Below, one piece after another: positions 1 through 64,000 of a stretch of 64,000 nt of DNA (position 1 is its first letter; each line of letters opens with the position of its first letter). This stretch comes from Cryobacterium sp. PH29-G1 (GTDB lineage Bacteria; Actinomycetota; Actinomycetes; Actinomycetales; Microbacteriaceae), in assembly GCF_030063365.1 (NCBI RefSeq), contig NZ_JASISY010000005.1, positions 1-64,000 on the forward strand. Reading direction: 5' to 3'. The position numbers were made by a program, and so were the translations under genes. The notes under the pieces were generated by a model. That model had not been told where the DNA came from, did not search any database, and saw nothing but the letters and a program-made list of their open reading frames with translations.

Positions 1-105
1 TTCGCCACTGATCCAAGGAGCAAGCTCCTCTTCACCGTTCGACTTGCATGTGTTAAGCACGCCGCCAGCGTTCGTCCTGAGCCAGGATCAAACTCTCCGT
101 AAATG
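1..105 (-). rRNA. rrs: 16S ribosomal RNA, 5' end (partial)
   Basis: Read on the minus strand, this begins with the universal 16S 5' sequence: AGAGTTTGATCCTGGCTCAG lies at about 98-79, followed by the conserved GACGAACGCTGGCGGCGTGC block. Only the first ~105 nt of the gene are in the window and the rest lies beyond the left edge. The exact 5' end is uncertain by a few bases (about 103-106), as the mature end is set by processing. Confidence 0.97.
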
Positions 106-414
106 TTTGAATAGCTCCCGAATAAATCCGGTGCCCATCTAGTGCACCCACAGACCGGAATAGGCCTAGAAGATGCAAGTTTGAAACTGACAAGAACAAA
201 TCATTACTGACTTGCTTTGTTTAGTTGCGCAGTCCAAAGACCACGACTTGTTCAATATTATTTCCAAAGGAATCTCTTGGCTGCGACCGGCTAGAAACCG
301 ACCAACAACCACGAGGTTTTTGGCATTTGACATTGTGCACGCTGTTGAGTTCTCAAGGATCGGACGCACCCGACTTCAGGCCCTACTGGGCTGTCGCTCC
401 GGGGCAACTTGTCT
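106..414 (-). other. rRNA operon leader (pre-16S) with conserved processing/antitermination block
   Basis: This is the stretch between the proximal rrn promoter and the 16S 5' end. On the minus strand it contains CTTGAGAACTCAACAGCGTG (about 355-336), which is the well-known leader motif of actinobacterial rRNA operons implicated in antitermination and RNase III processing. The leader is AT-richer than its surroundings and has no convincing coding frame. Confidence 0.75.
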
Positions 415-443
415 AACTTACCCCTCCAAGCAGACCGTGTCAA
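415..443 (-). promoter_or_regulatory. rrn promoter, proximal
   Basis: On the minus strand there is a -35 TTGACA (443-438), a 17-nt spacer and a -10 TAAGTT (420-415). This is a near-consensus housekeeping sigma promoter directed at the 16S leader, about 310 nt upstream of the 16S start. Confidence 0.8.
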
Positions 444-538
444 ATCGAGTCACACCCACAACAGGTGACCATTTTCGGCGCAAAAAAGCGAAAAAAACAA
501 CGACTCAACCAACCAGAAAAACAGGAGGGAGGCTTACT

Positions 539-567
539 ATCCTAGCCCAACAACCGAGAACGTGAAA
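539..567 (-). promoter_or_regulatory. rrn promoter, distal
   Basis: On the minus strand there is a -35 TTTCAC (567-562), a 17-nt spacer and a -10 TAGGAT (544-539), about 125 bp upstream of the proximal promoter. Tandem promoters are usual for rRNA operons. The T-rich stretch between the two (about 505-480 on the minus strand) could serve as an upstream element for the proximal promoter; that is inference. Confidence 0.6.
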
Positions 568-779
568 CACGAACCGAGAAGCCGATCTGACCAAGACTTG
601 GTCCCACGTGAGGCCGGGAAGCTCTGCGGCTTTCCGCACCTTTGGGGTACGTATAGATACATTACGGCCACCCAGCCCACCCGTCAAAACGCACCCCACC
701 CGGGCGTGTCGCACCCCGGCATCCACACAGGTCCGCGCCCCACCAACCGACAGCCACACCCCGCCGGCACCCGACTCCC

Positions 780-1324
780 GGGCCCCGGGCCCCGGGCCCC
801 GGGCCCACCTTATGCAACCGGGCCCACGATAGAACATGGGCCCACTTTCCGGGCCCGGGCCCGGACACTAAAACCAGGGCACTCCGGGCGACCCAAGCAC
901 GGGCGGCCACCCCACGAGCCAACGGCTGCAGCATCCGCCCGCCTAACCATGCCCAACGCCCGCGGCCAGCCAGCTTTCGGACCGGCCAGACTTCGGACCG
1001 GCCAGACTTCGGACCGGCCAGACTTCGGGCCGGCCAGACTTCGGGCCCACCTTATGCAACCGGGCCCACGATAGAACATGGGCCCAGTCGCACACCCTGG
1101 GCCCCACCACCCCACACCCGCAAAACGGATGCCCGGGCCCGGACCCGGAAAGCGGGCCCACCTTACGAAAACAGCGCATCTCAGCCCAACGGGCAAACCG
1201 CAAGAAACCCGCGCCGCGCACCTTCGCGGAATTCCCCCGCCCAGAGCCCACCCCACCCAACCGGGCCCACCCTATGCAACCGGGCCCACGATAGAACATG
1301 GGCCCAGCTTCCGGGCCCGGGCCC
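780..1324. repeat. GGGCCC-rich palindromic repeat block with three copies of a 44-bp module
   Basis: This lies in an ~840-bp gene-free stretch between the rrn promoters and the acetyltransferase gene. I count 19 GGGCCC hexamers in 545 bp, some back to back (780-806 with a 7-bp period; 851-862 and 1313-1324 with a 6-bp period). A 44-bp module occurs at 801-844, 1043-1086 and 1263-1306; the third copy differs from the first at one base. The module has three GGGCCC sites separated by fixed non-palindromic spacers (ACCTTATGCAACC and ACGATAGAACAT). A partial copy starts at 1154. Open frames here give only Pro/Arg/Gly-rich translations that follow the repeat, so I regard it as non-coding. Function is unknown. 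Confidence 0.85.
976..1039. repeat. four tandem copies of a 16-bp repeat
   Basis: The unit TTCGGACCGGCCAGAC repeats at 976-991, 992-1007, 1008-1023 and 1024-1039; the last has one A-to-G change. Each unit carries the self-complementary core CCGG. The array sits directly in front of the second 44-bp GGGCCC module and reads into it. Confidence 0.9.
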
Positions 1325-1405
1325 GGACAGAAATGCGCCAGGCACAGTGCCACCGCGACGGGGCAGCCGGTGAACGCGAGCGGCACAGCATCCGCGTTCG
1401 CACGG

Positions 1406-1954
1406 TTACGCGGTGGGGGCCTCGGCGACGAAGAGTTCGCTCACGGAGTTGTAGTACGCATCGGTTCTACCCTTGTGGGTCATACCGATGCGCAGACAGA
1501 CCCGCTGGGACGGCCGATTGCTCGGAGTCGTCACGGCCACGACCCGGTCGAGACCCGTCTTCCAACCGTGCGCCAATACAGCGAATGCCGCTTCGGTCGC
1601 GTAGCCGTGGTGCCACGCGTTCGGGTGGAAGTGCCAACCGATCTCGGTGTCCCCCGATGGTTCAAGCGGCCGGAGCGCGCTTGATGCCGGAATGGACTTG
1701 AGCAGCAGATTGCCGAAGACCTCTCCCGTGTCGGCATCGGTCACCGCCCGAATGGCATGAACTGGATGTTCCATGCCCTGCCAGCGCTTGATCACGGCGA
1801 TCGCCTCGGCGCGGTCGGTCATCACGCGCGGGTGCAACCCGATGTGTTGTTGTACGGACCACAATGAGTACAGCCCGAAGACAAAATCGGTGTCATCGAG
1901 GGTCCAGGGGCGCAGCAGGAGGCGTTCGGTTCGAAGAGTTTCCACGATAATCAT
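1406..1954 (-). CDS. GNAT family N-acetyltransferase (RimJ/RimL-like)
   Basis: 182 aa, the usual size for a single-domain GNAT enzyme that transfers acetyl from acetyl-CoA to an amino group. It opens with the ETLRTERLLLRPWTLDD pattern typical of RimJ/RimL-type members, has the EIGWHFHPNAWHHGYATEA segment (acetyl-CoA-binding motif A region) at about 103-121 and the TTPSNRPSQRVCLRIGM helix at about 142-158. The substrate cannot be told from sequence. It lies downstream of tyrS on the same strand with an 84-bp gap and may be cotranscribed. Confidence 0.85.
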   Translation of the reverse strand: MIIVETLRTERLLLRPWTLDDTDFVFGLYSLWSVQQHIGLHPRVMTDRAEAIAVIKRWQGMEHPVHAIRAVTDADTGEVFGNLLLKSIPASSALRPLEPSGDTEIGWHFHPNAWHHGYATEAAFAVLAHGWKTGLDRVVAVTTPSNRPSQRVCLRIGMTHKGRTDAYYNSVSELFVAEAPTA

Positions 1955-2038
1955 CTTGCCACCCGCACCTGCCGACCCCCTGTAACGGAGCCGCCACGCC
2001 GCGTCTGACTTGCAACTTGGCGCGGCGACTCGACGTGG

Positions 2039-3340
2039 CTACTCGACGAAAATACCCGCGAGCGTCTTCTTGCCTCGGCGCAGCACCGCTACTCCCCCGG
2101 GAAGTACGGCACCCTCGATTGTCGCATCGACGTTGTCTACCTTTTCGTTATTCAAGTAGACCCCGCCCTGTTGCACCGCACGACGAGCATCGCCCAGACT
2201 CTTCGACAATTCGGTGTCAACGAGCAACTGCAACACGGTCGCGTGCGGCGCCGTCGTTGTGTGCGGCAGTTCGCGCAGTGCCGCTTCAAGGGTGTCCGGG
2301 TCGAGTTCGGTGAGGTCACCCTGGCCGAAGAGCGCCTCGGCAGCGCGGATGGCAGCATCCGTTGCCGCTTGACCGTGCACCAGGCTCGTCACCTCGAGTG
2401 CCAGTCGGCGCTGCGCTTCGCGGCGGAACGGTTCGTTCTCGACGAGCTGGGCAAACCGCTCGATTTCATCACGAGAGAGAAAGGTGAACACCTTGAGTCG
2501 AAAGACCACGTCAGCATCGTCGGTGTTCAGCCAGAATTGATAAAAAGCGTATGGGCTCGTGAGGTTCGGGTCGAGCCACACGGCGTTGCCCTCGCTCTTG
2601 CCGAATTTGGTGCCGTCACTGTTGGTGATGAGTGGGGTGCCGATCGCGTGCACGGTGCCACTCTCGGCGCGACGAATCAGGTCGGTTCCGCTCGTGAGGT
2701 TGCCCCACTGGTCGCTGCCACCGGTTTGCAGCACACAGCCGTAGCTGCGGAACAGCTCGAGGTAGTCCAGTCCCTGCAGAATTTGGTAGCTGAACTCGGT
2801 GTAACTGATGCCGGCGTCGGAATTCAGGCGCGCGCTGACGGCATCTTTTTTGAGCATGGTGCCCACGCGGTAGTACTTGCCGATTTCCCGCAAGAAGTCG
2901 ATGGCACTGAGCGGTGCGGTCCAGTCCAGGTTGTTCACTAGTGTGACGGCGTTGTCGCCTTCGGCGCTGAGGAACCGCGAAACCTGCGCCTGCAGGTAGC
3001 CAACCCACTCCGTCACGGTCTCGGTGGGGGTCAGCGTGCGCTCAGCGGTTGGTCGCGGGTCACCGATGAGGCCGGTAGAGCCGCCGACGAGGCCGAGCGG
3101 ATGATGCCCGGCCAGTTGCAAGCGCCGCATCAGCAGTAGCTGCACTAGGTTGCCGAGGTGCAGGCTGGGCGCCGTCGGGTCGAAGCCGCAGTAATACGTG
3201 ATCGGGTCACCGTCGAGCAGCGCCTTGAGTTCGGTCTCGTCGGTGGAAACGTGCACGAGGCCGCGCCAGTTGATCTCCTCCCAGACAGAATCGAAGGAGG
3301 GGTCGTTGGTCTGCTGGGCAAGGATGGTGGGGTCTGACAC
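2039..3340 (-). CDS. tyrS: tyrosyl-tRNA synthetase
   Basis: 433 aa class Ic aminoacyl-tRNA synthetase that charges tRNA-Tyr in the cytoplasm. The HIGH-type motif is HLGN at residues 61-64 and the KMSKS-type loop is KFGKS at 245-249. QTGGSDQWGNL around 206-216 is a typical TyrRS active-site stretch. The C-terminal ~70 residues form an S4-like RNA-binding domain. The start is a GTG. A -10-like TAATCT sits six bases upstream of the GTG, so the mRNA might be leaderless, though no good -35 is seen. It is divergent from satD. Confidence 0.97.
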   Translation of the reverse strand: MSDPTILAQQTNDPSFDSVWEEINWRGLVHVSTDETELKALLDGDPITYYCGFDPTAPSLHLGNLVQLLLMRRLQLAGHHPLGLVGGSTGLIGDPRPTAERTLTPTETVTEWVGYLQAQVSRFLSAEGDNAVTLVNNLDWTAPLSAIDFLREIGKYYRVGTMLKKDAVSARLNSDAGISYTEFSYQILQGLDYLELFRSYGCVLQTGGSDQWGNLTSGTDLIRRAESGTVHAIGTPLITNSDGTKFGKSEGNAVWLDPNLTSPYAFYQFWLNTDDADVVFRLKVFTFLSRDEIERFAQLVENEPFRREAQRRLALEVTSLVHGQAATDAAIRAAEALFGQGDLTELDPDTLEAALRELPHTTTAPHATVLQLLVDTELSKSLGDARRAVQQGGVYLNNEKVDNVDATIEGAVLPGGVAVLRRGKKTLAGIFVE

Positions 3341-3400
3341 GGGTTCAGATTACCAGCCGTGGCTACCCCGACGGTTTACCGGTGGCATCCGTTATCAGCA

Positions 3401-3458
3401 ATTCAGTCTATATCCTATATTTGGTTTAATTTAGCCTGAGGACTAAATTAGACTGAAT
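3401..3458. promoter_or_regulatory. nested inverted repeats upstream of satD (candidate operator)
   Basis: ATTCAGTCTA at 3401-3410 is matched perfectly by TAGACTGAAT at 3449-3458. A second pair, TAATTTAG (3426-3433) and CTAAATTA (3443-3450), lies inside it. The segment is strikingly AT-rich for this genome and ends about 20 bp before the satD start, so it very probably covers the satD promoter. Because SatD carries a C-terminal helix-turn-helix, autoregulation is a reasonable guess. Confidence 0.55.
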
Positions 3459-3478
3459 TCAGGATGGAGCTTCAGATC

Positions 3479-4126
3479 ATGTTTGTCATCACCGCTGACC
3501 AAATAGACAGCCGCAACGATCATGATCGTGCGCGCGCCATGATAGCCCGACTCGTGGACCAGAGCCCCACGGCATTCAGTCTGCCCCCCGATCAGACCGC
3601 GGGCGACGAGATTCAGCTCCTCATTTCGGCGGCACGGCCAACGCTCGACGCCATCCTCACTCTGCACCGTTCCGGCCATTGGAGCATCGGCCTCGGTGTG
3701 GGCACCGTGCGCACTCCCCTGCCCACGTCCACCCGACACGCCACCGGCGGGGCGTTCATCGCGGCCCGCGACGCCGTACTCCGGGCGAAACGAACCGAGG
3801 CACACTTTGCACTCGAGGTGGAACCGGAATCCGCTCACCGCGACGAAACCGCCTCCGGGATTGAGGCACTTCTGACCATGCTGCTCTTGCTGCGTCAGCG
3901 TCGTACCGTGCAGGGTTGGGAGGCCGGCGACCTCTTTGAAAGCGGACTGGCCCAGACCGATATCGCCGCATCGCTCGGCATCACCACCGGTGCCGTCAGC
4001 CAGCGGCTAAAGACGGCGCAGTACCGCGTCGAGCAGGCGGCGCGGCCGGCATTGGTTAGGCTGCTGAAACAGCTCGACTCCGGCCCACTCGATACGCCAA
4101 CAACCGAAACGGACGCCACAGCATGA
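3479..4126 (+). CDS. SatD family protein with C-terminal helix-turn-helix
   Basis: 215 aa from the ATG at 3479, chosen over the ATG at 3464 because GGAG at 3466-3469 gives it a good ribosome-binding site and MFVITADQIDSR is the usual N-terminus. Residues 1-120 form the SatD core. The GDEIQLL segment (42-48) and the FIAARDAVLRAK helix (93-104) recur in the family. Residues about 157-182 (LAQTDIAASLGITTGAVSQRL) look like a sigma-region-4-type HTH. The name comes from the Streptococcus sat (secretion and acid tolerance) locus; its biochemical role is not established. Its stop overlaps the start of the next gene. Confidence 0.8.
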   Translation: MFVITADQIDSRNDHDRARAMIARLVDQSPTAFSLPPDQTAGDEIQLLISAARPTLDAILTLHRSGHWSIGLGVGTVRTPLPTSTRHATGGAFIAARDAVLRAKRTEAHFALEVEPESAHRDETASGIEALLTMLLLLRQRRTVQGWEAGDLFESGLAQTDIAASLGITTGAVSQRLKTAQYRVEQAARPALVRLLKQLDSGPLDTPTTETDATA

Positions 4127-4722
4127 CCCTCACCGTTCTCACGTTGCTCTACTGGGTCGCCCTGTTCCTGGTCACCCTGGCCTCGCTCACCTGCGCCGCC
4201 ATCGCTTTCAAACTGCACCGGAAGTTTTACGCGGTGTCTGCCCTGGCCGGTCTGGCTGTCGCCCTCGTGCTCGCCGCGGTGCCGACAGTCCCGGCACCGA
4301 GCACTTTCGGCATTGTGCTCGGCATGCTCGCCCTCGCCCTCGCCGTGATCGGCGGCGGCCCCATCGCGGTACTCGCCCTCGATCTGGCCACCAAAAATTC
4401 GGTCCCGCCGGGCCAGCACGGCGGCATCATGGTGCTGAACGCCGGCAAACTCGCCCCCACCATGGCCGGGCTCAGCAGCTCCGACACGCATGAGGTCCTG
4501 CGCGGGGGGTTGACCATCGGCATCCTGGAACGTCTCGCCGTGGCCGGTGCGATCCTGGCCGGTTTTCCCGAAGCCATCGCCGTGGTCATCGCCATCAAGG
4601 GCGTCGGCCGCTTCACTGAGCTGGCCGCGGCCGAATCGCGCGAGCGCTTCATCATCGGCACCCTGTCCAGCCTCATCTGGGCCTGCGCCTGCGCGGCCCT
4701 CGTGCCGATGGCCCTGGTATAG
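4123..4722 (+). CDS. multi-pass membrane protein, partner of SatD
   Basis: 199 aa, with its ATG overlapping the satD stop (ATGA), so the two are translationally coupled. Hydrophobic segments at about 4-26, 36-53, 57-85, 133-155 and 182-199 suggest four or five membrane helices. A polar stretch at about 88-120, containing KNSVPPGQHGG, lies between the helices. No enzyme motif is recognised and the function is unknown. The pairing with SatD suggests one works on or through the other. It is convergent with mpg, with 18 bp between the stops. Confidence 0.75.
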   Translation: MTLTVLTLLYWVALFLVTLASLTCAAIAFKLHRKFYAVSALAGLAVALVLAAVPTVPAPSTFGIVLGMLALALAVIGGGPIAVLALDLATKNSVPPGQHGGIMVLNAGKLAPTMAGLSSSDTHEVLRGGLTIGILERLAVAGAILAGFPEAIAVVIAIKGVGRFTELAAAESRERFIIGTLSSLIWACACAALVPMALV

Positions 4723-4740
4723 CCGTACTGCTCTGCCCGG

Positions 4741-5337
4741 CTAGGACTGTCCTGCACGCGCATGCCGACGATACGGTGAAACGGACGCCTCGCCCGGCAC
4801 CCAAAACCGCCACGGGTATTCGGCTCCCCCGCCCAGCCCGCTCACGCCCGTCCGTGGTCCGGTCGCGAATTCGGCCCGCCGCGCGGGTAGCTCCAGGTCA
4901 AACGGTGCGCGGTTCAGATCGGCTCCGTCATCGCCGAGCACGATGCCGAGGGCCTTGGTGAGCCGCGCCGGTCCGCGAGCAAGTTCGGAGTCGTGGTGCG
5001 ATGTCGGGCGACGCCCGCGCGCCTCGTCGAGCCCGGCGATAATCTCCCCCGCCCGGAGCAGCACCCCCGAGGCCTCACCTTCCGGCGAGCAGACCACATT
5101 GGCGCAGACGTGCATCCCGTAGCTGAAATAGGCATAGACGTGCCCGGACGGTCCGAACATCGTTCTGGTACGAGGCGTGAGTCCGCGAAAAGCGTGTGAG
5201 CCCGGGTCGGTTTCGCCGAGGTAGGCCTCAACCTCGGTAATCCGCACTGAAACCCGCCCGCGGGTGAGAACCGCACCGAGCAGCAGCGGAGCTACCTCCA
5301 GTGCGGATCGATTCAGCAGCGCCGGCGCGAACGGCAC
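4741..5337 (-). CDS. mpg: DNA-3-methyladenine glycosylase (AAG/MPG family)
   Basis: 198 aa. It removes alkylated purines such as 3-methyladenine and hypoxanthine in base excision repair. The ITEVEAYLGETDPGSHAF segment (33-50), with the conserved Glu-Ala-Tyr, and the YFSYGMHVCANVV segment (69-81) are diagnostic of the AAG family. GPARLTKALGI at about 122-132 is the conserved late motif. The GTG start lies 3 nt after the argH stop, so it is probably the last gene of the argG-argH transcript. Confidence 0.93.
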   Translation of the reverse strand: MPFAPALLNRSALEVAPLLLGAVLTRGRVSVRITEVEAYLGETDPGSHAFRGLTPRTRTMFGPSGHVYAYFSYGMHVCANVVCSPEGEASGVLLRAGEIIAGLDEARGRRPTSHHDSELARGPARLTKALGIVLGDDGADLNRAPFDLELPARRAEFATGPRTGVSGLGGGAEYPWRFWVPGEASVSPYRRHARAGQS

Positions 5338-5340
5338 GGG

Positions 5341-7987
<2,647 letters not shown>

Positions 7988-8048
7988 GGTTCTCCCTAAA
8001 TCTTGATCTGTCTAAAGTTTACGTGTTGGGGCGATGGTCCCAGTCGCC

Positions 8049-8132
8049 GGGCCCAGCTTCATTGTCCGGGCCCGGGCCCGGGCCGTGGGCCCATGATCTA
8101 TCCTGGGCCCGGTTTCCGGGCCCGGGCCCGGG
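8049..8132. repeat. second GGGCCC-rich palindromic repeat block, between argF and argG
   Basis: Seven GGGCCC hexamers in about 80 bp. TGGGCCCATGATCTATCCTG and the GGGCCC overlapping its 3' end (8086-8110) form an inverted-orientation copy of part of the 44-bp module at 801-844, with two mismatches over 25 bases. It is flanked on both sides by CCGGGCCCGGGCCCGGG (8067-8082 and 8117-8132). It occupies the argF-argG gap, where many actinobacteria carry argR. It could fold into several alternative hairpins in the mRNA. Confidence 0.85.
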
Positions 8133-8149
8133 CACATACGAACGCGAGG

Positions 8150-9079
8150 TCAGGACTTGTTCTGGGCGAGCAGCCAGACCAGCAGCGCCTTCTGGGCGTG
8201 CAGGCGGTTCTCCGCCTCGTCCCAAATGATGCTCTGCGGGCCGTCGATCACATCGGCCGTCACCTCGTAGCCACGGTCGGCCGGCAGGCAGTGCATAAAG
8301 TGTGCGCCCGGCTTGGCCAGGCTCATGAGTTCGGCATCGACACGGTACTGACCGAGGTCGCCGAGCCGCGCGGCCTTCTCTTCTTCCTTGCCCATCGATA
8401 CCCACGTGTCGGTGATGACCACGTCGACGCCGGTGACGGCTTCGCGCGGGTCGGTGAACAGCGCGACGGAGCCGCCGGTGCGCTCGGCAATGGCCGTTGC
8501 ATCCGCTATGACCTGGTCTGTCGGGGTGTAGCCGACCGGCGAAGCGATGCGCACGTGCATGCCTGCGGTTGCGCCGGCGAGCAGGTAGGACTGGCCCATG
8601 TTGCAGGCTCCGTCACCGAGGAAGGCCAGGGTCTGGCCGGCCAGGTCGCCGCGGTGTTCGCGGATGGTGAGCAGGTCCGCGAGCAGCTGGCAGGGATGAA
8701 AATCGTCGCTGAGCGCGTTGACGACGGGAACGGTGGTGCCAAGCGCCATTTCTTCGAGTCCGGCCTGGCCGTAGGTGCGCCAGACGATCGCGGCCACCTG
8801 GCGTTCGAGCACACGAGCCGTGTCGGACGCGGTTTCTTTGCCGCCGAGCTGGCTGTTCGCGGTGCTGATGATGAGCGGGCTGCCACCCAGATCGGCGATG
8901 CCGACCGCGAACGACACCCGGGTGCGCGTCGACGACTTATCAAAGATGACCGCGACAGTCTGGGGGCCGTTGAGCGGGCGCACCGCAAATCGGTCTCGCT
9001 TCAGCTCCAGGGCCAGATCGAGAATCTCGGCCTGTTCGGCCGGGGAGATATCGTCGTCGCGCAGGAAATGGCGGGTCAC
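8150..9079 (-). CDS. argF: ornithine carbamoyltransferase
   Basis: 309 aa from the GTG at 9079, chosen because homologues begin [12 protein letters not shown]; a TTG at 9139 would add 20 residues that do not look conserved. The enzyme makes citrulline from ornithine and carbamoyl phosphate. The carbamoyl-phosphate site SSTRTR is at about 50-55, [12 protein letters not shown] at about 132-143, and MHCLPADRG near 263-271 carries the HCLP motif that binds ornithine. It follows argD by 105 nt and is the last gene before the GGGCCC block. Confidence 0.95.
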
Positions 9080-9184
9080 GGTGTCACTTTCGGTTGTCGT
9101 GTTATCAAGAGGCAAGCGGATGCCGCTCACCTTGTTCAACGCTTTCGCTTCGGCCGAAGCCAGCGCAAAGGGGATCCATCCAGC

Positions 9185-10378
9185 CTAAAGGCTGGCGAGG
9201 GCGCGCCCAAACCGCGCTTGGAAGTCGGCGAGTTCGGCGTCACCCACGATCAACGGCGGGGCGATACGAATACTCGTCTCGTTGGCGGCGTTCACGATGA
9301 GGCCTTGGGCGAGCGCGGCTGCGCCGAGTTTAAGCGCGACCGGTTCGGTCAGCCCGACACCGAGCAGCAGCCCGCGACCGCGAACCTCCTCGATCAGCGG
9401 CGAGTGGAAGCCCAGGATGATCTCACGCAACTGCTGGCCGCGGCGGGCGGCGTTGGCGGCCAGGTCGTCGCGTTCGATCACGCCGAGCACGGCGTTGGCC
9501 GTTGCGGTGACGAGCGGGTTGCCGGCGAAGGTCGAGCCGTGCTGGCCCCGCTGAAACAGCTCGGAGGCCCACCCGAAGGTGACGAGCGCACCGATGGGAA
9601 CACCGCCGCCCATCCCCTTGGCGATCGTGACGGCATCCGGAAGAATGCCCGTGTGGTTGTAGGCGAACCAGGCGCCGGTGCGCGCAATACCGGTCTGAAT
9701 CTCGTCGAGGATCAGTAGAACGCCGTGCTCGGTGCACAGCTCGCGAGCACGTTTCAAAAACCCCTCAGGCAAGTCGATGACGCCCGCCTCGCCCTTGACC
9801 GGTTCGATGAACAGCGCCGCGACGGTGTTGTCGATGCTCGCTTCGAGGGCCCGGATCGTCGTGTCGATATGTTCGACGCCGCCGGGCACCGGTTCGAAGG
9901 CCTCGCGCATGTGCGGCTTGCCGGAGAGGGCGAGCGCACCCATGGTGCGGCCGTGGAAGGAGTCGTGCAGCGACAGGATGCGGCTGCGGTGGCCGCCCTG
10001 CACGTTCAACCGAGCGAGTTTAAATGCCGCTTCGTTGGCCTCGGCACCCGAGTTGCAGAAGTAAACCCGGCCAGCGTCGCCGGCGCCGGTGATGCGCTTG
10101 AGACGTTCGGCCAGTTCAATTTGCGGCGGCGTGGCGAAATAGTTGGAGACGTGGCTGAGGGTGCTGATCTGTTTGGTCACGGCGGCGACGACCTCGGGGT
10201 GCGCGTGTCCGAGCGAATTCACCGCGATGCCGGCGAGAAAATCGAGGTATTTTGCACCCTTCTCATCCCAGACGTAGCAGCCCTCTCCGCGCACAAGCAT
10301 CGCCAGCGGCGGGCTGAACGTGCGCATCATCGAATCGGCGAACCGGTTCTGCCAGGGTGTGTCTTCGGGCGTGCTCAT
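9185..10378 (-). CDS. argD: acetylornithine aminotransferase
   Basis: 397 aa from the ATG at 10378, which overlaps the argB stop (ATGA); an upstream in-frame start would run through argB. It is a PLP-dependent class III aminotransferase making N2-acetylornithine. [20 protein letters not shown] and [17 protein letters not shown] supply the cofactor-binding Asp and the Schiff-base Lys. [15 protein letters not shown] is the conserved phosphate-binding part. Confidence 0.96.
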
Positions 10379-11307
10379 TCTGGTACTACCTCCGTGCCGA
10401 TGCCGCTTCCAGTGAAAATTTCGAGCAGGATCGAGTGCGGCACTCGTCCGTCGATGATTGCGGCCTTGGCGACGCCGCCGTCGACCGCGTCGAGGCATGC
10501 TGTCATTTTGGGAATCATGCCCGATTCCAGCTCGGGCAGCAGCGCCCGCAATGAGGCCACATCGATGATCGATACGAGCGAATCCCGGTTGGGCCAGTCG
10601 CGATAGAGCCCCGCGACATCGGTGAGAATCACGAGCTTGGCCGCACCGAGGGCGATGGCGAGGGCGGCCGCAGCGGCGTCGGCGTTGACGTTGAGGGACT
10701 GGCCTGGCACGTCCGTATCGGGTGCGATCGACGAGACCACCGGAATTCGACCGGCCGCAAGCTGCGCGAGCACGGCTTCCGGGTCTACTCCGACAACATC
10801 GCCGACCAGGCCGAGGTCTACCTCTTCGCCGTCGATCAGCACGCCGCGTCGCCGCCCGCGGAACAGGCCGGCGTCTTCACCCGACAATCCGGCGGCGAGA
10901 GGGCCGTGCTGGTTGATGTGGCTGACCAGGTCACGGTTAATCTGGCCGGTGAGCACCATGCGCACCACGTCCATCGCTTCGGGCGTGGTCACCCGGTAGC
11001 CGCCGCGAAACTCGCTCTCAATGCCGAGGCGTTTCAGCATCGCCGAGATCTGCGGGCCACCGCCGTGCACGACGACCGGACGGATGCCGGCATAGCGCAG
11101 GTAGACCATGTCCTCGGCGAACGCGTGCTGCAGTTCTTCGCTGACCATGGCGTTGCCGCCGAACTTCACGACGATGATCTGGTCGTGAAAGCGCTTGAGC
11201 CACGGCAAGGCTTCAATCAGCGTTGCCGCTTTCACGGATGCTTCGGCCGGGCTATTCTCGTCGGCCGCTGCGTGAGCGGCGGCGTCGGGTGTGTCGATGT
11301 CGGTCAT
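10375..11307 (-). CDS. argB: acetylglutamate kinase
   Basis: 310 aa from the ATG at 11307, which lies just past the argJ stop (11310-11312). It phosphorylates N-acetylglutamate, the committed step, which is often feedback-inhibited by arginine. The amino-acid-kinase motifs [11 protein letters not shown] (about 45-55) and [14 protein letters not shown] (about 78-91) are present. The N-terminal ~25 residues are Ala/Asp-rich and poorly conserved. It is coupled to argD by a 4-nt overlap. Confidence 0.96.
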
Positions 11308-11309
11308 GA

Positions 11310-12491
11310 TCAGCTCGCGTACGCGCTGTTTTCTTCGACGTAGTCGTGGGTGAGGTCGTTGGTCCACAGCGTGGCCGTTTCGGTGCCAGCGTGCAGGTCA
11401 ATCACGACGGTGACGGCACGTGTGGTGAGGTCGACGAGTTCGCGCGGCTGATCGGGCTCGCCCGCGGTGCAGACCTGCACGCCGTTGATGGCGACATCGA
11501 TGCCATACGGGTCGAACGCCGCGTCCGCCACGGGCACTGTTCCGGCGGCGGCGAGCACGCGTCCCCAGTTCGGGTCGTTGCCGAAGACGGCCGATTTGAA
11601 CAGGTTGCTCCGCGAGACGGCGCGGGCCACTGTGATGGCTTCGTCTTCGGAGACCGCGTTGGTAACCGTGATGGCCACGTCATGGGCGGCGCCCTCGGCG
11701 TCGCCCTGCAGCTGGAGGGTGAGGTCGCGGCAGATCTCGATGAGCGCGGCGGTAAATTCGGGCAGGTCGGCAGCGACACTGCTCGCGCCGGAGCAGAGCA
11801 AGCTCACGGTGTCGTTGGTCGACATGCAGCCGTCGGAATCGAGACGGTCGAAGGTCACTCGGGTTGCAGCGTGCAGCGCCGTGTCGAGTTCGGCCGAGTC
11901 GAGCACGGCGTCGGTCGTGATGACCACGAGCATTGTGGCCAGTCCCGGCGCGAGCATGCCGGCGCCCTTCGCCATCGCGCCGATGCTCCAGCCGGCAGCG
12001 GAAGTATGCGCGGCCTCCTTGGGGCGGGTATCGGTGGTCATGATGGCCTGCGCGGCGAGGAGCCCGGCGGCGGGCGTGGTGGCGGCATCCGTTTTAATGG
12101 CGACGGCGGCGTCCCACACGCCGGCGGTGACGAGGTCGAGGTTGAGCTGCTCCCCGATCAGGCCGGTGGAACAGACCAAAACGTCACCGGAGGAAATTTT
12201 GAGACGCTGCGCGACGGCTTCGGCGGTGGCGTGGGTGGTCTGAAAGCCGATGGAGCCGGTGTAGCAGTTGGCGCCGCCGGAGTTGAGCACGATCGCGCTA
12301 ACGCGGCCGTCGCTCATCACCTGGGTGCTCCAAATAACGGGGTTGGCCTGGCACCGGTTGAGTGTGAACACGGTTGCGGCGTTCTGCAGCGGACCGAGGT
12401 TCTGCACGAGGGCCAGGTCGAGGCCGCCGGACTTTTTCAGGCCGGCGGTAACGCCAGCAGCGGCAAAACCAGCGGGAAGGGTGACACTCAC
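11310..12491 (-). CDS. argJ: bifunctional ornithine acetyltransferase / N-acetylglutamate synthase
   Basis: 393 aa. ArgJ moves the acetyl group from acetylornithine to glutamate, which makes the pathway cyclic; many members also use acetyl-CoA. The [21 protein letters not shown] segment (about 170-190) contains the Ala-Thr autocleavage site whose Thr becomes the nucleophile. The ending ENSAYAS is the common C-terminus. The GTG start overlaps the argC stop (GTGA). Confidence 0.96.
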
Positions 12492-13534
12492 GGAGCAACT
12501 CCATTCATGGTCAGACCGAGGGTTTCGGTCAGGCCGAGGGCGATATTGGCGGATTGGATGGCAGCGCCGGCGGTGCCTTTGACGAGATTGTCGATGGCCG
12601 TGATCGTGACGACCCGACCGGCCGCTTCGTCGACGGCCAGTCCGATCAGCGCGGTGTTGGCGCCGAGTACGTCGGCCGTGCGCGGATAATGTCCCGCGGG
12701 AAGCAGGTGCACGAAGGGTTCGTCGGCGTAGGCGCTTTCCCAGGCGGCGCGCACGGCGGCGGTGCTCGTGCCCGGTACGAGCCGGGCGGTCGCCGTCGAG
12801 AGGATGCCGCGCGACATCGGCACGATCACGGGCGTGAACGAGATGGTCGCGTCGGTGCTGCTCCCGGCCCAGCGCAGCGACTGCACGATCTCCGGAATAT
12901 GCCGGTGCGTGCCACCGACCGCGTACGGGTTGGCGGAGCCAAGGATTTCGGCCGCGAGATTGGGCACTTTGAGGCTCTTACCCGCGCCGCTCGGCCCCAC
13001 AGCGAGCACCGCGACGAGGTCCTGTGCTTCGATCACGCCGGCGTGAATACCCGGGGCCAGGCCGAGAGCGACCGTGCTGGCGTTGCAGCCGGGGGCCGCG
13101 ATACGGCGAGCCCCGATCAGACGATCGCGCTGCTTGCCGTTTTGGATGGGAAGTTCGGGCACACCGTAGGTCCAGGCACCGAAATAGTCGCCGCCGTAGA
13201 AGGCCGCCCAGTCGTCGGAATTGTGCAGTCGGTGGTCGGCGCCGCAGTCCACTACGAGCGTGTCGGCCGGCAGGTGCGCGGTGAGCTCACCGGATTTTCC
13301 GTGCGGGAGAGCCACGAAGACGACATCGTGGCCGCTGAGATTCTCCGGCGTCGTGTCGACGAGGGTGAGGTGGGCGAGCGAGCGCAGCGAGGGTTGCACG
13401 TCGACCAGACGCTGCCCGGCGTTGCTGTGCGCGGTGACCGTGCGCACCTCGAATTCGGGGTGCCCGGCGAGCAGCCGCAGCAGTTCTCCGCCCGCATAAC
13501 CGCTCGCGCCCGCCACTGCTACCGAAAAAGCCAT
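12488..13534 (-). CDS. argC: N-acetyl-gamma-glutamyl-phosphate reductase
   Basis: 348 aa NADPH-dependent reductase, the first gene of the arg operon here. The Rossmann motif [17 protein letters not shown] (7-23) and the catalytic Cys in [12 protein letters not shown] are clear. A -10-like TAGGTT lies six bases upstream of the ATG with no Shine-Dalgarno, which would fit a leaderless transcript, but no good -35 is visible. I saw no ARG-box-like operator in front of it. Confidence 0.96.
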
Positions 13535-13645
13535 GTGTTAAACCTAGCGCGGCCCCGGCCGCCTCATTTCCGCCCCCCGCGGCATCCGCGTACCCGTGGC
13601 GCTCTCGCATCGGCAGGCCCCGCGGACGGGTGACGCGGCACAGTA

Positions 13646-13907
13646 ACCCCCCTGCGCGAGTTTTTCGAGACCTGTAACGCCCGCTATGACGGCCTGATTC
13701 CGGCAGAGGCCCTTCGAGCCGCGGGCATGAATTCCCACGCCATTGATTCGCTCCTGAAGCGCGGCGAGCTCGTGCGCGTGCGCCGCGGTTGGTATGCGGT
13801 TGACACCGAGTGGCAGAGGCTGGGTGCCGATGGGCACTACCGGCTCGTCGTGCGGGCGACCGCCGCCCGGGCAGAGCGGGACTGGACCTATTCGCACGAG
13901 TCAACTG
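13646..13907 (+). pseudogene. remnant of an AbiEi-type antitoxin-domain protein (N-terminal part)
   Basis: The frame reads LREFFETCNARYDGLIPAEA from about 13652, then LRAAGMNSHAIDSLLKRGE and VRVRRGWYAVDTEWQR, and breaks off at about 13907 after DWTYSHES. This is the winged-helix N-terminal domain of the many actinobacterial proteins annotated as AbiEi family antitoxin domain-containing. No in-frame ATG, GTG or TTG exists before the ATG at 13727, so the start of the domain is lost. After SHES the frame turns into unrelated sequence and the usual second domain is missing. No partner toxin lies nearby. It is best read as a decayed gene. Confidence 0.6.
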
Positions 13908-14059
13908 CGTCCCCTGGTGAGCGGCTTCGACCGCTGGGGAGGGGCTCTCGCACTCTCACCGCGCGCGTTCCACCGATTCCTGCTCGATCACGGGGTACCT
14001 CGTGCCCCAACCGGGCAGCCCGTCTCCGGACTGCCTCGCGTCCGCAGGTGGCGGCACCG

Positions 14060-14105
14060 GTTTGGGAGGTTGGCACCCGTTCAAACCGGTGGCAACCTCT
14101 CAAAC
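14060..14105. terminator. inverted repeat downstream of pheT (terminator-like)
   Basis: GTTTGGGAGGTTGGCACC (14060-14077) pairs with GGTGGCAACCTCTCAAAC (14088-14105), with 16 of 18 positions complementary, across a 10-nt loop. It lies about 40 nt past the pheT stop. There is no U-run, so termination here would be Rho-linked or depend on stem strength alone. Confidence 0.5.
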
Positions 14106-14145
14106 ACGGGCCGCGAGACAGCGGATACCGCGGGCCGGGCCCCGA

Positions 14146-16749
14146 CTACTCGCGCAGGGTGGCGCCGAAGCGTTGGGCAGCGAGGTCGACCCCGGCGAGG
14201 CGGGCAGCGCTCGCCTCCGCGGCGGTCAGCGTGCGCTCCTCACCGCGAAAACGCAGCGCAAAGGTGAGCGACTTCTGCCCCGACTCCATTCCGGCACCGC
14301 GGTAATCGTCGACCAGCTCGATGCTCTCGAGCAGGTCGCCGGCGCCCTCGGCGACGGCCGCGCGCAGGGCTGCGGCCGGCACGGCCGCAGCGACCACGAG
14401 CGAGAGGTCCTGCGTGGCGGCCGGCATCGTGCGAATCGGCGTGACCGTGAGTTCGCCTTCGGCCTGAACGAACAGGAGCGCGAGGTTGATTTCGGCCACG
14501 GCCACAACCGCGGGCAGGTCATAGTCGTCGGCGACTGCCGGGAGCAGCTCTCCGGCGAAACCGACCGAGACGGTACGTGCGGCGCTGGTGGCGGCGCCGG
14601 GAACGGTGACGAAGAGTTCAGCGGTGCGGCCCGGGTGCATCGCCGGGTGCAGGCCTTGGCGCACCGAGATGCGCACACCCGTGGCCAGCGCCACCTGCTG
14701 CACGGCAGAAAGCGCCGACTGCCAGCCGGTCGCAACGGCAGGCAGGCCCGGCTGATGACGCACGTCGTTTCCGACGAGCACAATTCCCACCAGAAGCGGT
14801 TGCGGCACGATTCCCGCGTTCAACGCTGCTTCGGCTTCGGCGCTCGGACGCGCCGCTCCGGCCGGAAGCACGGGCGTGCCGTAGGTCACCCCGGCTTCGG
14901 GACGAAAGACGAGTCCCTGCTCGTAAATAGCAACATCGACCAGGCCGCGAGAACGATTGCGGTGCGCGATCTGCAGCATGCCCGGCAGCATCGAGGTGCG
15001 CAGGAACGGCGACTCACCGTCAAGCGGGTTGGCGACCTTCACCTGCGCGACCGGCACAGCGGATGCCGCACCCACCGCAGCGACGCCGGCGCCGGCATCA
15101 GCAGCGGTCACGACGGCAGCGCCGAACACGTTATTGGCCTGCTCGGAGACGAAGGGGTAGGTGAGCACCTCGGTGTGTCCGGTCGCCGCGAGGGTCTGTG
15201 CCACCGTGCGGCGCAGCGTCTGCGTGCGCGTGAGGCCGCGGCCCGGAGGCGCAACGGGAAGCACGGACGGAATGCGGTCGTACCCGACGATGCGGGCGAT
15301 TTCTTCGCCCAGGGTCCACTTGTCGGTGAGGTCGGGGCGCCAGGTGGGCGGCGTCACCTGCAGCACACCGCCGATGTCCTCGAGCGAGCACCCGATCTCC
15401 ACGAGGGAATCGCGCACCTCATCGCCGGTGTAGTTCAAACCGATGAGCCCAGACACAAAACCGGTCGGCAAGACGATCGCTGCGGGAGCGGTCGTTTCGT
15501 CATAGTCCGATCCGAGGTCGTCCGCGACTCCCCCGGCAAGGTCGACCAGCAATTGCACCACTCGGGCGGCGGCAACCGCGGCCACCCGCGGGTCGACGCC
15601 GCGTTCGAAACGTTTGCTCGCCTCGCTCGGCAGCTTGTGTCGACGCGCCGAGCGTGCGATCGATACCGGGTCAAAGTTGGCGGCCTCGACGAGCACGTTG
15701 ACCGTCGTTGAACTGATCTCGGTGTTCGCACCGCCCATCACTCCGGCCAGGCCAATCGGCCCGGATTCGTCGGTGATCAGCAGATCTTCGACGCTCAATG
15801 TGCGGCTGACAGCGTCGAGTGTGGTGAATTTCTCACCGGCGACCGCTCGGCGCACGACAATGCCGCCGGCCAGTTTGTCGAGGTCATAACCGTGCAAGGG
15901 CTGGCCGAGCTCAAACATCACATAGTTGGTCACGTCGACGATGAGCGAGATCGAACGGATGCCGACGAGCCCCAGTCGAGCAATCATCCAAGCCGGGGTC
16001 GGCCGGGTCGGATCGACACCGCGCACGACGCGGGTCACGAACACGGACGCACCGGTTCGGTCCCGAATCGGGGCCCGATCATCGATCGTGACCGGAAACC
16101 GGGTGACCGGAGTCACAACGGTGAGCGCCAGCGCGGGGTCACGAAACGGCACACCGGTTGCGTGCGAGTATTCGCGGGCGACGCCACGAATGGAGAAGGC
16201 GTAACCGCGGTCCGGGGTGACGTTGATCTCAACGGCGCTGTCATCCAGGCCGAGCAGAGCAATCGCATCCGTTCCCACCGGGGCGTCGATGCCGAGGTTT
16301 TTCAGCAGCAGAATACCGTCATGCTCGTCGCCGAGACCGAGCTCGCGGGCCGAGGCGATCATGCCGTCGGAGACGTGGCCGTAGGTTTTGCGGGCGGCGA
16401 TGGGGAACGGGCCGGGCAGCGACGCGCCGGGCAGTGTCACGACCACCTTGTCCCCGACGGCGAAGTTGTGCGCGCCGCAGATGATGCCGTGCACGGCGGG
16501 GCCGCCGTCAGCGGCGAGTTCGTCACCCGGCGCAACCCGCACCTGGCACCAGTTGATGGTTTTGCCATTGGTCTGTTCTTCGCCGACGAATTCGAGTACC
16601 TCGCCGACCACGATCGGGCCGGAGACCTCGAAGCGGTGAATGTCTTCTTCTTCGAGGCCGACGCTGACGAGCGCGGCGTGGACGTCTTCCGGCGTGGTGC
16701 CGGGCTCGAGGTCGACGTATTCGCCAAGCCAGCTCAGTGGAACCCGCAT
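14146..16749 (-). CDS. pheT: phenylalanyl-tRNA synthetase beta subunit
   Basis: 867 aa, slightly longer than the usual 800-830. Domains in order: EMAP/tRNA-binding OB fold (about 40-160), the B3/B4 editing domain containing DRGYAFSIRGVAREY (about 180-194), the B5 domain, the catalytic-like core, and a C-terminal FDX-ACB anticodon-binding domain (last ~95 residues). With PheS it forms the alpha2-beta2 enzyme. Its start directly follows or overlaps the pheS stop at 16749-16751, so the two are coupled. Confidence 0.96.
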   Translation of the reverse strand: MRVPLSWLGEYVDLEPGTTPEDVHAALVSVGLEEEDIHRFEVSGPIVVGEVLEFVGEEQTNGKTINWCQVRVAPGDELAADGGPAVHGIICGAHNFAVGDKVVVTLPGASLPGPFPIAARKTYGHVSDGMIASARELGLGDEHDGILLLKNLGIDAPVGTDAIALLGLDDSAVEINVTPDRGYAFSIRGVAREYSHATGVPFRDPALALTVVTPVTRFPVTIDDRAPIRDRTGASVFVTRVVRGVDPTRPTPAWMIARLGLVGIRSISLIVDVTNYVMFELGQPLHGYDLDKLAGGIVVRRAVAGEKFTTLDAVSRTLSVEDLLITDESGPIGLAGVMGGANTEISSTTVNVLVEAANFDPVSIARSARRHKLPSEASKRFERGVDPRVAAVAAARVVQLLVDLAGGVADDLGSDYDETTAPAAIVLPTGFVSGLIGLNYTGDEVRDSLVEIGCSLEDIGGVLQVTPPTWRPDLTDKWTLGEEIARIVGYDRIPSVLPVAPPGRGLTRTQTLRRTVAQTLAATGHTEVLTYPFVSEQANNVFGAAVVTAADAGAGVAAVGAASAVPVAQVKVANPLDGESPFLRTSMLPGMLQIAHRNRSRGLVDVAIYEQGLVFRPEAGVTYGTPVLPAGAARPSAEAEAALNAGIVPQPLLVGIVLVGNDVRHQPGLPAVATGWQSALSAVQQVALATGVRISVRQGLHPAMHPGRTAELFVTVPGAATSAARTVSVGFAGELLPAVADDYDLPAVVAVAEINLALLFVQAEGELTVTPIRTMPAATQDLSLVVAAAVPAAALRAAVAEGAGDLLESIELVDDYRGAGMESGQKSLTFALRFRGEERTLTAAEASAARLAGVDLAAQRFGATLRE

Positions 16750-17876
16750 CAGACCGTCATCCCATACTGCTGGCTGAACCGAATATCGCCCTCGACCATG
16801 TCGTGCATGTCCTTTACGTCATTTCTAAACATCACTGCTCGTTCAACGCCCACACCAAACGCGAACCCGGAATACACCTCGGGGTCGATCCCCGCGGAGC
16901 GCAGCACATTGGCGTGCACCATGCCGCAGCCGCCCCACTCGATCCAGCGTGCACCATCTTTGAAGGTGGGGTGCCACACGTCGAGCTCCGCGCTCGGCTC
17001 GGTGAACGGAAAATAGTTCGGGCGCAGGCGCACCTTGGCTTCGGGGCCGAACAGGGCCTGCACGAAGTGGTCGAGCGTGCCACGCAGGTGAGCCATGGTC
17101 AGGCCCTTGTCGATGGCGATGCCCTCGATCTGGTGGAACACCGGGGTGTGGGTCGCGTCGAGTTCGTCGGTGCGAAAAACTCGCCCGGGCGCGACGACGT
17201 ACACCGGCAATTCCCGGGACAGCAACGCGCGCAGCTGCACGGGCGAGGTCTGGGTGCGCAACACGAGGTGGGCATCCGTGGGTTCTACGAAGAAGGTGTC
17301 CTGCATGGCGCGGGCGGGGTGGTCTTCGTCGAAGTTGAGCCCGTCGAAGTTGAACCATTCACTTTCGAGCTCTGGCCCTTCGGCGACTTCCCACCCCATG
17401 GCCACGAAGACGTCGGCGGCACGCTCACTCAGCAGTGAAATCGGATGGCGAGCCCCGGGCTTCCACGTTGACGCTGCGGCGGTCACATCCACCGTTTCGG
17501 CGAGCAGTCGGGCGGCTGCTTCTGCCGTGCCGATCTCATCTTCGCGAGCGGTCAGCGCCTTAGTGACAGCGCCGCGGGCCTGGCCGACGAGCTTGCCGGC
17601 GGCGGCCTTTTGGTTGCCGGGCACGTTGCGCATGAGCGCGTTCAGCTTCGACAGCGGCGACGACTCGCCGGCGTGCTCGCTGCGCACAACCTTCAGAGCG
17701 GCGGTCGTATCGGCGGCGGCGATGGCCGCCAGCGCGGCGTCAACCGCGGCACTGACGGCGGCTTCGCTGATCAACGGCTCGGCGGGAGCGGATACGTCGG
17801 CGGGAGTTGCCGCCGGATCGGATGCAGCCGGGTCGGGTGGTGTGGTGGGCTCTGGTGGAACACTGGGAACAGACAC
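16749..17876 (-). CDS. pheS: phenylalanyl-tRNA synthetase alpha subunit
   Basis: 375 aa from the GTG at 17876. A longer frame back to 17999 would overlap the upstream permease gene and adds unconserved residues. It is a class II synthetase core: motif 2 is seen in PGRVFRTDELDATHTPVFHQIEG, and motif 3 near the C-terminus in AFGVGVERAVMFRNDVKDM. The first ~60 residues are Ala/Pro-rich, followed by a coiled coil. No strong Shine-Dalgarno precedes the GTG, so the exact start is uncertain. It sits 31 nt after the gluD stop. Confidence 0.94.
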   Translation of the reverse strand: MSVPSVPPEPTTPPDPAASDPAATPADVSAPAEPLISEAAVSAAVDAALAAIAAADTTAALKVVRSEHAGESSPLSKLNALMRNVPGNQKAAAGKLVGQARGAVTKALTAREDEIGTAEAAARLLAETVDVTAAASTWKPGARHPISLLSERAADVFVAMGWEVAEGPELESEWFNFDGLNFDEDHPARAMQDTFFVEPTDAHLVLRTQTSPVQLRALLSRELPVYVVAPGRVFRTDELDATHTPVFHQIEGIAIDKGLTMAHLRGTLDHFVQALFGPEAKVRLRPNYFPFTEPSAELDVWHPTFKDGARWIEWGGCGMVHANVLRSAGIDPEVYSGFAFGVGVERAVMFRNDVKDMHDMVEGDIRFSQQYGMTV

Positions 17877-17907
17877 AAGGCCCAAGTTTAGTGCGTGCCT
17901 CGACCCA

Positions 17908-18819
17908 TTATCTCCCTTGGCCTGGCGTCGGTCCCCCAGCGCCCACGAGGCCGGGCGCACCGTCCAGGTCAGAGTCCTCGTCGGGGGTGAGCGTGACACC
18001 GCCGGCTTTCGCCCCTGTTCGCCGCGCGATGATTCGAGCCGCCCACGAGAGCAGCAGGTTCATCGTGAGGTAAATCGCGAGCACGACGAAGAAAAACGAG
18101 AAAGCATACCTGCTGCCGAAGAAGTTCGTCAGGTTGGCACCGGTGCGCAGGAGCTCTCCGTAGCCGACCACGAACGCGAGCGACGTGTCCTTCAGGAGCA
18201 CGACGAGCTGCGCGATGATGATCGGCAGCATCTGCCGGAAGGCCTGCGGGAATTCGATCCGAAAGCGGGTCGAAATTGGCGTCAGACCGATGGAGAGTCC
18301 CGCCTCGCGCTGCCCGCGGGGTAGCGATGCGATGCCCGCCCGGAGTGCCTCGCCGATGATGGCGCCGTTGTACACCGCGAGGGCTGCGACACCGGCCCAG
18401 AACGAACCGGTCGAGAAGACCAGCAGCATGAACAGCATCATCAGCAGGACAGGCATGCCGCGAACGAACTCGAGCACAATCGTCGCCGGAATCCGGACCC
18501 ACTTCGTTTCGGATGACCGGGCGAAGGAAAAGACGATTCCGAGCACCAGCGCAAACGCGGCAGCGACGGCGGCCATGCGGAGGGTGTTCACGGCCCCCTG
18601 CCCGAGTGTGCGCCACACCTGGACGTCGGAGAAGACATCCCATCGGCTCGCATCCCACAAGCCGGGTTGGACGGCGCCGTTCGCGCTGACTTTGGGCGCT
18701 CCAAGGGCCAGGATCAGCCAGACCAGGCCGCCGATGATGACCACGGCGCCGATCACAGAGATGACCCTCGATCGGATGATGGCCTTCGGGCCGGGAGCGT
18801 CGTAGAGTACCGAGGTCAT
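17908..18819 (-). CDS. gluD: amino-acid (glutamate-type) ABC transporter permease
   Basis: 303 aa. It is a BPD-type permease of the polar amino-acid uptake family, the second of two permeases that form the channel. Hydrophobic segments at about 20-40, 75-100, 125-150, 160-180 and 235-260 match the usual five helices. ALRAGIASLPRGQREAGLSIGLT (about 160-182) is the EAA loop that contacts the ATPase. Its start overlaps the gluC stop (ATGA). The Asp/Gly-rich tail is longer than usual. The symbol follows Corynebacterium gluABCD and is provisional. Confidence 0.88.
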   Translation of the reverse strand: MTSVLYDAPGPKAIIRSRVISVIGAVVIIGGLVWLILALGAPKVSANGAVQPGLWDASRWDVFSDVQVWRTLGQGAVNTLRMAAVAAAFALVLGIVFSFARSSETKWVRIPATIVLEFVRGMPVLLMMLFMLLVFSTGSFWAGVAALAVYNGAIIGEALRAGIASLPRGQREAGLSIGLTPISTRFRIEFPQAFRQMLPIIIAQLVVLLKDTSLAFVVGYGELLRTGANLTNFFGSRYAFSFFFVVLAIYLTMNLLLSWAARIIARRTGAKAGGVTLTPDEDSDLDGAPGLVGAGGPTPGQGR

Positions 18820-19463
18820 CGGAGTACCGCCACCTTCTTCTCGACCCTGGCGGCAATGACACCGAGGGAAACGGTAATAAGCAGGTAGAACGCGGCAACC
18901 GCGAGCAAAATCGCGAGTACTTCGTCACCGCGCACGTTGGTCACCTTGCGCGCGGCACCGAACAACTCGAAGACGAAGAAGGCGCCAGCGACGGAGGTGT
19001 TCTTGGTAAGGGCGATCAAGACGTTGATCAGCGGTGGGATCACCATGCGCACGGCCTGGGGCATGACGATGAAAGAGAGCGTCTGGCCGAATGTCAGGCC
19101 GATGCTGCGGGCCGCCTCCGCCTGTCCGACGTGCACACCGTTGACGCCGGAGCGCAAGGCCTCGGCGATGAACGGCGACGTATAGACGGTCAGCCCGATC
19201 GCGGCCAGCGTGAAGTAGCCGGGCTGGTAGTTCAGGTACGGCAGCAGGACGGCGCAGAAGAACAGGACTAGCGTCAGCGGGGTGTTACGGATGATCTCCG
19301 TATAGACGGTGGCGAATCCGCGGAACGATCCAACCGGCGAGATGCGCAGCCCGGCCACGATGAGGCCGAGCAGCAGCGCCCCGACGCCGGCGATGCCGAG
19401 CAGAGCCAGCGTGTTCCTGAATCCTTCAAGGAAGGTGGGCAGGTTTTCGATAACCGCGTCCAC
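18816..19463 (-). CDS. gluC: amino-acid (glutamate-type) ABC transporter permease
   Basis: 215 aa, the first permease of the pair. IIRNTPLTLVLFF (about 58-70) and the EAA-loop sequence GVNGVHVGQAEAARSIGLTFGQT (about 108-130) are hallmarks of His/Glu/Gln/Arg ABC permeases. It is coupled to gluD by a 4-nt overlap. A 100-nt gap with a stable hairpin separates it from gluB upstream. Confidence 0.88.
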   Translation of the reverse strand: MDAVIENLPTFLEGFRNTLALLGIAGVGALLLGLIVAGLRISPVGSFRGFATVYTEIIRNTPLTLVLFFCAVLLPYLNYQPGYFTLAAIGLTVYTSPFIAEALRSGVNGVHVGQAEAARSIGLTFGQTLSFIVMPQAVRMVIPPLINVLIALTKNTSVAGAFFVFELFGAARKVTNVRGDEVLAILLAVAAFYLLITVSLGVIAARVEKKVAVLR

Positions 19464-19513
19464 GGCTCACTTCCTTCTGTCTTCTGTACGTGCGTCGATC
19501 AAGCAAAACCAAT

Positions 19514-19550
19514 TGGGGCGGTCCGGCCAGGTTGCAGCCGGCCCGCCCCA
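19514..19550 (-). promoter_or_regulatory. stem-loop between gluB and gluC (differential-expression hairpin)
   Basis: TGGGGCGGTCCGGC (19514-19527) pairs with GCCGGCCCGCCCCA (19537-19550) with one mismatch in 14 and a 9-nt loop. It starts just after the gluB stop on the transcript. Hairpins in this position commonly protect the binding-protein mRNA or partly terminate, which raises the binding protein relative to the permeases. Confidence 0.6.
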
Positions 19551-19563
19551 GTCAGCAGGACTG

Positions 19564-20433
19564 TTAGTAACGGTCGACGGCCGGCGGTGTCGGGGTCTTG
19601 AGCACCTTTCCGGCGGTCGCCTCCCACGCGGCTGCCCAGGAACCATCCGTGTAGGACTCCTCGAGCGTGTCGTTGATGAATGCGCGGAACGCGTCATCGC
19701 CCTTCTTCAGTCCGATTCCGTACGGTTCCTGAGTGAAGGGATTGCTGATGACCTCGAATTCGCCCGCGTTCTGGTCGGCAAGGCCGGCCAGAATGACGTT
19801 GTCGGTGGTCACAGCGACGACCTCGCCGCTGCGCAGCGGGGCGAGGCACTTGGAGTAGGCGTCGGTCGTGATCACGTTGTCGGTGTACTCGGCGATGTTC
19901 TTCTCCGAGGTGGAGCCGCTGACGGTGCACACGGGCTTTCCGGTCAAATCTTCCGGTCCAGTGATTTTGTCGGGGTTACCGGCCAGCACGAGCAGGTCCT
20001 GCCCCGCTTCGTAGTACGGCCCCGCGAAGTCGATCTTTTCCTTGCGCACGTCATTGATCGTGTACGTGGCAATGACGATGTCGACCTCGCCGTTCTCGAT
20101 GAACAGCTCGCGGTTGGCCGAGACGGTCTCTTTCCACTTGATGTCGTCGGCTTTGATGCCGAGCTTCGCCGCGATCAGCTTGCCGATTTCGACGTCGAAG
20201 CCGACAGGTTTGTCGTCGGGGCCGAGCAGGCCGAACAGCGGCTGATCAAACTTGGTTCCGATGGTCATGGTGCCCGCCTCGCTCAGTGCGGCCATGGTTG
20301 TGCCGGCTTCAAAGGTGGGGGCCTCCGCGACTGGCGCGGCCGACGGCGAAGTGGCGGAGTCGGTGCAACCGCTCAGCGCGAGCGCGCCCACAAGGCCGAT
20401 GGCCGAAATCAGTAGACCTTTTTTGAGTCTCAT
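19564..20433 (-). CDS. gluB: glutamate-type ABC transporter substrate-binding lipoprotein
   Basis: 289 aa from the ATG at 20433, which has AGGAGAA in front of it; a longer frame to 20469 lacks one. A lipoprotein signal runs to the lipobox ALSGC with Cys23. The body is a family 3 periplasmic-type binding protein: FGLLGPDDKPVGFDVEIGKLIA, WKETVSANRELFIENGEVDI and VCTVSGSTSEKNI are typical ligand-pocket segments. Glutamate or another acidic/polar amino acid is the likely cargo, by context. Confidence 0.9.
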   Translation of the reverse strand: MRLKKGLLISAIGLVGALALSGCTDSATSPSAAPVAEAPTFEAGTTMAALSEAGTMTIGTKFDQPLFGLLGPDDKPVGFDVEIGKLIAAKLGIKADDIKWKETVSANRELFIENGEVDIVIATYTINDVRKEKIDFAGPYYEAGQDLLVLAGNPDKITGPEDLTGKPVCTVSGSTSEKNIAEYTDNVITTDAYSKCLAPLRSGEVVAVTTDNVILAGLADQNAGEFEVISNPFTQEPYGIGLKKGDDAFRAFINDTLEESYTDGSWAAAWEATAGKVLKTPTPPAVDRY

Positions 20434-20472
20434 GGTTCTTCTCCTGCTTGCTGTGGTTTTCCTGCGCACCAG

Positions 20473-21261
20473 TTAGTGAGCAAGGATTTTCGAGAGGAAT
20501 TCCTTCGCTCTCGCGCTCTGGGGGTTGGTAAAGAACTCCTCAGGAGTGGTCTCCTCGACGATTTCGCCCTCAGCCATAAAGATGACTCGGTCTGCGGCCT
20601 TGCGAGCGAAACCCATCTCGTGCGTGACAACGATCATGGTCATTCCATCGTTGGCGAGGTCGACCATGACCTCAAGAACCTCGTTAATCATCTCGGGGTC
20701 GAGTGCGCTGGTCGGTTCGTCGAGCAGAATGACCTTCGGGTCCATGGCCAGGGTCCTCGCTATGGCGACACGCTGCTGCTGACCGCCCGACAGCTGCGCC
20801 GGCATCTTCTTGGCCTGGTTGGCCACCCCGACGCGCTCGAGCAGTGCCATCGCCTTTTCTTCAGCGGCGGCCTTCGACATGCCGCGCACCTTAATCGGTC
20901 CGAGGGTCACGTTCTGGAGCACGGTCTTGTGCGCGAACAGGTTGAAAGCCTGAAAGACCATGCCCACGTCGGCGCGCAGGTGAGCGAGCGCCTTACCCTC
21001 GGCGGGCAGCTTCACACCGTCGATGGTGATCACGCCGTCATCGATGGTTTCGAGGCGGTTGATGGCCCGGCACAGAGTCGATTTTCCCGACCCGCTCGGT
21101 CCGATCACTACGACCACCTCGCCGCGGTTGACCACGGCGTTGATGTTCTTGAGAACGTGCAGTTCGCCATAGTGCTTATTGATGTTTTTGACTACTACTA
21201 GCGGCTCACCGCGGCGAACCGTGATGTTCGACGTTGCCGGGGGCGAATCTGTTGGCTCCAT
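20473..21261 (-). CDS. gluA: amino-acid ABC transporter ATP-binding protein
   Basis: 262 aa cytoplasmic ATPase. Walker [10 protein letters not shown] (about 54-62), signature LSGGQQQR (about 157-164), Walker [15 protein letters not shown] and switch His VVTHEMGF are all intact. The order gluA-gluB-gluC-gluD matches the glutamate uptake operon of Corynebacterium. It is the first gene of the operon and the region upstream carries a perfect inverted repeat. Confidence 0.93.
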
Positions 21262-21300
21262 AGCCCCAACCTAGGGGAGAAACGCGCGCTAGGCACACTA

Positions 21301-21340
21301 AATGCCCGGACAGTAACGCAGTTGTAATAGTCCGGGCATT
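21301..21340. promoter_or_regulatory. perfect 11-bp inverted repeat between the SpoU methyltransferase gene and gluA
   Basis: AATGCCCGGAC (21301-21311) and GTCCGGGCATT (21330-21340) are exact complements with an 18-nt loop. It lies 40-80 bp upstream of the gluA start and 24 bp after the stop of the preceding gene. It could be a terminator for that gene, an attenuator or an operator for the glu operon. No U-run follows. Confidence 0.55.
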
Positions 21341-21363
21341 GCGTGATTGTGCTGTATTGCAGG

Positions 21364-22164
21364 TCAGGCGCGCTGAGCGAACGCACTTTCATACAGGCAG
21401 ACGGATGCCGCGGTCGCCAAGTTCATCGACTCGGCTTCGCCGTAGATCGGCACACTGATGCTGCGGTCGACCCGGGCGAGGTCTTCGTCGGTCAGGCCGC
21501 GGGCTTCGTTGCCGAATAGCCACACCGTCGGAGCAGCGAGCAAGCCCTCGTTGCGGGCGCTGAGCAGGTCTGAGCCCTTGATGTCGGCCGCGAACAGTTG
21601 CAGGCCGGCGGAGCGAGCGCGGTCGAGCACGTCCGAGAGATCGGCCGCGATGGCGACGGGCAGGTGAAAGATGGAGCCGGTCGAAGAACGAATGACCTTG
21701 GGGTTGTACAGGTCAACGCTGCGCCCGGTGAGGATGACGGCATCCGCACCGGCTGCATCCGCTGCCCGAATGATCGTGCCGGCGTTGCCCGGGTCGCGCA
21801 CCTCTTCGAGGATGGCTACGAGCTTGGGCTCGGCGTTGAAGATTTTCTTGACCGAAGTGGGGAATTGGTGGCAGACGGCCACGAAGCCTTGCGGGGTGAC
21901 CGTGTCGGCCATCGCCTCGAGCACCTCTTCGGAGACGAATTCAACCTCGACCTGGGCCTCAATCGCCTTCTGGGCCAGATCGGTGTAGCGGTCCAGCGCG
22001 GTGGGAGTGGCAAACAGCTCCACGACCAGCTCGGGACGAAAGGTGAGGGCTTCGGCAACGGCCTGCGGGCCTTCGAGCAGAAACAGACCGGACTCGAGAC
22101 GCGCGTCGCGCTTGGCAAGTTTGGCGACGGAACGGACGCGCGGTGAACGTGGATTATCAAGCAT
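21364..22164 (-). CDS. RNA 2'-O-ribose methyltransferase (SpoU/TrmH family)
   Basis: 266 aa SPOUT enzyme that methylates a ribose 2'-OH in rRNA or tRNA using SAM. An N-terminal substrate-binding domain (about 10-100) precedes the catalytic knot. The three SpoU motifs are present: EEVRDPGNAGTIIRAADA (about 120-137), NPKVIRSSTGSIFHLPV (about 154-170) and the C-terminal LFGNEARGL ... ESMNLATAASV. The precise target nucleotide cannot be told. It lies downstream of the rplT terminator on the same strand, a frequent neighbour of infC-rpmI-rplT in actinobacteria. Confidence 0.9.
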   Translation of the reverse strand: MLDNPRSPRVRSVAKLAKRDARLESGLFLLEGPQAVAEALTFRPELVVELFATPTALDRYTDLAQKAIEAQVEVEFVSEEVLEAMADTVTPQGFVAVCHQFPTSVKKIFNAEPKLVAILEEVRDPGNAGTIIRAADAAGADAVILTGRSVDLYNPKVIRSSTGSIFHLPVAIAADLSDVLDRARSAGLQLFAADIKGSDLLSARNEGLLAAPTVWLFGNEARGLTDEDLARVDRSISVPIYGEAESMNLATAASVCLYESAFAQRA

Positions 22165-22199
22165 GTATCCAGTTTAGGCGAACGATGTCGGATGCAGAA

Positions 22200-22230
22200 A
22201 AGGAGCGGGTGACCAGGTCACCCGCTCCTT
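22200..22230 (-). terminator. intrinsic terminator of the infC-rpmI-rplT operon
   Basis: AAGGAGCGGGTGACC (22200-22214) and GGTCACCCGCTCCTT (22216-22230) are perfect 15-bp arms. In the minus-strand direction the stem is followed by TTTCTG, continuing the T's of the arm (CTCCTTTTCTG). It lies 80 nt past the rplT stop and before the methyltransferase gene. Confidence 0.85.
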
Positions 22231-22310
22231 GCTGTCTAACGTGAAACTACCGAATGTTCGCCGCGTTCACGCCCAGGAGGCAGACGGCGGCGAAGATTCG
22301 GGATAGCGCA

Positions 22311-22703
22311 TTACGCCGTGACGGCGACCTTCGGTGCCGAGGTGTCGGCGGGAAGGGCTGCCTTGGCGCTCTCGACGAGGGCAGCGAACGTTGCTGCCTC
22401 GTTGACCGCGAGGTCGGCGAGGATACGACGGTCAACCTCGATGCCGGCCAGGCCGAGGCCCTGGATCAGACGGTTGTACGTCAGGCCGTTGGCGCGCGAC
22501 GCAGCGTTGATCCGCTGGATCCACAGGCGACGGAAGTCACCCTTGCGTGCACGACGGTCACGGTAGCTATAGGTGAAGGAGTGAGTGAGCTGCTCCTTGG
22601 CCTTGGTGACCAGGCGTGAACGCTGACCGCGGTAGCCCTTGGCGCGTTCGAGAATAACGCGGCGACTCTTGTGGGCGTTGACGGCCCTCTTTACTCTTGC
22701 CAT
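22311..22703 (-). CDS. rplT: 50S ribosomal protein L20
   Basis: 130 aa, basic N-terminal two-thirds: [20 protein letters not shown] and [17 protein letters not shown] are highly conserved L20 sequences. It binds 23S rRNA early in 50S assembly. The C-terminus has a short Ala-rich extension ([13 protein letters not shown]). It is the last gene of infC-rpmI-rplT, 50 nt after rpmI. Confidence 0.98.
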
Positions 22704-22753
22704 TTTTTACAAATCCTTATTCGTTGACGAGGCCTGGAATACAGACCTAAAAG

Positions 22754-22940
22754 TTACAGACCGAGAAGCTTCTTGATGGTCTTCTGATCCGACTTAGCGA
22801 GCACCTGGTCCTGGTTCAAACGGGACTTGCGCTGCGTGCTCTTGACCTCGAGATTGTGACGAAGTCCGGCCTGCTGCTTCATGATCTTTCCGCTTCCGGT
22901 GACCTTGAAACGCTTCTTGGTTCCGGAGTGGGTCTTCATC

Positions 22941-22948
<8 letters not shown>
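22754..22948 (-). CDS. rpmI: 50S ribosomal protein L35
   Basis: 64 aa from the ATG at 22948; it begins [20 protein letters not shown], the canonical L35 start, and ends with the usual KKLLGL. The infC stop lies inside its first codons (ATGCCTAA), so the two genes overlap by 8 nt and are probably coupled. Confidence 0.98.
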
Positions 22949-23567
<619 letters not shown>

Positions 23568-23856
23568 GCGTCTCTCCTCTTGGTTAACTTCGTGATCACA
23601 ACCAGCCAGCGGATGCCGACCGGGGACGAAGAGAGGAAAATCACGCGTTTTCCACGCCAACTTGTTCATTGGCCTGTCTTACACGGCACCCTGTCTACCC
23701 TCACCCTGCCACCTTCCCGAAGGAGGTGAAAACGCGACGGCGGAGTGCAATCTACCCGGTAACCTTGATGAAGCGGTATGCGCGGGTGGGAGATTCTCCA
23801 CTTTCGTACCGAGACTATTGTCCCGGAACCGATGATCAGCCTAGCAGAGGAATGCA

Positions 23857-24222
23857 GTGAGCCAAAGTTTTGAGAACGATACGAGTTTTGAGCAGGATGC
23901 GGCACAAGCTACACGCGATATCGCCGATGTAGCCGCCGTGGAGATTATCACCACAGCGGCGGTGCATCTGATGAGCGCGGCCGCGGTGAAGTGCGGACTC
24001 GCTGAAGACCCCGACGCCCAGATCGACCTCGACGAGGCTCGCAAGTTGATCAACGCCCTCGCCGGCCTGGTGGTTGCCGCCTCCCCCGACATCGCCGACA
24101 TGCACGCCCGCAGCCTGCGCGACGGCCTGCGTTCCCTGCAGCTCGCCTTCCGCGAGGCGTCCTTCGTGCCGGACGCGATCGGCGAGGGCCCCGGCGAAAA
24201 GCTCACCGGCCCGGTCAACTGA
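23857..24222 (+). CDS. DUF1844 domain protein
   Basis: 121 aa from a GTG with AGAGGA upstream. VAAVEIITTAAVHLMSAAAVKCGLAE (about 28-53) and DLDEARKLINALAGLVVAASPDI are the characteristic helices of the DUF1844 family, whose function is unknown. It is cytoplasmic, acidic and helical. It is divergent from infC and is commonly found beside it in actinobacteria. It is convergent with nei, with 21 bp between the stops. Confidence 0.85.
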   Translation: MSQSFENDTSFEQDAAQATRDIADVAAVEIITTAAVHLMSAAAVKCGLAEDPDAQIDLDEARKLINALAGLVVAASPDIADMHARSLRDGLRSLQLAFREASFVPDAIGEGPGEKLTGPVN

Positions 24223-24243
24223 CTGGCGCTTGTCACACCGGGT

Positions 24244-25032
24244 TTAGATCTGGCAGCTGGGGCACCAGAAGGTGTTGCGCTGTTCGACATCACTGCGGCC
24301 CAGGGTGCCGCGCTGGATGCGGGCGCCGCAACGTCGGCACGCCTGACCGCCTCGCCCGTAAACCCACGTTTGGGCTCCGCGCCGCACGTTACCGGTGGTC
24401 GTGCGTTCGTCGCGGTCTCTGTTGGCCAGGATCAGGCGCCGGGCCAGGGCGACGAGCCCGGCAACATCGCTCACCTCGGCCATAGGCCGGGTCGGCAGCA
24501 GTCCGCGCAGAAAGCACAGTTCGTTCACGTAGACATTGCCGAGTCCGGCCAGGTTGCGCTGGTCGGCGAGGGCGAGAATAACCGGCTGATCGGGGCCGGC
24601 AGTGAGGTTCGCGGCGGCCTCGACGCTTACGGCCGCGGTCCAATCGGTGTCGAGCAAGTCGGGTCCGAGGTAGCCGACCACCTCGGCTTCTGCCCGGGTC
24701 GGCACGAGCTCGAGCACGCCGAGTTCAAACCCGACCGCGACCCACTCGGCCGTCTGCAGCACGATGCGCGCCTGAAAGGCGGGCCGCTGCCACCGCGTTC
24801 CCGGTCGATACAGGTGCCAGGCACCCTCCATTTTGAGATGCGAGTGGATGCTCGTACTTCCGACCCGATGCAGCAAGTGCTTGCCGCGACTCACGACCTC
24901 GTGCACGGTCTGCCCGGTCAGGTCAACGGTTGCGAAAGCGGGTACCCGAATGTCGCAGCCGGTGAGGATGCTGCCGCGCAGGGCCTGGTCGAGGCTGCGA
25001 GCCGTGCGGTAGACGGTATCTCCCTCAGGCAC
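24244..25032 (-). CDS. nei: Fpg/Nei family DNA glycosylase/AP lyase (Nei2-type)
   Basis: 262 aa. Pro2-Glu3 (MPEGDTVYRTA) are the catalytic residues of the Fpg/Nei family, and GDTV is typical of the Nei/Nei2 branch. The H2TH domain lies around 145-215 with LADQRNLAGLGNVYVNEL. A C-terminal zinc finger has CRRCGARI and CPSC. It acts on oxidised bases in DNA. The GTG start overlaps the lhr stop by 8 nt, the same Lhr-Nei2 pairing seen in mycobacteria. Confidence 0.93.
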   Translation of the reverse strand: MPEGDTVYRTARSLDQALRGSILTGCDIRVPAFATVDLTGQTVHEVVSRGKHLLHRVGSTSIHSHLKMEGAWHLYRPGTRWQRPAFQARIVLQTAEWVAVGFELGVLELVPTRAEAEVVGYLGPDLLDTDWTAAVSVEAAANLTAGPDQPVILALADQRNLAGLGNVYVNELCFLRGLLPTRPMAEVSDVAGLVALARRLILANRDRDERTTTGNVRRGAQTWVYGRGGQACRRCGARIQRGTLGRSDVEQRNTFWCPSCQI

Positions 25033-28000
25033 GCAGCCTCAGCCCCTTCGGTGTCTCGGTGAACCCGGCGGCGGCGAGGGCCCGGCCGAGCCCGGTGCCA
25101 ATCACAAAGAGCCCGTTCGCCGTTTCGACCGCGATCTTCTGCACTCGGCCGGAGGTGACCAGGTCGGCCAGGCTCGCCGTGGCGGCCGCAAGAAGGGCGT
25201 CATCGGACTCGAAAGCCACGACGGTCTTACCACCACGCTCGACGTAGAGCACGAGGGCGCCGTCGACGAGTACGACGAGCGCGCCCGCCTTACGGCCGGG
25301 GCGATGGGTGGTCTTGCCGGGCAGCGCTGGCCACGGCAGAGCAGCGCCGTAGGCGTTGGCCGGGTCGGTTGCCGCGAGGGTGACCGCGGCGCTGGGTGCG
25401 GACCCGCGCTCAACGCCGGGCGTGGCAGATGCCCCGACCGCGAAGGTGCGCAGCCGGTCGATCGTTCCGCCCGTCGCAAACTGTGCCGCACCGAGGCCCT
25501 CGATGAAGTAGCCGCGTCGACAGCGTGCCATTTCTTCGAATCCGGTGAGGGTGCGGTAAACGAGGGAGAATCCGCCGAGCACACCCTCCGCCATCACAGC
25601 CCCGCGGGTCACCACACCGTAGCGTTCGAGCAGGGTCTCCCCCAGTGCGTGCGCGCGACGGGTCGGTGAGTCGTCGGCCACGGGCAGGATCGACCAGCGA
25701 CCCGACACCGTGGGCGGACCGCTGCGACTGGGCAGGCTCGGCCGCGGCATAGATCGTCCGCGATGCACTCGGGCGCGCGGCACGGCCCGGTTCTGCCGGT
25801 GGGCGGTGTGTCCGCCGGACAACAGCGATCGCACCGGGGCGAAGGTGTCGTTATTGATCAGCCCGGCCCAGACCAGATCCCACAGCGCGTGCACGAGTTC
25901 GCGATCGTCCTGGCTGCCGACGGCATCGGCGAGCTGCCGGAAGAAGTAGGCACCGCCGCTGCCCAGGGTCGCCAGGATCTCCTGTTGGAGGGGCGTCGTT
26001 TCAACATCGATCGGCAGCGGCAGGGTGAGCTGGGCGGTTTCGGCGAGGTGCAGGCTGACCCAGCCGTCGTTGCCGGCGAGGGTTCCCGCACCCGCCCAGA
26101 GCACCTCCCCCGCATTGGTGAGCTCGTCGAGCATGCCCGGCCGGTAGTCGCTGATCCGGGCCGGCAGGATGAGCGTCTCCCAGGCGGAGGCCGGAATGCG
26201 CGCGCCCTCGAGCTGCTCCACAACGGATGCGACACCGTCGATTCCGCGCAGTTTGCCGCCCACGTGTTGCCACACCGGCAGAAACCGGCCAATGGCGCGC
26301 TGGTCGACCGGCTCGACCTCGTGTCGCAGTGCCGCGAGGGAACGACGCCGGAGGCGCCGCAGCACCTCGGCGTCGCACCATTCCAGGCCGGTGCCGTTCG
26401 GGCGGAATTCGCCGGCCACGATGCGTCGGGCGTCGGCGAGGCGGCCCAGGGCGATCTGCACGACGGCCGCACCGAGTCCGAACCGGTCGGCGACGGCCTG
26501 CGTGCTGAAGGGTCCGTGCGAGCGGGCATAACGACTCACCAGATCGCCGAGCGGGTCCGTCACGGATTCCGTGAACGCGGCGGACACGCCGAGCGGCAGG
26601 GGCACTCCCAGGGCATCGCGCAGCCGACTCGCGTCTTCAACCGCTGCCCATCGGTCCTCGCCTCCAATGTTGACGCGGATGGCGCGGCGGGCGGCGACAA
26701 GATCAAACAGGACGGGCTCGGCGTCGAGAACGGCTGCCGCTGCGGGCGGGGGCTGCGAGTCGGGTGCCGGAGCGAGCATCCGCTCGGCAACCTCGATGGT
26801 GCTGAGCGGGCCGAGGTTGCGCAGCAGGTCGGCCACCCCTTCCGTACCCTTGGCCAGGTAGTCGGGGGCGATCCGTTGCAACTCGTGGTCGGTCTGGTCG
26901 ATGACCGTCGGGTCGAGCAGCTCCCGCAGTTCAACCCGACCGAGAAGTTCGGCGAGCAGGCTCGAGTCGATCGCGAGGGCGGTGGCACGGCGCTCGGCCA
27001 GCGGGGTGTCACCCTCGTACATGAACGCAGCCACGTAGCCGAACAGGAGCGTGCTCGCGAACGGGCTGGCGGTCTCGGTCGTGATCTCGACCAGGCGCAC
27101 CTCACGGGAGGCGATCTGGCGAGAGAGCACCCCAAGAGCGGGCAGGTCATAGACGTCCTGCAGGCATTCCCGCAGTGTCTCGAGAATGATCGGAAAGGTA
27201 GGAAAGGTGCGGGCGACGTCGAGCAGCTGTGCGGCCTTTTGCCGTTGCTGCCAGAGCGGCGAACGGGCGCCGGGCTTATACCGCGGTAACAGCAGTGCCC
27301 GCGCGGCACACTCGCGAAAGCGGGAAGCGAACAGGGCCGAGCCGCCGACCTCATCGGTCACGAGCTGCTCGAGCTCATCGGGGTCGAACACGAACAATTC
27401 GCTGCCGGGCGGTTCGGTTTCGGTGTCGGGAATGCGCACGACGATGCCGTCATCACTAGCCACGCAGGAGCCGTCGATTCCGAATCGTTCCCGCACGCGG
27501 GCGCCGACCGCGAGCGCCCACGGTGCGTGTACCGGGGTGCCGAACGGGGAGTGCAACACGACCCGCCAGTCCCCCAGCTCATCGCGGAACCGTTCAACCA
27601 TGAGGGTACGGTCGGATGGCAGCTGGCCAGTGGCGGCGCGCTGCTCGGCGAGGAATGCCAGCAGGTTGTTGACGGCCCGCTCGTCGAGTCCACCGACGCC
27701 GCAGCGCGTGCGGGCCTGGTCGGCCGGCAAGCTGCCGATCTCCCGCACGAAAGCACCGATGGCCTGCCCCAGTTCGGCCGGGCGGCCGAGGCCGTCACCC
27801 TTCCAAAAGGGGAGCCTCCCCGGCTGCCCGAAGGCGGGTGCGACCAGCACCCGGTCGTGGGTGATTTCCTGGATGCGCCAGCTCGTGGTGCCCAGTGCGA
27901 AGACGTCGCCCACGCGCGACTCGTAGACCATCTCTTCGTCGAGCTCACCGACCCGTTTACCGGTGACCTGTTCACCGCCGACCATAAAGACGCCGAACAA

Positions 28001-29692
28001 TCCGCGGTCGGGAATGGTGCCGCCGCTGGTCACGGCCAGACGTTGCGCGCCGGGGCGACCGGTGAGGGTGCCGGCGTCGCGATCCCAGACGATACGCGGG
28101 CGCAACTCGGCGAACTGGTCGGACGGGTACCGCCCGGCAAGCAGGTCGAGCGTAGCCTCGTAGGCCGAGCGGGGCAGAGTGGCAAACGGGGCGCTGCGGC
28201 GCACGGTTTCAAACCAGGTTTCCACGTCAATGGGCTCGAGGGCACAGGCGGCGACGGTCTGTTGGGCCAAGATGTCGAGCGGGTTGGTGGGCACGCGCAA
28301 CGACTCGATGGCACCGGCCACCATGCGCTCGGCGGCTACCGCGGCATGGATGAGATCGGCACGATGCTTGGGGTAGATGACTCCGCGGCTCACCTCACCC
28401 ACCTGGTGCCCGGCCCGGCCGAGCCGCTGCAGCCCGCTCGAGACGGATGGCGGCGACTCCACCTGCACCACTAAATCGACGGCGCCCATATCGATGCCGA
28501 GTTCGAGGCTCGACGTGGCCACGACACAGCGCAGCCGCCCCGACTTCAGGTCATCTTCAATGAGCGCACGCTGCTCTTTGCTGACCGAACCGTGATGCGC
28601 CCGCGCGAGCAGGGGTTCGACGCCGTCGGTCTGCCCGCTGGCCCCGATGAGCTGCGCCGGCTGCGGCACCGTTGCGAGGGAACCGGGCCTGCCGAGCGCA
28701 CCCGTACTCTCCGACACGCCTGGAGCGCCGGCTGAGTGGGTGTCCCACGCCATACGCTCGGCATAGATCTCGTTCAACCGGGCGGTGAGCCGTTCGGTGA
28801 GCCGCCGGGAATTGGCGAACACAATGCTCGAGGAGTGCGCGAGCACCTCGTCGACGATGGCCTCCTCAACGTGGGGCCAGATCGATCCGGTCTGCGGCGC
28901 CGCAGCGGACGTGGCGCCCTCGTGTGGCGGTACCGGCCCGAGATCGCTCATATCGTCGACCGGAACGACCACTCGCAGGTCGAATCGTTTCAGCGCCGGC
29001 GGCGCCACGATCTGCACGGGGGCTGCTCCGCCAAGGAACCGAGCCACCTCACCCTGCGGGCGCACGGTGGCGGAGAGCCCAATCCGCTGGGCGGGTCGAC
29101 TGAGCAGGGCGTCGAGTCGTTCGAGGGACACGGCCAGATGCGCGCCGCGCTTGCTCGCCGCGACAGCGTGCACCTCATCGATGATGACCGTCTGCACGGT
29201 GCGCAACGATTCGCGCGCCGCCGAGGTCAGCATGAGGAACAGTGACTCCGGGGTGGTGATGAGAATGTCGGGGGGCGAGGTGACCAGCTTGCGCCGGTCG
29301 GCGGCCGGGGTATCGCCGGAACGCACCCCCACCGTGACCCGCGGCGCCTCAAGCCCGAGCCGCTCTGCGGCACGACCGATCCCCACGAGGGGAGCGGTGA
29401 GGTTGCGTTCTACGTCGACGCCGAGTGCTTTGAGCGGCGAGATATAGAGCACGCGCGTGGACGGACCTGCCGAGGCTGCCGTTCCGCTGGCGGACCCATC
29501 GGCAGCCAGCTGATCGATGGCCCACAGGAACGCCGCGAGGGTCTTGCCCGATCCGGTGGGAGCTACGACGAGGGCGTGCGAGCCCAGCGAGATGGCGTTC
29601 CAGGCGCCGAGCTGCGCTGCTGTGGGAGCGGCGAACGCCTCGGTGAACCAGGCGCGCGTGGCCGGGGAGAATCGATCGAGAACGTCGGTCAT
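25025..29692 (-). CDS. lhr: ATP-dependent helicase Lhr (long form)
   Basis: 1555 aa superfamily 2 helicase, close to the full length of bacterial Lhr (about 1500). Walker A is APTGSGKTLAAF near residue 44, Walker B is DEVHAVAASKRGAHL, and the second RecA domain has VVATSSLELGIDMGAVDLVVQ. A winged-helix/beta-barrel core and a long C-terminal domain (from about 900) follow, with a basic Pro/Arg-rich linker around 1270. Lhr translocates 3'-5' on single-stranded DNA and unwinds RNA:DNA hybrids. It is coupled to nei downstream. Confidence 0.96.
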   Translation of the reverse strand: MTDVLDRFSPATRAWFTEAFAAPTAAQLGAWNAISLGSHALVVAPTGSGKTLAAFLWAIDQLAADGSASGTAASAGPSTRVLYISPLKALGVDVERNLTAPLVGIGRAAERLGLEAPRVTVGVRSGDTPAADRRKLVTSPPDILITTPESLFLMLTSAARESLRTVQTVIIDEVHAVAASKRGAHLAVSLERLDALLSRPAQRIGLSATVRPQGEVARFLGGAAPVQIVAPPALKRFDLRVVVPVDDMSDLGPVPPHEGATSAAAPQTGSIWPHVEEAIVDEVLAHSSSIVFANSRRLTERLTARLNEIYAERMAWDTHSAGAPGVSESTGALGRPGSLATVPQPAQLIGASGQTDGVEPLLARAHHGSVSKEQRALIEDDLKSGRLRCVVATSSLELGIDMGAVDLVVQVESPPSVSSGLQRLGRAGHQVGEVSRGVIYPKHRADLIHAAVAAERMVAGAIESLRVPTNPLDILAQQTVAACALEPIDVETWFETVRRSAPFATLPRSAYEATLDLLAGRYPSDQFAELRPRIVWDRDAGTLTGRPGAQRLAVTSGGTIPDRGLFGVFMVGGEQVTGKRVGELDEEMVYESRVGDVFALGTTSWRIQEITHDRVLVAPAFGQPGRLPFWKGDGLGRPAELGQAIGAFVREIGSLPADQARTRCGVGGLDERAVNNLLAFLAEQRAATGQLPSDRTLMVERFRDELGDWRVVLHSPFGTPVHAPWALAVGARVRERFGIDGSCVASDDGIVVRIPDTETEPPGSELFVFDPDELEQLVTDEVGGSALFASRFRECAARALLLPRYKPGARSPLWQQRQKAAQLLDVARTFPTFPIILETLRECLQDVYDLPALGVLSRQIASREVRLVEITTETASPFASTLLFGYVAAFMYEGDTPLAERRATALAIDSSLLAELLGRVELRELLDPTVIDQTDHELQRIAPDYLAKGTEGVADLLRNLGPLSTIEVAERMLAPAPDSQPPPAAAAVLDAEPVLFDLVAARRAIRVNIGGEDRWAAVEDASRLRDALGVPLPLGVSAAFTESVTDPLGDLVSRYARSHGPFSTQAVADRFGLGAAVVQIALGRLADARRIVAGEFRPNGTGLEWCDAEVLRRLRRRSLAALRHEVEPVDQRAIGRFLPVWQHVGGKLRGIDGVASVVEQLEGARIPASAWETLILPARISDYRPGMLDELTNAGEVLWAGAGTLAGNDGWVSLHLAETAQLTLPLPIDVETTPLQQEILATLGSGGAYFFRQLADAVGSQDDRELVHALWDLVWAGLINNDTFAPVRSLLSGGHTAHRQNRAVPRARVHRGRSMPRPSLPSRSGPPTVSGRWSILPVADDSPTRRAHALGETLLERYGVVTRGAVMAEGVLGGFSLVYRTLTGFEEMARCRRGYFIEGLGAAQFATGGTIDRLRTFAVGASATPGVERGSAPSAAVTLAATDPANAYGAALPWPALPGKTTHRPGRKAGALVVLVDGALVLYVERGGKTVVAFESDDALLAAATASLADLVTSGRVQKIAVETANGLFVIGTGLGRALAAAGFTETPKGLRLRA

Positions 29693-29749
29693 ACCGACAT
29701 TCTGGCCTGAACCCCCGACAACGGCCTTGATCAGCCGGAAAACCAGAGG

Positions 29750-30607
29750 CTAGGTCGAGGCGACGAGCTTGACCCGCAGCGAATCAACACCCGTCGTAAT
29801 GGCCTCGTTCTCGGACCATCGGGTGCCGAGCCGGCTCAGAATAGCGTCGAGGTCGGGCTGGGTGAGGCCATCGACCAATTCCAGTTGAACGACCAGTTCG
29901 GGTCCGTCGAGTCGGGCTTGGGGGTCACCGGCCAAGAGCTGAACAGACAGCACCGAAAGTTCCGTCGCAATCGACGCGGTGAAGGCGTCGGCGACATGAT
30001 GACTGGCATAGCTGGGCGTCCACGGCAACGATTGCGCAATCGCCCACAGTGCCGGCCTCCGAATAACGAATTCTCCGGCCGAGGTCGGATCAAGCACGAC
30101 GAGGTCGGTGTTTTCCTGCGCGGCGGCCAGGGCGACGCGCACGGCATCCGCTGGAACGGGCCGCGCCAGCGGGTTCCACGCCGTCATCGCCGCGGTCGAG
30201 GAGAAGGCGGGCAGCACGGTTCGACCGTCGGGGCCGGCTACGGTGATGATCGACAGTTCCTGGGTTTTGTCAATCGTTTGGCCGCGCGCGTTCAGGGCGG
30301 CCTCACCGAGTTTGGTCACCAGGGGGATAAGCAGGCGGGAATCACGAATGGCGTCGATGACGCTCTCTTCGCCGGCCTCCCTGGCCTGAAAACGAGCGAG
30401 CGCCTCCGCGAGTGCGGGGGGAGCAGTTCCATCGTCGCCGGCCTCGAGATTGGCCTCAAATTCGCGTCCGGCCCACGGTTGCCCGGCCGAGTCGGCGGTA
30501 TTGTCCAGAGCGCTGGCAGTCGGCTCGTGCGCGTTTCCGGGCTCAGCTGAGGCACCCGGCCGGCCAGTAGGATCGCCCGTGGAACCGAGGTTTCGCGCCT
30601 TCGCCAT
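29750..30607 (-). CDS. SseB family protein
   Basis: 285 aa. Residues 1-70 are low-complexity (Ala/Gly/Asp). The SseB domain starts near ALARFQAREAGEESVIDAIRDSRLLIPLV and includes LVVLDPTSAGEFVIRRPALWAIAQSLPW. A C-terminal extension of about 80 residues follows. The SseB domain is named from an enterobacterial protein of uncertain function; here it is probably cytoplasmic. It starts at the hisA stop (no gap), so it is likely cotranscribed with the his genes. Confidence 0.85.
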   Translation of the reverse strand: MAKARNLGSTGDPTGRPGASAEPGNAHEPTASALDNTADSAGQPWAGREFEANLEAGDDGTAPPALAEALARFQAREAGEESVIDAIRDSRLLIPLVTKLGEAALNARGQTIDKTQELSIITVAGPDGRTVLPAFSSTAAMTAWNPLARPVPADAVRVALAAAQENTDLVVLDPTSAGEFVIRRPALWAIAQSLPWTPSYASHHVADAFTASIATELSVLSVQLLAGDPQARLDGPELVVQLELVDGLTQPDLDAILSRLGTRWSENEAITTGVDSLRVKLVAST

Positions 30608-31354
30608 TTAGGCCCCCGAGATGTCCAGCGCCTCGGCCATGGTGAACGCGCCGGCATAGAGGGCCTTGCCCACGATGGCGCCTTCGAGACCGAGCGGTAC
30701 CAGCTTTCGCAGCGCATCGATGTCATCGAGGCTGGAAATACCGCCAGAGGCGATGACCGGCTTGCGGGTACGGTCCAGCACCTGACGCAGCAGGTCGATG
30801 TTCGGGCCCTGCAGGGTACCGTCCTTGGTGACGTCGGTGACCACGTAGCGGGCGCATCCGGCGGCCTCGAGACGCTCGAGAACCTGCCAAAGGTCTCCGC
30901 CGTCCTTGGTCCAGCCACGCGCGGCCAGGGTCGTGCCCCGTACGTCCAGGCCCACGGCAACGGCGTCGCCGTATTGTGCGATCACGCTGGCCGCCCATTC
31001 CGGGTTTTCCAACGCCGCGGTGCCGAGATTGATGCGTTTAACCCCGGTGGTCAACGCTGCCTCCAGGGATTCGTCATCACGGATGCCGCCGGAGAGCTCG
31101 ATGTTGACGCCCTTGACCTGGCGGATGACCTTCTTGATCACGCCGGTGTTGGTACCCCGGCCGAAGGCCGCGTCAAGGTCGACGAGGTGAATCCACTCCG
31201 CACCTTGCCGTGCCCAGTCGGCCGCGGCGTCGACGGGATCACCATAATTCGTTTCGGTGCCGGCCTCGCCCTGCGTCAGGCGAACGGCCTTGCCGCCGGC
31301 CACATCGACGGCGGGCAGGAGGACAAGCCTCGGTGTCTTGTTGAACTCGCTCAT
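30608..31354 (-). CDS. priA: phosphoribosyl isomerase A (HisA, probably bifunctional HisA/TrpF)
   Basis: 248 aa TIM barrel. [20 protein letters not shown] (12-31) with the catalytic Asp, [12 protein letters not shown], and [15 protein letters not shown] with the second Asp are clear. In actinobacteria lacking trpF this enzyme isomerises both ProFAR (histidine) and PRA (tryptophan). Dual use here is inferred from the family and cannot be tested without the rest of the genome. It lies 78 nt after hisH. Confidence 0.93.
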
Positions 31355-31432
31355 TGGTGTCCTCGATCGGGCGGTCGCGCGGTGCGACCAATTTCAGGGG
31401 TGGTGCAGGTTGTGAAGTCTAGGCGCGCAGGG

Positions 31433-32065
31433 CTAGTGGCGCAGCGTGCCGATCCAGTTTTTCAACAAGTGGATGCCCGCCGCACCCGATTTTTCCGGGT
31501 GGAACTGGGTGGCGCTGAGCGGACCGTTTTCTATCGCGGCCAGGAACGGCGCGCCGTGTTCCGCCCAAGTCAGCCGGGGTTCGGGAAACGGCGGCATGAC
31601 CTCGAGGGTCCAGGACTGTGCGGCGTAGGAGTGCACGAAATAGAACCGTTCTTCTTCGATTCCTCGAAACAGTTCGGAGTCGGGCGCGCTCGTGACGGTG
31701 TTCCAGCCCATGTGCGGCAGGATCGCTGCAGGAAGTTCGGTGACGGTTCCCGGCCATTCACCGAGGCCTTCGGTGTCGATGCCGCGTTCGACGCCGTGCT
31801 CAAACAGAACCTGCATACCCACGCAGATCCCCAGCACGGGTCGTCCGCCGGCGAGGCGGCGATCGACGATCTCGTCGCCGCGAACGGCTTTGAGGGCCTC
31901 CATGACGGCGCTGAAGGCACCGACACCGGGTACGACGAGTCCGTCAGCCTCGAGGGCCACCTTACGGTCACTCGTGAGGGTGACGTCAGCTCCGGCCAAT
32001 TCGAGTGCTTTGACGGCGGAATGAACGTTTCCGGTGCCGTAGTCGAAGACAACGACCTGGGTCAT
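31433..32065 (-). CDS. hisH: imidazole glycerol phosphate synthase, glutaminase subunit
   Basis: 210 aa class I glutamine amidotransferase. The nucleophile is Cys in [13 protein letters not shown] (about 75-87); the His-Pro-Glu part of the triad is in [12 protein letters not shown] near the C-terminus. It supplies ammonia to HisF, whose gene is not in the window. Its start overlaps the hisB stop by 4 nt. Confidence 0.96.
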
Positions 32066-32685
32066 AGTGCTCCCTTGGTAGAGGGGATTCCCTGCACGAG
32101 CGGGTCGAGAGCTTTGGCGAGGCGGAATGCCCGCGCAAAAGCCTTAAATTCGGCTTCGGCAATGTGGTGGGGGTCGCGGCCACCCAGCAACGTCACGTGC
32201 ACGGTCAACCCGGCGTGGAAGGTGATGGCTTCAAAGACGTGACGCACCATGGAACCGGTGAAGTGTCCGCCGATGAGGTGAAATTCGAAGCCGGCCGGTT
32301 CCCCGCTGTGCACGAGGTATGGGCGCCCGGAGATATCGACGACGGCCTGCGCGAGCGCTTCATCCAGCGGGACGAGGGCGTCACCGTAACGGGAAATTCC
32401 CGATTTGTCGCCGAGGGCTTGCCGTATGGCCTGGCCGAGCACGATGCCCACGTCTTCGACGGTGTGGTGAACGTCGATTTCAATGTCGCCGGAGGCTCGC
32501 ACCGTGAGGTCGGTCAGGGAGTGTTTCGCGAATGCCGTCAGCAGGTGGTCGTAAAACGGTACCGAGGTATGAATGTCGCTCACGCCCGTACCATCAAGGT
32601 TCAGCGAGAGATCGATGCTGGATTCACTCGTCTCCCGTTGCAGGTGTGCGACGCGGGGCGCGGAAGTACCAACAGATGAGCTCAT
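32062..32685 (-). CDS. hisB: imidazoleglycerol-phosphate dehydratase
   Basis: 207 aa single-function HisB. Metal-binding motifs [14 protein letters not shown] (about 71-84) and [16 protein letters not shown] (about 170-185), plus FYDHLLTAF, are characteristic. The enzyme dehydrates IGP to imidazole-acetol phosphate. It lies 9 nt after hisC. Confidence 0.97.
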
Positions 32686-32694
32686 GAGGCTAGT

Positions 32695-33819
32695 TTATTC
32701 GGCTCGGACCGATTCGGTTTTACCGGCGACGTCCGTCCGTCCCACTCGAGCCAAAGCATCCAGAAATTGTGAGGTCTCCTGCTCGGTGCCGGCCGATACG
32801 CGCAAGTGACCGGGAATGCCGACATCGCGAATCAGGATTCCCTCGGCGAGCAACGCCTCGAAGGTTCTCTGCGGGTTGGCCACTCCCCCGAACAGTACGA
32901 AGTTGCTCCAGCTTCGGTGTGGGGCATAGCCCAGACGCGCCAGCTCCACCACGAGCCGATCCCGTTGCCCGCGAATGTCATCGACCATGGCGAGCATTTC
33001 GGTGCTGTGGGCCAGAGCGGCATTGGCCGCGGCCTGGGTGAGGGCGGAGAGGTGGTAGGGCAGGCGAACCAGGCGCAGGGCATCCGTGACGGCCGGATCG
33101 GCGGCCAGGTAGCCCACCCGCACACCGGCAAAGGCGAAGGCCTTACTCATCGTGCGCGAGACCAACAGGCGTTCCCGACCGGGGAGCAGAGTGAGCGCGC
33201 TCGGGGTACCGACCGGCGCAAACTCCGCGTAGGCCTCGTCGACCACGACAATGCCGTCGGTCGCGTCGTAGGCGGCAGCGATCGTCTCGAGCGAGAGGGG
33301 GGTGCCCGTGGGGTTGTTCGGCGAGCAAAGAAAAATCACGTCGGGGTTGGTGCGACTGATTTCACTGACCACGGTCGCCGGAGAGAGTTCATAGTCGGCA
33401 TCACGCACGCCCGGAATCCACGTGGTATCGGTTCCCGACGCGAGAATCGAGTACATCGAATAGGTCGGGGCAAATCCCAGCAAGCTGCGTCCCGGTCCGC
33501 CGAAAGCCTGCAGCACCTGCTGGAGTACTTCATTGGAACCGTTGGCCGCCCAGATGTTCTCGGCGCTCAGCCCCGCGCCGAGGTACCCGGCAAGGGCCAC
33601 GCGCAGGTCGGTGAATTCGCGGTCGGGATACCTGTTCACCGAACGGAGGGCCTCGGCCAGGCTGGCGAGGATGTCGCGAGCGACCGCCTCGGGAACGGGG
33701 TGCGTGTTCTCGTTGACGTTGAGTGCAACCGGAACATGTAATTGCGGAGCACCATACGGTGTCAAACCTTGCAGGTTGGTGCGGAGTGGAAGATCTTGAA
33801 GACTGGTCACACCCTCCAT
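32695..33819 (-). CDS. hisC: histidinol-phosphate aminotransferase
   Basis: 374 aa PLP enzyme. The Schiff-base lysine is in VSRTMSKAFAFAGVRVGYL; NPTG is in CSPNNPTGTPLS, and VVVDEAYAEF supplies the cofactor Asp/Tyr. The N-terminus LNVNENTHPVP is typical. It heads hisC-B-H-A. The gene that usually precedes it, hisD, is absent, and the LysM gene lies there instead, 14 nt upstream on the same strand. Confidence 0.96.
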   Translation of the reverse strand: MEGVTSLQDLPLRTNLQGLTPYGAPQLHVPVALNVNENTHPVPEAVARDILASLAEALRSVNRYPDREFTDLRVALAGYLGAGLSAENIWAANGSNEVLQQVLQAFGGPGRSLLGFAPTYSMYSILASGTDTTWIPGVRDADYELSPATVVSEISRTNPDVIFLCSPNNPTGTPLSLETIAAAYDATDGIVVVDEAYAEFAPVGTPSALTLLPGRERLLVSRTMSKAFAFAGVRVGYLAADPAVTDALRLVRLPYHLSALTQAAANAALAHSTEMLAMVDDIRGQRDRLVVELARLGYAPHRSWSNFVLFGGVANPQRTFEALLAEGILIRDVGIPGHLRVSAGTEQETSQFLDALARVGRTDVAGKTESVRAE

Positions 33820-33833
33820 GCTACGACGCCGTG

Positions 33834-34229
33834 CTACGACCCGGGAATTTGCAGGCGCTGGCCGGGCTGCAGCGTTTCGACGGAGAGGGCGTTCAGTCGC
33901 TTAATGTCGAAGACCACGTCGCGCGGATCACTGGACGGCGAAATTTCTTCGGCGAGGTCCCACAGGGTCTGGCCGGGCTCAACCGTGATGAATCGGGCGG
34001 AACCAACGTCGGTCGGCGAGTAGGCCAGCGTGGTCACAACGCCGGATTCGGTCGTGTATCTCATGAGGTCAATGCCCGACGCGGAATCCGACGCACCGGC
34101 TGCTCCCCCGTTGACGCTCAGGGCGACGGCGCCGAGCACGAGGGGCACGGCAGCGAGGGCGGTGAAGACCACTCGACCGCGGCGGGTCAGGCGGAGACGA
34201 GAGGCGGGGGCGTGTGGTGCTGTGGTCAT
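33834..34229 (-). CDS. LysM-domain membrane-anchored protein divergent from lexA
   Basis: 131 aa from the ATG at 34229, which has GGAGG 6 nt upstream; a longer frame has no such site. A basic N-terminus precedes one membrane segment (about 19-42). A LysM domain, FITVEPGQTLWDLAEEISPS to LQPGQRLQIPGS (about 83-130), would bind peptidoglycan outside the membrane. LysM proteins next to lexA (YneA in Bacillus, Rv2719c in mycobacteria) are SOS-induced cell-division regulators; the same role here is inferred from position, architecture and the LexA-like sites. Confidence 0.82.
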   Translation of the reverse strand: MTTAPHAPASRLRLTRRGRVVFTALAAVPLVLGAVALSVNGGAAGASDSASGIDLMRYTTESGVVTTLAYSPTDVGSARFITVEPGQTLWDLAEEISPSSDPRDVVFDIKRLNALSVETLQPGQRLQIPGS

Positions 34230-34261
34230 GTCAAACCTCCAAGGTAGGCGGGCTGCGAGTC

Positions 34262-34297
34262 TCGTATTCGGTCCTCGGCCGGGAGGACCGAATACGA
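34262..34297. promoter_or_regulatory. perfect 14-bp inverted repeat in the LysM-lexA intergenic region
   Basis: TCGTATTCGGTCCT (34262-34275) and AGGACCGAATACGA (34284-34297) are exact complements with an 8-nt loop. It lies 33 bp upstream of the LysM ATG, within the probable 5' UTR or promoter of that gene, and directly beside a LexA-like site. It may be a hairpin controlling the LysM mRNA or an operator for another factor. Confidence 0.65.
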
Positions 34298-34334
34298 AAC
34301 TATGTTCCGAATATAACTTCGAACAATCGAACAT
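34294..34334. promoter_or_regulatory. LexA-box-like sites between the LysM gene and lexA
   Basis: ACGAAACTATGTTCCG (34294-34309) and TCGAACAATCGAACAT (34319-34334) resemble the actinobacterial SOS box TCGAACNNNNGTTCGA, each with about 8 of 12 informative positions. They lie 65-105 bp upstream of the LysM ATG and 190-230 bp upstream of lexA. They are weaker than the recA site and need binding data. Confidence 0.45.
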
Positions 34335-34520
34335 GCAAGCATTTTCTCGCCTCGGCCCGAGTTTTAGGGCAACACACTCGAATAAGTGTTTGTTTCAGGG
34401 GCGAGAACTGGATAAACTTTCGATAGGTCAATTGCTTGATTTACACTCAACCAGACACCACCGACATTCCCGCGTAACGTCTCTTCAGACCGTGCGGGAC
34501 CGACTCCAGGAGCGCTCATC

Positions 34521-35225
34521 GTGACACAAGACACCAGCGGTACCCGCGACAAGGGCGGCACTCGGCGCCGCAAGAGTCTGAGCCAACGCCAGCTCGCAAT
34601 TCTGGACGTGATTCAGCGTTCAGTGAGTTCGCGCGGCTACCCGCCGAGCATGCGTGAAATCGGTGATGCGGTCGGTCTCGCCTCGCTGTCGAGCGTCACC
34701 CACCAGCTCAACCAACTGGAGCTCAGCGGCTATCTCCGACGCGACCCCAATCGCCCCCGCGCGCTCGAAGTGCTCATTGAGATTCAGCGTGCCCCCGAAG
34801 ACGTCAGCACCGGCGACCAGGACAGCTTTCATCAGGGCGTGCAGGTCGGCGATGCCGCGATGGTTCCCCTCGTCGGTCGCATTGCTGCGGGCATCCCCAT
34901 CACTGCAGACCAGCAGATAGACGAAATTTTTCCGCTGCCCCGCCAACTCGTGGGCCAGGGCGAGCTGTTCATGCTCAAGGTCGTCGGTGAATCCATGATC
35001 GACGCCGCGATCTGCGACGGCGACTGGGTGGTCGTTCGCCAGCAGAAGACCGCGGAGAACGGCGAGATCGTCGCGGCGATGCTCGACAATGAAGCCACGG
35101 TGAAGGTTCTGCGCAAGCGCGACGGCCACACCTGGCTCCTTCCCCGCAACAGCAATTTCGAACCGATTGTCGGCGACTATGCCGACATTCTCGGCAAGGT
35201 CGTCGCGGTTCTACGCTCGGTCTGA
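34521..35225 (+). CDS. lexA: LexA repressor (SOS regulator, self-cleaving)
   Basis: 234 aa from a GTG with CAGGAG upstream. The N-terminal winged HTH is [20 protein letters not shown] (about 40-60). The autocleavage site is the Ala-Gly bond in GRIAAGIP (about 119-126). The catalytic Ser is in [10 protein letters not shown] and Lys in [13 protein letters not shown]. It represses SOS genes until RecA filaments trigger cleavage. Confidence 0.97.
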
Positions 35226-35257
35226 TATCCCGAAACGGAGTGGCTGCAAACACCATC

Positions 35258-35307
35258 GGTCGGGCTTGTCGAAACCAGCACACGCTGTGATTTCGACGAG
35301 CCCGACC
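35258..35307. terminator. 17-bp inverted repeat between convergent lexA and metE (bidirectional terminator)
   Basis: GGTCGGGCTTGTCGAAA (35258-35274) pairs with TTTCGACGAGCCCGACC (35291-35307) with a single G-U-type mismatch and a 16-nt loop. It lies between two convergent stops, so it can end both transcripts. The arm sequence resembles the GGTTTCGACAAGCTCAACC-type intergenic repeat common in Microbacteriaceae and relatives. Confidence 0.7.
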
Positions 35308-35312
35308 AGCAG

Positions 35313-37655
35313 CTAAACGCCGACGACTGCCCCGCGGCGTTCGCGCACCACTCGGGTCGCGGCCAGCATGTTGTGCAGCGAGTGCACCGTCTCGTCATAG
35401 CCGCGCGTCTTCAGCCCGCAGTCGGGGTTCACCCACACCTGGCGTTCTGGAATAGACTCCAGGGCGGTATCCAGCAGCGCGGTCAGCTCCTCAACGCTCG
35501 GCACCCGCGGCGAGTGGATGTCGTAGATGCCCGCACCGATGCCGTGGTCAAACCCGCCAGCCTCGATCTCCCGCACCACCTCCATACGCGATCGTGCAGC
35601 TTCAATGCTTGTGACATCGGCGTCAAGGTTGCGAATGGCCTCGATCACCACGCCGAACTCGGAGTAACAGAGGTGCGTGTGAATCTGCGTTTCATCCGCT
35701 ACACCCGCCGTGGCGAGACGGAAGGACCCGACCGACCAGTCGAGATAGTCCGCGTGATTCTTCTTTTTCAGCGGCAGCAGCTCCCGTAGCGCGGGCTCAT
35801 CGACCTGGACGATCTTGATTCCGGCCGCCTCAAGGTCGCCGATTTCATCGCGCAGCGCGAGGGAAACCTGGCGTGCCGTCTCGCCGAGCGGCTGGTCATC
35901 ACGCACGAACGACCAGGCCAGAATTGTCACCGGCCCGGTCAGCATGCCCTTGACGGGCTTAGCGGTCAAACTCTGCGCGTACACCGACCAGTCCACCGTA
36001 ATCGGCGTCGGGCGCGATACATCACCCCACAAAATGGACGGTCGCGTGCAGCGGCTGCCGTAGGACTGCACCCAACCGTTCTCGGTCACGGCAAACCCGT
36101 CCAGGTTCTCGGCGAAGTACTGCACCATGTCGTTGCGTTCGGGTTCACCGTGCACGATCACATCCAGTCCGATCTCTTCCTGTAGCGCCACGACGCGTCC
36201 GATCTCGGCGCGCATCAGATTGCGGTAGTCCTGCGCAGCCAGGGTTCCCTTGAGAAACCGGGCCCGGGCCCGGCGAATGTCCGCGGTCTGCGGGAATGAT
36301 CCGATCGTGGTCGTCGGCAGCGCCGGCAGCTGCAGCGCGGCGTCTTGGGCACTCAGACGATCCGCGTAGTTTCCCCGCCTGAAGTCACTATCGGTCAGTG
36401 CTGCAGCCCGCGCCCGCACCGATCCGTCGTGTACCCCCGGAGCGGTGCTTCGCGCGGCCAGCGCCGCCGCGGCGTCGGCCAGAGGCCCCGCAATCGCCGC
36501 CCGTCCGGCGGTGAGACCGCGCGCCAGAGTCGCTACCTGGATGACCTTCTGGTCGGCGAAGGCCAGCCAGCTCACCAGCGCGGCCGGTAGCGACTTTTCA
36601 TCCCGCACGTCGTGCGGCACATGCAGTAGGGACGTCGAGGTGCACACGGAGACGGAATCGGAGAGCGCTCGAACGCTCTGTACGATCTCAAAGGCACCGG
36701 CCAGGTCGCCGCGCCAAATATTGTGCCCGTCAATGACCCCGGCGACGAGGGTCTTCTCGGCCAGTCCGGGTACCGCCAGCGGCACGGAGCCCCTGACCAG
36801 ATCCAGGCCAATCGCCTCAACGGCGGTAGCGGCAAGCACCGGCAGGGCATCGTCGAGGCTGCCGTACGGGGCCGCAACGAATAGTCCCGGGCGGATACGG
36901 TGTTGGCCGAGCACTCCGTAAGCGGATGCGACAGCCGCCAACGTGTCGGCCCGCGGCACGTCGATGGACTCGCTGACCAGGCCCGGCTCGTCGAGTTGCA
37001 CCCACTCGGCGCCGGCATCCGCTAGCCGCGTCAGTAACGCCGCGTAGACGGGAAGGAGGTCGTTCAGCCGCGACAGCGGGGAGAACCCGGCGGGCGCCTC
37101 ATCGCTGGCCTTGCTCAGCAGCAGAAAGGTGACCGGGCCCACGAGCTGCGGGCGAGTGAGGAACCCGGCCGCTTTGGCCTCGACAAATTCCCGCACGATG
37201 CGGTCGCTGGCCAGTGAGAACACTGTTTCCGGGCCGATTTCGGGCACGAGGTAGTGGTAGTTGGAATCGAACCATTTGGTCATTTCCAACGGCAGGTTCT
37301 CGCCCTCGCCGCGCGCCAGGGTGAAGTAGCCGGTCAGGTCGAGGGTTCCATCGGCGGCGACGAGCTCAGCAAACCGTGTGGGAATCGCGCCGACGGCGAC
37401 GATGGTGTCAAGCACCTGGTCGTAGTACGAGAACGACTCGGGGATCGACGAGTCGGTGCGACCGAATCCAAGATCGACGAGCCGGTCGCGGGTGGCCTGG
37501 CGCAGCCCGGCGGCCACGGTCTCGAGCTCGCCGGCGCTCATCGCGCCCGACCAGAACGCTTCGACGGCTTTTTTCAGTTCACGCCGTCGCCCGATCCGTG
37601 GATAGCCGAGGATGGTGCCGGTGGGAAATGCGGATGATGCGGGCGAAATGGGCAT
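35313..37655 (-). CDS. metE: cobalamin-independent methionine synthase
   Basis: 780 aa. It transfers a methyl group from 5-methyltetrahydropteroyl-triglutamate to homocysteine. It has two barrels: an N-terminal one starting with TILGYPRIGRRRELKKAVEAF and a C-terminal catalytic one with TTIGSFPQT, HGEPERNDMVQYFAE, and the zinc ligands HTHLCYSEF and NPDCGLKTRGYDE. The AAGGAA before the ATG is a good ribosome-binding site. It is 102 nt downstream of metF, so the two probably share a transcript. A GGGCCCGGGCCCGG run at 36259-36272 lies inside the gene and simply encodes RARAR. Confidence 0.97.
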   Translation of the reverse strand: MPISPASSAFPTGTILGYPRIGRRRELKKAVEAFWSGAMSAGELETVAAGLRQATRDRLVDLGFGRTDSSIPESFSYYDQVLDTIVAVGAIPTRFAELVAADGTLDLTGYFTLARGEGENLPLEMTKWFDSNYHYLVPEIGPETVFSLASDRIVREFVEAKAAGFLTRPQLVGPVTFLLLSKASDEAPAGFSPLSRLNDLLPVYAALLTRLADAGAEWVQLDEPGLVSESIDVPRADTLAAVASAYGVLGQHRIRPGLFVAAPYGSLDDALPVLAATAVEAIGLDLVRGSVPLAVPGLAEKTLVAGVIDGHNIWRGDLAGAFEIVQSVRALSDSVSVCTSTSLLHVPHDVRDEKSLPAALVSWLAFADQKVIQVATLARGLTAGRAAIAGPLADAAAALAARSTAPGVHDGSVRARAAALTDSDFRRGNYADRLSAQDAALQLPALPTTTIGSFPQTADIRRARARFLKGTLAAQDYRNLMRAEIGRVVALQEEIGLDVIVHGEPERNDMVQYFAENLDGFAVTENGWVQSYGSRCTRPSILWGDVSRPTPITVDWSVYAQSLTAKPVKGMLTGPVTILAWSFVRDDQPLGETARQVSLALRDEIGDLEAAGIKIVQVDEPALRELLPLKKKNHADYLDWSVGSFRLATAGVADETQIHTHLCYSEFGVVIEAIRNLDADVTSIEAARSRMEVVREIEAGGFDHGIGAGIYDIHSPRVPSVEELTALLDTALESIPERQVWVNPDCGLKTRGYDETVHSLHNMLAATRVVRERRGAVVGV

Positions 37656-37757
37656 GATGATTCCTTCACTGGAGCGATATGGCTGAACTGGTGGGAGAGT
37701 ACGAATGGGTTGGGGATGGGCCTGACGCGGAGCCGCTGGGCGACGAGGGCGTGAGGC

Positions 37758-38747
37758 CTAGAGCATGGCGGCGGGCACTGCAGCGGAGCGGACCTTGGGC
37801 GCCGGTAGTGCGCCGCAACCCTCGAGCACCTGGAGTACGGTGTCGTGCTGGTTGAAGGCGTAGAGGTGGAGTCCGGGGGCGCCGCCCGCGAGCACGTCCT
37901 GGCCGAGGCGCACAGCGTGGTCGATGCCGATCTGACGCTGTCCTTCCGCGGTCGGTTCGACCTCAAGCTGGATGGACAGTTCGGCCGGAAGTTTCTCGCC
38001 GGAGAGCTGCAGGATGCGCCGGAGCCGGTTAGGACTGGTGACGGGCATAATGCCGGGAAGAATGGGGAAGAGTACCCCGGCGGAGCGCGCGCGCTGGATG
38101 AAACTCAGGTAGTCGTCGGCGTGAAAGAACAGCTGGGTGATCGCGAGGTTGGCCCCGGCTGCCTGCTTGGCCAGGAGGGTGTCGATGTCCTGGATGACGG
38201 ATCGGGAACTGGGGTGTCCGTTCGGGAACGCCGCAACGCCGATGCGCACCCTATCGCGTTCGGTTTTCACGCCGCGGGCGCCCGGCAGGCCGGGAATCAC
38301 CGTTTCGATGTACGGTACCCGTTCGGCCTGGACCCGGTGGATGAGCTGGACCAGCTCCCCCGCGCTGTGCAGATCGCCGAGAAAGGTCGGATCTCCTTCG
38401 AGGGCGCCCTGGGGTGCATCTCCACGCACGGCAAGAAAACTGCGAATACCGGCGTCAAGAAATTCCCGGATGAGTCGGCTGGCCTCGGCGTGCGAGGAGC
38501 CGACGCAGGTGAGATGGGCCATGGCATCCGCTGACGTGTGGTCCTTGATGTAACGCAGAACGTCAAGCGAGGAATTGCGCGACGAACCGTTGGCGCCGTA
38601 GGTGACCGAAATGAACTCGGGGCCGGCTGCGGCCAGCTGATCGATGGTGCGGGTCAGCGCGGATGCTGCGGCCGCCGATTTGGGCGGGTACACCTCGAAC
38701 GAGAACGCCGGACGGGCGTTGCACGCGGAAATCCCAGTCGCGGTCAT
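37758..38747 (-). CDS. metF: 5,10-methylenetetrahydrofolate reductase
   Basis: 329 aa FAD-containing TIM barrel. FSFEVYPPKSAAAASAL (16-32) carries the catalytic Glu region, FISVTYGANGSSRNSSLDVL and AHLTCVGSSHAEASRLI are standard, and FLAVRGDAPQG is the FAD-binding segment. It makes the 5-methyl-THF that metE uses, which fits their pairing. Length is near the family norm of about 300. Confidence 0.96.
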   Translation of the reverse strand: MTATGISACNARPAFSFEVYPPKSAAAASALTRTIDQLAAAGPEFISVTYGANGSSRNSSLDVLRYIKDHTSADAMAHLTCVGSSHAEASRLIREFLDAGIRSFLAVRGDAPQGALEGDPTFLGDLHSAGELVQLIHRVQAERVPYIETVIPGLPGARGVKTERDRVRIGVAAFPNGHPSSRSVIQDIDTLLAKQAAGANLAITQLFFHADDYLSFIQRARSAGVLFPILPGIMPVTSPNRLRRILQLSGEKLPAELSIQLEVEPTAEGQRQIGIDHAVRLGQDVLAGGAPGLHLYAFNQHDTVLQVLEGCGALPAPKVRSAAVPAAML

Positions 38748-39024
38748 GGTTCCTCATTCGGCAGTTGCGGTACAGCGGGTGGTGGCCGGGCGGCCGCGGA
38801 CGCGCCAGGAATGGCGTTTCTTCGCGGGCGGATGCCGGGCTCGGCTGTCGCTCCATGCCGGGGAACGAATTCCGTCGACAACGATTGATTAGACACTAAC
38901 AACACCGACGCTAATGCGCACGAATGTGACAGTTCATGTCATCGATGCGGTCAGACGCGCGCGGGCGCCAGGGTCTGTCCGCTGAATCAGTGCTCGGCCG
39001 CCGGTGAACTCACCGGTGGCCCGG
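38748..39024 (-). promoter_or_regulatory. metF upstream region with a small inverted repeat
   Basis: This is a 277-bp gap before the metFE start. A TGACA/TGTCA pair (38927-38931 and 38937-38941) and an AT-rich segment (38878-38905) could hold an operator and promoter. The roughly 130-nt GC-rich leader has no recognised SAM or cobalamin riboswitch core that I could match by eye. Confidence 0.3.
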
Positions 39025-40605
39025 CTAGGACGACAGCGCGGGCTGGATAATGAACGGGGCGAACTGCGGCCGGATCTCGGGCGTGACGAAGGCCGTGACG
39101 TGGGTTCCGGTTTCGACGTACTCGGTCGTTTCGATGCGGCCCACGTCGTGCAGCACCGCGATCAGGTCACCGCGGTCGTAGGGAATGAGCAGGTCGAGCT
39201 CGATCTGCGGCGTCGGCAGGAGCAACGCCACCGCGGCCAGCACCGTGTCAATGCCCTCACCGGTGCGGGCTGACACGAAGGTTGCCTTCGGTTCCAGGCC
39301 GCGGAGCACCAGCCGGTCGTCCTCGCTGATCAGGTCGCTCTTGTTGAAGACGACCAGTTCGGGAATATCCCGGGCGCCGACTTCGGAGATGACGTCGCGC
39401 ACGGTGGCGAGTTGGGCGACCGGATCGGGGTGCGAACCGTCGACGACGTGCACGATAACATCGGCGTCAGCGACTTCTTCCAGGGTCGAGCGAAAGGCTT
39501 CGACCAGTTGGTGCGGCAGGTTGCGTACAAACCCGACCGTGTCGGTGAGGGTGTACAGACGTCCGTCGTCGGTGGTGGACTTGCGTACGGTGGCATCGAG
39601 AGTCGCGAACAGGGAGTTCTCAACGAGCACCCCCGCCTTGGTGATGCGGTTGAGCAGGCTCGACTTGCCGGCGTTGGTGTATCCGACGATGGCGACCGAC
39701 GGAACAGCGTTGCGTTTGCGGTTGGCGCGCTTCGCTTCCCGGGCCGGCTTCATCTCGACCATCTGCTTGCGCAGCTTGGACATTCGGGTGTGGATGCGTC
39801 GGCGGTCGAGTTCGATCTTGGTTTCACCGGGGCCACGGGAACCCATTCCAGCGCCCGTACCACCAACCTGGCCACCGGCCTGGCGGGACATCGAGTCACC
39901 CCAACCGCGCAGGCGCGGCAGCATGTAGGCCATTTGGGCCAGTTCAACCTGCGCCTTGCCCTCGCGGCTCTTGGCGTGCTGGCTGAAAATGTCGAGAATC
40001 ACGGCGGTGCGGTCGATGACCTTGACCTTGACCACGTCTTCGAGGGCACGCCGCTGACTGGGCGCGAGTTCGGTATCAGCGATGACGGTGTCGGCGCCGA
40101 GCGCCTTGACGATGTCCGCGACTTCCTGCGCCTTTCCCTTTCCCAAGTAGGTGCTCGGGTCGGGAGTGGCGCGACGTTGCAGTAAACCATCGAGAACGGT
40201 CGCACCGGCAGTTTCGGCGAGGGCGGCCAGTTCGCGCATGGAGTTTTCGGCGTCATCAACGGTTCCGTGGGTGTAAACCCCTACCAGAACAACGTTCTCC
40301 AGACGCAGCTGGCGGTATTCCACCTCGGTGACGTCTTCAAGCTCGGTGGAGAGTCCGCCGACCCGGCGCAGGGCATTACGGTCGGCACGTTCGGACTGAT
40401 CACCGTCGTGGTCGCTGCCGTCATACTCGCCGGAGGTCTGATTCTGCAAAGCCTGGGCGGACCCGCTGCGAAATAGGGAGTAGCCGGCGGCCTTGCTGTC
40501 GGCGCTTTTCAACACCCGCGCGACGACATCGTCGGCGTCAAGGGCCTGTTCGCCGGCCTCATTATCTACTGCGTCGTTTCCGCTGGGCGCCGTTGGTTCA
40601 CTCAT
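39025..40605 (-). CDS. hflX: ribosome-associated GTPase HflX
   Basis: 526 aa, longer than E. coli HflX owing to a ~90-residue acidic N-terminal extension. The HflX domain (about 95-290) has DPSTYLGKGKAQEV and SRGPGETKIELDRRRI. The GTPase domain has G1 GYTNAGKSSLLNR, G3 DTVGFVRNLP and G4 NKSD. HflX splits stalled ribosomes under stress. It is divergent from the methyltransferase gene at 40647. Confidence 0.96.
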   Translation of the reverse strand: MSEPTAPSGNDAVDNEAGEQALDADDVVARVLKSADSKAAGYSLFRSGSAQALQNQTSGEYDGSDHDGDQSERADRNALRRVGGLSTELEDVTEVEYRQLRLENVVLVGVYTHGTVDDAENSMRELAALAETAGATVLDGLLQRRATPDPSTYLGKGKAQEVADIVKALGADTVIADTELAPSQRRALEDVVKVKVIDRTAVILDIFSQHAKSREGKAQVELAQMAYMLPRLRGWGDSMSRQAGGQVGGTGAGMGSRGPGETKIELDRRRIHTRMSKLRKQMVEMKPAREAKRANRKRNAVPSVAIVGYTNAGKSSLLNRITKAGVLVENSLFATLDATVRKSTTDDGRLYTLTDTVGFVRNLPHQLVEAFRSTLEEVADADVIVHVVDGSHPDPVAQLATVRDVISEVGARDIPELVVFNKSDLISEDDRLVLRGLEPKATFVSARTGEGIDTVLAAVALLLPTPQIELDLLIPYDRGDLIAVLHDVGRIETTEYVETGTHVTAFVTPEIRPQFAPFIIQPALSS

Positions 40606-40646
40606 CCCGTTAACCTTAGTTCAACGAACTTGAAAGGTTCCCTCCT

Positions 40647-41255
40647 ATGTCGTCCGACCATTATTTTTCTCCGGCGCCCGGCACCGTATTGAAAACCCGC
40701 CAGATCACGGTGCAGCTGCACGGCCAGGATCGGGTTTTGACGACCGCCAACTCGGTGTTCAGCCCTGCGCACATTGACACCGGTACCGAAGTTCTGCTCA
40801 AGTACGCACCCGAACCACCCCTTGACGGACATTTTCTCGACCTCGGCTGTGGTTGGGGCCCCATTGCCCTGCACCTGGCACTCGCCTCCCCCGACGCAAC
40901 AATCTGGGCCGTTGACGTGAATGAGCGAGCCCTCGACTTGGTATGCACCAATGCGGCTGCCCTCGGCCTGACCAACATCCACGCCGTGCTCGCCGCTGAT
41001 GTACCCGCCGACATCAGCTTTCGCACCATTTGGTCCAACCCGCCCATTCGCGTCGGCAAGGACGAGTTGCACGCGCTGATGCAGACCTGGCTGCCGCGCC
41101 TCGAGCCAGAAGCGGATGCCTGGCTCGTCGTGCAGCGCAACCTCGGCTCAGATTCGCTTCAGCGTTGGCTGGCCGAGGAACTTCCCGATACCTTCGAGAC
41201 CACTCGTGAGGCAATCAGCAAGGGCTTTCGAGTGCTCCAGGTACACCGAAGCTAG
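40647..41255 (+). CDS. class I SAM methyltransferase, RsmC/RlmG-like small domain
   Basis: 202 aa. The SAM-binding motif LDLGCGWGPIALHLAL (about 63-78) and the catalytic NPPI (about 130-133) identify the 'methyltransferase small' family, which modifies exocyclic amines of guanine in rRNA. Only the catalytic half of RsmC/RlmG is present, as is common in actinobacteria. The target is not known. The start is 41 bp from hflX in the divergent direction, so the promoter is shared or very compact. Confidence 0.85.
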   Translation: MSSDHYFSPAPGTVLKTRQITVQLHGQDRVLTTANSVFSPAHIDTGTEVLLKYAPEPPLDGHFLDLGCGWGPIALHLALASPDATIWAVDVNERALDLVCTNAAALGLTNIHAVLAADVPADISFRTIWSNPPIRVGKDELHALMQTWLPRLEPEADAWLVVQRNLGSDSLQRWLAEELPDTFETTREAISKGFRVLQVHRS

Positions 41256-41262
41256 GCGGATC

Positions 41263-41307
41263 GCAGCTCGGTGAAAGGCAGCTCGGTGAAAGGCAGCTCG
41301 GTGAAGC
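41263..41307. repeat. three tandem copies of a 15-bp repeat
   Basis: GCAGCTCGGTGAAAG at 41263-41277 and 41278-41292, and a slightly changed third copy at 41293-41307. It occupies nearly the whole gap between the methyltransferase stop and the dapF stop. The flanking CCGAAGCTAG and GCGAAGCTAACC suggest it arose by duplication of gene-end sequence. Confidence 0.85.
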
Positions 41308-41311
41308 GAAG

Positions 41312-42193
41312 CTAACCGAGGTTCAAAACGCCGTCGAAGACCAGCTCCGCCGGGCCGGACAGCGACACGTGCTCGCCGTCCTCGGCCGGAAAGATGCGCA
41401 CTCCGAGTACGCCGCCGGGGAGCTCGACCCGCCACTGGTGTGGAGCGGACTTACCGGCCCAGTGCCGGGTCGCCAGAGCGGCCGCGGCGGCGCCGGTGCC
41501 GCAGGACAGCGTCTCCCCGCTACCGCGTTCGTGCACACGCATGCGGAACCGTCCGACGCCGTTGACGACGAGCGGGTCGTTCGGCACGACGAATTCGATG
41601 TTCACGCCGTTTTCCGGTTCGGGGTCAAGTTGTGGAATGAACGTCAAGTCGGCAGCGTCGAGTTCGTCATCATCGGCGAGGGCGACGACGGTGTGCGGGT
41701 TGCCCACGTTAATACCCAGGCCCGGACGAGCGACGGGCAGATTCCTGGTGCGCACGAGTGTTTCCGTGCCGTCAAGCTTCCATCGACCAAGATCAACCTG
41801 AAACCCCGAGGCATTGCGCTGAACGTCGCGCACACCGCCGCGGGTGCCGATGGTGAGGGTGTCGCCGGGGAGCAGTTCGGCGAGGTCATTTTCGATCAAA
41901 AATTTGGCGTAGACGCGGATCCCGTTGCCGCACATCTCTGAGACGGTACCGTCGGCGTTCCAGTAATCCATGAACCACTCCGCCGCGTCGTCTTCGGCGA
42001 GGGCCGCCGCTCCGTCTGGCAGGTTCTTGCTGCGCACGGCGCGGATGATGCCGTCGGCGCCGACGCCGAACTTGCGGTCACACACGGCGCGAATTTGGGC
42101 GGGGGTGAGCACCGTCGTGCCGTCAGGATCAGCGAACAGCACGAAGTCGTTGCCCGTGCCGTGGCCCTTGGTGAAGTTCAGTGTGATGCCCAT
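41312..42193 (-). CDS. dapF: diaminopimelate epimerase
   Basis: 293 aa. It converts LL- to meso-diaminopimelate for lysine and peptidoglycan. Both catalytic cysteines are present: [15 protein letters not shown] (about 89-103) and [14 protein letters not shown] (about 228-241). The N-terminal [13 protein letters not shown] is diagnostic. It starts 45 nt after the miaA stop on the same strand. Confidence 0.97.
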
Positions 42194-42238
42194 GCTGCCA
42201 GTTTACGGGGCCATCGCCGCACGGTTCCCCGGCCGCTC

Positions 42239-43222
42239 TCAGACCGTCGGTGCGGGTGGCGCTTGGGGTGCACTGCCCCGGTCCACGTGCGCGAGGGCGT
42301 CGTCGACCCGATCGGCCGAGTCGGAGTCGATCCAGTGGGTGTGCGCGTAGCGTTTAAACCAGCTGACCTGGCGACGCGCATAGCGGCGGGTGAGCTGTTG
42401 GGTGCCCTCGATGGCCTCGGCCCGGCTCAGGTTGCCATGCACCTGGCCGAGAGCCTGCGCGTATCCGATCGCGCGGCTGGCCGTCACACCGTTCTCGATA
42501 CCGGCCGCGAGCAGGCCGCGGGCTTCATCGACAATCCCGGCCTCCCACATGCGTTCCACCCGGGCATCGAGCCGAGGGGTGAGTTCTTCCCGCGGGGTAC
42601 GCAGCCCCAGCAACACGCTCGGGCGCCAGTACACCGGCTCGTCCGGCAGGGCGGCTACGTGCGGGGCGCCGGTCAGCTCAACGATCTCCAGCGCGCGCAC
42701 CAGGCGCCGACCGTTGCTCGGTCCGATGCGCGCGGCGGCCTGCGGATCGACGAACTGCAGGCGGGCGTACATCAGCCCGGGGCCGCGCACGACCAGTTCG
42801 GCCTCCAGTCGGGCGCGCAACACCGGGTCCGTACCGGGAAATCGAAAATCGAACACGACCGAGGACACATAGAGGCCCGAACCACCCACCAGGATCGGTA
42901 CGACACCGCGCGAGCTGATTTCGGTCACGGCCGCGCGGGCATCCGTCTGGTAATTACTGACGGTGGCCTCGTCGGTCACGTTCAGCACGTCCAGCAGGTG
43001 GTGGGGAATGCCGCGGCGTTCAGCGACGGAGAGCTTCGCCGTGCCGATATTCATGCCCCGGTAGAGCTGCATGGCATCGGCGTTGACGACTTCAGCTGGC
43101 TGCCCGCGCTCGATCAGCCGTTCGGCCAGATCGAGCGACAGTTCCGACTTGCCGGTACCGGTGGAACCGACAATCGCGATCAGCGCCGCACGGTTACCGG
43201 ACACCACGGGTTCAGACGACAC
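42239..43222 (-). CDS. miaA: tRNA dimethylallyltransferase
   Basis: 327 aa. It adds the isopentenyl group to A37 of tRNAs reading UNN codons. The P-loop is [21 protein letters not shown] (16-36); [18 protein letters not shown] follows, and [13 protein letters not shown] is a further conserved block. MiaB, which methylthiolates its product, is encoded just upstream (5-nt gap). Confidence 0.97.
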
Positions 43223-43227
43223 CGACC

Positions 43228-44847
43228 CTAGCGCTCGTCGTCGTTAACGTTGTAAATGGGGATGGTCGTCGAGCCGCTTTCCGTGGGCAGACCGATCGGG
43301 GGCAGGCCGATCGTGGGCAGGCCCAGAGAGACCGGACCGGCGCCGCCTGAGGCCCCCGCGTGGCTCGGAACCGCGCACGATTCGGCTTCCATGCGGTCCC
43401 AGGCATCGCCGGCGCGGGTCGAACGGATGCGCAGGGGCGCACCATCCGTGGAGTCGGCAATGAGGTGGAACGGTGCCGCCTGGGTTACGACGACCGTGAC
43501 CATGTCACCGGGGCGCGGGCGCGGTGAACCGTCGGGCACGTCAAAGTGCACCAGTCGGCTATCGGGGGCGCGTCCGCTCAGGCGGTGGGTGTCACTGTCT
43601 TTACGGCCGCCGTTGGCGACGAGCAGTTCCACTTCACGCCCGATGACCGCTTGGTTCTCTTCCAGCGAGATCCGCTCCTGCAGCGCCGCGAGACGCTCGT
43701 AGCGCTCCTGCACGATCGCCTTGGGAATCTGATCGGGCATGGTCGCGGCCGGGGTACCAGGACGAATCGAGTATTGGAAGGTGAACGCGGTGGCGAATCG
43801 GGCCTGTTCAACCACTCGGAGCGTCTCCTGAAAGTCCTCTTCGGTTTCGCCGGGGAAGCCCACGATGATATCAGTGCTTATCGCCGCGTTCGGCATCTGG
43901 GCGCGTACCCGGTCGAGAATGCCGAGGAACTTCGCACCGCGGTAGGAGCGCCGCATCGACTTGAGGATACGGTCCGAACCGGACTGCAACGGCATGTGCA
44001 GCTGCGGCATAACGGCGGGTGTCTCAGCCATGGCATCGATGACGTCGTCGGTGAACGCGGCGGGGTGCGGGCTGGTGAAGCGGATGCGCTCCAGCCCCTC
44101 GATCTTGCCGGCCGCGCGCAGGAGCTTGCCGAAGGCGAGTTTGTCACCGAACTCCACCCCGTAGGAGTTCACGTTCTGCCCGAGGAGGGTGACCTCGATG
44201 GCACCGTCGTCGACGAGCGCCTGAATCTCGGCCAGGATCTCCCCCGGGCGGCGGTCTTTCTCCTTGCCGCGCAGGGCCGGCACGATGCAGAAGGTGCAGG
44301 TGTTGTTGCAGCCGACCGAGATCGATACCCAGCCGCTGTAGCTGGAGTCGCGCTTGGTGGGCAGGGTGGACGGGAAGGTCTCGAGAGATTCGAGAATCTC
44401 CAGTTGCGCCTCGCCGTTGTGCCGTGCCCGTTCCAGCAGACTCGGCAGGGATCCCATGTTGTGGGTGCCGAAGACGACATCCACCCACGGCGCCTTCTCC
44501 AGGATGGTGTTTTTGTCTTTCTGGGCGAGGCAACCGCCGACCGCAATCTGCATGCCGGCGTGCTTACGCTTGACCGACGCCAGGTAGCCGAGGTTGCCAT
44601 AGAGCTTGTTGTCGGCGTTCTCGCGCACCGCACAGGTATTGATCACGACGATGTCGGCCTCACCGCCGTTGGCCGAGACGTAGCCGGCGGCTTCCAGCGA
44701 CCCGCTGAGTCGTTCCGAGTCGTGCACGTTCATCTGGCAACCGAAGGTGCGCACCTCGTAGGTGCGCGCGCGCCCCGAGTCGTCGATCGCGGCTGCCGAG
44801 GGAGTAATCACGGTTCGGCGGGCAAGGTCGGGGGCGGCAATACTCAT
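43228..44847 (-). CDS. miaB: tRNA-2-methylthio-N6-dimethylallyladenosine synthase
   Basis: 539 aa radical-SAM methylthiotransferase. An N-terminal UPF0004 domain carries Fe-S cysteines in [26 protein letters not shown] and [10 protein letters not shown]. The radical-SAM motif is [18 protein letters not shown] domain follows, and the last ~70 residues are a Gly/Pro/Ser-rich tail ([17 protein letters not shown]) not seen in E. coli. It acts on the A37 already prenylated by MiaA. Confidence 0.96.
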
Positions 44848-44908
44848 AGTGGGTATAGTTTACGCGAGCATTTCAGTGAACGGGCCGTGTGCGCCACACT
44901 GCCGATCA

Positions 44909-45670
44909 TTAACGGAATCGCACGCGGGATGCTCCCCCGCCGCCCCTGCTGTCCATTGCGGCCTTGACGGCAAGTCGCACGGACGCCGAACTGTAGCCCT
45001 TGCGCATCAGAAAACCGGTGAGACGGCGGTCAATCGTTTGGTCGTCAAAGCGTTCCAGCTGTGTCATTCGCTTGGTGGCCAGATCGATGGCCCGCTCGGC
45101 TTCGTCGTCGGGGAGTTCTTCGAGCTTGTCCAGCATCACGCTTGGGTCGAGCTTGCGCCGCCGCATTTCAGCTTCGACACCGGTGCGGCCCAGCCCCTTG
45201 CGCACGTTATGGCTGTGGATGATCTGGTCGGCGAGCTTGGCCTCGTCGAGGTAGTTCAACTCACTGAACTTCTCGATAATTTCACTCGCATCACCCGAGT
45301 CGACACCGGTGGCATTCAGCACCAGCAGGGCCTCGACCGTGGAGAGGGATCGTGCGCGCAAGCGGTGGAGCAGCACCTTCTCGGCGCGCTCGCGCTGGTC
45401 GAGCGCGTCGGCGGCGGCGATCGCCGCGTCATCGGCTCGATCGTCGAGTTGCATCTCGATATCCGCCTCGTTCGCCGCGGCGGCCGCCAGCGCCTCCGCT
45501 TCGGCTTCTGCAGCAGCAGCAGCAGCAGCGAAGCTGTTGACCAGCGGCGACTGAACCTCGAGCGGCGAGCGACGGGGCATCCCCGGCCCCGCGCCGGGCA
45601 AATAGGTCACGGAAGCCATACCGGCATCTTCGCGTTCTGCTGCGTCGTCCTTGGGTTCAAAGTGAACCAT
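44909..45670 (-). CDS. recX: RecX regulatory protein
   Basis: 253 aa. The RecX fold occupies the C-terminal ~150 residues: LLHRLRARSLSTVEALLVL, LNYLDEAKLADQIIHSH and GLGRTGVEAEMRRRKLDP are typical. The first ~95 residues are an extension with a run of Ala/Glu encoded in part by seven GCA-type triplets (45510-45530). RecX caps or modulates RecA filaments. It lies 30 nt after recA and is probably cotranscribed. Confidence 0.92.
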   Translation of the reverse strand: MVHFEPKDDAAEREDAGMASVTYLPGAGPGMPRRSPLEVQSPLVNSFAAAAAAAEAEAEALAAAAANEADIEMQLDDRADDAAIAAADALDQRERAEKVLLHRLRARSLSTVEALLVLNATGVDSGDASEIIEKFSELNYLDEAKLADQIIHSHNVRKGLGRTGVEAEMRRRKLDPSVMLDKLEELPDDEAERAIDLATKRMTQLERFDDQTIDRRLTGFLMRKGYSSASVRLAVKAAMDSRGGGGASRVRFR

Positions 45671-45700
45671 TTCCGTGACCTGCCTCTCTGTTCTGCCTGG

Positions 45701-46849
45701 TTAGGCGCTCTTACGGGCCGGCGCGGCCGACTTCGGCGCGATCGGGCCGTCGCTCTGCAGCGCTTCAGCGTCCGCTTCGGCCTTGGCCTTGGTTTCGGCT
45801 TCCAACGCGATGGCAGCAGCGGCTTTCTCGGCTGCCTTTGCCGCGATGCCCTCGGGACCAATACCGAGCTTGATCAGGATTTTGCGTTCAATTTCGTTCG
45901 CCATCTCGGGGTTCCTGAGCAGAAAATTGCGCGAATTTTCTTTACCCTGACCCAGCTGGTCACCGTCGTAGGTGTACCAGGCACCAGACTTCTTGACGAT
46001 TCCCTTGTCGACGCCGAAGTCGATCAGGCTGCCTTCACGAGAGATGCCGATGCCGTAGATGATGTCGAACTCGGCCTGCTTAAAGGGCGGCGCCATCTTG
46101 TTCTTGACCACCTTGACCCTGGTGCGGTTGCCAATGGCATCGGTGCCGTCTTTGAGGGTTTCAATGCGACGAATATCGAGGCGCACCGAGGCGTAAAACT
46201 TGAGTGCCTTTCCGCCGGAGGTGGTCTCGGGGCTTCCGAAGAACACGCCGATCTTCTCGCGCAACTGGTTGATGAAGATCATGGTGGTATTGGTTTGGCT
46301 GAGACCACCGGTGAGCTTACGAAGGGCCTGCGACATGAGACGCGCCTGAAGGCCGACGTGGGAGTCACCCATCTCACCCTCAATTTCAGCGCGCGGCACG
46401 AGAGCCGCAACGGAGTCGACCACGATGAGATCGATTGACCCGCTCCGCACGAGCATGTCGGCGATTTCGAGGGCCTGCTCACCGGTGTCGGGCTGCGAGA
46501 CGAGGAGGGCATCGATGTCGACGCCGAGCTTCTTGGCGTATTCCGGGTCAAGCGCATGCTCAGCGTCGATGAAGGCGGCGATGCCGCCGTTCTTCTGTGC
46601 GTTGGCGATGGCGTGCAGGGTGAGGGTGGTCTTTCCCGAGGATTCCGGACCGTAGATCTCTACGATGCGTCCGCGGGGCAGCCCGCCAACGCCGAGCGCG
46701 ACGTCCAGGGCGATCGACCCGGTCGAAATGGTTTCGACGGGAGCGCGTTCGTCACTGCCGAGGCGCATGACCGATCCCTTGCCGAACTGACGGTCGATTT
46801 GCGCGAGGGCGGTTTCGAGGGCTTTTTCGCGGTTCGCTTGTGATGCCAT
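45701..46849 (-). CDS. recA: recombinase RecA
   Basis: 382 aa. Walker [16 protein letters not shown] (about 69-83), Walker [16 protein letters not shown] and the loop region [21 protein letters not shown] are intact. The C-terminal ~35 residues are Ala-rich. It drives strand exchange and the LexA self-cleavage of the SOS response. A LexA box lies about 230 nt upstream of the ATG, implying a long 5' leader. Confidence 0.98.
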
Positions 46850-47075
46850 GGTCGTGATCTCCTAGGTACTGCACGGTCGCCGTGACGCTGTGCATGGTGG
46901 CGCCTATAGGCTGTCGGCCCGCGCGTCGGGGAGAACCCGACGCCCGTTTCGACAAGGCAAATGCTGACTTTCTCTGACAAATTCGACTGTACGCCGCACC
47001 TCCGACATTGGCCGGGAGCACGATCGGACGGTGTGTAATCGGTCAGATTGTCTGCTGTGGAGGAGCCTATCAATG

Positions 47076-47091
47076 CCGAACAGATATTCGA
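47076..47091. promoter_or_regulatory. LexA (SOS) box upstream of recA
   Basis: CCGAACAGATATTCGA matches the actinobacterial SOS box TCGAACNNNNGTTCGA at 10 of 12 informative positions. It lies in the 306-bp gap between DUF3046 and recA, which otherwise contains no gene that I can see. It is placed where a recA promoter with a ~230-nt leader would be. Confidence 0.75.
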
Positions 47092-47155
47092 GCATTATCA
47101 TGAAAGTTTTTTGGCGTGTCGAATTGTCGGCCGAACGAAGACAGGCCCGACCGAG

Positions 47156-47380
47156 CTATTGGCGGGGAGCTGGGATGCCAGCGCCGTGCCAGCGGCTACG
47201 GGGCACGTCAACCTCAGCGCAGAGCGCCAGCCAGACGTCACGGGCGGGAACTCCGGCGGCGAGGGCCTGGTCGGCGGTTCTCCCGTCGAGCGGTGTGAGC
47301 ACGAGGTCGCGGGTGAGGACGCGCCCGTACGCGTCGCCGAATTCTTCTTTCATCGCGGTGCGAAATTCGCTCAGTCGCAC
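47156..47380 (-). CDS. DUF3046 family protein
   Basis: 74 aa. It starts with a GTG preceded by AAGGAG. MRLSEFRTAMKEEFGDAYGR and the ending DVWLALCAEVDVPRSRWHG are characteristic of DUF3046, a small actinobacterial family found beside recA. Function is unknown. It lies between the ClgR-like gene and recA on the same strand. Confidence 0.88.
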   Translation of the reverse strand: MRLSEFRTAMKEEFGDAYGRVLTRDLVLTPLDGRTADQALAAGVPARDVWLALCAEVDVPRSRWHGAGIPAPRQ

Positions 47381-47413
47381 GGCACTCCTTCAAGGTGGTT
47401 CCTGCAATGAGAA

Positions 47414-47444
47414 CCACCGCCGACACTCAGTGTCGGCGGTGGTG
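47414..47444 (-). terminator. hairpin terminator after the ClgR-like gene
   Basis: ACCACCGCCGACACT (47414-47428) and AGTGTCGGCGGTGGT (47430-47444) are perfect 15-bp arms around a tight loop. In the minus direction it is followed by TCTCATT. It lies between the regulator stop (47471) and the DUF3046 start (47380). Confidence 0.75.
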
Positions 47445-47470
47445 TCGTGGGATGAATCGGGGGATGGCGG

Positions 47471-47779
47471 CTAGCGCATCATGAGATCGGCATCGAACGT
47501 TTTGACCAACTCGTCCGGTACCGTGTCGGGGAATTGATCGATGCCTTCGATGACAGCGAGACGGTCGCCCACCTCGCGCATGATGACCGAGATCGGGGTT
47601 TCCAATGCATCGGCGACAGAGGCGAGAATCTCCGAAGAGGCCTCTTTCTGTCCTCGTTCTACCTCGCTGAGGTAGCCGAGTGCGACGCTGGCTTTACTTG
47701 CGACCTGACGCAGGGTACGCCCCTTTTGCAGGCGGAAGTCCCTGAGCACATCGCCGATTTCCTGCCGAACAAGAATCAT
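47471..47779 (-). CDS. XRE-family regulator, ClgR-like
   Basis: 102 aa. An HTH_3 domain covers about 9-65: IGDVLRDFRLQKGRTLRQVA and VALGYLSEVERGQKEASSEI. The size and the position between cinA and recA match ClgR, the actinobacterial activator of Clp protease and stress genes. Recognised by homology pattern only. The tail ends DADLMMR. The good GGAGG (in AAGGAGGTTCCGATG) supports the start. Confidence 0.85.
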   Translation of the reverse strand: MILVRQEIGDVLRDFRLQKGRTLRQVASKASVALGYLSEVERGQKEASSEILASVADALETPISVIMREVGDRLAVIEGIDQFPDTVPDELVKTFDADLMMR

Positions 47780-47936
47780 CGGAACCTCCTTCTTATGCCT
47801 TGTATCCCAAGTTTATGATTACCGGGGTGCGGTGCTGGATGCTTACGTTACTGCATTCATCCGACACTCTGACACTACCGAGAATCCTTGGGGTTTTCTT
47901 GTGAATGTCTTCGTTGTAACCGGCCTGTAACAGGAA

Positions 47937-48479
47937 CTATTCCGCGTCACCCCGCGCTATCAGCGCACGCACAGCATCGATGGACTGACGCACAGTTTCG
48001 GCGCGAATTTCGTCTCGGTCGCCGGTGAGCTGCAAGGGCACCGCCCAGGACCCGGTGCCTTTGGACAGGCCGATGAACACCGTTCCGGCCGGGTGCCCTT
48101 CAGCCGGCCCCGGGCCGGCAACGCCCGTCGTCGATACCCCGATGTCGGCGCGCACATCGTTCACCGCCAGCAGGGTGCGCACGCCACTCGCCATCTGCTT
48201 GGCGACATCGGCGTGCACGGGCCCGTGCACGTTGAGTACACTGCTGTCGACTCGAAGCAGGCTGCGCTTCAAGGCGGTGTCGTAGGCAACCACTCCCCCA
48301 CGCACGACGGCTGACGCGCCGGGAATGCGCACGAGTTCGGCCACGAGCAGCCCGCCGGTGAGGGACTCGGCAACGGCAATGTTGAAGTGGTGGGCGGAGA
48401 GCTCCGCGATCAGCTCGGCCGTGGCATCCACTGGCGCAGCCGAATCGGGCGCGTCAGTATCCGGTGCCGGGTCAGGCAA
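47937..48479 (-). CDS. CinA C-terminal domain nicotinamide-nucleotide amidase
   Basis: 180 aa from a TTG at 48479 that overlaps the end of pgsA (TTGCCTGA); longer frames run into pgsA. The CinA-C domain has IAVAESLTGGLLVAELVRIPGAS and GVSTTGVAGPGPAEGHPAGTV. This domain hydrolyses NMN to NaMN; the N-terminal MoCF domain of full CinA is missing, as in many actinobacteria. The first ~20 residues are Asp/Pro-rich. Confidence 0.88.
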   Translation of the reverse strand: MPDPAPDTDAPDSAAPVDATAELIAELSAHHFNIAVAESLTGGLLVAELVRIPGASAVVRGGVVAYDTALKRSLLRVDSSVLNVHGPVHADVAKQMASGVRTLLAVNDVRADIGVSTTGVAGPGPAEGHPAGTVFIGLSKGTGSWAVPLQLTGDRDEIRAETVRQSIDAVRALIARGDAE

Positions 48480-49065
48480 CGTCGTGCTTCCGCGTACGCC
48501 AGGCCGAAACCAGATAGTCGAGGCCGGAGACCACGGTGAGCACGAGCATGATAGACATGGTCGCCGTGTTGAGCCAGTGTACCCAGTCGCCAAAGACCAG
48601 CCAGAACGGCAGGAGAGCCAGCGAGATCGACACGGACTGGGCGATGGTTTTGAGCTTGCCACCGCGGCTGGCCGGAATGACCCGGTCGCGCAGCATGACG
48701 AATCGGAACACGGTGATGCCTATTTCACGCACCAGGATAACGATGGTTACCCACCAGGGCAGTTCACCGAGAATCGACAGGCAGACTAGGGCGCCGCTGG
48801 TGAGGATTTTGTCGGCGATCGGATCGAGAATCTTGCCCAGATCGGTGACGAGATTGTGCCGGCGAGCGATCATGCCGTCGATACCGTCGGTGGCGATGGC
48901 GATGATGAACAGCACGGCGGCGGCCCAGCGCAGGGCGTTGTCGGCACCGTTATCGGCCAGCAGCATCCAGATGAACACCGGGGCGAGCAGGATTCGCACG
49001 ACCGTGATCAGGTTGGGCACGTTCCAGTTGCTGGGCCGGGTGACGGATTGGTGCGGTGATGCCAT
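48472..49065 (-). CDS. pgsA: CDP-diacylglycerol--glycerol-3-phosphate phosphatidyltransferase
   Basis: 197 aa integral membrane enzyme of phosphatidylglycerol synthesis. The CDP-alcohol motif DG(2)AR(8)G(3)D(3)D is matched exactly at about 60-82. About five membrane helices are expected. It lies 3 nt after ftsK and overlaps cinA, the usual ftsK-pgsA-cinA order. Confidence 0.96.
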   Translation of the reverse strand: MASPHQSVTRPSNWNVPNLITVVRILLAPVFIWMLLADNGADNALRWAAAVLFIIAIATDGIDGMIARRHNLVTDLGKILDPIADKILTSGALVCLSILGELPWWVTIVILVREIGITVFRFVMLRDRVIPASRGGKLKTIAQSVSISLALLPFWLVFGDWVHWLNTATMSIMLVLTVVSGLDYLVSAWRTRKHDVA

Positions 49066-49068
49066 TGT

Positions 49069-51996
49069 TCAGTCCCTGCCGGTTAGTTTCCAGGCATCCT
49101 CGTCGTCCTCGGTGCCGTCCACCTCAGGATACCCCTGTGACATTTTCTCGACCGGGTCATCGGCGTAACGCGGGTCGGGTGCCGACCCGGTGCGAGCGTC
49201 GTCAGTCTGAGCTTTCAGGGCATGCTGTTCGTCATCGGAGCCGCGCAGGCGGGCGAGCACGCTGGGCAGCTGCTCCGCCGTCACGAGCACATCGCGCGCT
49301 TTGGAGCCCTCGGACGGGCCGACGATCTCCCGGGATTCGAGCAGGTCCATCAGGCGACCGGCCTTGGCGAAGCCGACGCGCAGTTTGCGCTGCAGCATCG
49401 AGGTCGACCCGAACTGGGTCGAGACGACGAGTTCCGCAGCGGCAAGCAGCACCTCGAGGTCGTCTCCGATATCAGAGTCGATCTCCTTGCGCGGGGCCAC
49501 CATGGAGACGTCGGGCCGGTAGTCCGGCCGGGCCTGCATGGTGACGTGCTTGACGACCTTCTCGATTTCTTCCTCGGTGACCCAGGCACCCTGCACGCGC
49601 ACAGCTTTGGAGGCGCCCATGGGCAGGAACAAGGCGTCGCCCTGGCCGATGAGCTTGTCGGCGCCGGGCTGGTCGAGGATGACTCGGGAGTCTGTGACGC
49701 TCGTCACTGCGAAGGCGAGTCTGGAGGGCACGTTGGCCTTGATCAGCCCGGTGACGACGTCGACGCTGGGTCGCTGGGTGGCCAATACGAGGTGGATGCC
49801 GGAGGCGCGCGCCAGCTGGGTGATACGCACGATCGAGTCTTCGACGTCGCGCGGAGCGACCATCATGAGGTCGGCGAGCTCATCGACGACGACCAGCAGG
49901 TACGGGTAGGCCTTGAGCTTGCGTTCGCTGCCGGCCGGAAGCACGATCTCCCCGTTGTTGACGGCCTTGTTGAAGTCGTCGATGTGTCGAAAACCGAAGC
50001 TCGCCAGGTCGTCGTAACGCATGTCCATCTCTTTCACGACCCACTGCAGCGCTTCGGCTGCCTTCTTCGCGTTCGTGATGATGGGGGTGATGAGGTGCGG
50101 TACGCCGGCATAGGCGGCAAGTTCGACCCGCTTCGGGTCGATGAGCACCATGCGCACGTCGCTCGGTTTGGCACGCATCAGCAGGCTCGTGATCATGGAG
50201 TTGACGAAGCTCGACTTGCCGGAGCCGGTGGAACCGGCCACGAGCAAGTGGGGCATTTTCGCGAGGTTGGCCATCACGAAGCCACCGCCGACGTCTTTGC
50301 CCACGCCGATGGTCATCGGGTGGGTGGCTTTGGTGGCGGTGCTTGACCGCAACACGTCGCCGAGGGTCACGATTTCGCGATCAACGTTGGGAATTTCAAT
50401 GCCGATCGCGCTTTTGCCCGGAATCGGCGAAAGAATGCGCACCTCGTTCGAGGCGACAGCGTAGGAGAGGTTCTTGCTCAAGGCGGTGACCCGCTCGACC
50501 TTGACTCCCGGGCCGAGTTCGATCTCATATTGGGTGACCGTGGGGCCGCGAGAGAACCCGGTGACCTTCGCATCGACCTGAAACTGACGCAATACCTCGG
50601 TGATCGATTTGACGACGACATCGTTGGCGGCGGAACGCGCCTTGGCCGGCGGGCCGGCCGTGAGAGTGGATGCGGCGGGAACGAGATAGGGAATGGCCGG
50701 GTGCGGATCGGTGGAGGCGAGCGGCGGCAGGGCTGCGCCGGAGGCATCCACTGCCTGGCTCAATTCGGGGAAGACATCGTCGAAGCCGGGAAGAACCTCG
50801 GTGGGTGCTGCCGGGTCATCTGAATGGAGGCCGGTGGACGGTGCCCCGCCCAGGTCGACCTCACCGGTGAACTGTTTGACGGCGAGCTCGGCCTTGCGCA
50901 GGTCCTCGAGCACCTCGGTGCCGTAGTGGTCCCGCTCGGGTGGTGCGGTGTGATCGGTGACGTCGGATTCGATGGCGCTGTCGAAACCGCCCTGCGACTG
51001 GCCGCCGCCCAGCAGAACGCTGAGCGGGTCGGCGGAGTCGGCGGTCGCTGCTCGGGTCTTGGCCGCGGCCTCCGCCTCCGCCTCGGTCGACAGCGCACTA
51101 CCGAAGTCGGGATCTTCTTCCCGCTTGCTGTTATTTCGGCGCCACCACGGCAGAGCGCCTTCGGCTTCATCGCCACTGCCGTCGACACCGTCAAGCTCCA
51201 CCTGTGCAGTCTTGCCCGGCTTGGCAGCCTTGGCTTCTTTGGCAGCTGCTCGTTCTTCGTCATCGGTCAATTGGGCGCCGAACAGCCAGTCATACAGTTC
51301 GCGGGAACGCTGACCGATCCGGTTCGGCGGAGTCTTGGTAATGATGAACAGGCTCAGGACCAGCAACAGGATGACGACGATCGTGGCACCGATGGACGTG
51401 GTCAGCATGATCAGGGGGGCGGCGATCATCCACCCGATGACGCCGCCGGCCAGTGCGAGGGCCGGCATGCCGTCTTGCGGTTGCGGCTGCACGCCGAAAA
51501 TGTGGCAGAGCCCGGAGATGGTCACCAGCAGCAGGCTGAGGCCGATGCCGATGCGACCGTTGTCGTGCACGGAACTGGGTTTGCGAAACAACCAGACGGA
51601 GAACACCAACAGGATGACCGGCAGGGCGAAAGCGACTCGGCCGAATAACCCCCCGAAGGTATACGCGTCAAGTTGCTGGGCGACGACGTTGTTGATCAGG
51701 AACCATTCCACGATGGCGCCGGAGACAGCCAGCAGCACGAGAAAGAACGGCAAACCGTCTCGGCGTTCGTCTTTGGAGAGTTTTTCGGGGCCGAGCGCAC
51801 GGGCGGCACCACCGGTGAGGTGGGCCAGGCCGGTCCAGATGCGGGCGCCGAGGCTCGGTTTCACTTCGACGGCGGTGAACTTGACGGTCTTCTGCGCGGC
51901 GGTTGCGCCGGCTCCGCGCGTGGTGGGTTTGCGCGCCGGAGCGCCCTTCGCTGCCGGGGTGCGGGCACGCCCGTTCGACTTAGTGCTCGTAGCCAT
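49069..51996 (-). CDS. ftsK: DNA translocase FtsK
   Basis: 975 aa. An N-terminal membrane domain of four helices (about 75-235) is followed by a ~230-residue acidic, Ala-rich linker. The motor starts near 470; Walker A is [17 protein letters not shown] and Walker B is [15 protein letters not shown]. The C-terminal gamma domain, [26 protein letters not shown], would read KOPS-type guide sequences. It pumps chromosome ends through the division septum. The start is an ATG with basic residues after it. Confidence 0.97.
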
Positions 51997-52104
51997 GAAA
52001 TAACGCTACCAAGCACCGGCGACATTCCCCCGACCCCACGCCCACGGCCTGCGCGACGGGCCGGTCCGACCTGCCCCTGACTGCCGCACGGTACATCCGC
52101 TGAT

Positions 52105-53328
52105 TCAATAGCGGATGGCGTCGATCACCTTCACCCGTACCGCGACCAACGCCGGGATGAGACCGGCCAGAGCACCGACGGCGCTCGCGCAGACCAGGCC
52201 GAGCACGGCCGCTTCGACCGGGAACGGGGGGAAGTCGGTGACCTGGCCCTGGCTGATGAAATTTTCGACGAACGGGCTTTTCACGATCAGAACGGCGGCG
52301 ATCACGCCCACGATACCGGCGACGACGGTGGCCACGACGCTTTCCATCATGACGGCGAAGAAGACCCGGCCGGCCGTCGCGCCGAAGCTACGACGAATGC
52401 CAATTTCCCGGATGCGCTGTTTAAGCGTGACCAGGGCAATATTGACCAGACCGAGCGCACCGAGCAGCAGAACCAGTCCGGCGATGGCACCGACCGTGAG
52501 CTTGAGCGACAGGTAGGGGTCGCCGTCTTGATAGGCCGCATAATCCTGGCGGTTCACCTGAACGAATGCCGCACTGCCGAGCGCACCCTGCACGTCACGT
52601 TGCAGAGCCGTCACGAGCGCTCCAGAGACATCAACGGGCACCCACAGTTCGTACGATGGCGGTCCGAATTGAAAGTTTGAGTCGGCGACGGGAGTCAGAG
52701 CGGTGAGCGCGTCGGCGAGCATGTACATGGCCGGTTCGGTCTCCCACGACAGCGCAGGGTAGACGCCGGTCACGACCGCCGTCGTGGTGCCGGTACCGAG
52801 GAGACTGATCGTCGGGTGGGTTCGGAGGTCCGGTCGGCCCAGTCGGTCCCAGAAGACGGTGTTAACGAGCACGGCCGGCGCGAGTCGGTTCTGATCATCG
52901 TCGGTGAACCAGTCGCCCTCGTCGAGGGTGACTCGGTGCATGGTGCCGTAGGGCGGGTCGACACCGATGGTCTGCACCGGCACGGCCCCATCGGTGAACT
53001 GCACCGTCTGGCTGATGTTGACGACACGGCTGGCATAGTCGATCTGGTACCGTTCGAGCGCGGTGCGCCAGATTTCGGGCATTTCGATCGGGGTGGAGCC
53101 ATCGTTCATCGAGGCCGACAGGTAGAGACTCGCGGCTCGTCCGCCCGCGCGTTCACTCTGTTCCACGGTCGCCTGCTGGGCGACCGCGCCGAGCCCGACC
53201 ACGGTGGTGATGGCGCAGACGGCGACCGCCACACCGATCAGTGACAGCATGACGCGGGTCTTGTGGATACGCACCTCCTGCCAGGCCTCGACGACCGAGC
53301 CCACCAGATTGCTCGCAAGGCGCTTCAC
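52105..53328 (-). CDS. MacB-type ABC transporter permease
   Basis: 407 aa. One membrane helix near the N-terminus (about 26-50), then an extracellular MacB-like core domain (about 55-270), then three C-terminal helices (about 280-400) with the FtsX-type region ITLKQRIREIGIRRSFGATAGRVF. The GTG start overlaps the ATPase stop (GTGA). Mechanotransmission type; the cargo (drug, peptide or lipoprotein) is unknown. Confidence 0.9.
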   Translation of the reverse strand: MKRLASNLVGSVVEAWQEVRIHKTRVMLSLIGVAVAVCAITTVVGLGAVAQQATVEQSERAGGRAASLYLSASMNDGSTPIEMPEIWRTALERYQIDYASRVVNISQTVQFTDGAVPVQTIGVDPPYGTMHRVTLDEGDWFTDDDQNRLAPAVLVNTVFWDRLGRPDLRTHPTISLLGTGTTTAVVTGVYPALSWETEPAMYMLADALTALTPVADSNFQFGPPSYELWVPVDVSGALVTALQRDVQGALGSAAFVQVNRQDYAAYQDGDPYLSLKLTVGAIAGLVLLLGALGLVNIALVTLKQRIREIGIRRSFGATAGRVFFAVMMESVVATVVAGIVGVIAAVLIVKSPFVENFISQGQVTDFPPFPVEAAVLGLVCASAVGALAGLIPALVAVRVKVIDAIRY

Positions 53329-54020
53329 GCCGGCACCGCGCTGGCGACCCGCAACACGCCGTGGTCCAGCCGAAAGTGCTGGGCGGCCCGAGCAGCGATG
53401 GCCGGATCGTGCGTGATGGTGACGAGGGCAGCTCCGGACTCGGTGGCGACCTCGTCGATGAGGTCCATCACCGTCTCACCGGTTTCAAGGTCAAGCGCGC
53501 CGGTGGGTTCGTCGGCGAGAATCAGCCGCGGGCCACGCACCAAGGATCGGGCGATTGCCACTCGCTGCTGTTCGCCGCCGCTCAGACGGTCGGGCAGAGA
53601 GGCGAGCCGGTCGCCGAGGTCGACCCGTTCGAGCATCGCCGTGGCGATGCGGGCGCGCTGCCAAAACTGGCGGCCCTCGGCGTAGAGCAGCGGGGTCATC
53701 ACGTTTTCGAGGGCGGTGCGCCCCGGCAACAGGTTGAACTGTTGAAAGATGAAACCGACCTCGCGGCCACGCAACCGATCGCGCGCGCCGGAGGACAGCG
53801 ACTGCACTGCGCGGTCCTCGAACAGCATCGTGCCGCTCGTCGGGCTGTCGAGCAGCCCGAGTAGGTTCAGCAGCGTGGTCTTGCCCGACCCTGAACGGCC
53901 AACGATCGACACACGGTCCCCGACGTTCACCACCAGGTCGACGCCGGAGAGGATGGTGAGCGGTGGCGCATCGATGAGCTGCACCGTGCGAGTGACTCCC
54001 TCGAGGTGTAGCAGGGTCAT
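53325..54020 (-). CDS. MacB/LolD-type ABC transporter ATP-binding protein
   Basis: 231 aa from the ATG at 54020, which overlaps the stop of the adaptor gene (ATGA). Walker A GRSGSGKTTLLNLLGLLDSPTSG, signature [15 protein letters not shown], Walker B RLILADEPTGALD and H-loop TITHD are complete. The LGLLD and ADEPTGALD forms are typical of the MacB/LolD/FtsE group. Confidence 0.93.
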   Translation of the reverse strand: MTLLHLEGVTRTVQLIDAPPLTILSGVDLVVNVGDRVSIVGRSGSGKTTLLNLLGLLDSPTSGTMLFEDRAVQSLSSGARDRLRGREVGFIFQQFNLLPGRTALENVMTPLLYAEGRQFWQRARIATAMLERVDLGDRLASLPDRLSGGEQQRVAIARSLVRGPRLILADEPTGALDLETGETVMDLIDEVATESGAALVTITHDPAIAARAAQHFRLDHGVLRVASAVPA

Positions 54021-55078
54021 TGCGAAATCCCGCTGCTGGAAACGCTGGGCCCGAAGCACACTTCGCTGCCGTCGGGCTGCAGATCGCAACCGCCGGAGCC
54101 CGGCGGAACGGCGCTGGCCCCCGGCACGAACTGGTTGATCAGGTCGCCTTCGACGAGTCCGTCGATGACCTGCACGTTGATTCCGTCGGTCATACCGAGC
54201 GTCACCGGCCGTTCCTCGGTGCCGCCGCCGGGCAATACGAACCAGACGACGCCGGTTTCGGCCGAACCTTTGACGGCCGTCGTCGGTACGACCAGTACGT
54301 TCTCGGCCAGGCCGGCGGCGATCGTGATTTGAGCGGCCAACCCGGAGAAGACGGTCACCTCGGCCGGAATGGCACAGGTGACCGTGGTGCCACTCGTGCC
54401 GGGATCGGCGGAGCCGCCGTCACCGACGGTTCCAGCGCCGGCCAGCGGCGAGGTAATGGTCAAACTGGTGCAGGTAAACGGCGCCGGCCCGTTTGTGATG
54501 GTGACGGTCGCCTCGGTCGGCTTTGTCAGCAGGCGATACTGCTGCTCGGGGCTCAGAGCGCCGCTCACCGAGAAGCTCGGCGGGGCGACCTGGCCGGTGG
54601 AATCCCCCACGGCCACGCTCTGACCATGGATCACACCGAGCGCGCTGAGAACGCCGCTGATCGGCGCGAGCACCTTGGCAAAGGTGACCACGGGCTTCGG
54701 CTGGGTGATGGTGATGTTGCCGTCGGCATCCGTTGATTCGACGGGGTCTTTGATCGTCTCGACTCGGATGTCATAAATCTTGTCGCCCGAGTTCACGGCC
54801 TGACCGGCCGTCACGAAGATCTCGTCGACCGTGCCGACGGCGGTTGATTTCACGGCGACCGCCGGGTCGGCGCTCACGGTGCCGGGCAGGGTCACGTCGT
54901 TTTTGACGGTTCCGATGGCCACCGGAATCTCTGGTTCGACGACGACGCCGGTTGGTTCGGCCGGGTTGCGTTCTGGCGCGCTGTCGGGGTAGAAAGCGAC
55001 CTTGACGAGGGCAACGGCGATGGCCGCAACGAAGATGAGCCGAAGGATGGGAAACACCCATTTGCGTGCAACGTTCAC
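54017..55078 (-). CDS. efflux adaptor (HlyD/MacA-like membrane fusion protein)
   Basis: 353 aa from the GTG at 55078, just behind GGGGAG; a GTG 12 nt upstream lacks such a site. One N-terminal membrane helix (about 8-27), then a beta-barrel/lipoyl region split by the sequence VVTFAKVLAPISGVLSALGV and a C-terminal VPTTAVKGSAETGVVWFVLPGG barrel. The tail is Gly/Ser/Pro-rich with two Cys. It is first in a three-gene operon with ATPase and permease. In a Gram-positive envelope it likely links to the wall space instead of an outer membrane channel. Confidence 0.85.
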   Translation of the reverse strand: MNVARKWVFPILRLIFVAAIAVALVKVAFYPDSAPERNPAEPTGVVVEPEIPVAIGTVKNDVTLPGTVSADPAVAVKSTAVGTVDEIFVTAGQAVNSGDKIYDIRVETIKDPVESTDADGNITITQPKPVVTFAKVLAPISGVLSALGVIHGQSVAVGDSTGQVAPPSFSVSGALSPEQQYRLLTKPTEATVTITNGPAPFTCTSLTITSPLAGAGTVGDGGSADPGTSGTTVTCAIPAEVTVFSGLAAQITIAAGLAENVLVVPTTAVKGSAETGVVWFVLPGGGTEERPVTLGMTDGINVQVIDGLVEGDLINQFVPGASAVPPGSGGCDLQPDGSEVCFGPSVSSSGISQ

Positions 55079-55199
55079 GTCACTCCCCACGCGGCTGACC
55101 CGACGTGGATCATGCTCGATGGGGCGATCCTAGCGTTTTGCGAGCGGATGCGCCTCAACCGGCGCTCGGGAGGTGGCCCGGGCACAGTCGCGGACGGGC

Positions 55200-55570
55200 A
55201 CGGCAGTGGACGGGCACGGCAGTGGATGCAGGTTGGTGGCGGTGGTGGGGCCGCCGAATTGTTTGTCGCGGGTGTGGTCGAGATCGAAATGTCGGGCGGA
55301 GCGATTGCAGCCGTGAAACCGGCAGGCGCACGGCGCACGGTGATGCTGTCGGGGTGGAAGCGTTCGCGGAGTTTGCGGGCTTTGCCGTCAAACTGGGTCG
55401 GGGTGAGACGTTTCGCGTGGGGCAGCAGCACCTGCCCGATCTTCAACAGAGAAGCATCAGTCCGCGAATTGCTCGTCGTGGAGGCCATCGAAGAACGAAT
55501 CGGCGGAGAACGAATCGGCGGAGAAGGAATCGGCGGAGCCCGGCTGGGAGAATTCGCCGCTTTGACTCAT
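55200..55570 (-). pseudogene. degraded DUF222/HNH endonuclease (13E12-type)
   Basis: From the ATG at 55570 the frame reads MSQSGEFSQPGSADSF and stops at about 55457. A second frame (55449 to about 55330) gives LLKIGQVLLPHAKRLTPTQF and RKLRERFHPDSIT, which match DUF222. A third frame (55330 to about 55214) gives CRFHGCNRSARHFDLDHTRD followed by GGPTTATNLHPLPC, an HNH motif without its final Cys-x-x-His-His. So three pieces of one protein survive in different frames with large internal deletions. Upstream, TCGACT-N17-TACAAT is a good promoter relic. Three 15-bp repeats encode the SADSF runs (about 55500-55545). Confidence 0.8.
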
Positions 55571-55716
55571 GCTCTCATTGTACCAAAACCATGCGCCGGA
55601 GTCGAGGGATTCTCAGATAAATTGCGACGTCTGTGCGAAGGTGCATTCGGGCGCGATGATCACCTTCAAGCGACAGCCTCGAGTTGTGCGATGGCGAGTT
55701 CGGCGAGCGGGTTGCT

Positions 55717-56694
55717 TTAGCGGGTGGTACCGGCGACCTTCGGCAGCGATCCGCCGGCGGCCGCGTTGCGGTCGGGACGGAAATTGGAGAAGTCCACGCC
55801 GGGGATGTTTTTGACCAGCGACAGTTCGTCTTCGATCTGGGCCGCCTCTGAGTCTTCCGGTCCGACCAGGGGCAGACGCACGCGCGGGCTGCCGATGCGG
55901 CCGAGGCCGTGCAGGATGTACTTCACGGCGACGGTACCGGGAACGTGGGTGCTGACGGCGCGCACAAGCGGTTCGAGCATCTGGTGCGCGGCGGTCGCAA
56001 CCTTGAGGTCGCCACGATTGACCGCGTCGACCATGTGCCGGTACGGGGTCGCCGTGATGTTGCCGGTGACGCCGATGAGGCCGGTCGCACCGATGGCCAG
56101 ATGGCCGAGAACGTTGGGGTCATCGCCCGAGAAGTACATAAGGTCGGTTTGGTTGAGCACCCGGCTGGCCTGGGCAAAGTCCCCCTTGGCGTCTTTGATC
56201 GCCAAAATATTGGGGTGCTTCGCCGCACGCAGGATGGTCTCGTAGGCGATGGCCACACCGGTGCGGCCGGGGATGTCGTAGAGAATGACAGGCAGATCCG
56301 TGGCATCCGCGATCATGCGGAAGTGCGTGAGGATACCAGCCTGAGTGGGCTTGTTGTAGTACGGGGTGACGATCATATTGCCGTCGGCACCGGCCTTTTC
56401 GCTTTGGCGGGCAAGCTGCATGGCGTGCGCGGTCTCGTTGGAACCACCACCGGTGATGATCTTGGCCCGGCCGTTCGCGACCGACTTGCCGACCTCGACC
56501 AGACGGATTTTCTCCGGGTCGGTCAGTGTGCTCGTCTCACCGGTCGTGCCCGTGACCACGATGCCGTCGGCGCCGGCGTTGATGACGTCGTCGATGTGTT
56601 TCTCCACCCCGGCCCAGTCCACTTCGCCATCAAAAGTAAACGGGGTGACCAGCGCAACCAGCACCTGGCCAAAGGGATTCGTAGAGGTAGACAC
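55717..56694 (-). CDS. dapA: 4-hydroxy-tetrahydrodipicolinate synthase
   Basis: 325 aa from the GTG at 56694; homologues begin in this region and the upstream frame is unconserved. It condenses pyruvate with aspartate semialdehyde. The Schiff-base Lys is in LAIKDAKGDFAQ (about 165-176), Tyr in VILYDIPGRTGV, and GTTGETSTL and PYYNKPTQAG are typical. A ~25-residue C-terminal tail follows. It lies 47 nt after thyX on the same strand. Confidence 0.95.
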   Translation of the reverse strand: MSTSTNPFGQVLVALVTPFTFDGEVDWAGVEKHIDDVINAGADGIVVTGTTGETSTLTDPEKIRLVEVGKSVANGRAKIITGGGSNETAHAMQLARQSEKAGADGNMIVTPYYNKPTQAGILTHFRMIADATDLPVILYDIPGRTGVAIAYETILRAAKHPNILAIKDAKGDFAQASRVLNQTDLMYFSGDDPNVLGHLAIGATGLIGVTGNITATPYRHMVDAVNRGDLKVATAAHQMLEPLVRAVSTHVPGTVAVKYILHGLGRIGSPRVRLPLVGPEDSEAAQIEDELSLVKNIPGVDFSNFRPDRNAAAGGSLPKVAGTTR

Positions 56695-56741
56695 GAAGTA
56701 CAGGCTATCGTCTCCGTGCCCCTTGCCGGAATTAGGGGTTC

Positions 56742-57479
56742 TTAGGGGGAAACTCGACCGTTTTTGTTGAAGGCGGCGTAGGTGAGGGGCATCAGGGTTT
56801 CGAAGTGGGTTTCCATCTGCTCGGCACACATTTCGATCTCACGCTGCGGAAACGATGGGAACGACGAGCCCTCGCGCTTGGTGCGCAGGCTGAGAAAGTT
56901 CATGAGCGAACGCGCGTTGAGTGTGACGTACATCGACGAGTAGATGTTCAACGGCAGCACGATGCGGGCGACCTCGCGGGCGACGCCGGCTTCGAGCATC
57001 CGCTGATAGGCCTCGTAGGAGTGAATCGCGGCGGCGCGGGTCTGCTGTTGCACGAGCGCAGTCTGCTCGGCCGAACCGGGCAGAAAGTCGTAAGCGCCTG
57101 GCTTGCCAACCTGGATGAGGTTGCGCTGCTCGGAGGGAACGTAGAACACCGGGGCAAGCTCCCGATAGCGGCCCGATTCCTCGTTGTAGGAGGCGATCCG
57201 GTGCCGCATGAACTCGCGGAACACAAAAATGGGGGCGCGCACGTAGAACGTCATGGAGTTGTGTTCGAACGGCGAGCCGTGCCGATCGCGCATGAGGTAG
57301 TTGATCAACCCGCGATCACGCTTCTCATCGACCTCACTCTCGGCACCGCTCAGCTGGCTCTGCTCCAGGGTCTGCTCGCCCAGGGTCGATACCCGGGCAG
57401 CGAACAGCACGTCGGAGTCGTGGGCGCTCGCGCGCACCAACTCCACGGTCATTTCAGATCGAAACTCAATTTCAGACAC
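56742..57479 (-). CDS. thyX: flavin-dependent thymidylate synthase
   Basis: 245 aa. The ThyX signature RHRxxSxNExSxR is matched as RHRIASYNEESGR (about 92-104). It uses FAD and NADPH to make dTMP. PFEHNSMTFYVRAPIFV and NARSLMNFLSLRT are further conserved parts. It is followed by dapA, the standard actinobacterial pair. Confidence 0.97.
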   Translation of the reverse strand: MSEIEFRSEMTVELVRASAHDSDVLFAARVSTLGEQTLEQSQLSGAESEVDEKRDRGLINYLMRDRHGSPFEHNSMTFYVRAPIFVFREFMRHRIASYNEESGRYRELAPVFYVPSEQRNLIQVGKPGAYDFLPGSAEQTALVQQQTRAAAIHSYEAYQRMLEAGVAREVARIVLPLNIYSSMYVTLNARSLMNFLSLRTKREGSSFPSFPQREIEMCAEQMETHFETLMPLTYAAFNKNGRVSP

Positions 57480-57601
57480 CGCTTCAGGCTAGCCGGTCTG
57501 CCAGCCAGTCTGCTGGCCGGTCTGCTGACCAAAACTCCCCGCGCGCGTAATCTCTCGTCACAGTCCGCCGAACCAGTCCGACCCCGCGTAGCGTCGAGAT
57601 C

Positions 57602-58075
57602 ATGAACCCCCTCGAAGCGATCGGCCTGCTGTTCGCCCTGTTGGCCGTCACGACAATTCTGGGTTTGGTCTGGCGTGCACACCAGGGTCGAGTGGCCCGG
57701 GGAACCGGCGACGTCATCACCCCAGCGGATGTTTCCAGCACGATCGCTTTCGGCCGCGAAGCCACCCTCCTGCAGTTTTCGACCGAGCTGTGCGCCCGAT
57801 GCCCGGGCACCCGTCGCCTGCTTGGCACCGTGGCCGAGGCCAACCCGGGCGTGGTGCACGTGGACGTGGATCTCACTCACCGGGCCGATCTGGCAAACCG
57901 ATATGCCATCTTGCAAACACCGACCACGCTGATTTTGGATGGCGCTGGGCGGGTGCGAGCCCGCGTGGGAGGAGCGCCGAACCGTGCCGATATCCAGGCG
58001 ACGCTGACCACAATCGCGCCGGGCGCCAGCGCCGGCACCCTCAGCACGGCGGGGAGTTCGCGTGTCGGCCTCTGA
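57602..58075 (+). CDS. membrane-anchored thioredoxin-like protein
   Basis: 157 aa. One N-terminal membrane segment (about 5-24) then a thioredoxin fold with the active site CARC at residues 64-67 and the cis-Pro in ILQTPTTLIL. It lacks the classical CGPC. It is likely a thiol-disulfide oxidoreductase facing the cell surface or membrane. It overlaps the DUF4395 gene by 14 nt, so the two are coupled. Confidence 0.85.
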   Translation: MNPLEAIGLLFALLAVTTILGLVWRAHQGRVARGTGDVITPADVSSTIAFGREATLLQFSTELCARCPGTRRLLGTVAEANPGVVHVDVDLTHRADLANRYAILQTPTTLILDGAGRVRARVGGAPNRADIQATLTTIAPGASAGTLSTAGSSRVGL

Positions 58076-58589
58076 GACCCCACCGGGGACACCCGCGACG
58101 ACCGAAACGCCCATCAGCACCGGGCGCCCTCGACTCGACCCACGCGGGCCGCGTTTTGGAGCAGCCATTACGGCCGTGTTGTTGTTGGCCGTGATTTTTC
58201 TGTCGCTCGTGGAAGCTTCCACCGCCGCGCTGACCCTGTTGGCAGCACTCACCGCCCTGTTCGCCTGGGGCGCATTCGCCGGAGCGGGCCGACACCCCTA
58301 CGGCGTGTTGTTCAAAACTTTTGTGCGCCCGCGCCTCGCTCCCCCGACCGAGCTCGAAGACGCCGCGCCGCCGACCTTCGCGCAGGCTGTCGGCCTGGCC
58401 GTCACCCTGGTCGGCCTCGCGCTGGGCCTGGCCGGACTGCCCGCCGCCGTCAGCATCGCGGCGGCCGCAGCATTTGTCGCTGCCTTTCTGAACGCGGTCT
58501 TTGACTACTGCCTGGGCTGCCAGATCTACCTGCTGCTCGTGCGCTCCGGCGTGCTGAATCGAGCCAGTGGAGCCGTCGACGACGCCTGA
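58062..58589 (+). CDS. DUF4395 membrane protein
   Basis: 175 aa from a GTG. Four hydrophobic segments (about 33-52, 54-75, 105-126, 128-148) with a conserved CLGC pair near the C-terminus (Cys150, Cys153) at the end of a helix. Residues 77-93 (GRHPYGVLFKTFVRPRL) are a family signature. The Cys pair could pass electrons to the thioredoxin-like partner; this is inferred from gene pairing. Confidence 0.85.
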   Translation: MSASETPPGTPATTETPISTGRPRLDPRGPRFGAAITAVLLLAVIFLSLVEASTAALTLLAALTALFAWGAFAGAGRHPYGVLFKTFVRPRLAPPTELEDAAPPTFAQAVGLAVTLVGLALGLAGLPAAVSIAAAAAFVAAFLNAVFDYCLGCQIYLLLVRSGVLNRASGAVDDA

Positions 58590-58752
58590 ACGTCGGTTCT
58601 CGCTCAGCTGGCCGCGGCCCGGACACGCCCGACCCGCATATATTCACGCCGCCCGGGCGTGTCGGTTGTCTCTCAGCCGTTTCCCAGACGGGACTCGTTC
58701 GCGGGGCAGGTCCGACGGATAGGGTGGGATTCAAACACCTGGAGGTAACACC

Positions 58753-59184
58753 ATGCCCACGACGCTCACCAGTGAAGCAACCACCGTATGGACCGGCGAC
58801 CTGACGACCGGTGCCGGCACCGTCACCCTCGATTCCTCGCACGCCGCCGAATTCGCGGTGAATTGGAAGGCCCGCGCTGAAGGTGTTTCGAATACGACCA
58901 ACCCCGAGGAACTGCTCGGCGCCGCCCACGCGGCCTGCTTTTCAATGGCTTTGGCCAATGCGCTTGGCTCTGCCGGGCATGTCCCCGAGAACATCCAGAC
59001 CACCGCGGCCGTAACGTTCGCTGCCGGTACCGGGGTCGTTGGCAGCCACCTGCTGGTGAGCGCGAAGATCCCCGGCCTGACCGAGGCCGAGTTCGAGGTT
59101 TTCGCTCAGGATGCCAAAGAGAACTGCCCGATCTCGAAGGCGCTCGCGGGCATTCCCATCACCATCGAAGCCGAGCTGGCCTAA
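58753..59184 (+). CDS. OsmC/Ohr family peroxiredoxin
   Basis: 143 aa. The two redox cysteines are Cys62 (AHAACFSMALA) and Cys125 (AKENCPISKAL), the arrangement of the OsmC branch, which reduces organic hydroperoxides. A good GGAGG (at 58740-58744) precedes the ATG. It is 9 nt before the epimerase gene and follows the thioredoxin-DUF4395 pair by 163 nt. Confidence 0.93.
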   Translation: MPTTLTSEATTVWTGDLTTGAGTVTLDSSHAAEFAVNWKARAEGVSNTTNPEELLGAAHAACFSMALANALGSAGHVPENIQTTAAVTFAAGTGVVGSHLLVSAKIPGLTEAEFEVFAQDAKENCPISKALAGIPITIEAELA

Positions 59185-59193
59185 GCCACACCG

Positions 59194-60084
59194 ATGCGCG
59201 TTCTGATCGCGGGGGCATCCGGCCTCATCGGCACCGAGTTGTGCCGCCAGCTTGCCGCTGGCGGCCACACGCCGGTGCGGCTGGTGCGGCGGGAAGCCCT
59301 CGGTAAAAACGAGATTCGGTGGGACCCCGCGGGGTCGATTCTGGACGCGCAGGTGCTCGATACCATCGACGCGGTGGTCAATCTCTCGGGAGCGTCGCTG
59401 GCCCGATTGCCCTGGACGGCGAATTATCGCGAAGAGATTCTGCAGTCCCGGCTCTCGGCCACCCGTACACTCACCACGGCGTTGGGGCAGGCAACCACGC
59501 CCCCGACGGTGCTTCTGAACGGCTCAGCGGTCGGGATCTACGGCGACCGGCCCGGGGAAGTTCTGACCGAGACATCCGCTGTCGGATCGGATTTTCTGGC
59601 CGATGTGGTCACCCAATGGGAGGCTTCGGCCCACCACGCACCCGAAGCGACCCGGGTGGTCACGCTGCGCACGGGCCTCGTGATCGCCAAGGGTGGCGCC
59701 CTCAAACCGCTACTGCCGCTCGCAAAACTCGGTCTGGCCGGGCCGCTCGGCGGCGGCAACCAACATTGGCCCTGGGTGAGCCTGCACGATGAGGCCTCCG
59801 CCATTGTGCACCTGCTGACCTCGACGTTGACCGGCCCGGTGAACTTGGTCGGACCGAGCCCGGCGACGTCCAACGACATCATCAGCGCGCTGGCCGTTGC
59901 CCTGCACCGCCCGTTTCTGCTGCCGGTGCCGCAGAAGATCCTAACCCTGGTGTTGCGGGATGCTGCCCGCCCGCTGCTGCTCGCCGACCAGCAGGTCAGC
60001 TCGCAAAAGCTCCAAAGCGACGGCTTCGAGTTCGCCCATCGCATTCCGGCCACCGCGATCGCCTGGATGCTGCGCCACTCCTAG
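59194..60084 (+). CDS. TIGR01777-type NAD-dependent epimerase (SulA/YfcH-like)
   Basis: 296 aa extended SDR. GASGLIGTELCRQLAAGGH (7-25) is the Rossmann glycine motif; AVVNLSGASLA, GSAVGIYGD and GNQHWPWVSLHDEASAIVHLL are the hallmarks of TIGR01777. The C-terminal DUF1731-like region ends with VSSQKLQSDGFEFAHRIP. Substrate is unknown. Confidence 0.92.
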   Translation: MRVLIAGASGLIGTELCRQLAAGGHTPVRLVRREALGKNEIRWDPAGSILDAQVLDTIDAVVNLSGASLARLPWTANYREEILQSRLSATRTLTTALGQATTPPTVLLNGSAVGIYGDRPGEVLTETSAVGSDFLADVVTQWEASAHHAPEATRVVTLRTGLVIAKGGALKPLLPLAKLGLAGPLGGGNQHWPWVSLHDEASAIVHLLTSTLTGPVNLVGPSPATSNDIISALAVALHRPFLLPVPQKILTLVLRDAARPLLLADQQVSSQKLQSDGFEFAHRIPATAIAWMLRHS

Positions 60085-60129
60085 TCAGCAGCTCATGGTT
60101 ATAGTCCGATGACGAGTCTGCCGCCAGCG

Positions 60130-60573
60130 CTACCGCGGGTGGTGTTCGAGGGCGATGGCCGTGCGGATTGCACCGCGCGCACGCTTGCGGTCACCAGAGG
60201 CGTCGTAGGCCAGTCCGAGTCGGAGCCAGGCGTGCCAGTTCTCCGGTTCGGCTTCGACCTCGGCTTGCGCGGCCGGAAACTGCTCGTCGGCGGCGTCCCG
60301 GTAGGGGCGACCGCTCGGGCGCGTCGGCAGGTTGTCGGCGGGAAGCTCGCCGAGTTCGTCAAGCTGACGCACGAGACGCTCCGAGCGGATGCCGAACGCG
60401 ACCTCGCGCGCGAGCGCCCAGAAACCGATCAGCGGCAAGATGAGCAAGGCGAGCCCGATGGCGATACCGAGCGGCTCGCCGCTTTGAATGAAGAGCACCG
60501 CGCGCACTCCGACCAACACAAGATAGAAGACGAGCAGCACCGCCATGACGACTACGGCGATCTTGCCCTTCAT
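60130..60573 (-). CDS. small membrane protein with a TPR-like C-terminus
   Basis: 147 aa. Two membrane helices (about 4-28, 36-55), a charged linker and a C-terminal helical hairpin (EAEPENWHAWLRLGLAYDAS and RKRARGAIRTAIALEH) that looks like one TPR. This protein commonly overlaps dapB in Microbacteriaceae (here by 4 nt). Function is not known. Confidence 0.75.
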   Translation of the reverse strand: MKGKIAVVVMAVLLVFYLVLVGVRAVLFIQSGEPLGIAIGLALLILPLIGFWALAREVAFGIRSERLVRQLDELGELPADNLPTRPSGRPYRDAADEQFPAAQAEVEAEPENWHAWLRLGLAYDASGDRKRARGAIRTAIALEHHPR

Positions 60574-61337
60574 TTGACGGCTCCTGACTCGGTGGCAGCG
60601 GTACCAAATCCCAGGTCGACGATCTGGTCAAGGCCCACCGAAACGCCGCGCGCGGTGCGCACCGCGTTCAAGGCCAACAGGATGCCGCTCTCATAGGCGC
60701 TCGGTGAGAGCGTGTTGTGACTAATGGTGAGGGTCTCTCCGGTGCCGCCGAGAAACACGTCCTGGCGGGCCAGCAGACCGGACAGGCGCAGGCTGTGCAC
60801 GGGCACGCTCGACACCTGCTGGCCCCGGGCACGCTGATCGGTGTGCGGTGCCGATACCGGGCCGAGTTCGGCGCGAGCCCGGCCGATCAATTCGGCGGTG
60901 CGCACGGCGGTGCCGGACGGTGAGTCCACTTTGCCCGGCTGATGGCCTTCGACGATCTCGATCGAGTCATAAAACCGGGCAGCGAGAGCCGCGAAGGCCG
61001 TGGCGAGTACCGATCCGATCGAAAAATTGGGAATGATGATGACGCCGGTGTCGTCGCGGCCGTCAAGTCGGCGCGCGAGGACATCGATACCATCCTGGCT
61101 CCAGCCGGAGGTACCTACGAGTACCTGCAAACCGTGCTCGGTCGCAAAGTTGACGACGTCCCGGCTCACGTCGGGGCGGGTCAGGTCAACGGCGATCTGC
61201 GCCCCCAGCATCTCGCTCAGGTCGCTGCGCGAGTCGAGCCGAGCGACGACCTGATACCCCTCGGTTCGATCGATCAGGTCCGAAACCAGGCGGCCCATTT
61301 TGCCCGTTGCGCCAATGATGGCCACCGTCGTTGTCAT
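60570..61337 (-). CDS. dapB: 4-hydroxy-tetrahydrodipicolinate reductase
   Basis: 255 aa. The NAD(P)-binding motif VAIIGATGKMGRLVSDLI is at 5-22 and the catalytic segment EGHQPGKVDSPSGTA at about 129-143. The usual EAHHRHK motif appears with Gln in place of the second His and Gly in place of the third; the catalytic Lys and the first His are kept. It follows dapA in lysine and DAP synthesis. It overlaps the next gene by 4 nt. Confidence 0.95.
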   Translation of the reverse strand: MTTTVAIIGATGKMGRLVSDLIDRTEGYQVVARLDSRSDLSEMLGAQIAVDLTRPDVSRDVVNFATEHGLQVLVGTSGWSQDGIDVLARRLDGRDDTGVIIIPNFSIGSVLATAFAALAARFYDSIEIVEGHQPGKVDSPSGTAVRTAELIGRARAELGPVSAPHTDQRARGQQVSSVPVHSLRLSGLLARQDVFLGGTGETLTISHNTLSPSAYESGILLALNAVRTARGVSVGLDQIVDLGFGTAATESGAVK

Positions 61338-61387
61338 GAACCCAATCTATCAATTGATCGGGACGTCGCTTGCGCACGAGTCTGGAC

Positions 61388-61993
61388 TTAGAACAGCAGC
61401 GGCTCGGGCATCCCGGTGCGGAGCTCGACCGGGAGATGACCCAGGTCGTTGTGGGTGACCAGCGTCCACGGTCGACCGGGTTTTTGCTGCAGCACGGTCA
61501 GCCCGCAATGGGCCTGGTTTATGCCGACCCAGCGCCAATCGGGAGCCCCCAGAACCTCACGCACAAACCAGGCGATCACGAAATTGTGGGTGATCAGCAA
61601 GTCATGGCGGTCGCTGCGGCGCGGCTGCAGAAACTCGGCGACGGCGTCTTCCATCTGAGCGCGTCCGGCCGCGATCTCGTCGTCGGTGACCGAGCCGAAG
61701 AACGGGTCGTAGGCCGTCGGTGTTTCGGCGGCCCGACCCGACGGGATGCAGTCAAACAGCAGCGCCGACGGTTCACTGTGCAGGTCCGGCAGCCGTTCAG
61801 CCATTAGGTCGGCCGTTTCGGAAGCGCGCTGCAACGGCGAGTGCCAGGCTCCGGTGAACGGCACGCCGCTCAGGCGGTCAGCAATCAGCAGTGCCTGACG
61901 TTTGCCGCGCGGCGACAGCGGTCCGTCATGCAGACCGTGTTCGGCGTCCTGCTGCTCGCCGTGGCGTACCAGGTAGATGTACTGGGGCATCAT
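61388..61993 (-). CDS. histidine phosphatase family protein
   Basis: 201 aa from the ATG at 61993 (a second ATG follows directly). The phosphohistidine motif is YLVRHGEQQD (about 6-15), with LSPRGKRQA and the second His in DLLITHNFVIAWF. Phosphoglycerate-mutase-like fold; substrate unclear. A longer frame overlaps the M16 peptidase gene and is not supported. No strong ribosome-binding site is seen. Confidence 0.88.
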   Translation of the reverse strand: MMPQYIYLVRHGEQQDAEHGLHDGPLSPRGKRQALLIADRLSGVPFTGAWHSPLQRASETADLMAERLPDLHSEPSALLFDCIPSGRAAETPTAYDPFFGSVTDDEIAAGRAQMEDAVAEFLQPRRSDRHDLLITHNFVIAWFVREVLGAPDWRWVGINQAHCGLTVLQQKPGRPWTLVTHNDLGHLPVELRTGMPEPLLF

Positions 61994-62054
61994 TGTCCAA
62001 TTCAAAGTTTCGGTGTCCGGCCGGGCCGGAAAGTGCGGGCGCTCGCGGGCCGGG

Positions 62055-63410
62055 TCAGCCCGGGAGAATTCCCGAAAATGCATCATCGTCGAGGGCGCCA
62101 ACGGCGGAGATTGACACCGGGCCGCTGGCGAGCTCGGCAGCCAGCTCCTGCACGTCGGCCGCGGTGACACGCGCGAGGCGGCGCAGGGCCTCATCCAGGT
62201 CGGCGAATTCGCCCAGGGTGATTTCCGAGCGACCCAACCGCGACATACGGGTATCCGAGTCCTCCAAAGCCAGGGCCGATGCTCCGCTCAGCTGGCCGGA
62301 CGCCCGCTTCATCTCGTCGGCGGTCACGCCACCGTCGGCGAGGCGATGCAGCTCGCTGAGCATAAGCTCCGCGACCTGGCCGGCCTTAGCCGGCGTGCAT
62401 CCGGCATACATGCCGAACAGGCCGGCGTCGGAATAGCCGGGCGCGAACGAATACACCGAATAGGCCAGACCGCGCTTCTCCCGCACTTCTTGAAACAGGC
62501 GGCTCGACATTCCGCCGCCGAAGATCGAGGTGAGCACACTCATGGTGATGCGACGGTCGTCGGCTGCCAGCAAGCCGGGCATGCCGAGCAGCAGGTTGGC
62601 CTGCTCCAGCGGCCGTTTGACGATGGTCAGCGCCTGACCCTGGTGAATGTCGGCCGGCGCGCCGATCCGGCGACCAACCGGGGTCTGCGCGCTGCTGAGG
62701 TCCCAGCCGGCTTGTTCCAGGGCACGGGTGACGGCGGCGACCAGAACGTCGTGGTCAACGGCGCCGGCGACCGTGACGACAAGGTCTTGCGGCCGATAGT
62801 TGGCCTGATAGTGCTCCCACACGGCTGAGCGGGTCGCGCCACGAATATCGTCCGCGCTCCCGCCGATGGGTCGCCCGAGCGGATGCGATCCGAGCACCGC
62901 TTCAAAGAATCTCTCGTTGGCGACGTCGGCGGGGTCGTCGTCGGCCATGGCGAGTTCCTCAAGGATGACCCCGCGTTCGGTTTCGAATTCGCCCTCGTCC
63001 AGTTTCGACGAGGTCAGCATGTCGGTGAGTACGTCGATGGCCATGCCGAGATCACGGTCTTGCACCTTGGCGTAGTAGCAGGTGTATTCCTTGGCGGTCA
63101 TGGCGTTGTGTTCGCCGCCGACCGCGTCGAAGGCGATGGCAATGTCGAGGGCAGACCGCGTGGGGGTGCCTTTGAACAGCAGGTGTTCCAGAAAGTGCGT
63201 GGAGCCGAAGTGGCCCGGTTGCTCGTCGCGGGACCCAACGGCGACCCAGTAGCCGATGGTGAGGCTGCGGGCACCCGGCACCTGTTCGCTGAGGATGCGC
63301 ACCCCACTCGGCAGAACGGTTCGGCGCACGAGGGCATCGCCGGCGGCCCGAAACGAGAGTTCGGCCTGGTCTAGGGGAAAGTCGACTGCACCGTTCATAT
63401 CATCCACCAC
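62055..63410 (-). CDS. M16 family metallopeptidase (pitrilysin-like)
   Basis: 451 aa. The inverted zinc motif HxxEH is HFLEH at residues 72-76 with the distal Glu in ETERGVILEELAM (about 145-157). An active and an inactive half are both present, as in the processing-peptidase-like M16B group. In many actinobacteria it follows pnp, which is absent here. The second Met (residue 5) is an alternative start. Confidence 0.93.
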   Translation of the reverse strand: MVDDMNGAVDFPLDQAELSFRAAGDALVRRTVLPSGVRILSEQVPGARSLTIGYWVAVGSRDEQPGHFGSTHFLEHLLFKGTPTRSALDIAIAFDAVGGEHNAMTAKEYTCYYAKVQDRDLGMAIDVLTDMLTSSKLDEGEFETERGVILEELAMADDDPADVANERFFEAVLGSHPLGRPIGGSADDIRGATRSAVWEHYQANYRPQDLVVTVAGAVDHDVLVAAVTRALEQAGWDLSSAQTPVGRRIGAPADIHQGQALTIVKRPLEQANLLLGMPGLLAADDRRITMSVLTSIFGGGMSSRLFQEVREKRGLAYSVYSFAPGYSDAGLFGMYAGCTPAKAGQVAELMLSELHRLADGGVTADEMKRASGQLSGASALALEDSDTRMSRLGRSEITLGEFADLDEALRRLARVTAADVQELAAELASGPVSISAVGALDDDAFSGILPG

Positions 63411-63500
63411 CTTACAAGACCAGATTGGGGGCCCCGTTCGGTGCAGCGGACCCGGCGCTCCACCCCCAATTCGGCCGGAATGGTCGCTACGACCTCCAGC

Positions 63501-63516
63501 GACAGACTGGTCTGTC
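63501..63516. promoter_or_regulatory. palindromic operator upstream of the TetR gene
   Basis: GACAGACTGGTCTGTC has perfect 7-bp arms GACAGAC and GTCTGTC with a 2-nt centre, the form of a TetR-family operator. It lies 93 bp before the TetR gene start and 91 bp from the M16 start, so it could control both divergent genes. Confidence 0.65.
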
Positions 63517-63608
63517 TATGGTGTGTTACAGTCTGGGAAACGACCGGGATTCCCCCCGGATTTGCGCCCCTGGGGGCCGGCCCGCGCCCCTCGACCAAGG
63601 AGTTCCGA

Positions 63609-64000
63609 ATGACCACGCTGACAGATGAGGCCGTTCGGCCGGCGACCCACGCCAAGGTGCGTATTCTCGCCACCGCCGACCGCCTGTTCTATACCGAGGG
63701 TGTACACACCGTGGGTGTGGACCGCATCATCAGCGAATCCAAGGTCACCAAGGCGACTTTTTACAAGTACTACCGCTCCAAGGACGCCCTGATCGTCGTC
63801 TATCTGCAAGGCCGGGACCGTCTCGCCCGCGATTTTCTGGCCAGCCTCGACCGGCGCTTCGATACCCCGGAGCAGCGCTTGCGCGGCGTCGTCAGCGAGA
63901 TCTCAGCCCAGGTCATTCGCGAAGGCTTTCACGGCTGCCCGTTCATCAACGCGGCCGCGCAGTTCACCGACCCCGCCCACCCGGTGCGTCAGGCTGTTTC
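63609..64000 (+). CDS. TetR/AcrR family transcriptional regulator (partial)
   Basis: The first 130 aa are in the window and the gene runs off the right edge. AAGGAG precedes the ATG. The HTH is TVGVDRIISESKVTKATFYKYYRSKDAL (about 36-63), the classical TetR DNA-binding domain. The following residues begin the ligand-binding domain (GFHGCPFINAAAQFTDPAHP). It is divergent from the M16 peptidase, with a TetR-type palindrome between them. Confidence 0.92.
   Translation, partial: MTTLTDEAVRPATHAKVRILATADRLFYTEGVHTVGVDRIISESKVTKATFYKYYRSKDALIVVYLQGRDRLARDFLASLDRRFDTPEQRLRGVVSEISAQVIREGFHGCPFINAAAQFTDPAHPVRQAV

Follow-up and report, generated by a model that had tools for sequence, protein, structure and literature searches.

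What is the dense array of GGGCCC hexamers that separates an rRNA operon from its neighbouring gene in Cryobacterium sp. PH29-G1, and does it belong to that operon? The window analysed here, a stretch of 64,000 nucleotides, represents the start of contig 27 of a draft genome (3.80 Mb, 31 contigs). At its left edge lies the 5′ end of a 16S rRNA gene on the minus strand (1–103; Rfam RF00177), which starts at position 103 and whose rrn operon continues leftward beyond the window. The array fills the space between the 16S gene and the next minus-strand gene. Exactly 19 GGGCCC hexamers were counted at positions 780–1324 (545 bp), the number given by the original prediction. An independent-bases model leads to about 74 hexamers per 64 kb and thus to well under one in 545 bp. 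The whole window contains 39, and since just 13 remain once this block and a related one about 7 kb away (8049–8129, seven GGGCCC) are excluded, the motif is otherwise scarce in the window. Besides the second block, the prediction had correctly noticed three near-identical 44-bp modules, starting at 801, 1043 and 1263, the third of which carries C instead of T in ACC(C/T)TATG, as well as runs of short spacing, namely a 7-bp tandem run (777–806) and two 6-bp runs (849–864 and 1311–1326).

At 780–1324, partial copies of a dispersed hairpin element, which belongs to a clade within Cryobacterium, have piled up locally. The block comprises three M-core copies, two of which carry P arms and the third a degenerate right arm, in addition to fragments; the element copies all lie on the minus strand. 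The 7-bp run, 4.3 copies of CCCGGGC according to tandem-repeat analysis, forms the degenerate head of the array. Element 1 is composed of the M arm GGGCCCACCTTATGCAACC (801–819, assigned from hexamer positions and comparison of copies), a 24-bp core of type A with the GATAGAACAT loop variant (820–843, core matching) and the P arm CCGGGCCCGGGCCCGG (849–864, sequence reading and tandem-repeat analysis). Element 2 (1043–1104) contains an M arm (1043–1061), a core (1062–1085) and a degenerate M-like right arm that extends to 1104, and element 3 (1263–1326) an M arm (1263–1281), a core (1282–1305) and a P arm (1311–1326), with a fold z of −4.57. In a core-less element recognised by sequence reading (1133–1172), a variant P arm is directly followed by an M-like segment. 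A 16-bp tandem repeat (TTCGGACCGGCCAGAC, 4.3 copies, 98% matches) occupies 976–1044 between the array elements; similar units adjoin arrays at other contig ends (L001, L006). The P arm of element 3 points to the 3′ end (about 1406) of the neighbouring minus-strand gene, an open reading frame at 1406–1954 which the codon-pair caller ends at 1822 and which, judged by eye, looks like a GNAT acetyltransferase. The second block is a P-core-P element on the minus strand (8047–8131), with P arms at 8066–8081 and 8116–8131, the core at 8087–8110 and a fold z of −4.90; a partial arm on the same strand lies beside it at 8049. It occupies the gap from the 3′ end of argF (about 8150) to the start of argG (7987), both genes being named by eye.

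A full copy of the element is about 70 bp long and has three parts, a P arm, the 24-bp core GGGCCC-N12-GGGCCC and an M or P arm. The P arm is palindromic and reads CCGGGCCCGGGCCCGG in type A and GGACGGGGCCCRGGCCCCGTCC in type B. The M arm is CATAAGGTGGGCCC, in place of which some copies have a second P arm, and the type B loop is AGTTTATAAACT. The core forms a hairpin with a covarying outer stem of 4 bp. In P-core-M copies, P arm, five-base linker, core, five-base linker and M arm are colinear and gapless, as seen in 34 copies of the own genome and in 71 copies of types A and B. The suggestion that the whole module is conserved, beyond the palindrome itself, is borne out. The module is also not unique to 780–1324, and the repeat family that had been proposed is real: with up to three mismatches allowed, a search for the 24-bp core gives 69 strand matches across the PH29-G1 genome and none for a backward control, and the exact pattern GGGCCC-N12-GGGCCC occurs 74 times as opposed to 3 for its control. 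At a core distance of at most 4, this genome holds 71 sequence-distinct copies, a count that covers the window and the stretches around core matches, with identical copies counted once. Their arms fall into the classes P-M (28), P-P (13), M-P (12) and M-M (6), with 12 unassigned.

A regulatory array specific to the rrn operon would suit a location between this operon and its neighbour gene, and contigs C2, C13 and C15 also start or end in similar arrays. However, the same cores are spread genome-wide, and in the relative G010 the gene beside the rrn operon reads alike although the array is missing there. This explanation is hardly credible and was rejected; since the element is genome-wide, the link of the array with the rrn operon is incidental. 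Because the genome is a draft of 31 contigs with similar arrays at contig starts and ends, the array lengths may be collapsed. Type B cores, two in each case, also adjoin the rrn leader at contig starts of G013 and G018 (L317, L318). Those of G013 read as M-core-P, next to a gene that reads like ahcY, and on the own contig 13 type A copies lie beside a gene similar to this one (L006).

The placement of the copies follows the 3′ ends of genes. The window and 80 Cryobacterium loci supplied 0.5 Mb of coding sequence on which a codon-pair gene caller was trained. With its calls, 56 of the 71 copies were assigned to a gap, of which 26 lie between convergent, 29 between tandem and 1 between divergent genes; 15 stayed unplaced. 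Background gaps of at least 60 bp in the same DNA, that is, in the window and in the 80 loci chosen because they contain elements, number 72 convergent, 204 tandem and 86 divergent. Divergent gaps are therefore avoided (Fisher p = 2.5e-5) and convergent gaps are in excess (Fisher p = 5.9e-5). Two copies (L018, L042) fall inside open reading frames of the caller. In 75 cases in which the orientation of the P arm was considered, it faces a gene 3′ end in 54 and a 5′ end in 16, 5 being unassigned, and for 40 of the 54 the core is no more than 75 bp from the stop codon. Ahead of the P arm the sequence is C-rich (0.45) and then T-rich (0.39), with runs of four or more T in 12 of 70 stretches before the arm. 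Beyond the M side, no such run was found in the 45 flanks that fitted the search, so that the hairpin is not followed by a U-tract. The copies are thus short repeated palindromes, intergenic and chiefly 3′-flanking, as REPs are in the broad sense, and GC-rich hairpins that follow a stop codon closely, as in a terminator. The hexamer CGGATG/CATCCG occurs within 45 bases past the M arm in 9 of 45 own flanks, before the P arm in 6 of 70 stretches, and in 64 of 1422 background 45-mers.

Compensatory changes support the stem of the core. In the 34 own P-core-M copies, one pair of the outer stem is C-G in 21, G-C in 10 and different in 3, and the next pair is U-A in 14, C-G in 10, U-G in 9 and different in 1, with no C-A. 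The covariation score of these type A copies is 0.111 compared with 0.061 after shuffling. For type B alone (37 copies, mostly from relatives) it is 0.122 compared with 0.059, and the pair next but one to GGGCCC appears as C-G (10), A-U (8), G-C (6), U-A (1), U-G (1) or otherwise (11); at the two variable positions, 11 and 9 of the 37 copies are unpaired. These within-type scores are what the pairing argument rests on. When both types are combined (71 copies), pairing is 92.8% compared with 74.5%, four outer-stem pairs and three loop pairs vary on both sides, and the score reaches 0.400 (shuffled 0.136; slid controls at most 0.138), a value raised by the A/B split, since relatedness is lost on shuffling. 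Pairs with a change on either side of the stem at once are no more numerous than in the shuffles (7 and 6.5 for both types; 3 and 2.6 for type B). The P arm covaries as well, with a score of 0.244 (shuffled 0.078; slid by one column 0.142), but of its pairs the two next to the outer ones fail to form in 29 and 33 of the 71 copies. Two folds compete, either separate P and core hairpins or pairing of the P arm with the M arm around the core; fold z values of four copies, one of them from G018, range from −4.57 to −5.96.

A strand-specific wobble was considered as proof of RNA. At the outer core pair, the ratio of G-U to C-A is 12:0 in the own copies, 15:9 in copies of relatives whose P arm resembles that of type A, a few of which belong to type B, and 2:4 in type B, so that the candidate proof held in the own copies and failed in type B. 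Since the G-U bias of the own type A copies is missing in type B, a role as RNA is not secured. The original prediction had left a choice between a mobile palindromic element, a protein-binding array and a structured RNA. With compensatory changes both within and between the types, the structured reading, be it as an RNA hairpin or as a DNA cruciform, is the best supported of the three. A known RNA family was rejected: at gathering thresholds, an Rfam scan of the window returned the SSU rRNA alone, and for one copy (L036, 850–1150) the best score below threshold was 21.5 against 36 bits.

How far the element extends was assessed in related genomes. The exact pattern GGGCCC-N12-GGGCCC is present in 97 of 150 genomes of the family sample, most having 0–5 occurrences, which corresponds to the control level; in G080, G098 and G135, 8–12 occurrences face controls of 6–19. 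Clear exceptions are PH29-G1 (74 compared with 3), G013 of the same genus (58 compared with 4) and G126 of another genus (24 compared with 1). A pattern scan of named genomes gave at least 80 loci, all from Cryobacterium among the matches listed. Type A was matched in 13 of 60 genomes including the own one, all 13 among the 37 genus members, and in none of 23 order-level genomes outside the genus, and type B in 16 of 57 genus genomes, again including the own one. Type A strand hits, which count both strands and are upper bounds, and type B copies amount to 80/1 in PH29-G1, 57/7 in G036, 53/14 in G035, 26/21 in G020, 24/32 in G014, 21/29 in G015, 10/63 in G018, 3/60 in G013, 3/10 in G029, 1/47 in G010, 1/38 in G009 and 1/36 in G032. 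For genomes outside the type A search, type B copies number 12 in G061, 0 in G060, 54 in G214, 6 in G219 and 2 in G224.

In a three-locus tree of 17 genomes, in which several deeper forks are weak and from which G214, G219 and G224 were left out, the carriers and the near-empty G060 form one clade, with G061 outside. A one-locus tree puts G033, with a single type A hit at three mismatches, in a different position. The genomes G018 and G036 are sisters (support 99.7/100; 91.7% identity), as are G010 and G020 (support 100/100). The sister species G018 and G036 differ in the predominant type, type B in the former and type A in the latter. Type B is probably older than type A, given its presence in one genome outside the main clade, G061.

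Three sites, argF–argG, L036 and L058, were compared across species and were readable in 29, 25 and 25, respectively, of the best 30 loci of 41 genomes. Depending on the species, they hold type A, type B, a solo P arm (G018 and G020 at L058; G014 and G035 at argF–argG), a core-less copy or no element, the last being true for G060 and G029 at argF–argG and L058 and for G010 at L036. Some non-carriers have unrelated hairpins at these sites. Several element-free species have short argF–argG gaps that lack a strong hairpin (L178–L185, z from 1.6 to −2.1), so the sites cannot all be old terminator places. A different hairpin, GTTCCGGTCGAGAGTGCCCG..., was observed in the argF–argG gap of the non-carrier species G012, G026 and G008 (L167, L177, L186) and may represent another lineage-specific repeat family.

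At orthologous sites one type stands where a relative has the other. Of 52 sites read in G018 (43 type B, 9 type A), the 27 with both flanks in the stretches of own DNA covered were compared, giving 21 B-A pairs, one A-A pair, three sites with no own core and two with multiple cores. Arms were kept in all 20 informative B-A pairs and orientation in all 17 with unlike arms; in the single A-A pair the arms were not kept. G214 yielded 12 B-A pairs among 15 sites, with arms kept in 12/12 and orientation in 9/9. Between the sisters, reading from G036 to G018, 10 of 17 sites are A-B (1 A-A, 4 with none, 2 multiple), with arms kept in 7 of 9 pairs, different in 2 of 9, and orientation kept in 5/5; from G018 to G036, 6 of 12 are B-A, with arms kept in 4/5 and orientation in 2/2. 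In a further comparison, arms and orientation agree in 27/27 informative A-B pairs, and arms differ in 6 of 38 A-A orthologues. As the own DNA was selected around type A copies, these figures describe agreement where both genomes have a copy and not a rate of loss. At convergent own sites with unlike arms, orientation was kept in 9/9 cases; at such sites either direction satisfies the rule that the P arm faces a stop codon.

Sequence identity within one genome is high, 85.4% among own type A copies (45 copies), 87.3% among type B copies of G018 (27) and 82.3% among those of G214 (12). A-B orthologues share 66.7% (G018, 18 pairs) and 69.0% (G214, 10 pairs), values that are low partly by choice since the pairs were picked as A-B. 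Their flanks are 84.4% and 84.7% identical, and all pairs of an own type A with a G018 type B copy average 65.9%. The telling points are the number of orthologues that differ in type and the fact that a common place adds almost nothing to likeness. The high identity within genomes, the resemblance of A-B orthologues to random A-B pairs and the difference in type between sisters suggest that the copies of one genome evolve in concert, in place, as it seems. Across the type change, place leaves only a faint mark on the outer M arm (P = 0.049 for the variable part and 0.063 for the whole arm; 16 sites). Only roughly six to eight arm chimaeras were recognised by eye among the 40 module-linkage rows listed, in a table where loose labelling of the CGACC arms blurs the classes.

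The shared sites could also reflect target choice and not ancestry, if two mobile families, A and B, inserted independently into the same hot spots behind genes. Near-identical dispersed copies, the element-free sites in clade members, the solo P arms, which could be targets or remnants, and the sequence just beyond the element, which is hardly alignable between orthologues, are all in line with such insertion. However, independent insertion fits poorly with the complete agreement of arms and orientation in the 27 informative A-B pairs and at the nine convergent unlike-armed own sites. Moreover, no target duplication was seen at the three orthologous sites read (argF–argG, L036, L058), nor was a clean insertion scar, the gaps being too diverged or collapsed. 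A link to RAYT was rejected because the Y1 transposase (PF01797) was found neither in the own genome nor in any of 57 genus genomes (control, 5 of 14), and carriage by phages because viral contigs hold no exact match to either core pattern. Two mobile families are thus considered unlikely. Of the mobile palindromic element that had been proposed, what stands is indirect: where both genomes carry a copy, the sites are shared and the sequence type changes, and the three sites lack a clean scar.

Alternatively, the copies could be neutral or selfish palindromes, kept perfect by quasipalindrome correction or template switching, in which covariation reflects copying and a cellular role is absent. 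Stems that are mostly Watson-Crick, the inconsistent G-U bias and apparent slippage products based on GGGCCC (tandem runs, core-less and solo-P copies) would agree with this, but the avoidance of divergent gaps and the P arms facing stop codons imply selection or targeting, and sites are common to several species; we regard the idea as quite unlikely. Sites acting on the DNA level, bound by gyrase, nucleoid or other proteins or extruded as cruciforms, would account for a core that is a 24-bp dyad on DNA and for the absence of the G-U asymmetry in type B, and the two types could correspond to two specificities of a protein that coevolves. A fixed protein site, however, would not need the variable positions beside GGGCCC to covary within a copy, and placement follows gene 3′ ends; DNA-level sites are considered quite unlikely as well. 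The protein-binding array is not supported as such. As a whole, the earlier interpretation is partly supported: the conserved module and the repeat family hold, structure is the best supported of its three readings, and the rrn link is incidental.

With slightly better than an even chance, we interpret the element as a REP-like 3′-end hairpin, probably a terminator or mRNA-end element, which is homogenised genome-wide without RAYT. Dispersal, 3′-end placement, pairing and the interchange of types A and B at the same orthologous sites and in the same orientation were established by computation; termination and the mechanism of homogenisation are proposed as follows. Points that weigh against the reading are the missing U-tract, the sites with neither the element nor a strong hairpin, the inconsistent G-U bias, the small number of arm chimaeras, the weak trace of place in the M arm and the arms that differ in some orthologous pairs. 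Once transcribed, the element would fold into a clustered hairpin without U-tail, which may end or protect the 3′ end of the mRNA, from both sides in the case of P-core-P elements between convergent genes. Ectopic conversion or template switching via the shared GGGCCC palindromes might maintain the likeness of the copies within one genome, which would allow a new type to sweep through existing sites. Slippage on GGGCCC repeats could generate arrays, core-less copies and solo P arms. As an alternative driver, selection could act through a coevolving reader of the hairpin. Tentatively, and with somewhat less than an even chance, the two types may be understood as a terminator dialect: the type of the 3′-end hairpins (P arm, stem and loop) would be rewritten genome-wide, in place and orientation, between sister species, by conversion at GGGCCC or by a coevolving factor, without a RAYT-type transposase.

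REPs and BIMEs are described, in the parts of the sources consulted, as short dispersed palindromes between tandem or convergent genes that are often clustered and have lineage-specific types (PMC3733652; for REPINs PMC3116915, PMC8049555). The Cryobacterium element resembles them in being short, palindromic, dispersed, often clustered, located between tandem or convergent genes, likely transcribed as a hairpin and divided into lineage-specific types. It differs in its length of about 70 bp, its three-part build with a GGGCCC-N12-GGGCCC core and the replacement of its type in place at shared sites. The consensus sequences of A1 and A3 have no unpaired GTAG/CGTC tag, and the CGTC seen in type B is part of the paired P arm. 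Both the tags and RAYT are missing. The statement that the array matches no recognised REP or BIME proved correct.

What keeps the REP-like repeats of one bacterial genome similar to each other has long been asked: a 1988 review, seen as an entry in the reference list of PMC3116915, asks in its title whether REPs evolve by gene conversion. In our judgement, gene conversion of REPs is hard to test where sites and sequences turn over together. Here, sites are shared while the type switches between sisters, and conversion, reinsertion and coevolution consequently make different predictions. If the hairpins end transcripts, terminators would evolve as one family and not gene by gene.

For intrinsic and clustered-hairpin terminators, PMC8355165 places 98% of the sites it scores as correct no further than 80 bases from the stop codon, and a section heading of that paper states that poly A/U trails are not necessary. 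The Cryobacterium copies are likewise GC hairpins, often two close by. Unlike intrinsic terminators, they have no U-tract, their repeat sequence is conserved beyond what a terminator needs, and they are known from sequence alone. A further comparison is offered by DNA uptake sequences (DUS), which are about 10–12 bases long. In the Neisseriaceae, DUS dialects are described, in the sections consulted, as a repeat changed genome-wide between related species, with inverted pairs in terminators (PMC3630211). In both cases a repeated sequence differs across whole genomes from one species to a related one, whereas the Cryobacterium copies are about 70 bp long, structured and mainly intergenic, and the window has few GGGCCC outside the two blocks. 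Among the matches listed from the open-licence literature, no report of such a repeat in Cryobacterium was found; term searches in two genome papers on Cryobacterium turned up nothing pertinent, and the main text of a 2025 REP survey, as far as it was covered, does not name Cryobacterium (PMC12306157).

The same core design is found in G126, which belongs to another genus of the family. Loops like GGTGAATTCACC or GGGATATCTCCC occur in most of its 24 exact matches, and 12 loci read (L271–L282) show a longer stem that, by eye, seems to covary. Both loops and arms of this repeat (arms GGCCCGCGAAAACTGCAC...) differ from those of the Cryobacterium element; shared origin and convergence are both possible.

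Within the window, an inverted repeat ATTCAGTCTA...TAGACTGAAT at about 3398–3460 looks like an operator. It is situated just upstream of a plus-strand gene at about 3463 that, judged by eye, may encode a SatD-like regulator.
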